Assembly: GCA_009823395.1 (NCBI GenBank)
Contig: CM020506.1
Coordinates: forward strand, 22,472,501 to 22,536,500
Direction: 5' to 3'
Length of the DNA: 64,000 nucleotides
Source: Thamnaconus septentrionalis
Lineage: Eukaryota; Chordata; Actinopteri; Tetraodontiformes; Monacanthidae
In this document: positions 1-64,000 of the stretch, in pieces
Layout of the letters: the number at the start of each line of letters is the position of its first letter
How positions within the stretch are numbered: the stretch's first letter is position 1
Notes under the pieces: model-generated
What the model was told of the DNA's origin: nothing
Databases searched by the model: none
The model's input: only the letters and a program-made list of their open reading frames with translations
Position numbers and translations under genes: made by a program

Positions 1-752
1 GTAAAGTCCAACGAGCCGTCCTGTATTATATTCATCAGAACAACTTCCGTAAATTGAATGATGTCTTAAAAAAAGATTTAAATCTGACAGTAAATAATAA
101 CCACTTTCAAGTATCTGTAGAATTTAGCAATTAAATAAAAAACATGCCTTTTCTTTGAAACTGATTAACGTAATGGAATAATATCTAAACATAGTTTAGT
201 TCAGTCCATTACAGTTGAAAAGAAATAATAAAAAGGTGGTGTAACAATGACCAGCAGTAAAACAAGCTGCTCAGATGCTGTTAGCAGAGAGTCCTGTTAA
301 TAGATATCAAAGTCAGCAGCGGTTTTCAGAGGGCATGCAGATGACCGCGCAAGTTCGTACCTACTACTAAACTAAACATAGCAACAGCTCATGCAAGTAT
401 TTTCTCTTAATCTGCTGTAAAAGTGATGACTTTATCTTGGACTGAGGTCCCTCCATTTTTAGAGAAAGATGGACCTCCATATATATATAATAGCGGCGGC
501 CTGGAAGTACAAACTGTGGCTCCAAGTGGATTACTAGCCCTCATCTTCAACGATGCTAAAGGACTGGTCGTCCACCTTAAGCCCTCGGCTCATCTCTGGC
601 AAACTTTTGGCATTTATCAACCGCCGTGGCAGCTTCTTTAGCGGTGCAAGCGTCTTCGTAGGCTTTTAAAACACCATTGTGGCAATGCTGGTTTTTGAGG
701 TGGCTAATTTTTCCCCCTCCTCATTGACGCCATGTTTGTTGTCACACACACT
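1..752. other. Non-coding sequence upstream of the recognised itga5 exons
   Basis: No integrin exon, RNA gene or clear transposon was recognised here. The stretch is AT-rich, and its short open frames look like chance frames. By position it is probably intron of itga5, because the first recognised exon at 4690 encodes a region close to the C-terminus of the protein and most of the gene must lie to the left of the window. Confidence 0.4.
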
Positions 753-1315
753 GGCTGTGTCTCAATTCAGGGTCTGCATCCTTCGAAGGAAGCGTCCTCC
801 GTCGGAAGGTGGGTCCTTTGAAGGACCCGGCCGAGAAGGACGAACCCAAACCCGCCTCCCTGCTAACCACATGGGACGGTCCAGCCTTTAGCGTATTTCC
901 TGGTTGCGTCACTGCCGTTCCCTACTGCTGGCCAAGTGACGTTTTTATAGCATCAAGCTAACCACTGGCTCGCCATCCAACGGCATTGGATGTTCAACAA
1001 GTAAAAATCCTACGTTAAGAACTGAATATTTTGTGAAATGCGTCTTTGCCAGTAAATGCTGCTACTTTCAGCTGACTTCCCAGGATCCCACGATGCTTTG
1101 CAGCAGCACGCAAAGCATCCTGGGATACAGAAGGACGCGAAGGATAGTAGCGGTGTATCCTTCGAATCGGCTAAAAGTAGGGTGCATTTCGAGGGCGCAT
1201 TTGGAGCGTCCTTTGGATTTTTTGGAATTGGGACAAGCCTTTGCGCAGTGCTATGACGCAACTGCTCTTCAAATGCATGCTTGGAAGGATGCAGATCCTG
1301 AATTGAGACACAGCC
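753..1315. mobile_element. MITE-like element with terminal inverted repeats (copy 1)
   Basis: The left end reads ggctgtgtctcaattcag and the right end reads ctgaattgagacacagcc, a perfect 18-bp inverted repeat. The flanks carry a possible 3-bp duplication (ACT on both sides). Inside, at about 1079-1125, is an imperfect palindrome around gatgctttgcagc / gcaaagcatcctggg. A second copy lies at 13039-13599. No transposase is present, so it is non-autonomous. The superfamily is not certain; a 3-bp duplication would suit PIF/Harbinger, but copy 2 does not show it clearly. Confidence 0.75.
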
Positions 1316-1494
1316 ACTGGGGAAGTTTATGTCTCGTGGTGTGCGAATCTTTTTTTTTCTAGGAGTTTTTGGGAAAACCATGCCCCGATTATGGCACAGG
1401 TAGGATGTCCATGGAGAAAGGGAGCGCTTGATTTGCTCACCCTAACCCAACTACAGCACAGCACTGGCAGTCTAAGCAATCTTGGCCAGAGCTT

Positions 1495-1622
1495 TTATAT
1501 CGGAGCTATTTTTAATAATTTTTTAATAATACCGTATTTATCGATATGACGTCAAAATGTCTAATATCGGACAGATAAATATCGGGCCAATATTACGCTA
1601 TTTATCGTGCACCCTTAAAAAA
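1495..1622. repeat. Fragment resembling a hAT-type MITE end
   Basis: The segment contains ATCG-rich palindromic words (tatcgatatgacg, taatatcggacagata, tatcgtgcaccctt) of the kind seen at the termini of fish hAT MITEs that begin with a GGGTGCACGATA-like end. No matching second end was found nearby. The class is a guess from the end sequence. Confidence 0.3.
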
Positions 1623-2460
1623 AATCCTATGGCACACCACCAACCAAAAACATTATAAAATGATACTTTTTAGCCTAATTATAACAATTCAGTCTTTTCA
1701 TTTATTTCTACTCAGTCCGTGTGAAACCTGGGAAACCTGTTTAGACGCACACTAAGCTGATATCCTGGGAGGAATTGAGGGATCAAAATAGCCTCACATT
1801 CCTTTGAAAGCATAGTCACTAAACAATGAAATAATTTTTCTTGGATTAATTAAGTGAAATTGTATACATTTTCATGGCACACCTGACATTTTCTCACGGA
1901 ACACTAGTGTAGCCCCCGGCACAGTTGTTGTAAAACACTGCTATAAATGACCGAAACAGGACGATGCTCAGCGTGACTAAAATCAGTTCTCTACTGCGAC
2001 TACTGACGAGCAGGGCAGTTTACTGTTGACCTTGCTTGGTGGAGAGACAGCCTCATCTACTCAGGTTCAACTTGTGCTTCCTCTTGGTCAACCAGCCGTT
2101 CGTCTTTGATGAAATAAACGATTTCTGCCATGTCGACTGGCACAACTCGGACCCTTGAAGCAGCAGAATTTTGCTGGCAAAAAGCAGCCAGCTAGAAATA
2201 GAAGCCACGTAATGGCAACATCAGCAGATTGTAATTAAAGTGTACGAGGCATACAGCTGGTCGAGGCCACACTTAAGCCCCTCCCACACAGACGCCACCA
2301 TGCCGCAGCCTCGGCAGACGGCCAGAGGTCATGTGACTTCCCAGTTACCTGAGTATTAATACACCACAGCCTCAACCACACAGCGGCTGGTGAAGCTGTT
2401 TGCTGCTGCGTTGAATGAGATTTTACTCCGAAAGATGATGTGTCAAGATTCCAGAAGGAC
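1623..2460. other. Unassigned intronic sequence
   Basis: Nothing recognisable as coding, RNA or a named transposon was seen. It ends at a GACA-rich microsatellite that begins at about 2465. Confidence 0.3.
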
Positions 2461-2464
2461 GATT

Positions 2465-2640
2465 AGACAGACAGACAGACAGACAGAGAGATAGAGACAG
2501 ACAGACAGACAGACAGAGAGATAGAAAGACAGACATTTTATTTATCCCAAAGGAAATTCAGTTTCTCAGCCGCACAACCATTCATCAGCAAATCAGTTCA
2601 TAAAATAGTGCATAGAGAGTAAGAGAATAATTAAAATAAA
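2465..2640. repeat. (GACA)n microsatellite and LINE 3'-tail-like sequence
   Basis: An interrupted (GACA)n/(GATA) tract at about 2465-2533 runs into 'attttatttatcccaaaggaaattcag'-type sequence. The same general phrase (tttattcatcccaaattggggaaattt) occurs at 4360-4400 and 20850-20890, where it behaves as the 3' untranslated tail of a minus-strand LINE. It is therefore probably a short 3' LINE fragment. Confidence 0.4.
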
Positions 2641-3139
2641 GAATTTGAGGTAATAAATTGTAAAACACTTAAGTATTAGCAGATAGTTGATCATCTGCAA
2701 TGTTAAAAAACAACAGACAGGTGTTGTAACTACTCTTGTCATGTGAATGTAACAAAGCAGCAACCGGCAGACAGCTTGAGATTGACTGCCTGTATCTTCT
2801 CAGTCCAGTGCCTGTTCAGAGATGTAGTGCTGTATGCAGTGACGGGCCGTGCATTTCACATCTACGCCATCAGTGATGTCATATTCAGTCAACTCTAAAT
2901 TAATACACCTCAAATTACCCTCAATATGACACTACGGCTCAAGAATCCATTCCGAGTCACACTTACACATTGCATCACCTTCACATAGGTGACCTAGTTG
3001 AGCAAAACTAATTTCTGGAGTATTTAAATCATAATCTAGACTAAAAACTAAGGCCACTGACACAGTCAAAACTTGCACCAAAAATACAGTGAGTTTAAAC
3101 TCTTGTCCAAACTGGTCCAATAATCTGCACATTCTTGCC

Positions 3140-3512
3140 GCTTCGTACGAGACACCAAGTGGTTCGCGCTGCCGCCTCACAGCAAGAAGTGGGTTCCCGG
3201 GCCTGGGACCTTTCAGTGTGGAGTTTGCATGTTCTCCCTGTGTCTGCGTGGGTTCTCTCCGGGTTCTCCGGCTTCCTCCCACACTCCAAAACATGCATGT
3301 GAGGTCAATTGAACATTAAACGGACACTAAATTGTCCGTAGGTGTGCATGTGAGTGTGAATGGTTGTTTGTTTCTATGCGGCCCTGCGATGAACTGGCGA
3401 CTTGTCCAGGGTGTCACCCTGCCTTCGCCCTAAGACAGCTGGGATAGGCTCCAGCAGACCCCCGTGACCCTGAATAGGAATAAGCGGGTATAGAAGATGA
3501 ATGAATGAATGA
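3140..3512 (+). mobile_element. tRNA-derived SINE-like element, copy 1
   Basis: A degenerate tRNA-like head (ctgccgcctcacagcaagaagtgggttccc) is followed by a conserved body (ggagtttgcatgttctccc, gggttctctccgggttctcc) and a tail (gatgaactggcgacttgtcc ... ggctccagcagacccc) that ends in a short (ATGA)n run. Related copies are at 38208-38574, 39686-39985 and 56484-56618, all in the same orientation. The body and tail are a very common fish SINE type. Open frames across it are shadows. Confidence 0.75.
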
Positions 3513-3519
3513 TAAATGA

Positions 3520-3850
3520 AACAATTGAACATGCTGGCGCAGCTGCTGCGCCAATGCGCCACTTTGTTTACATTTTAAATTGCTAAAATAACTAAATCTC
3601 TATCTTCTCCTTCAGCCATCGTGAGTTCATCGTGGTGGCAACCAAATCTCCGGGTTGAGATCAGTCTTAGAGGTTCTCAGGGCGTCTTATCCAATCACAA
3701 GATGCCTACACGTGAAGTTCAGCGTAAAGCCAGCTTGCTGGTCTCAGCATCGCAGACTGGAGATCTGATTGGCTGTCGCAACCGACGGCGGTGCATTCAC
3801 TGACAGCGGACAGGATCTGTTACGTTGATTCTGAAGGCCTCAGGCATATT
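3520..3850 (+). repeat. Dispersed repeat, inverted relative to the copy at 58300-58620
   Basis: The 5' edge has agctgctgcgccaatgcgcc. The body includes atcgtgagttcatcgtggtg, ggcaaccaaatctccgggtt and actggagatctgattggctg. The reverse complement of 58300-58620 carries the same words with about 10-20% divergence, including a GCAGCTGCGC-rich edge. No coding capacity was seen and the class is unknown. Confidence 0.55.
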
Positions 3851-4320
3851 TCATAGAATCTATCTCGACTATGCAAGCTAGCTGAAATATGATTGGATAA
3901 AAACTCTACTGTAATATATGGCAATGGAAGCAGCAAAAGCAGGAATTTATACGATTTGAAAAGAACACACTGTGGAGAATAAATTTATTATTACATTTAC
4001 GGGAAAACTTACTTTGCTAAGTAGGCCTGCAGAAAAGGCCTGGCTGGCCCTGAGGGCTGTATGATGTCCGCTTGACTACCAGTGGTTCAAAGTTGTCCTC
4101 GATGGAGGACATTAGGAAACCTGAATATCTCCCACCCACTGCATAATACCAAATTGATGGTTTTGCTCGCTACAGAGGACATTTAGGGCTTTTTAGTGAT
4201 GCAAAAAAATGCTTTCAGCATTCTAATTACCAAACTAAGATTGGGGAGTTAAAAAAATGTGACTGCACTATATTTTTTTCCTCGTAGTCAGGATGGTAAG
4301 ATGCATTTTGTGTGTCTGAC
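3851..4320. other. Unassigned intronic sequence
   Basis: No gene, RNA or classifiable repeat was recognised. It lies inside the presumed itga5 intron. Confidence 0.3.
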
Positions 4321-4327
4321 TCCTTCC

Positions 4328-4625
4328 TTAGAATAGAATAGAATAGAGTAGAATAGAGTAGAATGCCTTTATTCATCTCAAATTGGGGAAATTTGCATGA
4401 ATACAACAGCATATGCAGTGCAAAGAGAAGAAAAATCCTTTATTAAACAATAATAAGGAAATAAATACAAATAAAAAATGTATAGACTAAGAAAGGAAAA
4501 CAAATGTTTACATCTATTTGCATAATTACAGCAACAAAAAGTGGTGCAAAGAGAAGGAAAAAAATGTTTGTTAAAAAGAAATACAAAGAAAGTATTTATA
4601 GAGTAAAAAAAAAAAAACAAGATAT
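4328..4625 (-). mobile_element. LINE 3' untranslated tail fragment
   Basis: (TAGAA)n at 4330-4365 is followed by a segment similar to 20838-21020, which is the 3' end of a minus-strand LINE. Shared words are aattggggaaatttgcatga, cattacagcaacaaaaagtg and caagatatttac. Only untranslated 3' sequence is left. Confidence 0.5.
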
Positions 4626-4689
4626 TTACTTGCTATGGACAGATATACAAATATACCACTAACCAACAGCCTTCCTGTGCTCCCTCCAG

Positions 4690-7600
4690 ACGTGCAGCTC
4701 GGTGGAGTGCTGGCGGCTGCGCTGCACCGTCGGGTTGCTACAGCGAGGAGCCAGCGCCCTGCTGACTCTCAGGTCCAGAGTCTGGGCCGAAACCTTCATT
4801 GAGGTGAACGCCGTCGCTGTCTGTCTGTCTGTGTTCACCTACTGCCCTCTGCTGTCCTCTGCTGGGTGGGTTGTGAAACAACAACCCCACTGCTGCCCGC
4901 ACTTTATGCACTTACCAGTACCAATTATACTTCTCTCAGAGCGCCACCTGGTGTTTTGAGCTTGTTTTGCGTTTGTGTAACGATGTGGTTAAAAGAAGCT
5001 GCAACAGTGGAAACATTCTGTGTTTCAGTACAGAATTGTTTTTAAGTAGCACTGAGCACTGTCCTGTTGCGGTCATTTATAGTATTCCACAATGAAGTAT
5101 TTTATTTATGTCTGGTGTTTTCCTTTTCCGATGTGTACAATAGTTGGTATTCTTCTTTTATCTGATCCCTAATCCTGTGAGTGAGTAGCGCTCTCCGAAA
5201 AAGGTGAAATTAAATCAGTTTTCAAAGAATGGAGACGAGCCTGTGCTGATGGTCGTAACGGCTCTATTTGAGTTTGAGTGTATGGTGATGTAATGTCCTG
5301 AGTGTCATCATTTACCTGGTTAAATAAAGGATAGGACACTAATACTAGTGAGCCATACGAGTGTCCGTCCTGGTCAATTCAGCTCTGTGCTGACCTGAAT
5401 ACCAATGAAGTGAAATCAAGCACAGAGAATATGTGGATGGAGTGATGTATATTTGCACTGCTTTTTATTTCCAAGTGCTAAAAGTGTCTCCCCAATGCCC
5501 CTGCTGTCCACAGAGGGCGCACAAGCAGTATTTCCTGGAGTGCACCGTTCACTTCCAGGTGGATGGGATGCCGTACAGCATCCCTCCCAAAGTCAAGCCA
5601 TCGGGATCCAAGAGGGTAATAGTATAATAATTATCAGATATATCAGATGTATTTCTGTGTGTGGAGTGAAACTGTGGAACAAACTGAAGGGGGCGCTGAG
5701 GCCACTGTCCAGGCATGAGCATGTTCGAACAGCAGTACAAACATGTGGTTATCACCAGGTATGGGGAAGAAGAAAGTTGGCTAGAGCACAAGGGTTTACA
5801 CCTTATGACATGATTGTTTATTTTCCTATTATTGGCATCAGCAAATATGCTGGTCAACTGTATGTGAAAAAACAGGTTATACAGGAAATAAACAGGTGAT
5901 GACATGAACATGATGTGGAGAAGGGTGGCATTAACGCTTCATCCTACTGCTTTTTGAACATGTTATGTTAGTATTAGATCTATTGTTCTTGACTGATTTA
6001 AATGTCTTAATTTGTTCTCTTGTTTTTGTTATTTAAAGTTATTACTATTACTCACACATGTTTGAAGTAAAGCATTCATTCATTATTTCATTCATTATTT
6101 CATTCATTTATTCATCAACAGGATGAGCTTGTGAACATTGATGTGTGTGCGTGCGTGCGTATATGTGCACAGTGGGCAGTCCAGGCAGAGTTGCCTCCCT
6201 CCTGAACAATGCAACGGTTGTTTTGTTCCTCAGGTGGTGATGACGTTGACGTGGAACAAACAGGACAGCTTGTTCTTTGTTCCAGTGTGGATCATCATCC
6301 TGGCTGTGCTCGCTGGGCTGCTCCTACTTGCCCTGCTCATATATTTCCTATACAAGGTAACTAACTACGCCACGGACAGTGCAAGACCCCAGTGTAATAG
6401 CGTATGAAAATGGTGGTAACGAGGGAAACTTGCCAGGTGAATGCTGGAGAACACGAGTGTCACAGCAGGGAGACTTGCCTCAATCATTTTTCAGATTATG
6501 AACCCAAAACTAAAAACTGGGTCTGCTTAGTGTTTTTTCACACACAAAAGTGAGTTTCGGCAAAGACGAGTGGAACTGGACACTTTTCCATCTGTTTGCC
6601 ACTGCTTGCCATCCATCCATCCATCCATCCATCCATCCATCCATGCATCTTCGACCGCTTCATTCACAGTCAGGTCGCGGGGGGAACAGTCTCAGCAGAG
6701 ACATCCAGACTTCCCTGGCCCCAGTCACCTCCTCCAGCTCATCCGGCGGGACCCCAAGGCGTTCCCAGGCCAGCTGAGAGACATAGTCCCTCCAGCATGT
6801 CCTGGGTCTTCCTCGGGCTATCCACCCGGTGGGACATGCCCGGAACACCTCCCTAGGGAGGCGTCCAAAGGCCTCCTAAACAGGTGCCTGAACCACCTCA
6901 ACTGGCTCCTCTCCATGTGGAGGAGCAGCGGCTCTACTCCAAGCTCCTCCTGGGTGACTGAGCTCCTCACCCTGTCCCTGAGGCTGCGCCCAGTCACCCT
7001 ACGGAGGAAACTCATTTTGGCCGCTTGTATCTGCGATCTTGTTCTTTCGGTCATAACCCAAAGCTCATGACCATAGATGAGGGTGGGAATGTATGTCGTA
7101 TTTTCAATGTATAGCTCCTTCTTCACCACGATAGATTGGTACAGCGACCGCATCACTGCAGACGCCGCACCGATCCGCCTGTCGCTCTCACGCTCCATCT
7201 GTCCCTCACTCGTGAACAAGACCCCGAGATATTTGAACTCCTCCACCTGAGGCAGGATCTCTCCACCAACCCGGAAGGGGAAAAGCCACCTTTTCCCAGT
7301 CGAGAACCATGGCCTCAAACTTGGAGGCTCTGACTCTCATCCCAGCCGCTTCACACTCGGCTGCAAACCCGCACCAACGCGCCTTGGAGGTCCTGGCGCG
7401 ATGAAGCCAACACGAGCACATCATCTGCAAAAGGCAGAGACGCAATCATGTGGTTCCCCAACCGGACCCCCTCCGGCCCCTGGCTGCGCCTAGAAATTGT
7501 GTCCATGAAAATAATGAACAGAACCAGTGACAAAGGGCAGCCCTGCCGGAGTCCAACACGCACTGGGAACAAGTCTGACTTACTGCCGGCAATGCGAACC

Positions 7601-9567
7601 AGACGTATGCTCCTCTCCAGCACCCTGGAGTAGACGTGTCAACCATGGGGCCTCGGGACGGATCTCATCCACTCTGGAGCCTTGCCACTGAGGAGCTTTC
7701 TGACCACCTCGGTGACTTCAGCTTGGGTAATGGATGAATCCTCCCGATTCTCACCTTCTGCTCTCTCAGCGGAAGACGTGACGGCAGGATTAAGGAGATC
7801 TGCGAAGTATTCCTTCCACCGCCGGACAACACCCCGAGTCGAAGTCAACAGCTCCCCACCCGCAGTATGAACAGTGTTGGTGGAGCACTGCTTCCCCCTC
7901 CTGAGGCGCAGGACGGTTTGCCAGAACTTCTTTTAGGCCGACCGACAGTCCTCCTCCACGGCCTCCCCAAACTCCTCCCAGGCCCCAGTTTTAGCCTCCA
8001 CTACCGCCCGAGCTGCAGCGTGCTTGGCCTGCCGGTACCCATCAGCTGCTTCAGGGGTCCCACAAGCCAACAAGGCTCGATAGGACTCCTTCTTCAGCTT
8101 GATGGCATCCCTTACTTCCAGTGTCCACCACCAGGTTCGGGGATTACCGCCACGACAGGCACCGGAGACCTTACGACCACAGCTACGGGCAGCTGTGTTG
8201 ACAATAGAGGTGGAGAACATGGTCCATTTGGACTCAATTTCTCCAACCTCCCCCAGGATCTGGGAGAAGCTCTCCTGGAGGTGGGAGTTGAAGACCACAC
8301 GGACAGAGGGCTCAGCCAGATGTTCCCAACAGACCTTCACGATGCGCTTGGGCCTGCTGAGTCTCTCCAGCCTCCTCCCCCGCCAGCGGATCCAACTCAC
8401 CCCCAGGTTGTGATCAGTTGACAGCCTAACCCTCTCTTCACCCGAGTGTCCAAGACTCGGGTGGACGGAGGTTGGATAATACAACAACAAAGTCGATCAT
8501 CGACCTCCGGCCCAGGGCATCCTGGTTCCACCTGCACCAGTGGACGTCCCTGTGCTCGAACATGGTGTTTGTTATGGACAAACTGTGACTAGCACAGAAG
8601 TCCAGCAAGAGAACACCACTCGGGTTCAGATCAGGGAGGCTGTTCCTCCCAGTCAAGCCTTTCCAGGTCTCACTGTCATAACCCACATGTGCGTTGAAGT
8701 CCCCCAGTGTACACCATCTGGATCAAGGTCAAAGGAAGGTCGCAGAAAGTTACAAGACAAGAGAGACGTTCAGGGCGAACAACACGTTGTGTCAGTGGAA
8801 ACATAAAGAGCACTTTAAAACTGGTAGATGTACCATAACACAACAAGATAAACAACAACAACAAGCACTGGTCTTGGTGAACAAGTGGTGGTCACTAAGT
8901 GAGCAATATACATGAGAATAATTACGAATGAAAGACTTTATTTTGTTTAAATAATTTTCTAGATATTGACAAAATAGCAGAAGTCCCCAGGCAACACAAA
9001 GAACTTAAAAGCAAAGTGCCTTTTAAATGTATTTATTTAAAATTATGTGCAAAAAAACCCCATGAGAAAGAGAATTCTAAAAAAAATAAAATAAATGGAA
9101 TACACTTTAAAGAAATTATGAACGTAAGAAGTAAAGTAAAAATTGACTCAAGTTTTAAAAAAACGATTAAGGTCAATGACAAACTAAAAATAAACAATTG
9201 AAAAAATTAAGTAATTATACATCCAGCTTTGAAGCACTGTATTTTCATTCTACAGCCATGATGTCACAGTCAAAACTACTGAGCGACAACTCGGCAACAA
9301 CAGGAAAGAAAAATACCTGTGGAAAAAAATGACAAGACAATAAAATACAAGTGTAGAATTGAAGTGACAATATCACAGGAGAAGACAATGTTCCAGGAGA
9401 AGATCCACTTAGAAAAAAAAAAGATACCGTAGTTTCTACTGATGTCTATTTACATGTATATTTTTTCCTTTCCCTCTCTTCAGATGGGCTTCTTCAAGAG
9501 GACGGACCCGTATGGCACCACCATGGAGAAGGCCCAGCTCCGACCGCAGGCCTCCTCTGAAGCTTAG
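4690..9567 (+). CDS. itga5: Integrin alpha-5 (fibronectin receptor alpha subunit), 3' part of the gene
   Basis: Four C-terminal coding exons are visible, joined by GT-AG introns that all fall in phase 0. Exon 4690-4803 encodes the end of the calf domain ([14 protein letters not shown] ... RVWAETFIE). Exon 5514-5615 ([14 protein letters not shown] ... MPYSIPP) continues the ectodomain. Exon 6234-6356 carries the transmembrane helix ([20 protein letters not shown]). Exon 9484-9567 encodes the cytoplasmic tail with the GFFKR motif and ends [19 protein letters not shown] before TAG. The tail closely matches alpha-5 (GFFKR..PYGTAMEKAQLKPPA.S.A in human) rather than alpha-V or alpha-8. With beta-1, alpha-5 forms the RGD-dependent fibronectin receptor at the plasma membrane; GFFKR clasps the beta tail in the resting state. 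Upstream exons lie outside the window. The intron before the last exon is enlarged by a decayed LINE on the opposite strand. Confidence 0.95.
5190..5345 (+). mobile_element. Short LINE 3' end fragment
   Basis: The segment ends with 'atttacctggttaaataaagg', a phrase typical of CR1/L2-type LINE 3' ends in fish. It is too short to classify further. Confidence 0.35.
5635..6120 (+). mobile_element. 5'-truncated LINE, C-terminal fragment
   Basis: Just after the itga5 donor the frame reads [20 protein letters not shown], a hallmark C-terminal phrase of CR1/Rex-type non-LTR retrotransposon polyproteins (xCISVxGVKLWNxL). It is followed by an AT-rich 3' region and an (ATTC)n-like tail at about 6074-6117. 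The element is in the same orientation as itga5 and heavily truncated. Confidence 0.55.
6600..8712 (-). mobile_element. Decayed non-LTR retrotransposon (LINE), 5'-truncated
   Basis: Read on the minus strand, the order from 8712 down is as follows. First comes the end of an AP-like endonuclease (GDFNAHVGY ... [21 protein letters not shown]). Next is a reverse-transcriptase domain with LRQGCPLS and the catalytic [11 protein letters not shown] (about 7351-7623). The C-terminal region follows ([49 protein letters not shown], about 6818-7318). It ends in a (GATG)n 3' tail at 6608-6643. Several frameshifts split it into separate frames, so it is inactive. The family is common in fish; the clade (RTE or Rex-like) is not assigned with certainty. 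Confidence 0.85.
8812..9483. other. AT-rich intron sequence before the last itga5 exon
   Basis: No coding or repeat signature was recognised. The open frames at about 9016-9201 are lysine- and asparagine-rich products of A-rich DNA. The stretch ends in a pyrimidine-rich acceptor (ttttttcctttccctctcttcag) immediately before the exon at 9484. Confidence 0.4.
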
Positions 9568-10290
9568 AGCCCCCAACTGCAGCAGCTTCCAGAAGAACTG
9601 CAAAATACTGTCAGATTTGTCAAAGAATATACATATAAAAACAAACTAAAAACATTGTGCTAATGGAAAGCAGGCGAGCCACACGTGGGGACACTGATGG
9701 ACCCCGCTGCATCACTGGAGCACACCAACGTCATGCAGCTCAACATGCACTGTTGCTTCATGAGCAAAAGGGTTTTTTTGGAGCTTGGCAATTTATAAAG
9801 AAGACGAAGAAGCAGCAAATTCTTGCTGGAAGCTCAAATCTGTCCATTTGTTTTTGTAAGATATTTTCCCGCTGCCACGTGGATCAACCAGGAAGGAGGT
9901 TTTCAACAATTTCACCATTGTTTGAATACAGGGAGAAAAAAAATGCACGTTCAACAAAAGGCACTAAAAGCGACAATATTTTATGATTTAAAAAAAAACA
10001 AAAAACGTTTAATTTAGTTCTTACTTCCAGGTGTATTTTTTTTGATGACTGCTTTTGTACGATTTATTCACAGGTCTTTATTTATGGCACAGTGTTTTTT
10101 TTTTTTTTTTTTTTGCTTTGGTTATTGAATGTTGTACTGTACCGTCTGCAGGGACAATCCTGATAAAACTGCAATGTTGAACTTGAATCACTCCTCTCCC
10201 ATATTGGGAGGTTAATGTGTGTATGCTGTGTGTGATGTGTGTAATGCATTCATTGTGTTATGACCCATTGGTGTTGCGGCCGAGAATAAA
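9568..10290 (+). other. itga5: itga5 3' untranslated region
   Basis: After the TAG at 9565-9567 there is about 0.7 kb without coding potential. It ends at a canonical AATAAA at 10285-10290. A poly-T run lies at about 10096-10114. The extent is inferred from the first strong poly(A) signal. Confidence 0.6.
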
Positions 10291-10356
10291 CTCTGCTATG
10301 TGTACATACCCCTTTCAAACAAAAACTGGTTTTGTTGTAGGAATTAATCCACCGAT

Positions 10357-10440
10357 TATCTATCTATCTATTTATCTATCTATCTATCGATCTATATCTA
10401 TCGATCTATCGCTCTATCGATCAATCTGTCTATCGATCCA
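10357..10440. repeat. (TCTA)n microsatellite
   Basis: An interrupted run of tatc/gatc tetramers lies just beyond the itga5 poly(A) signal. Confidence 0.8.
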
Positions 10441-10594
10441 CCCTGTGGTCACTATGCTGTCTTTCCCACTTGTTATTGATGTGCTGACTCCCACATGCAT
10501 TTGTTGCTAAATGTGTGGTTGAAACTGAGCTCTGCACATCCAGCCTCCCCCCACCTCCTGTCTGTTTCACTGCGTGTGTGTGTGTGTGTCCTCC

Positions 10595-10690
10595 CTGGTT
10601 ATAAAAGCTGCAGAGACACGGGAGTGTTGCTGTCCTGCAGAAGGAGCTCGGCTGTGAGGTGAGGCCAGACTGACGCACCCGGTGCTGTGA
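10595..10690 (+). promoter_or_regulatory. Candidate TATA promoter and non-coding first exon of the FBA-domain gene
   Basis: A TATA-like ttataaaagc lies at 10599-10608. About 30 bp downstream a short exon could begin. It has possible donors at 10656 (gag|gtgagg) and 10687 (gct|gtgagt). No suitable ATG in frame with the FBA exons lies here, so the exon would be untranslated. The predicted promoter is only about 300 bp beyond the itga5 poly(A) signal. Confidence 0.45.
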
Positions 10691-10717
10691 GTGAGTACCA
10701 TGTTTTTTGCCTCTCAT

Positions 10718-10718
<1 letters not shown>

Positions 10719-10805
<87 letters not shown>
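10719..10805. repeat. (CA)n microsatellite
   Basis: About 86 bp of uninterrupted CA dinucleotides lie just inside the presumed first intron of the FBA-domain gene. Open frames of histidine/threonine or cysteine/valine across it are artefacts. Confidence 0.95.
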
Positions 10806-10808
<3 letters not shown>

Positions 10809-10994
10809 CACACTCATTGTACCAAACAGTGTGTGGTGTTGGTGTAATGTGTGAGCCTCACACCTATAGCTTAGCAAGGCCAGATGACTCAGCAGTTTGG
10901 GGCTGAAGGGGAAATGCAGCAGCTCAATGCAGCAAACTTGAATTTGATGTGCAGAAATGACCCATTGGCATCACTTACACTATGTCTCTCGTCT

Positions 10995-11357
10995 GAAGCA
11001 ACTCTTAATATTACTGTGACTGTTCCTGTGACTGCAACTGTTATTGTGACTGTTACTATGACTGCTGCTGTTACTGTGACTTTGTGACTTTTACTGTGAC
11101 TGTTACTGTGAAAGTTACATTTACTGTTTCTGTGACTGTTACTGTGACTGCAACTGTTATTGTGACTGTTACTATGACTGCTGCTGTTACTGTGACTTTG
11201 TGACTTATACTGTGACTGTTACTGTGAAAGTTACGTTTACTGTTTCTGTGACTGTTACTGTGACTGCAACTGTTATTGTGACTGTTACTGTGACTGCTGC
11301 TGTTACTGTGACTGTTACATTTACAGTTTCTGTTTCTGTTACTGTGACTGTGACATG
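10995..11357. repeat. Minisatellite of TGACTGTTACTG-type units with about 116-bp higher-order period
   Basis: The tract is built from 6-mer variants (tgttac, tgtgac, tgcaac). The landmark gactgcaactgttattgtg recurs at about 11030, 11147 and 11262, giving a higher-order unit of roughly 115-117 bp present about three times. It lies in the first intron of the FBA-domain gene. Confidence 0.85.
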
Positions 11358-11869
11358 ACACAGAAAACATTCAGGAAATTCATTTTAATTCTGTGTTTGC
11401 ACAAAATGGTGTCATGGTGGTTCACAGTGTTTTGGGAGAAACACCAGCAGAGACGTATCTCCCTGTGTGGAACCAATAGAACGTCATGACACTGAGTGTC
11501 CACATCAGGACGCCGCAGAGCATTTTCCTGCTGACTGTTTGATTCCTGGCTGATACTCTGTGATTCCTCTATTCAGCATTGTCCGCAGTGGGTTGGGTGG
11601 CTATTATGTTCTGTCTGTTGTGCATCAGTCAGCACACAGTGTATTAAGGTTTGGGTCGGGATGGGACTTTGTGCATTTTTTTTTTTTTTTATTAAACAAA
11701 ACAAAACGAAACCCAAAGACTTTCTCTTGACTGAACTATTGATGAGCCAGCATTGATCACTGCAGTGTTTGTTTGTACATGTTTGCATGAGCAGCCCTGT
11801 ATGTGTCTGATTGATCACTAAGATGTTTCCCTTTGTGTAGGCCCTACTTTCCACTGTGAGTTGATCATA

Positions 11870-14800
11870 ATGGGCAAGAACCTGCTGAAGAATCCCAGTG
11901 GGGAAGGTCAGATCGCATCTCATTCATTTGACAAAACAAAGTTGGGGTACAAATGTAACTGTAATTGACCCCACAACTGCGAGATGCTTACACATTTACC
12001 ATCCAATTCAGTTTCTCTCATGTGTTCTTCACTTTGGCATCTTGGAAACATCAACTGTAATGAACCTCAAACTGTTGGTTTATCAACCTTCTGTCTTACT
12101 GGTACTTGATCCAAGTTCACACTCTTGCGTTCAGGCTATTCCTTAAACTGGCAACCGCTGTATGGCAGGTTCGACTTGGTTAAATGTGCTCATGTGCCAT
12201 CAGTTAATCTTCAACTCTTTTTTGTTTGTTTGTTTGTTTCTTTCCAGAGCAGCTACAGTACTGGGACCTGACAGAGAATGGGGGGAGTGAGTGGAAGGTG
12301 GAGGACATGCCGGGAGACTGCGGCTTCAACTTCTGCAATGACCAAGTGACCAAATACTTTGCAACCTCCTTTGAGTTGAGTCAGCTGCCAGTTTAGCTTT
12401 TTCTATCTATCTATCTATCTATCTATCTAGCTATCTATCTATCTAGCTGTCTGTCTGTCTGTCTGTCTGTCTGTACAGAGTACCGCAACAACTTTTTCCA
12501 GCACTGTTTTCTGATGCTCTGCACTTCACTTGTACTTGTCCGCTTAAATCAACGCGGTGCCATGTCTCTGCACTCTGTCTCATCCAATCAGGCGCTGTCT
12601 GAAGAGGCAGGTAGTGGACCTGCTGCAGGAGGATTTCACTGCGGAGCAGCTGGACGCCCAGCCCACCGTGGTGGTTGGGGACTGGTAAGAGCCGACCATG
12701 GATGTATTATAAGAACTGGATACCGGACTGGCAATATGGTGGCGCACCAATTTTTCCCCAGTGGCCACTTGCAATACAAAATGAAAGGCCTGTAAAATAA
12801 CAGCTGACAGGATGACCTTTGACCTGAAACGCGGTTCATAGCAAATCTTTCTATCGAAGATTCTTCAGTCGTGATCTTTTAGCCTTTCAAAAAAATATTA
12901 AGGCCAGAAAATCAGCAGAAAATAGTTTTAAATTCCCTACGTGACATCATGGCGTTGTACCTGCTGCTGTGTTTCACATTGAAATGAATGGGGGCTATGT
13001 TGGAGTCTGGAGGTCTGGAGCCATCAGAGATAGGCTGTGGCTGTGTCTCAATTCAGGTCCTCCGAAAGACCCGGCCAAGAAGAACAAACCCAAACCTGCC
13101 ATCCCGGTAACCACATGGGACGGTCTACCCTTTGGCGTATTTCTTGGTTGCGTCACCGCCGCTCCCTACTGCTGGCCAACCCCTGAAGTGACATTTTTAT
13201 AGCATCAAGCTAACCATTGGTTCGCTAACCAACCAACCATGGTGTGGAATGTTCAATTAAGTAAAAACCCTACTGTAAAAACATAAAGTTTTGTGTGAAA
13301 TTTGAATACTTAAATTTACATGTCGTGTCTTTGCCAGTAGATGCCGCCATTTCAGCTGACTTCCCAGGATCCCAGGATGCTTTGCAGCGGCACGCAAAGC
13401 ATCCTGGGATACAGAAGGACGCGAAGGATAGTAGCGGTACATCCTTAGAATCGGCTAAAAGTAGGGTGCATTTCAAGGACACATTTGGAGCGGCCTTCGA
13501 ATTTTAGTGAATTGGGACAAGCCTTCGCGCAGTGCTAAGACGCAACTGCTCTTCAAATGCAGGCTTGGAAGGATGCAGATCCTGAATTGAGACACAGCCA
13601 TAGTGTGTGCTGGGTGGGAGCGGGCGCCTCTGAGCGCCACCGGCTGGCAGGTGGTGATACTATGTGTCCTGCAGGTACAGTGGGAGGAGCGACTGCGGTT
13701 GCACCTACGAGATGACGGCGAGTCTGCTGAGTGAGAACCACGACGTCATCCAGGAGTTCAAGGCCGAGCCGGTGACGCTCGATCCCGAGAGTGACGACTG
13801 CTCGTGGAAACAGGTACGCCTGCAGTGACCAGTTGACTTCTGGGAGCTCGCCATCACTGCAATACAGAGCCCCTAAGGAAGGCATGGGCAAACTATGGCC
13901 GGGGGGCCATATGTGGCCCGTTAAGCTTTTTAAATCCGGTCCACTGAACTTGAAGAAATGATATGAATAATCAGTAAGTCATAAAATAGTTGTATTTCAT
14001 CCCTTTTTTCAGTGTTTTAAGAATCGTTTCAATAAAGAGCTAGATACTGCAGAGCTTCAAAGACACAGATTTTGTTGAAACTTTGCTTTTGTTCATTTTC
14101 AATTGACATTTAAGGACGTGTTTTCTACATATCCCATTATATAGTTTTTCCTCCTATGAGGTGGGTCACCAAAACACTCCATCCATCTGCTCCTGCTCCG
14201 GCCCCTCTGTCACATTTCAGAACCTGTTAGGGGCCCACCTGTCAAAACGTTTGTCCACCCCTGTCCCCTCCGGACATGTGGGAGAAAAATTTTTGAATAG
14301 TGGATAGATGAGGTCTGTAATGTTCATCATAGGTACACTTCAACAGTGAGAGACAGAATGTCAAAAAAATTCCAGGAAATCAGATTGTATGATTTTCCAA
14401 AGAATTTATTTGGATAATTGTGCAGAAAATAAGTATTTGATCAATAACAAAAGTTTACCTCACTACTTTGTAATGTAACCCAAGTTGGCAATGACAGGTT
14501 AAACGTTTCCTGTAGGTCTTCACCAGGTTTGCACACACTGTGGCTGCTATCTTGGCCCATTCTTCCATGCAGATCTGCTCAAGAGCCATGACGTTTTGGG
14601 GCTGTCGCTGGGCAACATGGACTTTCAACTCCCTCCATAGATTCTCTATTGGATTGAGGTCCGAAGACTGGCTAGGCCAATCCAGAACCTTGAAATGCTT
14701 TTTACATAGCCACGCTGGAAGATCCAGCCACGTTTAGAAGGAGGTGTTTGCCCAAAATCTCACGATACATGGCCCCATTTATCCTTTCCTGAATACGGAT

Positions 14801-16140
14801 CAGTCGTCCTGTCCCCTTTGCAGAAGCAGCACAAAAGCATAATGTTTCCACCACCCATGCTTCACAGTGGGTATGGTGTTCTTGGGATGCAACTCAGCTT
14901 TCTTCTCCCTCCAAACACAGCAAGTGGCGTTTATACCAAAGAGTTCCATTTTGGTCTCGTCTGACCACAGGACATTCTCCCAATCCTCCTCTCAATCATC
15001 CAGATGGTCTCTGGCAAACTTTAGACATGGACATGTGCCGGCTTAAGCTGGGGGACCTTTCAAGCACTGCTGAAGCCCCGCGTTGTCAAGCCCCGCCATG
15101 ACAACGCAGTGTGTTACTAATAGTGACTTTTGTTGCTGTGGTCCCAGCTCTCTTCAGGTCATTGACCAGTTCCCCCCGTGTAGTTCTGGGCTGTTTCCTT
15201 ACCGTTCATCACCATCATTTGTACCCCACGAGGTGAGATCTTGCATGGAACCCCAGGTCGAGAGAGATTGACAGTGATCTTGTATTTATAATAATTGCTC
15301 CAACAGTGTATCTCTTCTCACCAAGCTGCTTGACTGTTGTAGATTGGCTCATTCCAGTCTTGTGCAGGTATACAATCTTGTCCCTTGTGTCTTTAGACAG
15401 CTCTTTGGTCTTGGCCATGGTGGAGAGGTTGCAGTCTGACTGTTTGAGGGTGTGGACAGGTGTCTTTATACAGATGACGAATACAAACAGGTGCAATTAA
15501 CACAGGTAACAGGTGGAGGATAGAATAGCTTCTTAATGAAAAAGTAACAGGTCAGTGGGGGCCAGAATTCTTGCTTGTTTGTAGGTGCTAAATACTTTTT
15601 TTTTTTTTTACATTCTGTCTCTTACAGTGAAAGTGTATCTATGATGAACATTACAGACCTCTCATCTTTTTAAGTGGGACAACTTGCTGAATCAGTGGCT
15701 GCCAAATACTTTTTTTGTCCCACCATATATATATATATATATGTATATCATGTACAGTATACACACATTAAGAAAAGAAAAACTTGCACAAATTTTCTGA
15801 ATGTGTATGTAAAACCAAAAATCTCAACCCTCCTCCTCCTTACTATATCTCCTCACTTTGATTTGATTTCCTACATGTCATTAGCAGTTACTGTAGCTTG
15901 CTCAGTTGTACCTAAATGTTTATTTTTCTTCTTCTTCTTCATTAGGACGGTCTCCTTCAGAACTGAGGTGACCTGATAACATTCTGCTCTTGTGTTTGAA
16001 CTCAGGTGACACACACATTTACAGACTACGGCCCAGGAATGCGTTTCATCCTGTTCGAACACGGAGGACAAGACACCAAGTTCTGGGACGGCTGGTTTGG
16101 AGTGCGAGTCACTGGGAGCTACGTCACTATTGAGGTGTAG
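11870..16140 (+). CDS. FBA-domain protein of the FBXO2/FBXO44/NCCRP1 family, lacking an F-box
   Basis: Five coding exons join in frame: 11870-11906, 12248-12374, 12592-12684, 13675-13813 and 16006-16140, giving 176 aa with a TAG stop. The protein starts [18 protein letters not shown] and consists only of the F-box-associated (FBA) beta-sandwich. It has [64 protein letters not shown] and a C-terminal [15 protein letters not shown]. In FBXO2 the FBA domain binds the chitobiose core of N-glycans on misfolded glycoproteins and recruits them to SCF ligase. Here no F-box precedes the domain, because the ATG sits four residues before the domain begins. That layout resembles the short NCCRP1-type relatives. 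Of the FBXO2 glycan contacts known to me (Phe177, Tyr279, Trp280, Lys281), Phe and Trp appear kept while Tyr-Trp-Lys reads Phe-Trp-Asp. An upstream coding exon in the intron before 11841 cannot be fully excluded. Confidence 0.9.
12405..12475. repeat. (TCTA)n / (CTGT)n microsatellite
   Basis: Tandem tatc units are followed by about seven tgtc units, starting about 30 bp after the donor of the second FBA exon. Confidence 0.9.
13039..13599. mobile_element. MITE-like element with terminal inverted repeats (copy 2)
   Basis: This copy shares the ggctgtgtctcaattcag / ctgaattgagacacagcc termini with 753-1315. It also shares an internal body (cccggccaagaag, catgggacggtc, gcgtatttcttggttgcgtc, the hairpin around gatgctttgcagcggcacg, and gaattgggacaagcctt). 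It lies in the intron before the fourth FBA exon. The target-site duplication is unclear here; tag occurs 5 bp before the left end and directly after the right end. Confidence 0.75.
13880..14264 (+). mobile_element. hAT-like non-autonomous element (copy a)
   Basis: The left end is ggcatgggcaaactatggcc. The right end is acgtttgtccacccctg, the reverse complement of a CAGGGGTGGACAAAC-type hAT terminus. The body (cagtgttttaagaatcgtttcaataaagagct, gtttttcctcctatgaggtgggtcacc, gtcacatttcag) recurs in reverse orientation at 16650-16997. There is no transposase. Confidence 0.65.
14309..15728 (-). mobile_element. Tc1/mariner transposon, decayed transposase
   Basis: The TIR gaggtctgtaatgttcatca (about 14309) is matched inverted by tgatgaacattacagacctc (about 15634-15653). 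The right TIR continues to a tttttttgtcccaccatata end beside (TA)n; the outermost part of the left TIR appears lost. Between them a minus-strand transposase remnant starts at 15418 with [20 protein letters not shown], the N-terminal helix-turn-helix of Tc1-type transposases. It then runs through recognisable but frameshifted sequence to about 14480. It sits in the last intron of the FBA-domain gene. Confidence 0.85.
15724..15745. repeat. (TA)n microsatellite at the Tc1 right end
   Basis: A short (TA)n run abuts the Tc1 terminus. Tc1 elements insert at TA, so this may be the expanded target site. Confidence 0.7.
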
Positions 16141-16525
16141 AAGGATGGGATGTAAAGTGCTCTCTCTCTCTCACACACACACATACACACACACGCAGGA
16201 GGAACTGCAAGGATCAGACAAAAGAAGGAGGGAGTCTACATTGATGTGCTCCAGCATTAAGGAATTGCAGTGATTTGCATACTTGAAGAGGAAATGTATC
16301 TAAGTCTGCCTATTATGAAAAAAAAAAAATGCTGCTGCGATAGAGACTTCAGTTTAGAATACAGCCACACTTGGCATTTCAGCTTGGCTGAGCTGAAATG
16401 ATAAAGAACTGCTTGTGATGCTTCTTCTACTGACTAACTACCTACAGGTTGTTCCACTACCCTGGCTGTTAACGACTGTGGTTGCTGTAAGCAGTCGAGT
16501 TGCTAATGTCCAAGATTAAAAAAAA
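16141..16525 (+). other. 3' untranslated region of the FBA-domain gene
   Basis: The sequence after the TAG has no coding potential. A variant poly(A) signal ATTAAA occurs at 16515-16520, followed by A-rich DNA. The extent is inferred. Confidence 0.5.
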
Positions 16526-16649
16526 CTAAAGTAAACAAAAAAAAGTGAGTTTTGCTGCTGTGTTTTCATTTTTGAATGAAGTGAATGTGGCAAAGCTTTG
16601 TTCTGGCAGAGCTGCAGAATTGTTGTTTCGATGCTCATTTCACAATGAG

Positions 16650-16997
16650 TTGTGAAATGTGACAGAGGGGCTGTAGCAGGAGCAGATGGATTGAGTGTTT
16701 TTGTGACCCACCTATTAGGAGGAAAAAATATATCATGGGATATGTTGAAAACATACTATAATGTCAATTGAAAATGAACAAAAGCAAAGTTACAACAAAA
16801 TCAGTGACTTTGAATCCCTACGGTATTTAGCTCTTTATTGAAATGATTCTTAAAACACTGAAAAAAAAATGGATGAAACACAGCTATTCTAACTATTTTA
16901 CTTACTATTAATTTAATTTCTTCAAGTTTGGCAGGCCGGCTTAAAATGCTTAATGGGCCAAATATGGCCCCTGTGCCGTAGTTTGCTAATGCCTGCA
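16650..16997 (-). mobile_element. hAT-like non-autonomous element (copy b, inverted)
   Basis: This is the reverse-complement relative of 13880-14264. It carries gaaatgtgacagaggggctg, gtgacccacctattaggagg, caattgaaaatgaacaaaag, ctctttattgaaatgattct and a terminus tagtttgctaatgcctg. Together with copy a it brackets the Tc1 remnant and the last FBA exon. Confidence 0.6.
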
Positions 16998-17024
16998 CTA
17001 TAAAGACCAAGTATCACAGTATAA

Positions 17025-18010
17025 ACCAGGGATGACAAACTCATTTTAGTTCACGGGCCAATAGAGAAAAATCTATTCCTAAGTAGTTCCAGACAGATAA
17101 AATCATGGTATGATAATAACTTCAAATAATAACAATTTTCCTGATCACCCCTGGCTTAAACAAAGGTTGTAAGAGTTCATTTACTGCCATCACAAGGGAA
17201 ACATGAGAAGACTAAGCTGGTTTCGTTTTCTTCTGCTGCTGTGTAATTAGGTCCCCAACACATACAGTATGCTTCATACGCTGCATGCTCCTTTTGTCTT
17301 TGTCCTGGTAAATTGGCTAATTCTCTTGTTTATAACAGAGCAGTTGACAGCTGTTCTCTGTTGTCATAACTTGCGAGTTGGCTCCTTGCAGACCGAAATA
17401 CGTCCCACAGTACAATGATACAATGAAGCAAGCGTTAACTTGTTCAGTGAGTCTTCTCACCAGGAGATGCAGGGATTCACAGGAGCTGCTTGAAACGTCA
17501 CGTCCTCTAATGCAGTTGTGTAAAACTGAAATACACATTGGGGCCAAAATTTAAAACTTGGACAAAGTCTCGGTCCAACATTGATATTTATTGGAAAAAT
17601 CTTGCTCCACATAGAAAAGTGAAACTTTTTATATGGACCCAAACAAATTTGGCCTCAATCTAACCATGCAACAGGCAAAGCTTAATACTATACAATAAAC
17701 TCAAACTTAATATTGCACACAGGCAAAATCAAATTTTAAATAAAAATTAAAACTCACTAAAATAAATAAAATGTGAATTAAAATCCTCTGCTTCTTTTTT
17801 ATTTGCAGCCTTCTGATTTAAATTTCAACAGTGACTCTTTTGTACGGGCTAATAGGTTTAAAAATAAAATAACAACAATAAACCAATTAATTTATAATAA
17901 TATCTTTCAATGAACGTCTTGTTCTGATTGACATGCCAAAATACCTGCAGAGCCAGTCATTGGTTATTGCCTCGCGGGCCAAATATAATGATACTGTGCG
18001 CCAGAGCTTT
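17025..18010. mobile_element. hAT-derived sequence
   Basis: It begins with a CAGGGATGACAAACTCATTTTAG-type hAT terminus (about 17028). It contains words shared with the element at 53820-54205 (gggccaaaatttaaaacttggacaaagtctcgg versus the reverse-read ggcccgagactttgtccaag). It ends near cgcgggccaaatataatg. No intact transposase frame was seen. The boundaries are approximate. Confidence 0.4.
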
Positions 18011-18211
18011 ACAAATATGCTCTAAGAGCTGGTGTAGTGCTACATCCCAACACTGGATCATTCGCATCCCAGTTTGGCATCCTAGACGTCATCACATGAC
18101 CGAGGCAAAGACAGCAACGGTGAGCAGGCGTAAAAGATTTAATAAACTAAAGATCACACACACACACACACATAAGAAAAAGGCAATATTCAAAACAAAG
18201 ATAAAGTCAAT

Positions 18212-19831
18212 TAAAGCTGGAAGCAGCTTTTGCGGGACTGAGCCGCCGTGGCCGCCGCCGACCCCCGACCTCTGCCGATGACCACCGACCTCTGCCGATG
18301 CCCGGCGACGCCCCCGACTCCCGGTGACATCTGCTGACTCTGAAAGAAGTCTAATTCATCATAAATCTGTGTATGCAAATGATGCAGATTTTTCAACTCC
18401 AGTTTTTTTTTTTTTTTGGAAGAGGCTGTCAACTGTAAATTATAGGCGTTGATGAGACAAACACGTGGGTGTTTGAATGACGTCTGTAGCACTTTCCTGA
18501 AGGAAACTGCAGGCCATTTATGTGTGTGTTGAAAAAGAGAGAGATAAAGAGAAAGGCGTTAGGGCTCCCAACTAGCAAGAGTTAGCTCCATTAGCTCCAC
18601 TTTTGCGTTTGGAAACAAATGCTTTGAACTCGGCCATTTCTCTGTCTACATGAAAGATATTGGTATCATCTTTTAGCTAAGGGCTTCAGCAATCTGACGG
18701 TGTATAGTTTTCCGGGGTGTGACTAACGGTGTAGGCGTGGCCAGTGAAAAAATGGACATCCATTTTTTTCATTTGGGTAATTTTAAACAACTTGAAATAT
18801 CTCACTTCCTGTTTGTTATATCAAAAAAATTTGACCGTACGCGACTTTAAAGGGCTATGAAATGAAAACAATGCAACAAAACAAAAGGTTTGAAACTTCC
18901 ACCATTCACGGTTGTTGAGTTCTGTGATTCTGGATTATTTCAAACAAATTAAAACAGCTCACTTCCGGTTTGTCAGGGGTCAAAGGTCAGAGAGCCAGAA
19001 TGAAGGTCTCTATCCATGGAACGCGTGGGTCTTTGTCCCATGTCGTTTCACAAAAACGGTTTGAGTAATCAAAACGAAACTAATAACTTTTTGTGATGAA
19101 GGTCCAGTCTATGTCATACTGAATTTTCAAGCCCATCGGACTTGCACTTTCTGAGCCTTGTGTTTTGACTTTGTTTTAAACAAGTGACAATAGCTCACTT
19201 CGGGTTTGTCTGGGGTCAAAGGTCAGCATATTAGAAAATAAGTCTGGATTGCCCAAACGCATGGGTCTTGGTCCCATGTCTCTACGACCTTCCTAGAAGA
19301 AGTTCGTTTTTAATGTGAAAACAAAAAAGTGGAAATAACTCACTTCCTGTTCGTTGGGCGAAAAAAGTTAGAGCCACTTCTAATTTTTGAACGCCTCTAG
19401 GGGCCTAGGGAGTGAAATTTTGCCTTTTTCTCTTCATTTTCAGGAAATTTTTACCGGTTCTGACCTGAATGGGAATTTTTGCCGATTTCGGTGTGGGTGA
19501 AAATGTGTGGGAGGGGGTGAAAATGAGGTTCGAAGCAGCGGAAAATCTGTTAACAGTAATAATAATAATAATAATGATAATAATAATGATAATGATAACA
19601 TAGAAGAAACAGACGAAAAACAATCGAGCCTTCGCTGGGGCTCAGTCCCGAATAAGAAGAAACGGAAGAAAAGCAATCGAGTCTTCGCCCTGTGATGACC
19701 TGCTCTGGACCAGAGCTGGTCTATCGCTGGGGCTCAGTCCCGAATAAACATATGAAGAACAATCGAGTCTTCGCCCTGCGATGACCTGCTCTGTACCAGA
19801 GCTGGTCTATCGCTCGGGCTCAGTCCCGAAT
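18212..19831. repeat. Complex dispersed fish repeat with internal and terminal tandem units
   Basis: The head is taaagctggaagcagctttt followed by a GC-rich CCGACC/CCGATG block (18240-18330). The middle (about 18780-19380) has four diverged copies of a unit containing 'ctcacttc(c/g)ggtttgt...ggggtcaaaggtcag' and 'catgggtctt(g)gtcccatgtc'. After an (AAT)n run at 19558-19600 come tandem units of about 70-90 bp reading tcgagtcttcgccctg ... gctggtctatcgct ... ggctcagtcccgaat. The class was not identified. The final word recurs in the 3' UTR of NLR gene 2. Confidence 0.6.
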
Positions 19832-20509
19832 GAGTTCTTGGTAAAAGCTAAGGACTGTAGGTAGATAGTGATGGATGTTTTAAAGCAGAAAATAAAAGTC
19901 AGAGTTCAGGTCCACTCTATAGAGACAATAGATAAACTGCTTTTAGAAAAGTCTGCTGCAAGATGCAGATGCAGAAACTTGCCATCAACCAGGAGATGTT
20001 CCACTCATGTCACCATGAATGAAAAGTGGAAAATAATGACTTCAGTGTGCAGGCACAAATACCAACTATTGACATTCTGGAAAAGCTCTGATTATCTGCT
20101 CAGGGAATGGTGAAGACTGTGTTCTCTGGTTCCTCCAGGTGAGGTTTAGCTTCTTAGCACAGTTACTTTGACCATTTAGATTTTTGCATTTCCTCCATTC
20201 AGTCCAGAGGAAGCGCAGCGGTTTGCAGTACAGCTTTAATACTCGCTGTGCATAATGGGAAATGGGAAAGGCCTCCCTCTGCTTTACAACAATAAAGCTC
20301 CTCCACAGATTTGTTATCTGTTACAAACGTTCCATCAGAAGAACCCAGGTGGCAGCCACACCATTTATTTTACTGCCATCTTCATCTCATTAATTATAAG
20401 TCATCCGTCCTATTATCTTTCTCCTTTCAGGAACCATGCAGACATCAGGTAGCACAGCAGTGGGTTGAGGACCCCCTGCCCGCTGAGCTGCCCAATGACA
20501 AAAGAGTAC

Positions 20510-20828
20510 AGAGAATCCTCATTAACTCAATCAATCAATCATTCACAGTGTTCTGTGATTTCCGGTAACTGGGAGGAGAATCACTTATCAGAGAATCTAA
20601 GTATCATCTAATATCCAAAGAGCAGCTCAAAGTCCAAGTTGTTCTCTGTCTATGTTGAGAGGAGGCAGCAGCAGCAGGGTGAGTCCTCACTGACTGAATC
20701 ATCCACATTAAATCTGTTGTCACTCTACAGGGTCAGTGAGAGGTGGACTAGTGTCTGCTTCATTCACACAGTAGCTAAACTGATTTTAACCTCCTCTTTT
20801 CTCAGTTGTGTTCTCATCTGCGATCACA
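20510..20828 (+). pseudogene. Relic of an NLR 5' untranslated/promoter region
   Basis: The segment matches the sequence upstream of the NLR gene 1 start (about 23600-24240). Shared words are cagcagggtgagtcctcact, gactgaatc..tccacattaaatctg, gtcagtgagaggtggact and ctgcttcattc. It also carries the farther-upstream phrase agcagctcaaagtccaa. The similarity stops at about 20828, exactly where a minus-strand LINE tail begins, so no leader exon follows. It is best read as a duplicated NLR 5' end cut off by the LINE, or separated from its gene by it. Confidence 0.6.
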
Positions 20829-21028
20829 CAAGAAGAAGAAGAAGAAGAAGAAGAAGACCTTTTTTCATCCCACGGTGGGGAAATTTACATGATTACAGCA
20901 ACAAAAAAAGGCTACAGTGCAAAAGGTCAAGAATTATATTAACTGAAGATATAGACAAAAATGAAATATCTGTAAGAATATACAGAAAAATAAGAAGTGA
21001 GATAAAAAGCAAGATATTTACATATTAA

Positions 21029-21941
21029 CCCTTGTGCGATCTTAACATTCTGTTTACTGCCCTTGTCCTACGGGTCAAAAATGACCCGCTCTACCAAATC
21101 CCCAAAATAAAGCAATTTAATTGAATTTTAAATGCAAAATCTGTTTTGCATGATGAAACAACCTTATTTATCAATTCAACTTAATTTAATTCATTTTTTA
21201 TCATGTATTTTTTGTATTTTTCACAATACAAAAAGACGATCCACCAGTGAACATTACGCTTTTTTTTTAACCGTCATAACAGTTTTCTTTTACACAGTTA
21301 ATGTTTATTATTGCTATTATATAAATGTGAAGTCATTACTTCTGAATTAATTATATTCAAAGGGAAAAAACAGTCAACAATCTGGAGCTTTTTTGTCGAG
21401 AGTTTATTTTCTATTCTATATTTTTTAGGAAGTGAATTATAAAAATACTTCACTCATAACACAACAAAACAACAAAATGTTGCTTGACTCTGCGAACAAT
21501 TTTTGTGCTAAAGTCCCGAAACAGTTTTGTTGACGGGGCGTAGAGGGGGGTTTGGGCACGGCGGGGGGGTCCTGGGAAAGTTTCATTGAGGGGGGTGGTG
21601 GTGGATCGTGTGCTAAAGTCCCGCGGAAGTATCTTTGTGACTCTCTCTCTCTCTCTCCATGCGATCGAGCTAAACTATCTTTGTGATCAAACCGGTATAT
21701 CATGTAATTCATGACAGGTCTCATGCGGGCCGGGCAGGGACACGCAGCGGGCCGGATGTGGCCCATGGGCCGTACTTTGCCCAGGTCTGCTCTATATTCT
21801 CTATACTGAATTTGTTTTTATGTCTGAGATTGTTTTTTGCTTTGTTTGGGAGCTTGTGTAATGTGAGGGGTTAGCTGCAGATCAAGAGTGCACATGCAGG
21901 TCAAATGCAAGTTCAATTCGTACATCAATCCAGTTTATTTG

Positions 21942-21973
<32 letters not shown>

Positions 21974-22199
21974 CTGTGTATTAGAGAGTTTGTGTGTGGC
22001 CCATAAGACAATCCCAGTACCCTAGTGGTGTACGGCCCACATAGAAACATAAACAAAAACAAAGTATCACTTTTTCTAATGATGGCGTCCCTTTAGGAAA
22101 AATCATAAAATTTCAAGTTGGAAAAAGATAGTTTAAGGTATTTTTTCCACAGCTAAATGTGGTAATGTGTCACTTTTGACCCGCAAAACAACACAAGGG
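21029..22199. mobile_element. piggyBac-type non-autonomous element nested in a LINE
   Basis: Both ends are flanked by TTAA (21025-21028 and 22200-22203). The termini are CCCTTGTGCGATC on the left and the inverted AACAACACAAGGG on the right. Each is followed inward by a GGGTCAAAA(A)TGACCCG-like palindromic word. TTAA duplication plus CCCTTG-like ends is diagnostic of piggyBac-type elements. No transposase is present. A hAT-like end (gatgtggcccatgggccgtactttgcccag, about 21756-21785) is embedded inside it. Confidence 0.8.
21938..21972. repeat. (TG)n microsatellite
   Basis: This is a GT/TG dinucleotide run inside the piggyBac-type element. Confidence 0.85.
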
Positions 22200-23330
22200 T
22201 TAAACAGTTAAATTTACATGTGCTACATGCTCTGCTATAACTAATTTCCAATTGCATCTAAATGAGAAATGTACAGTTATTGTAGATTTTGTTGTATCCC
22301 AGATGGGATTTCACTGAGTGCAATTGTACAGCCTGATGGCTGCAGGCAGGAATGTCCTGCGGTAGCGCTCCTTCTTGCACTGAGGGTGCAGCAGTCTTGA
22401 GCTAAAGGAGCTGCTCAGGCTCTCCACAGTGTGGTGCAGGGGGTGGGAGGTTTTGTCCATGATGGACGTCAGCTTGGCCAACATCCTTCGGTCCGCCACC
22501 TCCTGGATGGAGTCCAATGGACAGTCCAGGACAGAGCTGGCTCTCCTCACCAGTTTGTCCAGTTTCCTCCTGTCCCTGTCCGTGACTCCACTCCCCAGCA
22601 CACGATGGTATAGCACACTGCAGAGGCCACCACAGTGTCATAGAATGTCTGGAGAAGGACCCTGTTGACCCCGAAGGACCTCAGTCTCCTCAGCAGATGG
22701 AGGCAACTCTGGCCCTTCTTGTAGATCCCTGTGGTGTCTGTGGACCAGTCCAGTTTATTGTTCATATGAACACCCAGGTACTTCAATGAGTCCACTATCT
22801 CAATGTCCGAGCCCTGTAAGTTCACGACTGCGTGTGTTTGGGTGGTTCGACGGAAATCCACCACAAGCTCCTTCGTCTTGTTCGTGTTGAGCAGCAGGTG
22901 GTTCTGCTCATACCAATCCACAAATTCCAAGACGACTCCTCTGTACTCCTGCTCGTCCCCCTCTGATATACAGCCGACAATGGCTGAGTCGTCGGAGAAC
23001 TTCTGCAGGTGACAGAGGTTGGAGTTGTAGCTGAAGTCCGTTGTGTAAAGTGTGAAGCGAGTGTGATTGTCCTCCTGTCGGGTCTGCTCAGCTGTGATCT
23101 GGAAGTGACCAATCCTTGATCAACGGTCTCTATTGCAGTGAGTGCATGGTTATCAAGGTGGTGGTGGTGGTGTAAGGAGCCGTCTTGGTGGTAGGTCTCT
23201 CCTTTCTCAGCACTGTGGACGTCCCTCTCTAGTTGTACTGAGCCTTCATGGTCCATCCTGCTCCACATGCCTCTCTGGAGGGCAGCCTCCTCCCAGGTGT
23301 TGAGGTTGAAGTGGCACTTTCTCTAACGTG

Positions 23331-24020
23331 TTGTGTTCTAGTTGATATTTCTCAATCTGTTGAAGGTTTATCGTTCATGTTTTCTGGAATTTCTGGTTAA
23401 AAATATATATTGTAGGTGTAATTTTTAAAGGGGTTAAAAAGTGGCTGAAAACTGTTTTTATCTTAACCATATGTTGAAAAATAGTCAAATTCAGTTCATT
23501 TGATTTATTTACTGAAAATGCAATATTTTAGTATATACAGACTATTGATGTACCATGATTACTGACTTTTTTATTAACCTTTTTCCAGAGTGTGCTGCCA
23601 TTTCAGGCAACACTTACTGTACCAGAAACACTAATCAGAGAACCAGGAATTATTAAACATTAAAACAGCAGCTCAAAGTCCAACACACCCCATTAAATCT
23701 GATATCAGTCAACAGTTTATTAACAGATTCTGATTCTACTTCAAACTTTGAACCTGTAGGAGGTTTATCACTAATGTTTGCTGGAATTTGTGGTTATAAA
23801 ATACTTTGTGTATTTTTTTTCACAAGGATAAAAATCCTCAAAGGACTGGAGATTTGGGGGCCACATTCTAGAGTGAAGAGCTGTGGACTGTTTTTATCTC
23901 TGCTGTTTGAAAAAGAAAAATTCAAAATCAGTTAATTCGATTCATTTAGAGATATTTTATTTTGTTCTATACACATGATTTATGTTCCATATTTACTGAG
24001 CTTTTTTTTTTTTAACACAG
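23331..24020. other. Upstream flank of NLR gene 1
   Basis: It is AT-rich, with the upstream part of the NLR 5' duplication (about 23600-23720, agcagctcaaagtccaacac). No coding potential was seen. Confidence 0.4.
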
Positions 24021-24044
24021 TGTCATGTGATTTCAGGTAAAACT

Positions 24045-24294
24045 GACCAGCAGCAGCAGCAGCAGCAGTGTGAGTGAGCGGTGCAGCAGGGTGAGTCCTC
24101 ACTGACTCAATCCACATTAAATCTGATGCCAGTCAACAGAGTCAGTGAGAGGTGGACTGGTGTCTGCTTCATTCCACTGGAGAGTGTGACACAGTGACTG
24201 TGTTTCTCCTTCTTCTCTCTGAGGTGGAACTCACTGTGTTCTCAGCTCACTGTCACACTTCCTGTTTGACCTCAGACTGACTCCACTTCACAAG
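24045..24294 (+). promoter_or_regulatory. 5' untranslated region of NLR gene 1 with a candidate 5' UTR intron
   Basis: A (CAG)n run at 24050-24068 is followed by a candidate donor (cagcag|gtgagt, exon end 24090). A candidate acceptor (tgacctcag|actgac, exon start 24276) lies just before the ATG at 24295. Near-identical sequence at 20660-20828 supports this as a real conserved 5' module. The transcription start is not defined. Confidence 0.45.
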
Positions 24295-24621
24295 ATGAGT
24301 GTTCGTGTGGAGGAAGAGGAGGACGGAGCAGAGCCTCCAAATTTCAACTATTCGTCCCTGAAGAATTACTGGTCCAGAAAACAACCTCAGACCTTCAGTA
24401 AAGACCGAGGAACCTCTGAGACTCGGTAAGAAAACCTGGACCTACTCTACAGACAGGGTCACATGGTCACTGGGCGTTTCTGTCACACCGATCAGATCCA
24501 TTGATCCATCTTTGTCTCACTCTGTCCAAACTGTTGCTCATTTCCAAAATCTGGAATCTTATGTGAGAGAACCAGTCTGAACTTTTCAAGATGAACTTTA
24601 ATATTCCTGTTTCCAACACAG

Positions 24622-26565
24622 ACGGAGAGCAGAGTCTCCAGTGTCCAGTGGTCTGTCTCTGAAGAGTGACTGTTCCAGAGATGAACCTCTGAACTTCAGT
24701 AAAGACCGAGGAACCTCTGAGACTCGGTAAGAAAACCTGGACTGACTCTACAGACAGGGTCACATGATCACTTGTTTTTTTTTTTGTCACACCGATCAGA
24801 TCCATTGATCCATCTTTGTCTCACTCTGTCCAAACTGTTGCTCATTTCCAAAATCTGGAATCTTATGTGAGAGAACCAGTCTGAACTTTTCAAGATGAAC
24901 TTAAATATTCCTGTTTCCAACACAGACGGAGAGCAGAGTCTCCAGTGTCCAGTGGTCTGTCTCTGAAGAGTGACTGTTCCAGAGATGAACCTCTGAACTT
25001 CAGTAAAGACCGAGGAACCTCTGAGACTCGGTAAGAAAACCTGGACTGACTCTACAGACAGGGTCACATGATCACTTGTTTTTTTTTTTGTCACACCGAT
25101 CAGATCCATTGATCCATCTTTGTCTCACTCTGTCCAAACTGTTGCTCATTTCCCAAATCTGCAATCTAATGTGAGAGAACCAGTCTGAACTTTTCAAGAT
25201 GAACTTAAATATTCCTGTTTCCAACACAGACGGAGAGCAGAGTCTCCAGTGTCCAGTGGTCTGTCTCTGAAGAGTGACTGTTCCAGAGATGAACCTCTGA
25301 ATTTCAGTAAAGACCGAGGAACCTCTGAGACTCGGTAAGAAAACCTGGACTGACTCTACAGACACGGTCACGTGATCACTTGTTTTTTTTTTTTGTCACA
25401 CCGATCAGATCCATTGATCCATCTTTGTCTCACTCTGTCCAAACTGTTGCTCACTTCCAAAATCTGGAATCTTATGTGAGAGAACCAGTCTGAACTTTTC
25501 AAGATGAACTTAAATATTCCTGTTTCCAACACAGACGGAGAGCAGAGTCTCCAGTGTCCAGTGGTCTGTCTCTGAAGAGTGACTGTTCCAGAGATGAACC
25601 TCTGAACTTCAGTAAAGACCGAGGAACCTCTGAGACTCGGTAAGAAAACCTGGACTGACTCTACAGACAGGGTCACATGATCACTTGTTTTTTTTTTTTG
25701 TCACACCGATCAGATCCATTGATCCATCTTTGTCTCACTCTGTCCAAACTGTTGCTCATTTCCCAAATCTGCAATCTAATGTGAGAGAACCAGTCTGAAC
25801 TTTTCAAGATGAACTTAAATATTCCTGTTTCCAACACAGACGGAGAGCAGAGTCTCCAGTGTCCAGTGGTCTGTCTCTGAAGAGTGACTGTTCCAGAGAT
25901 GAACCTCTGAATTTCAGTAAAGACCGAGGAACCTCTGAGACTCGGTAAGAAAACCTGGACCTACTCTACAGACAGGGTCACATGGTCACTGGGCGTTTCT
26001 GTCACACCGATCAGATCCATTGATCCATCTTTGTCTCACTCTGTCCAAACTGTTGCTCATTTCCAAAATCTGGAATCTTATGTGAGAGAACCAGTCTGAA
26101 CTTTTCAAGATGAACTTAAATATTCCTGTTTCCAACACAGACGGAGAGCAGAGTCTCCAGTGTCCAGTGGTCTGTCTCTGAAGAGTGACTGTTCCAGAGA
26201 TGAACCTCTGAACTTCAGTAAAGACCGAGGAACCTCTGAGACTCGGTAAGAAAACCTGGACTGACTCTACAGACAGGGTCACATGATCACTTGTTTTTTT
26301 TTTTTTGTCACACCGATCAGATCCATTGATCCATCTTTGTCTCACTCTGTCCAAACTGTTGCTCATTTCCCAAATCTGCAATCTAATGTGAGAGAACCAG
26401 TCTGAACTTTTCAAGATGAACTTAAATATTCCTGTTTCCAACACAGACAGAGAGCAGAGTCTCCAGTGTCCAGTGGTCTGTCTCTGAAGAGTGACTGTTC
26501 CAGAGATGAACCTCTGAACTTCAGTAAAGACCCAGGAGCTGCAAGCCACAGCCAGACTACCCACA
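24622..26565 (+). repeat. Tandem array of seven phase-2 exons encoding a 35-aa repeat
   Basis: Exon starts are spaced 304, 304, 305, 305, 301 and 306 bp. Each exon begins after an aacacag acceptor and, except the last, ends at gactcg|gtaaga. Each encodes (R)RAESPVSSGLSLKSDCSR followed by DEPLNFSKDRGTSET, polar and charged with no transmembrane or zinc-binding pattern. Because every exon is 105 bp and splits the same codon, any number can be skipped or repeated without losing frame. The last copy diverges to SKDPGAASHSQTTH and changes phase to join FISNA. Exons are identical or nearly so, and the introns fall into two alternating types. Confidence 0.9.
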
Positions 26566-26797
26566 GTAAGACAGTCCACCTGCACCTCCTTCACATCTCA
26601 CTTCATCAATGTCAGGACCTCCAATGAGAAGATCCACTGGGGGACATTTAGAGCAAACAGTCAGACAATCATACAGCAGCAGCAGCTTCACCGCCTCAGC
26701 TGAAAAATGGAGTTTGGATGCTTTCACCTTCAAATTGTGGACAGGAAATGATGCTCACACTGTCACACTGATGTTTTCTTCTCCAACCTTCTCTCAG

Positions 26798-28588
26798 CTC
26801 CAGAGGTTGATGGTCTGCAGGAGCTTCTACAGCAGCATAAGATCAGTCTGGAGAGGAGATGTGAATGTGTGACTGAAGGTGATGAAGAAGGAAGTCAAAC
26901 CCTCCTCAACAGCATCTACACTGAGCTCTACATCACTGAGGGACTGAGTGAGGAGGTCAACAGACAGCATGCGGTCAGGCAGCTGGAGACCAAGAAGACC
27001 AAGAAGGCCAAGGAGAACCTCCACGACCGTCCAATCAGGTGCAGCCAGGTCTTTGAAGCCTCACCTGAGCAGCAGGTACTCAGAGTCAGAGTGGTGCTGA
27101 CCAACGGCGTCGCTGGGGTTGGAAAAACCTTCTCAGTACAGAAGTTCACTCTGGACTGGGCCCAGGGCCTGGAGAACCAGGACCTTCATCTGGTGCTTCC
27201 TCTCTCATTCAGGGAGCTCAACTTGGTCAAAGAGCAGCACTACAGTCTTCTGGAGCTGCTCCATGTTTTCCATCCAACGTTAGAGAAGCTCACAGCAGAG
27301 CAGCTGCATGTCTGCAAACTTCTCTTCATCTTGGACGGCCTGGATGAAAACAGACTGGTTCTGGACTTTGAGGAGAACCAGGTGGTGACTGACGTCTATC
27401 AGAAGAGGTCAGTCAGCGTCCTGCTAACAAACCTGATCAGAGGAGATCTGCTTCCCTCGGCTCTGCTGTGGATAACTTCCAGACCTGCAGCAGCCAATCA
27501 GATCCCTCCGTCATGTGTGAACAGGCTGACAGAAGTACGAGGCTTCACCGACGACCAGAAGGAGGAGTATTTCAGGAGAAGGTTCAGAGATGAAGATGTG
27601 TCCAGCAGGATCATCTCCCACATCAAGGCCTCCAGGAGCCTCCACATCATGTGTGAGATCCCGGTCTTCTGCTGGATCACTGCCACAGTTCTGGAGAACA
27701 TGTTGAGCTCAGAGCAGAGCGGAGAGCTGCCCAAGACCCTGACTGACATGTACTCACACTTCCTGCTGGTCCAGACCAAGAAGAAGCAGCAGAAGTATGG
27801 AGCAGGTCCACAGGAGCTGACGGAGGCTGACAGGGAGCTTCTTCTGAAGCTGGGCAAGCTGGCATTTGAACATCTGGAGATTGGAAACATCATGTTCTAC
27901 AATGAAGACCTGGAGAAGTGTGGACTCAGTGTGACGGATGCCTCTGTGTACTCAGGAGTTTGTACAGAGATCTTCAGAAGAGAGAGTGTGATCTTCCACA
28001 AAACCGTCTACTGCTTTGTTCATCTGAGCGTCCAGGAGTTTCTGGCTGCAGTCTACAGCTTCTACTGTCACACCACCAACAGGAAGACAACAGGAGATGA
28101 TCAATCTGGAGAATCCCTGGATGAGTTCTTGAGGAGGATGATGGTGAAATCCCTGCAGAGTCCAAACGGTCACCTGGACTTTTTTGTTCGCTTTCTTCAT
28201 GGACTCAGTCTGGAATCCAACCAGAGACTCTTAGGAGGCCTGCTGGGTCTCACTGACAAGCATCCAGGAACCTTAGAAATATCATTAACAACCTGAAGGA
28301 GATGAACACTGGTGATGTTTCTCCTGACAGAAGCATCAACATCTTCCACTGTCTGCTGGAGGTGAAGGATCAGTCAGTGCATCAGGAGGTCCAAGAGTTC
28401 CTGCAGTCAGAGAACAGATCAGAGAGGAAACTCTCTGCCATCCAGTGTTCAGCTCTGGCCTACATGCTGCAGATGTCAGAGGAGGTTCTGGAGGAGTTGG
28501 ACCTGGAGAAGTACAAGACAACCTGGGAGGGAAGATTGAGACTGATTCCAGCTGTGAGGAACTGCAGGAAGGCTGTGATACGTTCAAG
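26798..28588 (+). CDS. FISNA-NACHT exon of NLR gene 1 (frameshift near 28277)
   Basis: The exon opens [20 protein letters not shown], the fish-specific NACHT-associated (FISNA) region, with [19 protein letters not shown] text ([20 protein letters not shown]). It carries Walker [15 protein letters not shown], Walker [13 protein letters not shown], sensor-like [11 protein letters not shown] and the winged-helix/HD2 phrase [17 protein letters not shown]. Compared with gene 2 (accttagagaatatc) it reads accttagaaatatc, one base short. The frame then gives EISLTT and stops at 28294-28296. The original frame resumes at 28302 and stays open to the donor at 28589, with no further stop. This suggests a young lesion, or a sequencing error. 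Confidence 0.9.
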
Positions 28589-28611
28589 GTACGTAAACAC
28601 TGTGTGCATGC

Positions 28612-28612
<1 letters not shown>

Positions 28613-28656
<44 letters not shown>
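28613..28656. repeat. (GT)n microsatellite after the NACHT donor of gene 1
   Basis: The dinucleotide run starts about 25 bp after the splice donor. The homologous intron of gene 2 has one at 43177-43229. Confidence 0.95.
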
Positions 28657-28658
<2 letters not shown>

Positions 28659-29254
28659 CTCGGTGTTAGCCGCCCTGCAATATCAGCAGCTCCTCCAGTC
28701 ACAGGGTGGATCAGCATCAGGAGGTCCACTTGTGGCTGCAGGTCTCCAAGAAAACAACGAGGGAAACACTGAGTGATCACTTTTAGCAGAAGGCTGTCAA
28801 CACAGGGCTAACTCAGCTGCTTTGTGTTGGATGGTGAGTGGAGAGAAGCTGCTCCACTGGAGTCCAGGATGGAAATGAAGATTGAGGAGCTTTGATCAGT
28901 GTGAAGGATTCATGCAGACAGTCAATCAACACAATCAACACATTGAACACACAAACACATCACATCCTTCCTTCATTTGGCAGCAGACAATAAAACAGCA
29001 GTTTTATCAAAGATGCAGTGGAGTCCAAAGAGACGCCAGTGAAGGAACTCTGATCCAGTGGAGCTCCAACCTGCAGTGACTTTACACACAACTGAGCATC
29101 ATGTTGAGTTGAAGCAGCAGATCAGAGCAAAACTGTCGGTCACAACAGGACGTGTTGACACTCAGTGGCTGGAACACACTGGAGTGTGAAGCTGCACTGA
29201 GTTCCCTTGTTGAGGAGACTGTATTGGAGACACTGAGGACCTTGGGGTTCATTT

Positions 29255-29680
29255 ACAAAAACGTATGTGGATTTCATCCTGAAACCCAGAAAACTACGTT
29301 TGTGCAAAAAAATCTGGATATTTAAATTGTTGCGAACGCACAAACACACACATTTCCTTTGAGCATCCCAATCATTGTGGAATTGATCGCACATGAGCGC
29401 GAGCCCCGCTCCTCCCTCGGAACACCTCCACATACATATGCATATCTATAGAAATTAACTTGGCAGATTGGAATTTCTTTTAATTCCACAATCGATCTCT
29501 GCACGAAAAAGAAAAACTTCATTGACTATAAGCTAGAAACACTTCGAAGCGAAGTAGAGACTTTGAAAGATGCAAATATCTCCACAATAGACAGAGTTAA
29601 TTCATGGGTCTCATCATATCTCTGTTCTCTACTGCGCTCCATCACTCTACAGCGTCATCCACCACGTCTTCCAATGGAAG
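29255..29680. repeat. Segment shared with 44290-44760
   Basis: Common words are gtggatttcatcctgaaacc, tcctttgagcatcccaatca, ggaattgatcgcacatgagc, cacttc(g/a)aagcgaagtagag and ctcatcatatctctgttctc. Both copies follow the NACHT exon of an NLR, so this is part of the duplicated unit. The right part in copy 2 continues into an L1 ORF1-like frame. Confidence 0.7.
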
Positions 29681-29846
29681 CCACGGTCACCCAGGTTGAT
29701 TAAACAAAAGTGTATTAGAATCGACATTATGTGGAAAATGTATTATTGGCTTCCATTGTGTCATTTTACACGTCACCAATATGGAATGTTCTATAAATGG
29801 CACAGGGCACCGGCGAAAATCAAGTCACTAAACATTATACACGTCT

Positions 29847-30936
29847 TTAAAGGTGACCTATTACACTAATTTTTGGGCTTTTATATTTGATTTCTGGCCC
29901 CTCCAGAACAGCAACACACGATTACCCGCCCTGAAAGCTTTGTAGATCTGTGTATCTCACTGCTCGCTTCCTCATATTTCCTGAATCCTGTGAAAACGGT
30001 CTGTTTCACTTCACTCCACCCCCCTTACAATGATTTTGTTTCATACTGTTGACTTGTATCAAAACACTGAACTAGCAGAGCAAATATGGACGCTGAAACG
30101 ATCACTTGAGTCATAGAGTCGTTTATTATTAGAGAAGAATATCTGCACAACTTAAGTCCACACAAAGCAGGAAGAGCTCTATACAACCGATGTTAACCTG
30201 CTGGCAGCATGAAAATCGCTATAAGGAGCAAAACTTACGAGTCAGAATCGCTGCCTCCTCCGTTTCGCTGCCATCGAATGCAACTCACGAGCAGAGCACG
30301 GAGTTAGCGGTGGTGGCTAACAGTTCATCAACACGATTCAGCGGTTGTACTTTGCAAGCAATCTAAAAACTAAAGTTGCTTGAGGTCACAGTACACTCAC
30401 AGTCCTCATCATGTTTTTTTTAAATATTGCCGTGGCTGACTATTCTCTCGTCGTCCACCGGCCGAGTCGAGCCCGTCTCCCTCCCGTTGCTCACTGGGCC
30501 GGTGTTCCATTGCATCTGCATTAGGCTGAACAAACCTCCAACATTTTCTCTGTTCATTCCACTCCGACAGTTGTGGTCCTTGGTGCTTTGGTAGTCGCTC
30601 GGCAGTCGCTCTGTATTTTTTTTAATTTCCCTCATACCAAAAAAACATTTTCTTCTGGGGCAGAGCCGGGGAGGGCAGAACCAGTCCGAGAGTATGCCTG
30701 GGCTTGGCCATGAAAGGAAATGTGGAACGCATTCAAGTCAATGCGTTCCCAGTGTTAAAAAAAAAACTCAGTGAACAGAGCGTTCAGAACCATGCCCAAC
30801 AACTTACAGGGCTCACGTCCAAACTTGAACATGAACCTCATTATTTGATGATTTTGCATCGTTTGACACTAGGATTCAACATTGTAACAGTATTTAGAGC
30901 TCATAAAAGTGGAAAAGCATCATAGGTGCCCTTTAA
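29847..30936. mobile_element. TIR element with TTAA-containing ends
   Basis: The left end is TTAAAGGTGACCTATTAC and the right end is CATAGGTGCCCTTTAA, so TTTAAAGG(T/G)(G/C)ACCTAT is inverted at both ends about 1.09 kb apart. No transposase was found. TTAA at the ends would fit Kolobok or piggyBac-like targeting, but the class is uncertain. It has no counterpart in NLR gene 2. Confidence 0.55.
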
Positions 30937-30974
30937 TGTGGACAAAGACCACATTCTGTTCACACGTCTGTGAG

Positions 30975-32790
30975 GAATAATAATAATAATAATAAACTTT
31001 TATTTGTACAGCGCTAAATCACAACCAATGGCGTCTCAAAGCGCTTTATACAATCAGAGAGAACCAACTGGGCCCCCGGAGCAAGCAAAATGCGACAGTG
31101 GCTGGGAAAAACTCCCCTGTGGGAAGAAACCTAGGGCAGAACCAGACTCCAGAGGGCCATCATCTGCCTATGAGTAGTTGGGGTGAAATACAAAAATAGA
31201 GGAGAGACAGAGAAAGAGAGAAAGTAGTAGAGTGAGCCAGGGTGGCAGACAGGACAGAGTGAAAAACAGATACACCAACCAGGCATTCACAAAACGGATA
31301 TAAACACAAAGAACAGGAAATAATTCAAGGCTGCTGTCCGTGTGGGCTGTAAGTGTCCATGCTTTGGAAGGCAAGAGCCTATCCCGATGGACAATCTGCC
31401 GATAGGACAAGTCCAGGTCCTAGGCGTGGTGGTGGGACAAGCGATGACACCAAGACCCCAGGACAGCACAATCCAGCTCCTGGCGCAGTGGTCATCACCT
31501 GCCGGGGACACAGAGACTGCGGCAGTATCATGCATATCCAGCATACTGTACAAAGCATAATGAGAGCTAGTTTGGACAGAGTAGATAGAGTCAAAAGAGT
31601 CAAAGATTGATTGGGTGAGGAGAGTGATAGAGACTGCACAGAGCAACGATCCCTGTAGCGGGAGCGAAAGATCTCCCTCCACGGCGTAAGCCTATAGCAG
31701 CTTAACTGACAGTGGATGGAATCTAACTATAAGCTTTAAGAAAAGGAAAGTCTTAAGTCTACTCCTAAATAAACTAACTGTGTCTGCCCCCTCACCGAGG
31801 CTGGAAGATGATTCCAAAATAAAGGTGCCAGGAAACTGAAACACCTACCTCCTGACCTAACTCTAGAAATTTTGGGATAACTAAAGACCTGAATCCTCAG
31901 AGCGAAGGGCTCTTGGAGGATGATAAAGTTCAATTAGTTCCCTAATATAAGAAGGAGCCTGAGAATGAAGAGCTTTGTAAGTTAAAACTAGAATCTTAAA
32001 TTCAATTCTAAATTTGACAGGCAGCCAATGCAAGGAAGCTAAGATTGGAGTAATATGCTGCCTCCTTCTAGTTCCGGTTAACAATCGTGCCGCATAGAGT
32101 TTTGGATTAACTGTAATGTCCTAAGGGATGAATTTGGGCATCCTGCTAGTACCGAGTTACAGTAATCTAGCCTAGATGTAACAAAAGCATGGATTATTTT
32201 TTCAGCGTCTTTGAAGGACAAAAAACCTCGAATTTTGGCAATGTTTCTTAAGTGGAAAAAAGCTGACCTACCCACATTCTGAATATGAGAATTAAAGGTC
32301 AGGTCCTGATCAAAAGTGACTCCAAGATTCCTCACAGTAGAACTGGGTGTAGTACCAAATAGACCACCCTGTCCATCAAAGGCTCTGTCCCTACTCTCTC
32401 GCGAACCAAATATAATGACCTCAGTTTTATCGGTATTAAGCAACAAGAAATTCTGTGTCATCCAAGTTCTAACATCACGAAGACAAGATTCCAATTTGGC
32501 CAACTGATGAGCCTCATTTGCCTTAAAAGACAAGTACAGCTGTGTGTCATCTGCATAGGAATGGAAACTGATGTTATGCTTTCTAATGATGTCACCAAGA
32601 GGTGACATGTAGATGTTGAAGAGGAGTGGTCCAAGTACAGATCCTTGCGGGACACCATGACTAACCCTCCTACGTTCCGATGAATGATTATGAACATGAA
32701 CAAACTGAATGCGATGCGAAGTGTCGAAACCACCTCCCTGAGGTGGTTTGAGTGATCGGATCACATTCCGCATTAGGGCTGTGTCCATGT
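30975..32790 (-). mobile_element. L2-type LINE, 5'-truncated
   Basis: Minus strand, 32788 to 32078: an RT domain with [17 protein letters not shown], the catalytic [29 protein letters not shown] and [14 protein letters not shown]. After a short break it continues at 32084-31881 with ITPILASLHWLPVKFRIEFK and TYKALHSQAPSYI, the L2/CR1 C-terminal signature. It ends in a 3' tail at 30975 with an (ATT)n run. The 236-codon RT frame is open, but the N-terminus is missing. Confidence 0.85.
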
Positions 32791-32822
32791 GGTCACGTCA
32801 AGTGGTTTTTGGTGATCGGATC

Positions 32823-33300
32823 TCAAAAACCTCTTGAAGTGACATCGTGGGAACAGGGCCTCTTTCTGTATGCTGCCATTAGCAAAACAGTGATGTGATC
32901 AGAAAGTCCAATGTGGGCAGGGGGATGGCTTTGTATGCTCCTTTGCGAGAAGTGTAGACCAGGTCCAAAACGTCCCCCCTTGTTGGAAAATTCAACATGC
33001 TGGTGGAATATTGGAAGGACAGTCTTGAGGTCAGCATGATTAAAATCTCCAGCGAGGATGGTAAAGCCATCTGGGTGTGCTGTCTGTTGATCACTTATAC
33101 CCTGGCACAGTTCATTGAGTGCAGCATTCCTATCACTGCTGTTGTTGGTGGGAGGGTTGTAAACTGCAACTAGCAAAATCGCAGTAAACTGCCTGGGCAG
33201 ATAGAATGGATGGCACTTTATGATCATGAGCTCTGCCAGTGGTGAACAGTGTTTGCATACCAACGCAGCATCCCCGCACCATGCATCACACATGCTCCAC
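32823..33300 (-). mobile_element. LINE endonuclease fragment
   Basis: The minus-strand frame contains LLVAVYNPPTNN, FTILAGDFNHADLKTVLPIF and HIGLSDHITVLLMAAYR. These are the core motifs of the AP-like endonuclease of a CR1/Rex-type LINE (GDFN and SDH catalytic residues). It abuts the L2-type RT fragment but belongs, by its flanking phrases, to a different LINE family, so the junction at about 32790-32820 is a composite. It has one open frame of 156 codons and no RT of its own. Confidence 0.7.
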
Positions 33301-33326
33301 CACTGTGGGACTTCCCTCCGTTTACG

Positions 33327-33327
<1 letters not shown>

Positions 33328-33361
<34 letters not shown>

Positions 33362-33366
33362 GTGAT
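33328..33366. repeat. (ATG)n microsatellite upstream of the first LRR exon, gene 1
   Basis: This is a tandem gat/atg trinucleotide run. Its paralogue is at 48878-48920 in gene 2, followed in both by agttgatcagacatttatgag. Confidence 0.9.
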
Positions 33367-33468
33367 GATAAAGCAGTTGATCAGACATTTATGAGTCTTT
33401 AATCACTTTCATAGTCTGCAGAATCTCACATGTTGACCACAACTTCTCACCTGCTCTCCTTCATTCAG

Positions 33469-39387
<5,919 letters not shown>

Positions 39388-39685
39388 GTCAGTACTGGTT
39401 TAAAACCAGTGGATGATGGTTCCAGCACCAAAGCCAGTTGATCACACCTAAGTTACTTATAAGCTTAAACCAACTGTCAGTCAATGGTTGAACACTCCTT
39501 TCCCTATGAAATAATGTAAAAATAAATCCTCTTTAGAAAAATAGGCATGTATGCCTAGATAACATTTTGAAAATACTGTTACTGTAAATTTGGCAGAGAG
39601 TACACAGAATAAACATCAACAATATTTATGCAAGAACATGAACATATCTGCTCTTGAATTGAGTAACTGACTGTCTCATCACCTG

Positions 39686-39985
39686 TGACCTTTCTGTGTG
39701 GAGTTTGCATGTTCTCCCCGTGTCTGCGTGGGTTCTCTCCGGGTTCTCCGGCTTCCTCCCACACTCCAAAAACATGCATGTGAGGTCAATTGAATATTCT
39801 AAATTGTCCGTAGGTGTGCATGTGGTGTGAATGGTTGCTTGTCTCTATGTGGCCCTGCGATGAACTGGCGACTTGTCCAGGGTGTCACCCTGCCTTCGCC
39901 CTAAGACAGCTGGGATAGGCTCCAGCAGACCCCCGTGACCCTGAATTGGAATAAGCGGGTATAGAAGATGAATGAATGAATGAAT
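39686..39985 (+). mobile_element. SINE copy 3, head missing
   Basis: Starts at ctgtgtggagtttgcatgtt and runs through the common tail to (ATGA)n. The tRNA-like head is absent, so it is 5'-truncated. Confidence 0.75.
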
Positions 39986-40197
39986 GACTGTCTCATCATC
40001 GCCATCATCATTTTCTAAAATGTATGAAAAGGAAAATGTTTCTACGTAGCTCAGTTTAAATAATCAAAAACTGCAGGCTGCCTGCAGGGTGACAGTGTGC
40101 CAAGTGCAGTATATATTTAGCGTGGATGTTTACCGTCGCGACGGAGATCACAGTGGAGCTTGCAGCTGCAACAGCAGCAACATTAGCAGCATTAGCA

Positions 40198-40380
40198 CTA
40201 GCTAATATCAAACACTCCACAGTCCTGGAATTTAATTCCATGCTGGGTCGACAGATGTGTTTGCATATTTGAGGTATTTGCACCACATGAGACGACAGCA
40301 TTGCACTGATTACACACGGCAGTGTTCTCATCTCTTTTTCCGAACTGGAGCCATGCTTTCGATCTCTTCCTTCGCTCCAT
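40198..40380 (-). pseudogene. BED-type zinc finger fragment (ZBED/hAT transposase N-terminus)
   Basis: The minus-strand frame begins MERRKRSKAWLQFGKRDENT and carries C-x2-C (CNQCNAVV) and H-x4-H (HLSTQHG) spaced as in BED zinc fingers, the DNA-binding N-terminus of hAT transposases. About 60 codons are open and no catalytic domain follows. It is probably the coding remnant of a deleted hAT element around 40060-40740. A domesticated short ZBED gene is a less likely alternative. Confidence 0.6.
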
Positions 40381-41038
40381 GTTTCCTCCTGGCTAAAGGA
40401 GATGCGCGTCGCAGTGTTCCTGACTACCGCGACATGATGTGACATAAAAGGTACAGAGCGGTTTCCGTGCATTTGGTGTAAATTGGGGGTAACCCAACAT
40501 GACGCGTGACGCAACGTGACATGCCTCCGTGCTGGGAAATGGAAGGATCGTAAAGAAGAATCGATAACATTGGAGGTGTACGAATCCGATGGAATGCTGA
40601 CGGCACAAAGTGTAAAATCGAAGATATGGTTTTGTTGTAGCCCCCCAACAGCACACAGCGTTGTTGTCTGCATCTACAAATCACCATCGCTTTCCTTACT
40701 GAACACCTGCTGCGCCGCCATCAGCTGATTGTCAAAAGAATCACCAACACACACATGTTACTGGCGGTTTTGATGAAAATAAAGAAAACATTATGGCCGA
40801 GGGAAATCAGTTGTCTCAGGCAGCCCAAACCAAAACGTTACCAGGATGCTGACTTCATTTACTAACACTGGAAGAAAGCAATGCTAGATGTGAGTCTTGG
40901 TAGCTCACAGAGGTGGACAGCTGATAGATAGCGCTCACTGCAAAAGTGTAAACTGGTGCTCATTTCGAAAAACTGGAATCTAATGTGAGAGAACCAGTCT
41001 GAACAAGATAAACTTAAATAGTCCTGTTTCCAACACAG

Positions 41039-43170
41039 ACGGAGAGCAGAGTCTCCAGATGTGAAGAGTGATGACTCCAAAGCTGAACCTCTGTTCCTCA
41101 GTGAAGACCCAGGAGCTGCCAGCCACACCAAGACTGCCCACAGTAAGACTGTCCACCTGCACCTCCTTCACATCTCACTCCATCATGTCAGGACCTCCAG
41201 TGAGAAGATCCACTGGGGGACATTTAGAGCAAACAGTCAGACAATCATACAGCAGCAGCAGCTTCACCACATCAGCTGAAAAATGGAGTTTGGATGCTTT
41301 CACCTTCAAGTTGTGGACAGGAAATGATGCTCACACTGTCACACTGATGTTTTCTTCTCCAACCTTCTCTCAGCTCCAGAGGTTGGTGGTCTGCAGGAGC
41401 TTCTACAGCAGCATAAGATCAGTCTGGAGAGGAGATGTGAATGTGTGACTGAAGGTGATGAAGCAGGAAGTCAAACCCTCCTCAACAGCATCTACACTGA
41501 GCTCTACATCACTGAGGGACTGAGTGAAGACGTCAACAGACATCATGAGGTCAGGCAGCTGGAGACCAAGAAGAGCCTCCATGACCGTCCAATCAGTTGC
41601 AGTCAGATCTTTGAAGCCTCACCTGAGCAGCTGGGACTCAGAGTCAGAGTGGTGCTGACCAACGGCGTCGCTGGGGTTGGAAAAACCTTCTCAGTGCAGA
41701 AGTTCACTCTGGACTGGGCCCAGGGCCTGGAGAACCAGGACCTTCATCTGGTGCTTCCTCTCTCATTCAGGGAGCTCAACTTGGTCAAAGAGCAGCACTA
41801 CAGTCTTCTGGAGCTGCTCCATGTTTTCCATCCAACGTTAGAGAAGCTCACAGCAGAGCAGCTGCATGTCTGCAAACTTCTCTTCATCTTGGACGGCCTG
41901 GATGAAAACAGACTGGTTCTGGACTTTGAGGAGAACCAGGTGGTGACTGACGTCTATCAGAAGAGGTCAGTCAGCGTCCTTCTAACAAACCTGATCAGAG
42001 GAGATCTGCTTCCCTCGGCTCTGCTGTGGATAACTTCCAGACCTGCAGCAGCCAATCAGATCCCTCTGTCATGTGTGAACAGGCTGACAGAAGTACGAGG
42101 CTTCACCGACGACCAGAAGGAGGAGTATTTCAGGAGAAGGTTCAGAGATGAAGATGTGTCCAGCAGGATCATCTCCCACATCAAGGCCTCCAGGAGCCTC
42201 CACATCATGTGTCAGATCCGGGTCTTCTGCTGGATCACTGCCACAGTTCTGGAGAGCATGTTGAACTCAGAGCAGAGCGGAGAGCTGCCCAAGACCCTGA
42301 CTGACATGTACTCACACTTCCTGCTGGTCCAGACCAAGAAGAAGCAGCAGAGGTATGGAGCAGGTCCACAGGAGCTGACGGAGGCTGACAGGGAGCTTCT
42401 TCTGAAGCTGGGCAAGCTGGCATTTGAACATCTGGAGAGTGGAAACATCATGTTCTACAGTGAAGACCTGGAGAAGTGTGGACTCAGTGTGACTGATGCC
42501 TCTGTGTACTCAGGAGTTTGTACAGAGATCTTCAGAAGAGAGAGTGTGATCTTCCACAAGACCGTCTACTGCTTTGTTCATCTGAGCGTCCAGGAGTTTC
42601 TGGCTGCAGTCTACAGCTTCTACTGTCACACCACCAACAGGAAGACAACAGGAGATGATCAATCTGGAGAATCCCTGGATGAGTTCTTGAGGAGGATGAT
42701 GGTGAAATCCCTGCAGAGTCCAAACGGTCACCTGGACTTTTTTGTTCGCTTTCTTCATGGACTCAGTCTGGAATCCAACCAGAGACTCTTAGGAGGCCTG
42801 CTGGGTCTCACTGACAAGCATCCAGGAACCTTAGAGAATATCATTAACAACCTGAAGGAGATGAACACTGGTGATGTTTCTCCTGACAGAAGCATCAACA
42901 TCTTCCACTGTCTGCTGGAGGTGAAGGATCAGTCAGTGCATCAGGAGGTCCAAGAGTTCCTGCAGTCAGAGAACAGATCAGAGAGGAAACTCTCTGCCAT
43001 CCAGTGTTCAGCTCTGGCCTACATGCTGCAGATGTCAGAGGAGGTTCTGGAGGAGTTGGACCTGGAGAAGTACAAGACAACCTGGGAGGGAAGATTGAGA
43101 CTGATTCCAGCTGTGAGGAACTGCAGGAAGGCTGTGATACGTTCAAGGTACGTAAACACTGTGTGCATGC

Positions 43171-43233
<63 letters not shown>

Positions 43234-46200
43234 AACGAGGGAAACACTGAGTGATCACTTTTAGCAGGAGGCTGTCAACACAGGGCTAACTCAGCTGCTT
43301 TGTGTTGGATGGTGAGTGGAGAGAAGCTGCTCCACTGGAGTCCAGGATGGAGATGAAGAATGAGGAGCTTTGATCAGTGTGAAGGATTCATGCAGACAGT
43401 CAATCAACACAATCAACACATTGAACACACAAACACATCACATCCTTCCTTCATTTGGCAGCAGACAATAAAACAGCAGTTTTATCAAAGATGCAGTGAG
43501 TCCAAAGAGACGCCAGTGAAGGAACTCTGATCCAGTGAGCATCATGTTGAGTTGAAGCAGCAGATCAGAGCAACGCTGTTGGTCACAACAGGACGTGTTG
43601 ACACTCAGTGGCTGGAACACACTGGAGTGTGAAGCTGCACTGAGTTCCCTTGTTGAGGAGACTGTACTGGAGACACTGAGGACCGGGGGGTTAATCGCAA
43701 TAGTGTCCTGAGTTAACTAGCGAGTAATTGCAAATTAATTGCACATTTTTAACCTGCTCCATATTTAACTTTAACAAGATATTTATTGTGTTTCTTAAAC
43801 TACAGGAAAAACTGGAGAGCACAATAATAATTATTTTGTGGAAATACTCTATTTTATTTTCATTGGAACATTTCAAAACGATTACCGTACAAACTTAAAC
43901 TGTGTGTGTATTTGTATGTTTGTTTGTTTCATCTCTCTTGCACTGATACTGAAAACAATTTTGAAAATTGCTATTATTTAGAAAAGTAACTTTTCTCATG
44001 TTTCTTTGAGTAACTTTCTGTCCAGTTTGACGCGATCGCCTCTGGCTCGCGCACAAAATAGGCCAGACATTGAAACGATCACTGCACAGCGGCGGAGGTG
44101 CTCGCCGCTTGGAATCTGGTGTGAACAACACCATCGGTTAACAAGGCGGAGCTGAAAGAAAGCGGGCTCCGTTCTGCTGCACTTCCGCGGCCGGTGTGAA
44201 TCAGGCGTTAATCACACGCTAAAAAATGAGTGCTGTTAAAAAGAGTTTGAGTTAATGTGTTAATAACACATTCACTTCGACAGCCCTAACAATAATGTAC
44301 GTGGATTTCATCCTGAAACCTAGAAAACTAAGTTTGTCCAAAAAAATCATGAAAAAGGAAAACTTCATTGACTATAAGATGGAAACACTTTGAAACGAAG
44401 ACTGCACAAACGCACACACATTTCCTTTGAGCATCCCAATCATCGTGGAATTGATCGCACATGAGCGCGAGCCACGCTCCTCCCTCAGAATGCCTCCACA
44501 TACATTTGCATATCTATAGAAATTAACTTTGCAGATTGGAATTTCTTTCATTCCACAATCGATCTCAGCATGAAAAAGAAAAACTTCATTGACGCTGGAA
44601 ACGCTGGAAACACTTCAAAGCGAAGTAGAGACTTGGAAAGATGCAAATATCACCACGACAGACAGAGTTAATACATGGGTCTCATCATATCTCTGTTCTC
44701 TGCTGCGCTCCATCACTCTCCAGCGTTATCCACCACGTCTTCCAAAGGAAGAAGACCCGGACTCGAATCACAGCCGTAGCAGCTCCTGGATTTACACCTA
44801 CGGGAGGAACAGAGCATCAAAGCTAGCCTGCGAAGTATCCTCAACAAAATCCGTGAATGAATTTAGAAAAGACGATAGAGCTCCACTCCCCGACATTAAA
44901 CAAGGGCTGCAGAGAGCAAATGACAGACTGGATGAAGCAGAAGGGAGAATAGATGAAACGGAGAACGTGCTCCTGACGTCAAAGCTAGTTAAGCTGTTCG
45001 TTTTTTTCCCACCGAATAGGACACCCAGGAATAGCACACAAGGAATACTAGTCACTGCTTCATTCCTTTTGATTGTATGATTTTTGAAGGAAGCAAAGCA
45101 AAGGTAATAAACCTGAACACATGAAACAATGGTTGGCATATACAGAAAAAAACTCATAGAAATGTAAACTCATAATTTCTTAACCAATACCAAACCATAA
45201 GATTATTTGTAGCAACTATACTAGAAATATATAAATATATTTTATATTAAATACACATTCAAGCCAGTTATTAATTTAAGTTAATATGTAAATTTTGCTT
45301 TTGGAATAACAGACAATAGACTACATAATATAATACAAATACTATAATAGAATGTATGTAATAAATAATATAGTTTTATAATTTGTGAAAGCAAAGTGCT
45401 CTAAACAATCCATCCGCCGCTGAACCTGTCCTGCAATCAACGTGAACAACCGGTTATAAACTGCGACTCTCATTGAGCCCCGGAACTTCTACCAGGAAGC
45501 AGTAGCAAGTTTCTCTCTGCTGTTGTTTGCATTCTGCTACAACAACACCCGGTGAACCGACAAAACAGTTCACCCAGTTGTGACGCTAACACAGCACTCG
45601 CCAAACCAACCCCCAATGCAAACCCAAAATGATAATAAAATATGTCCGATCTGGCACAGTAATCTGCTGCCTTCCAGGAGCCTGTGCACAAAAACAGTGA
45701 AGCAAAGCTTCATGAACATAAGCAGAACGGATAACAGAAGACAAACAAGCAAGCACATTTACTGTAGAGATGGGACAAGCTCACCAGCTGGGTGTGCGCT
45801 GGGCCATTCAACAGAAAGTTGTGCACAGGTGAACACGCTACTTATAATGAGATACACCCCTTGCTTATGAATGCACACGCCCTTTCGCCACTGTCACCAT
45901 AACGTGCTCCAATAGAGATAAACTCAACCCAAGCGGCTAACGCAACCCTAGGCTAGCTTGGAGGCACGGCTGATTGACCACAAAGCCCGATCGTAGAGGG
46001 AGAACCTGAGGATTTATGGAATACTCCAAGACAAAGAGGTCACTGACATGACTGGCTTGCTGGATAGCCTGTTGAAGACCTCACTTGAGTTTCCAGAGGA
46101 TGGGTGGGTCGCTACATCCAAGGCCTGCCCGACCTGTCTGGACCCTGCCTACGACTTCCTGATGCTGCAGCCTGCCCATCGCCTTCTGCACCTCCACTGC

Positions 46201-49200
46201 CCTCCACTTCCTTCCAGTTGCAACTCTGGCATTTGCTTCTGCCACTGTCCTGTCGAGGGATTCCCCTACCTCCATCGCCAGCCTTGCCTTCTCTTGCCTG
46301 TAACCCAGGGTGATGGATTTCAGGGGTAGTTGGAGTGAATTCCGACCATACAGGCCAGCTGCTGAGAAACACCATGGCAGCCCAAGCCATTTGCGAATGA
46401 AGGGTTGGCTTTTGCCTCCATCCGGCTGATGAGGTGACTTCACACAGCTTTAGAGGCCACATCACCCTTGGGGACAGGGTGAAGTGTCAGCACCACACCT
46501 TGTGCTTTCCGGGTAACTGGGTTGAGTTGATCTTTGACAGGCCTTCTGAAAGCTGCTGAAGGATGGTTCTCCCCATGTCCTTATCTGAGAGACCAGATGT
46601 ATATAGTCTTCCCAGGCTTCGGATAGGCTGATCCACGATGAGGGGGATGTCTTCCCCACCGATGGTAAAAGCGACTCTGTCATTCCTCTCCCCTTTCCGC
46701 AACGAGAGGCTCCTTGACTTTTTGGGCTTGAACTTCATCCTTGCCCAGGTGATCAGTTCGTCCAGCCTCTTCAGCAGCCTGGAAGTGTATGGTGCAGTTC
46801 GTAGAAGACAAGTGATATCGTCCATGTAGCTCCTTAGGGGCGGGAGCCTCTGGCCTGTAGGCAGTTGGACACCGCCCACCACCTGCCTTGCCCCGATCAG
46901 GATGACCTCGAAGGCTGCTGCGAAGAGGATGGGGGAGATGGAGCATCCCATTGCAATCCCTACTTCTAGTTGTTGCCAACCAGTAGTGACCTTCTTTAGT
47001 GCGAAGCACATGAACATGTCCTGGTAGTAGCTCATGATCATGGCCTTGATGTTGTCTGGGATGTAGAAGAAGTCGAGGGCATATGATATCAGCTGGTGTG
47101 GCACTGACCCATAGGCATTGGCTAAGTCCAGCCATATGACATGCAGATCTTTCTTCTCTCTCTTGGTGGTCTGAATCTGTTCCCAAATAATGGAAGCATG
47201 CTCTACGCAGCCGGGGAAACCTGTAATTCCAGCTTTCTGGCAGCTTGTGTCGATATACCCATTTTCCATTAGGTACGTGGTCATCCTTCTTGCCATCACT
47301 GAAAAGAATATTTTCCCCTCCACGTTCAGTAGGGCAATGCTTCTGAACTGCTCGATGGTCTTGGTGTTCTGTTGTTTGGGAATAGAGACTGCCACTGCCC
47401 TTTGCCACTTAGATGGTATGCTCTGCCTGGTCCAGATGACTCTTAGCAGGGTACATAGGAGCCTCAGCACTCTTGGGCAGTTCTTATATAGCTTGTACGG
47501 AATTCCGTTTGGGCCTGGTGCTGAAGCTGTTCTTGCCCGCTGGCTCTGATTACTGATGAGTCACCCTTTCATACTCCCAGATAGGCCTTATTTAAATCTA
47601 GGGTGGCATAAGTGGCATGTGTTCCATTTTGTTTTAGTCATGCATATAAAAAACATTGTCCAATCCTCTTCTACCTAGCTTGCACCCACACCTGAACATA
47701 GGCAACACTTCTATTCATTTTTTTCTAATTATAATGAATGGGACCTGTTAGGCAGCCATCCTCAACTTGCTTAATTATTCAGTTTTTGTTTGTTTGTTTG
47801 TTTTATTATTTTTGTCGCTCTCTTTTTCTTTTGGACTCTGGCGGAATGTAGCCACATACTAGAGGGTGACACGGGAGTGGATTTTCACTCCCGTCCCATC
47901 CCACTCCCACTGAAAAAATCCCGTCCCATCCTAGTCCCAGTGAAAATTACTCCCACTCCTCTGCTCCCATTCAGAATGACTCACACTCCCATAAAGCTCC
48001 CATCTTGGAGGTCAGGTACATTAAAAAACAACAACAACAAACAAACAACTTAAGTTGCAGTTTCAAAGTTTTACTCATTTATTGAACAGTTTGTCACCCC
48101 CTTTCTCCTCATGGACTCTCAACAAATTGGAAAAAATTGAAAGAAATAAAAATGCAAATAAAACAAATAAACAAATACAAGTGCAGGAGACTGAAAGAAA
48201 TAAAAATACCACAACCACAAATTTCCTTCCCCACAATTTCTCTACATTGCTGTGTAGAAACAAAAGTGCGTTTGATCTACCTGGTTGATACAAGGATGAT
48301 TCTGTAACACACAGCTGGCATGGTAGGACTGGGTGGACTGTGGTACCCATCGTTCTGCCAGCTCTCTTTGGAAGGAACCCCAGCGAGGTCAACAGCTGTT
48401 GGCACCGCAGCTCCTTGTCACACAGTGTTCTGAAGGGCTGCGGCTCGGAGCAGAGTTCTAAAAGAATCGCCCTTCAGAACTTACGGCTCATGAAGTCTGG
48501 ATGGTCTCTTAAAATTCTTTCGTGGCAAACTACTCTATTCACCTCGTCCTCCATAGTGCCCATGCTTCCGCTTTAGCTTTAGCTTTATTTTCTACACCTC
48601 TGTGCACGCATGCTTTGGTACTGATCAATATAAATGAATGTGTTGTTCGTCAAAGCCTATTGGAAACCGCTTCAGTAATTGTTCCCCAACACAACCAGTG
48701 AGTGTTGCCAAAAGATTTGCAAGTGTACAAATGTATGTACGCAAGTTAGAGACTTGACGTGGAGCACCGCACATTTCCACCGTCAAGTCACTTTTTGTAC
48801 ATCCGAACGTGAACATCGAAACGGACGTACGGGATGGGTTTTTGTGCGTACATACTTTTTGTACGTGAGGCCCCTGGTGATGATGATGATGATGATGAAG
48901 ATGATGATGATGATGATGCAGTTGATCAGACATTTATGAGTCTCGAATCACTTTCACAGTCTTTGGAATCTCACATGTTGACCACAACTTCTCACTCTGC
49001 TCTCCTTCATACAGTTCTCTCTCAGAGCTTCAGTGTGCAGTGGTGTCTTCAGCTCTGAAGTCCAGCCCCTCCCACCTCACACTGCTGGACCTGACTGACA
49101 CCACCCTGGAGGATCCTGGAGTGAAGCTGCTCTGTTCTGGACTGCAGAGTCCAAACTGCAGACTGGAAGTTCTCAGGTCAGTTCCTGCTTTCTACTGGTG

Positions 49201-51531
49201 GACAGTGTGTGTCAGCAGATGACAACTAGTGTGTAACGCTGCTAAGTGTGAAGACTTTGAAGCAGATTATTAAAGACTAATCTAGACAAAGTGGATGTTG
49301 TTGATATTTTCATGTCAACAATCTGCAGCCAGAAAAGACTTTTGATGGTGGAAGAAAGTGTGGAAAATGTCTCCAGTCACTTTGGAGCTCAATTGAAGTT
49401 GTTGATTGGTGATGAAGGTCACATGACTGAGCAGAAGATCCTGTGAAGAAATATTAGAGGCAGATTAATAGTGCAGCAGTATTTCTTCATCTTGTCCTTT
49501 GAATGTGTTTGACTTGTAACGAGACTCTGATGACTGAAAACAGCCACAAGCACACAAAGGACTCACTGATTATTTTCCATCTTCACTGCTGATTGGCCGC
49601 ACACTGACTGACACACTGCTGCTGTTATTGTGTTGACAACACACTGGCACAATGACTCGTTTGAGGGAATGACTCAGTGATCCGAACAGCCGCACATCTG
49701 GATCATCAACAGGGAGAAATGACTCTTAATATGACATTTAAAACATGGAAGAAATCAAGTATTTATTCTTTATTCAGGTTGAGTTACTGCTGGTTGCCAG
49801 AGCTCAGCTGTGATTGGCTGCTCTCAGCTCTGAAGTCGAACCCCTCCCACCTGAGACACCTGGACCTGGGTTGGAACCAGCTGCAGGATTCATCAGTGAA
49901 GGAGCTGAGTGGTTTTCTGCAGAGTCCAGACTGTAAACTGGAGACTCTGAGGTCAGTTCACCCTCTTCACTCTACAACTTCTATCACTCTTGTTATTGTC
50001 CTTATGATTTTCACTTCACTGCTGTTGGAAATTCAATATGCAGTCACTGCTTTGTGTTTGAAATGTATGAAACTGCGTGGAAAGGCACAGTGTGTAAAAA
50101 CCTGCCATCTAGTGGTCAGATTTCAGATTGCAGGGTTTATTCACTCACCCTCTCCATTTCTTTCGTTGCAGATTCTGTAGTCAACATTTCACTTTGATTT
50201 TCAGAGTGATGACACCCTGGAAAAACTCTCCATCATTATAAACTCCCCATCATTTCTTCTTTATTCAGGTTGTGGAGCTGCAATTTGTCAGAGCTCAGCT
50301 GTGATTGGCTGCTCTCAGCTCTGACGTCCAACCCCTCCCACCTCAGAGACCTGAACCTGAGTGAGAACCAGCTGCAGGAATCATCAGTGAAGGGGCTGAG
50401 TGGTTTTCTGCAGAGTCCAGACTGTAAACTGGAGGTTCTGGGGTCAGTTCAACCTCTTCACTCTACAACTTCTGCAGTGATTGTTGTCATGACTTTGAAT
50501 ATAGTTTGTTGGAATTCACTTTGATTCCATTAGAAATGTGTTAAACTGGATTTAAATTACACACACACACACAAACACACCCAACTGTGAATGTCTCTCT
50601 CCATCCTTTCTTCTTTATTCAGGTTAGGTACCTGCAGGTTGTCAGAGATCAGCTGTGATTGGCTGCTCTCAGCTCTGAAGTCCAACCCTTCCCACCTCAG
50701 AGAGCTGGTGCTGAGTGGGAACAAGCTGAAGGATTCATCACTGAAGGAGCTGAGTGGTTTTCTGCAGAGTCCAGACTGTAAACTGGAGGCTCTGAGGTCA
50801 GTTCACCCTCTTCACTCTACAACTTCTGCAGTGATTGTTGTCATGACTTTGAATTGAGTTTGTTCAAATTCACTTTGTTTCCATTAGAAATGTGTAAAAC
50901 TGGATTTAAATTACACACACACACACACACACGTGCCCAACTGTGAATGTCACTCTCCATCATTCTTTATTCAGGTTGAGGAACTGCAGTTTGTCAGAGC
51001 TCAGCTGTGATTGGCTGCTCTCAGCTCTGAAGTCCAACCCCTCCCACCTCAGAGAGCTGGTACTGACAGGGAACCAGCTGAAGGATTCAGCAGTGAAGCC
51101 GCTGATGGATCTTGTCCACAGCAGAGACGCTAAACTGGAGAGTGTGAGGTCAGTACTGGTTTAAAACCAGTGGATGATGGTTTCAGCACCAAAGCCAGTT
51201 GATCCCACAGCAGAGGTCCAGTGTTCCCAGTCACAGTGTGAGAGGAGGATGGTGACGTCCAGCTGCTCTTCATTCATCCAACATCTGTTGCCAAACTGCT
51301 TCTTCTCTCAGTTGACCACTCAATTATTGATCAGTTCATCTTCATCAGGCCTCAGTATCAGTCCAACACTCCATGGTCACATGACCTCCATATTATCCAC
51401 ACTTGACATGTGACTGAGAGTCTGGTTCTTCTCACCAGTCACTCCATCAACAGTCAACGTCTTTGTGATGATGCGTCCAAGGACCATGAGTCCTGACTCC
51501 TGCTGTCTCTTCTTCTCTCTACAGGTATTGA
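41039..51531 (+). CDS. NLRC3-like NLR gene 2 (FISNA-NACHT-LRR), open frame
   Basis: Exons: N-terminal repeat-type exon 41039-41142 ([20 protein letters not shown]...), FISNA-NACHT 41374-43147, LRR exons 49015-49176, 49778-49951, 50269-50442, 50623-50796 and 50975-51148, and a terminal exon at 51525 that adds only a tyrosine before TGA (51529-51531). All joins keep phase and no stop interrupts them. The predicted product is a cytosolic nucleotide-binding innate-immune sensor. No leader exon with an ATG was found between 39388 and 41039, so the true 5' end is unknown. It may use a start inside the FISNA exon, an unrecognised exon, or the leader of gene 1. No B30.2 domain follows the LRRs. It is convergent with svbp. 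Confidence 0.85.
41374..43147 (+). CDS. FISNA-NACHT exon of NLR gene 2 (intact)
   Basis: The frame is uninterrupted for about 590 codons. It has Walker [15 protein letters not shown], Walker [41 protein letters not shown] and an HD2 end [20 protein letters not shown]. It is nearly the same as the gene 1 exon, differing by scattered substitutions and by a short deletion (KKSLHDRP against a longer [14 protein letters not shown]). Even the introns on either side align, so the pair is a recent duplication. Confidence 0.93.
43177..43229. repeat. (GT)n microsatellite after the NACHT donor of gene 2
   Basis: Dinucleotide run homologous in position to 28613-28656. A segment present after the tract in gene 1 (28657-28755) is missing here. 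Confidence 0.95.
43684..44288. mobile_element. hAT-like MITE inserted in the NLR gene 2 intron
   Basis: The block interrupts sequence that is contiguous in gene 1 (gaggacc|ttggggttcattt at about 29240). Its ends, gggggttaatcgcaatagtg and ttcgacagccctaac, and the internal gtaattgcaaattaattgcac / gttaatgtgttaataacac resemble fish hAT MITEs whose termini read AGGGCTGTC with TTAATCGC-rich subterminal DNA. No transposase was seen. Confidence 0.55.
44589..45080 (+). pseudogene. L1 ORF1-like fragment
   Basis: The open frame of 163 codons includes [20 protein letters not shown] and RIDETENVL, a heptad-like coiled coil similar in style to the ORF1 protein of L1-type LINEs. No RT follows. The left half is shared with 29500-29690 in the paralogous intron. 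Assignment is tentative. Confidence 0.35.
46075..47550 (-). mobile_element. Non-LTR-type reverse transcriptase, large open frame, clade uncertain
   Basis: The minus-strand frame 47470-46487 (327 codons) carries RT blocks in order: [71 protein letters not shown] and the catalytic YMDDITCLL. These are followed by [19 protein letters not shown] and [16 protein letters not shown]. After a frame change at about 46480, conserved C-terminal text continues at 46443-46081 ([55 protein letters not shown]). No endonuclease was recognised to the right. A YMDD rather than FADD core and this C-terminal block set it apart from the other LINEs in the window. Confidence 0.75.
47855..48010. repeat. CTCCC-rich repeat fragment
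   Basis: Repeated cccgtcccatccc / actcccactgaaaa words at 47879-47995 resemble a common fish hAT-MITE terminus. The other end was not located. Confidence 0.35.
48878..48920. repeat. (ATG)n microsatellite upstream of the first LRR exon, gene 2
   Basis: Paralogous with 33328-33366; both precede agttgatcagacatttatgag and the first LRR exon. Confidence 0.9.
49015..51531 (+). CDS. LRR exons and terminal exon of NLR gene 2
   Basis: Five LRR exons (one of 54 codons, four of 58) match the modules of gene 1. Examples are [40 protein letters not shown] and [20 protein letters not shown]. The last LRR exon aligns with the last of gene 1 ([15 protein letters not shown]). The acceptor tctctacag at 51524 opens the terminal exon; codon AG|G TAT TGA gives Arg-Tyr-stop. 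Gene 2 has one LRR exon fewer than gene 1. Confidence 0.85.
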
Positions 51532-51765
51532 GGGAGGATGAGGAGGAGAGTGAAGAGAACTCTATCTGGTGATCAGAGCAGGTCTGCGCTGAGGCTCAGT
51601 CCCGAATTACAAAAAAAGAAGATTGCACAAACACCAGAAAGAGAAAACAAACGCAGGATGTGGGAAACAGTCAAGCTGCACTAGAGGTTCCACTAATCAG
51701 GAGGGAAAGATGAGCTAAAAAAAAAAAAGAAGAGGTGAACTCAACAACATAAATGTGTAGATAAA
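51532..51765 (+). other. Probable 3' untranslated region of NLR gene 2
   Basis: It includes gagcaggtctgcgctgaggctcagtcccgaat (51574-51606), related to the tandem tail units at 19620-19831. An AATAAA-like ataaataaat lies at 51761-51770. Extent is inferred. Confidence 0.4.
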
Positions 51766-52244
51766 TAAATATAAAAACAGCAAATTCAAACACACTGTCC
51801 CAGTAAAATGTAACCAAGACCGTGGCGAGACTCAGAGACGACGGCCTGGATGAGGCAGCCGTGCTACTAACATCCTGCTTGAAGGTTTTTTTTTTTCCTT
51901 TGTGATATGTTAGGAAGTGAAACACTTTTGTTCTTCGCTGTTGGACACTTGTGACAGAAGAACAAAGGTTGGACAATGATGAAATGTCCAACTAATAAAA
52001 GGAGACAGAAAGTAAAAAGGAAGCAAATTGATAAAAGTCCTCTTTTAAAAACAGGCTTTGTTTCAATACAATGATTTGTCCTTAGAGCTACACATACTGT
52101 TACTGCATAAGACAACATCAACAGAAACATGTTTTGATCACTGGAAAAGAGCACACAAGCCCTTTGACCCAATACTTTGTAACAAGGAAATGCTTTTGAC
52201 CTGACTTGGCTCCTATAGGAACAACACTTTGTGGTATATTCAAG

Positions 52245-52420
52245 TTAAAGGAATAGTTCAACATTTTTGACAAATTGGCCTATTGCCATTATATTCTTTT
52301 AAAGCCACATGAGTTTGTACATCAGCACCTGATTTTTCAGACAATACTGTGACATCATTGGACGGAGGTGTTTTCCAGGAACTACATTCTAGAGGTACCT
52401 GCTGGGCGGAGTGATTTCAC
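52245..52420. repeat. Dispersed repeat (related, inverted, to 61480-61640)
   Basis: The phrase aaaggaatagttcaacattt...ttggcctattgcca is matched on the other strand by the reverse complement of 61600-61640 (aaagggatagttcaacaatt, ttgcctattgcc). It lies downstream of svbp on its strand. The class is unknown. Confidence 0.45.
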
Positions 52421-52782
52421 AACAATACGTTTGCTGAGCAGAATCCAGTGTGTAGTTTTTGGATTTGATGAGTTTTGAGGGAGGCCTGTGCTGTTTATCT
52501 CCATTCTGATCACTAAGCAGCTGCTGCTGTGCCACCTGGATCTCAAAACAACAGGCACTGTGACAAGTAAACCTGCTCATATGGCTGCTACATGGATTCT
52601 GGCACAAGACCAGTTGGCTAAAATGTTGAACTATCACTTCCAGAGGCTTCAAAAACAGAGAGAAAATTGTCAAACACAAGTGTGAGGTTGTGTTGGTGGT
52701 AATGTGTATAAACTTGGTTCTTGGAGGAGGCCAGGTTCTGGTCCTGGTACCGGTCCTGGTCCACGACAGCATGGTGAGGAGC

Positions 52783-53777
52783 TCATGAGTCTCCTGCTGC
52801 CTGCATCTGTTTACAAAAGGCCTCAAACTGCTGCTGCTCCAACTCTGTCATCACCTTGTTTAATGCATAGATCTGAAAATACAGACAGAGAGAGAGAGAG
52901 AGAGAGAGAAAAAAGAAAAGAAAAAAAGCACTATTCAGAATGTTTATTGTGTATTTGTTGCATCACTGCCAAGTTGTTGTGTGGCACAGTGGTTCACTTT
53001 CTGCTTCACAGGTATGGAGCAGATACAGAAGAACAAAACACAACACAAACTTTCATGTTGGTCTCTCTGCTAGCTTGTGTGTTAGTTTTGTTAGCTGTTA
53101 ACTGAACTGCTAACTGTAACTTTATAGACTTATTGACTTGTGAAGAATAAACTCAGTCCGTTGATATTTCAATCTGTTGTCATTCATTTTGTTCTATACC
53201 GTTTATGGTTGTGTATCGTACAGTACATTATAGTACAGGATAGAATTTGGTCAGCTTAAGTTGTGTCTAAACCTTCTGTATGACAAATCTTTACTTTTGC
53301 TTCTTATGATCATGGTAATCATGTATATATTCATTTGAAATGAGGCTGGAATAAAACAAATATTTCACTATGTGAGCAAACAGTAGAGGTGGGGGAAATT
53401 TGCACTTGGATGTGTAAAAACTTTTCAAATCATCTCTGAAAATCAGGTCAAGTAAGATGTATTCCAGTGGAAACGGTTGTTTCTGCACAGTTTTGCACTG
53501 CAAATTAAAATCATAATAATTCTGTAGGAGAAGAAAGGAAGTGCTTTTGGTTTTTATCTGCTTCATTTATTAAGAAGAGAAAAAAAGACTGATCAAACAT
53601 AGAACTAGTTGCCATTGATGACAGCGTGTTGGAGAACAGAGTGGAGTGTGACGTGGCCGCTACCTCTGCTCTCTGCCGCTGTTTGAGCTCCTGCTGGGCC
53701 GACTTGTGCTTGGCTCGCTCTCCTCTGGTCGGGGTGGAGTTGAGCTTGGGTTTGTCTTTACGGCAGGCGGGCTCCAT
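52783..53777 (-). CDS. svbp: Small vasohibin-binding protein
   Basis: Two coding exons lie on the minus strand: 53777-53664 (38 codons, [20 protein letters not shown] then [19 protein letters not shown]) and 52872-52783 ([20 protein letters not shown] then KQMQAAGDS, stop TGA). They are joined by a GT-AG intron. The 67-aa product matches SVBP (66 aa in human), whose core [29 protein letters not shown] is almost invariant. SVBP is a long helix that binds and stabilises VASH1/VASH2. The complex removes the C-terminal tyrosine of alpha-tubulin, and SVBP also helps vasohibin secretion. The ATG at 53777 is chosen because it gives the family N-terminus. The gene is convergent with NLR gene 2, whose stop is about 1.25 kb away. 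Confidence 0.96.
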
Positions 53778-53817
53778 GGCCACTGCAATCAGCCTGGATC
53801 ACATGTTTACACTTTAG

Positions 53818-54208
53818 AACATAGGTGTCCAACTCTGGCCCGCAGTGTCATTATACTTGGCCAGCGAGGCAATACAAAATCACGACTAGAGCTGGCCCAC
53901 CAGTATTATACAGCACTGTACCGCTAATACTACAAATCCCAGGATGCTTTGCTCAATCAGGACAGGCTGCAAATAACAACAGACATTTACATTTTATTTA
54001 TTTTGCAGATTATTATTATTTTTTTTTACATTTGAAATTCGATTTTGCTTATGTGCAATATGAAGTTATTTATTGCACAGCATTAAGCTTTGCTTTGTTC
54101 CGTAGTTAAGTTGAAGTAAAACTTTACTGTTGGCCCGAGACTTTGTCCAAGTTTTACATAATGGCCCCACTGTGTATTTGAGTTTGACAGGCCTGCTTTA
54201 GAAGGTCC
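53818..54208. mobile_element. hAT-like non-autonomous element upstream of the svbp coding exon
   Basis: The left terminus is cataggtgtccaactctggcc; the right reads inverted as caggcctgtcaaactcaaatac. A CAGGTGTCxAACTCxxGGCC-type terminus is typical of hAT MITEs. It would lie in the 5' UTR intron of svbp. Confidence 0.6.
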
Positions 54209-54724
54209 GTCACTTTTATCAATCTGTCATCAATAACCTGGGAGTTCCAGAGGAGCCACACACCACAGATGCTGACAACTGACTATTAGAAAGAACATAC
54301 GACCGAGTTATAGAAACTATTAACACTGTGCTAAGTCAAGTATTAAGTTGATGCAAAAACGACCTTTGTTGTGTGACGTGAATGTGTGTAAATGAGGCTG
54401 AATGAAAACGCAAGTCTGCAAGGCCTGGCTGTGAGCTGTTGAGCTGTGGTTTATTTTTTAACACGGCCTCCCTCCGTGTCTGTTCAACAAAACCAAACCC
54501 ATGCTTACTCGTCGTTCCCAACATGCAAATAATAATAATAGTACAAAGAAGATCCTGCTTTATGTCTGCTTCGTTTGAGTTTACATGTTATCGTCAACGC
54601 CACGTCATATCGCTTAGAAAGATCATTTAAAGGTCACTAAAACGACGACGTATATAATGCAACAATAAATGTTATGTCTAAAGCAAACACAACTGCTGTG
54701 TAAAGAGATGACGGTTGTGTTTAC

Positions 54725-54840
54725 CAGTCAACGTGCCCGTTGTCAGCAAGCGAGTCGCCCGAGGCTGCGTTCCAGTCGAGTTTTGGCGCCTGTAACCTGT
54801 CACTGTTGTTCAGGACTAGAACGAAATTAGGAGAACTGTG
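54725..54840 (-). other. svbp: Candidate non-coding first exon of svbp
   Basis: On the minus strand a CpG-containing segment ends in a donor-like ttgactg|gtaaac at 54724-54723. A candidate acceptor (ctgattgcag) lies just before the ATG-bearing exon at about 53784. The 5' boundary is not defined; this is inference from splice signals and composition. Confidence 0.4.
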
Positions 54841-55054
54841 AATTATATTATTTTCAAAGAGACGAGAATAGGACCTCTGGTACAAAAATTAGCAAAGCAG
54901 CTCCTCTTGTTAGTCTTCTTCCTTCTTTTCCGCCTTTGATTTGCAGTAGGCACCACCACCACCACCAGCACCATCGCCACCTACCGGACTGGAGTGGGCA
55001 TCAGTATATTAGCAAGAACAGCGAGTACCCTGAGTACCCCTGGCTGCAGGCTAA

Positions 55055-55105
55055 ATGGTGGGCGGGTTGAAGGTTTACTTCCGCCCACGTTAAGCCCCGC
55101 CCAGA
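55055..55105 (-). promoter_or_regulatory. svbp: GC-box-like motifs, candidate svbp promoter
   Basis: ggtgggcggg (55057-55066) and gccccgccc (about 55094-55102) are Sp1-type GC boxes about 220-260 bp upstream of the candidate first exon. Confidence 0.35.
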
Positions 55106-55224
55106 TCTGCGTCCTGCAGCCAAGGACTTCTAAAGAATAAAGGGACAATTAAAAAAAACTCTCTAAATAAATACAAACTCTGAATTAGTTCTGTATTTAA
55201 AAAAACTAACTAACTAACTAACTA

Positions 55225-55815
55225 ACTATACCACAACAAAGAGATTAGAGCATATAACTCCAGTTCTTAAGACTTTGCGCTGGCTCCCAGTCAGCTACAG
55301 AATAGACTTTAAAGTTCTGTTATTGGTCTATTAGTCAAGTGAACGGTTTAGGTCCCGAACACATGAATTAAATGCTTATAAAATATAGACCCAGTAGGAC
55401 TTAGGTTAGATAGTGGAGCCCAGAGTTCAAACTGGTGAAGCAGCATTTAGCTGTTATGCTGCACACAAATGGAATAAGTTGCCAACGGAAGTGAAGTCAG
55501 CCCCAAGTGTGAATGTTCAATGTTAAATCCAGGTTATGTTCTTATTTCTTATGCCTATGATTGAGTGCTTTTATTCATCTTGATTTTTTTTTAAATTTCT
55601 ATTCTCCTTTAATACGGTTCATTATACTGCACAGTATGTTTTAATTAACCTCTATGCATTTTAATCTGTCTTTTTTCCTGCACGTTGTCTTTAAAATTCC
55701 TGTTATTTGTTTTTTTAAATGCTTTTAAAACATTGAACTTTTAATCATGTAAAGCACGTTGAGTTGCCTTGTGTATGAAATGTGCTATATAAATAAAGCT
55801 GCCTTGCCTTGCCTA
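55225..55815 (+). mobile_element. LINE 3' fragment (CR1/L2 type)
   Basis: The plus-strand frame reads RLEHITPVLKTLRWLPVSYR IDFKVLLLV, the C-terminal signature of L2/CR1 polyproteins. The element runs to tgtgctatataaataaagct and a short gccttgccttgcc end. Confidence 0.7.
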
Positions 55816-55905
55816 ATTAAATAACACTCAGTGTAGCCAAAAGAAGATTCTTATTTATGAGAATAATCTTTTTCCCTGACAACATCACTAATTCTCTTAA
55901 ACACA

Positions 55906-56254
55906 CTATGCAACCCGTAGTGTGGTGTGGACTATGCTGAGACAAGTAATGTCCTCCCCTCCCCACACACAATGTGTTTTTGAAAAGATTATGTATAAAG
56001 ATCTCCTAACTTTGCTCTCTGATATTTGTGCCGCCTTCAGCATTACACAGCAAAACCTCGCTGTTAACCGATTCCAATCGGAGTGATTGCTTGGCCAGAA
56101 TATCAGAATCTTCATCACACTCAGCTTGGTGGGCAGGAACCCAAACAAAGCAATCAGCCACTCCTGTATTGTACCGCCTACATAAGCGTTGATAGATTTG
56201 GGAAATCAAATCTAGTCTGCATGATTTGATGGATTCCATACTGATGAGCTTCAC
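55906..56254 (-). mobile_element. RNase H-like fragment of a retrotransposon
   Basis: The minus-strand frame includes SIKSCRLDLISQIYQRLCRR, then DCFVWVPAHQAECDEDSDIL and AKQSL. This matches the (V)WVPxHxGxxGNExADxLAK block of RNase H domains found in I-type non-LTR retrotransposons. Gly/Asn of the block are altered, so it is degenerate. Confidence 0.55.
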
Positions 56255-56483
56255 CCAGCACTCAAACGCAGTAGGTTACTGTGTGGTCTTTGTTGTTGAC
56301 TTCCATTAATTACATTATTAAAAGAGCAAAGAGCTCCACTGTAAACACTGAGAGACGACTGGGAGTTCTTTTCTTTGTGGCCACTTTGTGAGGTTCTCAA
56401 TGGCCACACTCATTACCCATCTTGCAGAGTGCTCAAAACACAAAAGCATGCAAGGAAATTATAACAAAAACAAAATTAAAGTA

Positions 56484-56618
56484 CTGCGATGAACTGGCGA
56501 CTTGTCCAGGGTGTCACCCTGCCTTCGCCCTAAGACAGCTGGGATAGGCTCCAGCAGACCCCCGTGACCCTGAAAAGGAATAAGCGGGTATAGAAGATGA
56601 ATGAATGAATGAATGAAA
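56484..56618 (+). mobile_element. SINE copy 4, 3' part only
   Basis: Starts at ctgcgatgaactggcgactt and carries the common tail to (ATGA)n. Confidence 0.75.
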
Positions 56619-58300
56619 TTAAAGTAACTTATTATATGATTTGCATTATAAGCAAATTTGTCCACATGTATGTAATATTTTTGGGTGGAGTGGAGGATTC
56701 TCTGCATTTTTCAATACATCTTGTATTTATCTTGTATTTTAGGTCATAACCTGGTGTGGAGTCGGAATAATGAAGGGTGTAGCACAGCAGTCACGGCATT
56801 ATATAGACAGGAGGAATGACGGACCAGATTCAATGGGTGAAGTCCTTCGACACTCAGCAGGGACTTAGCAAATCATCAACATTTTTTTTCTCTCTCTCAT
56901 GGAGCCGCTATGTTTAACTGGTAATGTGATATCAGCTTTACAGCTTAAGTGGCATGCGATACCTTTTGCAAGTAGTCGCAGTCAGCAACATTTTTGTAAC
57001 ATTTTTGCTGCTCTTTCACGATATGGCCACAAGATGTCACTCGTGTATTCGTCATTAGCCCATACAGACAGACACGACTCCTTTACTTTTTCTTTTGGAC
57101 GTCAGTCAATCAACATTGACCTGTTTTGTGCGTCGGACTAAAAAAAAAAAAGTTGCAAACATTTGCTTGACAGGAGAGCGATTCACTCATTTCTATTCAG
57201 ATGTCTCGAATGTCATCAATTCACGCGATTCCATTTAACTTCCACTTCCTGTCCTAATTCTAGGCAAAAACATGACATCTCAGACAATTAATGAGCTCTC
57301 TTCCTCTTCCTCTTCCCCTCCTTATTTAGAGCAGCTAACACGCCGTGCACAGACACGCTGCGCAGACTCCCCGAGGGAACCTCTTGAGTGTATAAATCAG
57401 CAAGGGTGAAGAGTGAGATGACACTAGCTGAGGGGTGGTCCAGAACACATCCATCACCTTTCAAGGGCGGGTGAGGTGTGTGTGTGTGTGTGTGGGGGGG
57501 GTTATTACAGAAAGGATTTATTTAACACATATAACAGAAGGAAGTCTTCCCCTCTCAGTCCGCGCTACCTGACAACACTGCAAGACCTCTCAGCGTTTCT
57601 GGGAACCTTCAGTGTGGTTGTATGTGCCTGCGTGCCCTCTGGCAGTCCCAGGCCAGATTTATCGCTCAACATACCAACGGTTTACCTGGATTTATCCTCC
57701 AACTACGGGAGGGGCTCTCCCTTGAAATAATATCCTGCCTGGAACAACTAATGCGGCAGACAACAACCAGACTCGCGTCTCCATATTTTCTACATACGGC
57801 AGTAAAATGATGACAAAAAGCACACTTATATGAAGACAATTGGCAACGAGTTGTCACGTAGTAGTTTTTTGTGCAGGGGGGGGGATTAGTCATTATGACT
57901 TTACAGGATGTGTTAAATATGGTGCTGTTATTTTTTTTTTTTGTTGAAAAAGTGCAAGGATGCAAGGATTAAAGGTATGATGACGTTCACTTTGTGCTGC
58001 TAAGATTTATTTAATAGGAAAAAAAAGAGAAACAATAGTTAACAGTGCAGGTGTTGTAATGCTATTGGACTGATGAGTCATTACTAGAAGATCAGTGGTG
58101 GGCCTTCAGGGTCAGCGAGGCCTTCTCTGCTGGTCTAAACATACCAAGAAAAGTCCTGTAAATACAATAGCAAAGCTATTTTGTTATGTTCTTTTCACGC
58201 TATCTGATGTCCACTTGTTTGTTCTAATTCCATTGTTGTGTATTAAGGTAGAGTTTCTATCAAATCATATTCAAGCTGGGTTATATTGTCAGGTTGTATG
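56619..58300. other. Intergenic stretch without recognised genes
   Basis: A (GT)n run followed by a G run lies at about 57474-57499. Short open frames at 57476-57810 have no recognisable family motif. Nothing else could be supported. Confidence 0.35.
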
Positions 58301-58620
58301 AAATCTGACTGAGGCCTTCAGAATCGACATCGCAGGCTCTTGTCAGCTGTTGCGACAGCCCATCAGATCTGGAGTCCGCGATGCCGCGACCAGCGAGTTG
58401 GCTTTACGCCGAACTTCACACATCTTGTGATTTGATAAGAACCCCTGAGAACCTGCTAGACTGAACTCAACCCTGAGATCCGGTTGCCACCATGACGAAC
58501 CCATGATGGTTGAAGGAGAAGATAAAGGTTTTTGTTGCATCATCTGCAATTTATAATGTAAATAAAGTGGCGCGCTGACGCAGCAGCTGCGCTGGCGTGT
58601 TCAATTGTTTAATAACTTAA
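58300..58620 (-). repeat. Dispersed repeat, inverted copy of 3520-3850
   Basis: Read on the minus strand it carries the same succession of words as 3520-3850: catggtggcaaccggatctc, gtgaagttcggcgtaaagcc-like text, and catcgcggactccagatctg. The other edge is agtggcgcgctgacgcagcagctgcgctgg. Confidence 0.55.
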
Positions 58621-58811
58621 TCAGTTGTTCAATTGTTTGTTTGTTTCGTCATTGTTGTCAACGCTTGCTGTTGATTGGCCCCTAAATGGAAACACTCTGA
58701 CCATCAGCACCCCCCACTGACCAGCACAGGTCACTACCGACCAGAGGGATTCTCCAGGGGATGATGGGATGTTGTGAGAGACCGGGCCAAGCTGAGCTCA
58801 CTGTTGCTGCA

Positions 58812-58814
<3 letters not shown>

Positions 58815-58852
<38 letters not shown>

Positions 58853-58973
58853 GGGGCCTTGTTCTTCTGAATGACACCTTCTTCCTACAGGGGGGAAAAG
58901 AGAAGCAGCTCTGACTGCTCTTTCACACCAGCGGCCCTGAACACACAAACTCACCGCAACTCCCTAAACCCTG

Positions 58974-59014
<41 letters not shown>

Positions 59015-59015
59015 G
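58815..59015. repeat. (GT)n and (CA)n microsatellites
   Basis: (GT)n at 58815-58851 and (CA)n at 58974-59011, about 120 bp apart and mutually complementary. Confidence 0.95.
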
Positions 59016-60290
59016 GCACGTGCCTGAGCAACTATGTATACCAATGCACACACACACCAAGTCTTTTCAGAACTATAAATAAACTTCCATACCATTTGCA
59101 CCTAAAATAGCTGGACACACACAAACACACTCTTACTGTACGCGCTCCCACAAAAGCGCCCCCGTGTGTCAACACACACTCACACTCACATGCCAACATG
59201 CCTGCCCACGCTGCTGTTTTTTTTTTTTTTTTTTTTTTGTTAATGGCACCTGAACCCCAAAAAGACCTGAGCTGCCAAAGCAAACAGCAGGCGTCAGCCA
59301 GCGTGAAAAACAGAGCAATATGCACAGGAAGTGACCCGACACTTTGTAAGGTGCGCTGCGCGCGTGCACACACGCACACACACACACACACACAGACAAA
59401 CGCACACACACATACGGAAAAAGAAAGAGAGACAGTTAACTGTATTTGTGCACAAATAACGAGATGACAACAAACCGAATCATCAGAATATGATAAAAAA
59501 TATTCCATGTGAACTCGTCAGCTGGAAGATTCTGATTTGACAGAGATAGTTCAGTTTTCCGCCCGAGCGATGGTTCAAGTTGCTTCTCATTTTGAAGGGC
59601 GTCCATGTGAACGGCGGCGCCTGAATCTCCCTTCACATCGTCGTCAATCTGACTGAAGACACTGCCCATGTGCAAACTAAGCCGAGGAGCCGCTGCCCTC
59701 TGCTGCAGCACAGTTGGCAACCATGAACCTGCATTCCTGCCCAATCGGCAGCACCAAGGTCTGGAGAGGGAAACAGCTCCAGTGATGTTCAAGCGAGGGG
59801 ATCCTCCACCCGCTTTCAGCAATAACAAGCAGGTCTAGTCGACCAACAGCAGCATTTCAAATGGAATAGAGTTTCCAGTTTAAACTCGACTTGAATTTCT
59901 TCTCCGCTTGACGTTGACTCTCTGACTGATAACTGATGACAGAAAGAATCAATGTCTCATTTGACAAATGGTGATTGACCATCGTCTCGTTCACTCTCGT
60001 CGCCTCAATTCATTTGAAGAGCTGCTACGCCTGCAACCCAGACCTCCAAAAGCCAACATGGCCCCCATTCATTTCAACGTAGTTGTTCACTCAGCACCAG
60101 ACGGCGAAAAAGTTTTTGACTACTGCAATAGAGGACGTGTGTAGCCCATCCCATCATGTCTCTGTAAGTCCTATGATGCACCAGGACCTATCAGCCAATC
60201 AGAAGGAGCCGAGACACAGCAGCAACAGCAACGTACAATGCTGGGACGTCACGCTGGGGAAAATAAACTCCTCCTCTCTGCTTATCACCC
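59016..60290. other. Intergenic stretch without recognised genes
   Basis: It holds a poly-T at 59216-59238, a CA-rich tract at 59366-59412 and no supported coding exon. Confidence 0.4.
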
Positions 60291-60900
60291 CCCTCCTCAA
60301 CTCACACACCTCAGACAGGACGGAAAGCGGCACGGAGGGGTGAGAAGGGTGAGAGGGGTAGGAGAGGGGTAGGAGAGGGGTAGGAGAGGGGTGAGAGGGG
60401 TGAGGGGTGGTTGGAGCTCAGAGGGGGAACAGTGAGTCCTCAGAGCTTCACCGAGCAGCAGCAGCAGCAGCAGCGGAGACAGCGAGGTCAGTGTGTTTGG
60501 CCTGGCCGAGCCTCCGCTGCTCCCCCCCACCCCCCTCCCTCACCCCGGCCTCACCCCCTGCCCTCCCCCTCGCTCACTCTCTCACTCTCTGTCCCCAGGA
60601 GCTGCTTCTCATTAGGGCCCGTGTTTGCTTTGGCTGCCGCTCACCCGCCACTTAGCGGCGGACTCGCTCCGCTCACCCCGCGGGTTTGCACGCGCGCACG
60701 TGAACGCGCGCACAACCCGAGGCCTGCTTGTCTTGGCAGCGGCCAGGTGCCACTGACCAGATCCTCTAAACGCCGGGGGATCAGCCGAACACACCGGCGT
60801 GTTTGCGCACGTCCGGCCGACGCCCCCCTCTCACGCCTCCCCTCACCATGCCCACCCCCCACCTCACCACGCCTCCCCCTCTGCCCCCATCCCGCCTCAC
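60290..60900. promoter_or_regulatory. GC-rich block, candidate CpG-island promoter of an off-window gene
   Basis: GC content and CpG frequency rise sharply compared with the AT-rich flanks (ttagcggcggactcgctccg, caccccgcgggtttgcacgc, acgtgaacgcgcgcac). A tandem aggagaggggt minisatellite at 60340-60405 and a (CAG)n at 60457-60475 precede a good splice donor, gacagcgag|gtcagtg (60487). A plus-strand non-coding first exon ending at 60486 is plausible. The 187-codon proline-rich frame across it is compositional. Confidence 0.5.
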
Positions 60901-61194
60901 ACCCGGTGTGCAACCCCTTTCTACAGAAGCATGCTGAACGGGTGGCTCTCGATACCCCCAACCCTAAAATGTGAAATTTCATATAATAGTATACAGCCCC
61001 CTTTTATTAAATTCACCCAAACCAGGCAGTTACAATATCTCTGTTTATTTTTTTTTATTTCTTTGGCACTCTTGTAACTATGCATGTAGAGTTAATACCC
61101 ACAATTAATTAGAGAGTTTTTTTCATTAAAATAGAAATGCTGGGATATGTAGTTTAAGGGATTATCCATAATCCCTGTAATTTATTATCTATCT

Positions 61195-61430
61195 ATATTT
61201 ATCTATTCATAGTTGAGTATGTAGCACATGTAAATTAAACAGTTCATAATATGGAAACATCTTGCTCTTTATTTTTCTGTTTATACCTACAGATATTTTA
61301 TTTTTTGTCTATTTATTTAATTAATATAATTCTCGATCTTCTGCACTGTGCAGGTCTTTTTGCTGCTGTGATTATGAAAACTTCCCCACCGTGGCATCTG
61401 AAGGTCTTCTTCTTCTTCTTAATGATATGA
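61195..61430 (+). mobile_element. LINE 3' untranslated tail fragment
   Basis: The reverse complement reads agaagaagaccttcagatgc, cacggtggggaagttttcat and so on, matching the 3' tail at 20832-21020 in the opposite orientation. The (CTT)n at 61406-61420 corresponds to its terminal (AAG)n. Confidence 0.5.
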
Positions 61431-61439
61431 GTTCAAGGT

Positions 61440-61960
61440 ACATTCATTCATTGTGATTATCAGTGGTTGTTGTTTTGAGTTCCGGCGGGGGGAGAGATGA
61501 CCTTCCTCCAAACTCATCAATGGTGATGTTGTTTCCTGCACATTCACCACGATATGAAATAATAAATGTCTCATTGCCCACATCTGGAACTACTGGGGAT
61601 TGTGGCAATAGGCAAAATTGCCAAAATTGTTGAACTATCCCTTTTAGCAAAGGTTGAGGCAGAGGGAGAATCACACTATGCATGGCTTTTAAACCAATAT
61701 AAGGGCTCCAAGTTAAAACCAGCATGGCACTGAAGATTTTCCACTGTGAACACAATAATTATGTTTGTATTGCTTCAATAACATCTTTCTGCAACAAATA
61801 ATATAAATAATAATACACACATTGGAAAGAAGGGGCCTTTTGATTAGATCTGAATTTTGACTGGACTTTTTTGTTCTGAAGGAGGAAAAAACAGAAAGAA
61901 AAAAGAAGTCACTATTAGCCTTTGTGGCGACCTGAGATCCCACACCTCCTCAAGACTTGC

Positions 61961-61991
<31 letters not shown>

Positions 61992-62176
61992 TGCTAGTGT
62001 TTCTCAAGTCGAGTTAACATCTCGCTTGAACACTGACACCTGTTTAGTTTAGATAGAATTGATAATTCTGTCCTTACAGAGCCAGTGAGTCCCAGTCGAG
62101 GCCTTCCAACAGGAGGAAAACACATGCCACACAGCCATTAAGCTCGCCAACACACACTCTCGTCACTGTAAACACG

Positions 62177-62178
<2 letters not shown>
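61440..62178. other. Non-coding stretch with a dispersed-repeat fragment
   Basis: 61480-61640 is related to 52245-52420 in the inverted sense. A (CA)n lies at about 61960-61984. No gene was recognised. Confidence 0.4.

Positions 62179-62252
<74 letters not shown>
62179..62252. repeat. (CA)n microsatellite
   Basis: About 74 bp of pure dinucleotide repeat. Confidence 0.95.
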
Positions 62253-62256
<4 letters not shown>

Positions 62257-63758
62257 GGAAACAAATGCAGCATTCTTTTCTCTCACCAAGTGTAATTTAG
62301 AGCCCAAACCCTCCCAATTTTCAGTCTGGGACGGCCAGGCGGCAGAGAGCGTAGCCTACAGTGCTGTTGGCTTTAGGTTTCCTTACACGCAGCAGGAATG
62401 TCATCAACAATACACACATTCTTCAGAATCGGGCGCACGCCTCCCGCACATGCAAACACATGCACAGCAGTCAGACCTGCGCTGCGCTCTGCGGGGAAGT
62501 GGTAGCGGCTATTGTAGGGACTGGCTGCTTGTGGGAACCCCTCTGCTGTCTCCTTTCAGAGGAGCTGCGAACACAGTCCTGATTCAGTGGCAGTGTTTCC
62601 CAACAGGGTCCCCAAAAACACTTGCAGCCCTGTGGTGCAAAACTGGGAACTGCGAACGCGCGGAGTCGTGTGGAATCACGACTCAACAAGCCGCACTTTT
62701 CCCTCCAGAGACTCGGGGGAGCCACTTATGCAACAAACAAGGCTCACAGAGCCAAACAAAATGTATGAATGTCAGCCGTGGAAAAGGAATGGAATCTTCT
62801 TTTTTTTTTTTTACATCAGCATGACTAAGTCAGGAGTACAACTACAACACTAATAATAACTCTCAAAATTCAGTCATATTGCTCTAAGATGACTCTTAGA
62901 TATTTTCACATAATAACTGTCAGACTGAAACATTAAAGCCATTTATCTTTTTTGATCAATTATGAAAAAAAATGATTCTATTTAACTTTTGCACTAAAAA
63001 GTCTCGATTATATGATGATCCAGGCAAACCCTGTGACCCTCAGTGCAGGAGGAAGCAGATTTAGAAGATTGGTGGATCTTGATCAGCTGCTCATGGAGCT
63101 CTGTATGCGAATCCCTGAAGACAGCTGTGAGAAAAGCATGAGGATCTACATCCCCTGGAAGATTCTGTCTGATTCCCCTCAAATTTAATATCACACAACG
63201 CCGCGGCAAACTACACCAGCATCACTCCAAAGCAAACGAACCGCAATCAGTGACCCACTTGGTTTGAGCCGCAACAGGTTGAGTTTCTGCTCCTGTCCAG
63301 CAGGTTGTAGCTGTGCCTGTTTGACCAAAGGTTTTGTCACTGTGTAATGTTGGGTTGGGTTCGGCTCGCAGCTGAGGGTGAATTCCTGCGGCTCGAGCTC
63401 CAACCAACACCCTGCTGCCACAGGTGATAATGTGTTAAAGCTTTAACACAGCCAGTGTGGCACCACTGTGGGTTGCTGGTTGCCAGGTTCACAAGCAGCT
63501 CAATGGAAATCTATTTGCAACGCACTTCGCAGCAGACCAACCAAACAAACAAAAACAATGCCTTGACTCATCAGGTCATACTGGCCAACTGGTTCAAACT
63601 TTCTTGAGGATGTTTGTCAACGACAATTTTAATGGAACATCTTGTGTGCAGCCATGATGCTGCACTGCAACTACTGGGTCAAGAGGTGAAGGTTTCTGCT
63701 CAAGGACACTGTTTCTCTGCTACATCCAGCTGTCAAAACACACGCATGCACGGGCACA
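62253..63758. other. Non-coding stretch without recognised genes
   Basis: Open frames at 62450-62824, 62994-63209 and 63191-63421 show no family motif that I recognise and no matching splice framework. A poly-T lies at 62799-62813. Confidence 0.35.
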
Positions 63759-63768
63759 CGCACACACA

Positions 63769-63814
<46 letters not shown>
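63759..63814. repeat. (CA)n microsatellite
   Basis: Dinucleotide run followed by a GA-rich tail (gagagagggggagagag). Confidence 0.95.
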
Positions 63815-63818
<4 letters not shown>

Positions 63819-64000
63819 AGAGAGAGGGGGAGAGAGAGCAACATGGAGCCTGAGACAACCAGGTGTCTCTGTATGAATGAGTGTAGTGTAAGCCACCTGT
63901 ACACACACACTAATTAATCAAGCGTGCAGTCACGGCCCTGTTGACCTGAACTGCGGATCAGCATTGTTTATGCACGCCACCCTGCTCCTGGAGGGGGCGC

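Follow-up and report, generated by a model that had tools for sequence, protein, structure and literature searches.

Intron haplotypes in an N-terminal repeat-exon array of a fish NLR-C gene hint at units added in blocks

A stretch of 64,000 nucleotides of contig CM020506.1 of Thamnaconus septentrionalis (assembly GCA_009823395.1; hereafter the window, in whose positions all coordinates are given) holds a tandem array of repeat exons at the N-terminal end of a gene that, by the domains it encodes, is a fish NLR-C (FISNA-NACHT-LRR) gene. We conclude that the units of this array were probably added in blocks by misaligned exchange. The array is probably young, and the N-terminus that it encodes is probably disordered. 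What is new here is that the introns of a young array carry readable haplotypes; the type of repeat array itself is already known.

The array lies on the + strand and consists of a start exon, six exons of 105 bp and one exon of 119 bp. The initial annotation had placed six 105-bp exons and one longer exon here, and the exon starts and splice sites agree with it. Each intron is described below by its 5' variant (L, or the poly-T type S) and its 3' variant (A or B).

24295-24425, + strand: start exon with ATG at 24295, encoding a short acidic leader and a diverged eighth repeat copy
24426-24621, + strand: intron 1, 196 bp, 5' variant L, 3' variant A
24622-24726, + strand: repeat exon 1, 105 bp, phase 2
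24727-24925, + strand: intron 2, 199 bp, S-A
24926-25030, + strand: repeat exon 2, 105 bp
25031-25229, + strand: intron 3, 199 bp, S-B
25230-25334, + strand: repeat exon 3, 105 bp, silent T variant
25335-25534, + strand: intron 4, 200 bp, S-A, three private substitutions
25535-25639, + strand: repeat exon 4, 105 bp
25640-25839, + strand: intron 5, 200 bp, S-B
25840-25944, + strand: repeat exon 5, 105 bp, silent T variant
25945-26140, + strand: intron 6, 196 bp, L-A, one substitution from intron 1
26141-26245, + strand: repeat exon 6, 105 bp
26246-26446, + strand: intron 7, 201 bp, S-B
26447-26565, + strand: last repeat exon, 119 bp, which leaves in a different phase

All introns are 196-201 bp long and of the GT-AG type. 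The acceptors are identical (7/7, CACAG/AC, the slash marking the splice junction), as are the donors of the start exon and the six 105-bp exons (7/7, CG/GTAAG). The six 105-bp exons are in phase 2 at both ends and encode the peptide RRAESPVSSGLSLKSDCSRDEPLNFSKDRGTSETR; they differ from one another at one silent C/T site, where those starting at 25230 and 25840 carry T. Tandem Repeats Finder describes the block as 7.2 copies of a 304-bp period with 96% matches and a score of 3996, far above chance. The repeat exons start 304, 304, 304-305, 305, 301 and 306 bp apart, and the units are 95-100% alike (lowest identity 0.951), which confirms that they are near-identical. Seven copies of the 35-amino-acid segment were expected and seven exons were found, but the start exon, which shares its final 33 bp exactly with the ends of the repeat exons, adds a diverged copy; in the spliced N-terminus a profile accordingly finds eight repeats. 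Likewise, the same codon is split at all seven 5' ends but at only six 3' ends, the 119-bp exon joining the FISNA exon at 26798 in another phase. Because six 35-amino-acid repeats each sit on a symmetric phase-2 exon, the array can gain or lose whole exon-intron units (about 304 bp each) with its reading frame preserved.

The array directly precedes a FISNA-NACHT exon, which places the phase-matched repeat exons in an NLR, as first proposed. FISNA (6.9e-23) and NACHT (2.6e-31) lie in the same open frame, 26752-28296, and NOD2_WH and NLRC4_HD2 domains follow in the same exon. Further downstream, tblastn blocks and tandem units place the LRR repeats each on single exons, and a second NLR follows.

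26798-28588, + strand: FISNA-NACHT-WH-HD2 exon of the array gene, its end placed by eye at the donor-like GTACGT at 28589
33464-39448, + strand: LRR exons attributed to the array gene by tblastn with relatives (33464-33631, ~37224-37760, 37909-38091, 38748-38930 and 39206-39448)
41039-51455, + strand: second NLR, with its last repeat exon from 41039, a FISNA-NACHT open frame at 41328-43250 and LRR exons

Within the window the second NLR has a last repeat exon only; no start exon or array was found for it there. Its similarity to the array gene begins at 40950, within the intron that leads to its last repeat exon, and the sequence upstream is unmatched. The two genes are 96% identical over the whole aligned stretch and have no substitution over 28046-28645; this substitution-free tract between both NACHT exons suggests a recent copy or duplication, or a conversion. 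LRR exon-intron units at 37167-39447 and 49752-51248 are also tandem, being 61-90% identical to a reference unit, and are more diverged than the N-terminal array. Reverse-transcriptase (RVT_1) open frames lie on the - strand among the LRR region of the array gene (32081-32797) and within the second NLR (46490-47560). Elsewhere in the window, positions 20671-20769 are an 89% copy of 24083-24177, upstream of the start exon, and are perhaps a remnant of another NLR 5' end, and there is a minisatellite at 11011-11354, to which Tandem Repeats Finder assigns units of 12, 18, 30 and 116 bp.

Aligned with the second NLR, the array gene shows a gap of one base near 28277, which disrupts its coding frame and coincides with a break in the tblastn matches of relatives. 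Neither this gap nor the second NLR featured in the initial annotation. The frameshift marks either a pseudogene or a sequence error, and the array gene may no longer encode a working receptor. The gene may be a dead relic whose array has been drifting and expanding as neutral minisatellite-like sequence, a reading that we consider possible but somewhat doubtful. In favour of a relic, the gap sits in the substitution-free stretch shared with the second NLR and splits the matches of relatives. Against it, splice sites are intact and no stop interrupts the spliced frame from the start exon through the seventh repeat exon, six units differ by a single silent change, and a one-base gap can be a sequencing error.

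Variation among the units is sparse, and most of what can be read of their history lies in the introns. Alignment of the units confirmed the order A,A,B,A,B,A,B for the 3' variants, with A in introns 1, 2, 4 and 6 and B in introns 3, 5 and 7. The 5' variant is L in introns 1 and 6 and S in introns 2, 3, 4, 5 and 7, and the variant 'ggacctactctacag' / 'catggtcactgggcgtttct' is present in introns 1 and 6 only. The units thus fall into three haplotypes, LA (units 1 and 6), SA (2 and 4) and SB (3, 5 and 7). Since only three of the four possible combinations of L/S with A/B are seen, recombination inside a unit is not required. Introns 1 and 6 are one substitution apart, so that the recurrence of the intron-1 variant in intron 6 holds, and units 3 and 5 do not differ at all, leaving aside the length of the poly-T, which varies by single bases between units. 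None of the seven units has its nearest relative next to it. One of the three private substitutions of intron 4 creates the only CACGTG of the array, at 25369.

To place the array among other fish, we drew on two protein searches, one biased towards the array (query, residues 1-520 of the spliced protein, which hold the eight repeats; best 120 of 7368) and one blind to it (query, residues 345-780; best 120 of 7980). Candidate proteins were limited to about 1377 amino acids or shorter. Together the searches gave 189 distinct proteins, many of them isoforms or partial models, so that the counts are not independent. At least one repeat was found in 119/120 proteins of the array-biased set (best 120 of 7368) and in 97/120 of the array-blind set (best 120 of 7980). 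At least eight repeats occur in 24 of the 120 array-biased proteins (best 120 of 7368), with a maximum of 14 in P0021 from Salvelinus and P0026 and P0027 from Anabas. By contrast, none of the 120 array-blind proteins (best 120 of 7980), 62 of which are from Nelusetta ayraudi, exceeds six, the maximum also in Nelusetta. Eight copies therefore stand above the close kin listed but inside the range seen in fish at large: the suggestion that the copy number is unusual survives for near relatives, and we rejected it for fish at large. The proposal that exon number is free to vary in frame fits the relatives, whose copy numbers run from 0 to 14. Among seven pairs of annotated proteins that were compared, one (P0019 and P0028, Lycodopsis) differs by exactly one 34-amino-acid repeat and nothing else, which is what exon skipping would give, these being annotated proteins and not transcripts. 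Two others differ by one repeat (P0005 and P0023) and about two repeats (P0030 and P0064) plus further changes, and a clean one-repeat difference was absent from the remaining four.

Arrays in these fish resemble themselves more than they resemble each other. Across 44 proteins with at least six repeats, the units of one array share a mean identity of 0.57-0.97, compared with 0.56 for units drawn at random from two proteins (some of the 946 pairs being isoforms of one gene), and the arrays are in this sense homogenized. The dimeric order of the array was initially thought to be unusual, but this did not hold up, as a two-unit order is plain in at least P0075 and P0056 and in P0008. P0075 and P0056, which may represent one locus, have a lag-1 identity of 0.64, lag-2 identities of 0.93 and 0.91, and a unit spacing of 33/47; in P0008 the spacing is 33/55. 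Two-unit order fell below 0.05, uncorrected, in 5 of the 44 proteins (P0021, P0012, P0016, P0075 and P0056), about 2 being expected by chance. Start-exon-like sequence lies inside the array of 10 of the 44 proteins, at least six of them in isoform-like pairs, and duplications that take in the start exon thus occur elsewhere. In several fish NLRs, among them P0012, P0021 and P0075, a RING domain separates the repeat array from FISNA. The corresponding place in the array gene is the 232-bp intron before its FISNA exon, where tblastn with the RING sequences of P0075 and P0021 found no match.

How the units were added can be approached through their order. The initial annotation proposed expansion by dimers of about 607 bp; the A/B order and the lack of adjacent nearest relatives lean that way, but exact permutation of the seven units gave 0.17 for lag-1 minus lag-2 distance, 0.18 for the absence of an adjacent nearest relative and 0.20 for A/B switches (7 of the 35 possible orders switch at least as often as observed), and the putative dimers measure about 608-610 bp. 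As the order tests, on seven units, are not significant, we call growth of this array by two units at a time suggestive. That no unit has its nearest relative next door is unexpected from single-unit copying between neighbours alone, which makes multi-unit blocks or distant conversion the simpler reading. Units would have been gained in blocks of more than one through misaligned exchange, by unequal crossing-over or conversion, between near-identical units, and the intron-1 variant in intron 6 would be the mark of one such exchange extending as far as the end next to the start exon. This recurrence had been taken as a footprint of crossing-over or conversion; the variant does return in intron 6, but unequal crossing-over and gene conversion are indistinguishable as its source. 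One economical scheme, which is not unique, might begin with an ancestral LA-SB pair, in which a crossover between the introns would produce SA; the resulting SA-SB pair would then be copied, and an exchange would bring in the LA intron again.

A rival reading, which we think unlikely, is that units were duplicated one at a time and the pattern then arose through gene conversion, and not unequal crossing-over: intron 1 would have converted intron 6, and alternate introns one another. Conversion has been argued for the fish NLR family in the part of PMC4852459 covered here, and the array gene and the second NLR share a tract of 600 bp without substitution, whereas the conversion reading needs several separate tracts, and the spacing patterns and internal start exons of some relatives suggest block duplication. 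An assembly artefact, in which near-identical units caused copies to be collapsed or expanded, is improbable: although the units of about 304 bp are up to 100% alike save for single-base differences in poly-T length, as slips would give, and the nearest relatives among the matches listed have fewer copies, the units carry variants of their own (three haplotypes, and private sites in introns 1 and 4), which suggests that each was read separately, an array of 2.3 kb would be short for long reads, if such were used, and similar copy numbers are annotated in other fish.

Repeats of this type were recognized from the outset as known from fish NLRs, and the literature bears this out. According to the portion of Howe et al. 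2016 (PMC4852459) that we drew on, zebrafish NLR groups 2-4 have N-terminal repeats of about 30 amino acids, one per exon, that are extensively duplicated in groups 2b and 3b, and a figure legend of a 2024 eLife paper (PMC11192531) states that repeat number can vary. Here, too, the repeats lie one per exon upstream of FISNA, and their number varies among relatives. The array gene therefore resembles the zebrafish NLR-B30.2 / NLR-C genes of groups 2-4 in having several one-exon repeats upstream of a FISNA-NACHT exon (PMC4852459, in part). For the C-terminal B30.2 domain, which only some groups have, tblastn of the window with a single probe, the PRY-SPRY part (896-1064) of P0165, gave no match at E 1. 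The Walker A motif of the array gene, GVAGVGKT, is not associated with the four zebrafish groups in the text seen of PMC6988351, and comparison by eye found none of the group-specific motifs of groups 1-4 in it. In the excerpts used, the group 1 motif is GIAGVGKT (PMC11192531), and the consensus printed in PMC4852459, G[IV]AG[IV]AGK[TS], is one residue longer than that of the window. By motif alone, GVAGVGKT matches NLR-C groups 5/6 of gobies and other percomorphs, for which, unlike here, the available part of PMC6988351 describes no N-terminal repeat array.

Closer comparisons come from individual fish. The most similar proteins among the matches listed are NLRC3-like proteins of Nelusetta ayraudi, which fill 62 of the 120 array-blind rows at 77-91% identity and include P0132, P0009 and P0017. 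Six repeats are present in P0009 and five in P0017 and P0036, with none above six among the matches listed, compared with eight here, and the unit spacing in P0009, P0017 and P0036 is mostly about 40 amino acids, compared with 35 here. Gymnodraco acuticeps (P0075 and P0056) and Thunnus thynnus (P0008) share with the window an alternation of unit types in an N-terminal NLR array; theirs is in the protein and includes start-exon-like sequence, whereas that of the window is in the introns and one silent site. Intron haplotypes, readable here, are not mentioned for the zebrafish arrays in the section of PMC4852459 that was covered, and dimeric order in fish NLR repeat arrays was not a topic of the papers listed, as judged by titles and the openings of abstracts in a search lying mostly outside subscription journals.

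Related repeats were found when the 35-amino-acid unit was compared with fish NLR N-termini, as the initial annotation had led us to expect, and the best unit matches in other fish are 69% identical (P0010, P0013, P0043, P0045, P0069 and others, among the proteins listed). Over 283 rows, three of which are seeds from the window, a core S-x-K-S-D-x-S-(3)-P-x-x-F is conserved (S12 0.97, S15 0.94, D16 0.90, S18 0.99, P22 0.90 and F25 0.83). A Pfam scan of the repeat region in five relatives gave no match past the cut-off (CLIP_1 in P0021 and, partly, Tmemb_cc2 in P0009 lay below it), and solved structures gave no match better than E 0.13 for two repeats. A match of the window repeat to Med16_C (E 0.00029; 21.5 bits, cut-off 21) was rejected as low-complexity chance, with no stretch passing alone. 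An AlphaFold2 model of the relative P0003, built on an alignment of 86 of the 112 non-redundant proteins among the 189, gave the repeat blocks a pLDDT of about 27-40 with no secondary structure and the NACHT-core blocks values of up to 94. The mean pLDDT of this modest model is only 51.6, and the low values are weak evidence of disorder; an earlier run with 25 rows, at a mean of 40.2, was too poor to read. We tentatively propose that the serine-rich repeats could be disordered linear motifs, whose number would set the valency of an N-terminal docking tail before the NLR switch, although this falls short of an even chance.

The portions covered of the family literature (PMC4852459, PMC11192531 and PMC6988351) state no function for the N-terminal repeats. 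Against this background, the locus offers a variant-marked example of length change in a fish NLR repeat array, and its intron haplotypes make the gain and loss of blocks testable by long-read genotyping. More generally, though this is less likely than not, the N-termini of fish NLRs may be copy-number-variable arrays that grow by blocks of at least two units, often together with the start exon, so that alleles of one species would differ in the valency of a disordered docking tail. If arrays do grow by blocks, the intron haplotypes of this locus would be a marker system with which to watch it happen; and if repeat number affects signalling, array length would be a cheap means of tuning an immune receptor at the level of populations.
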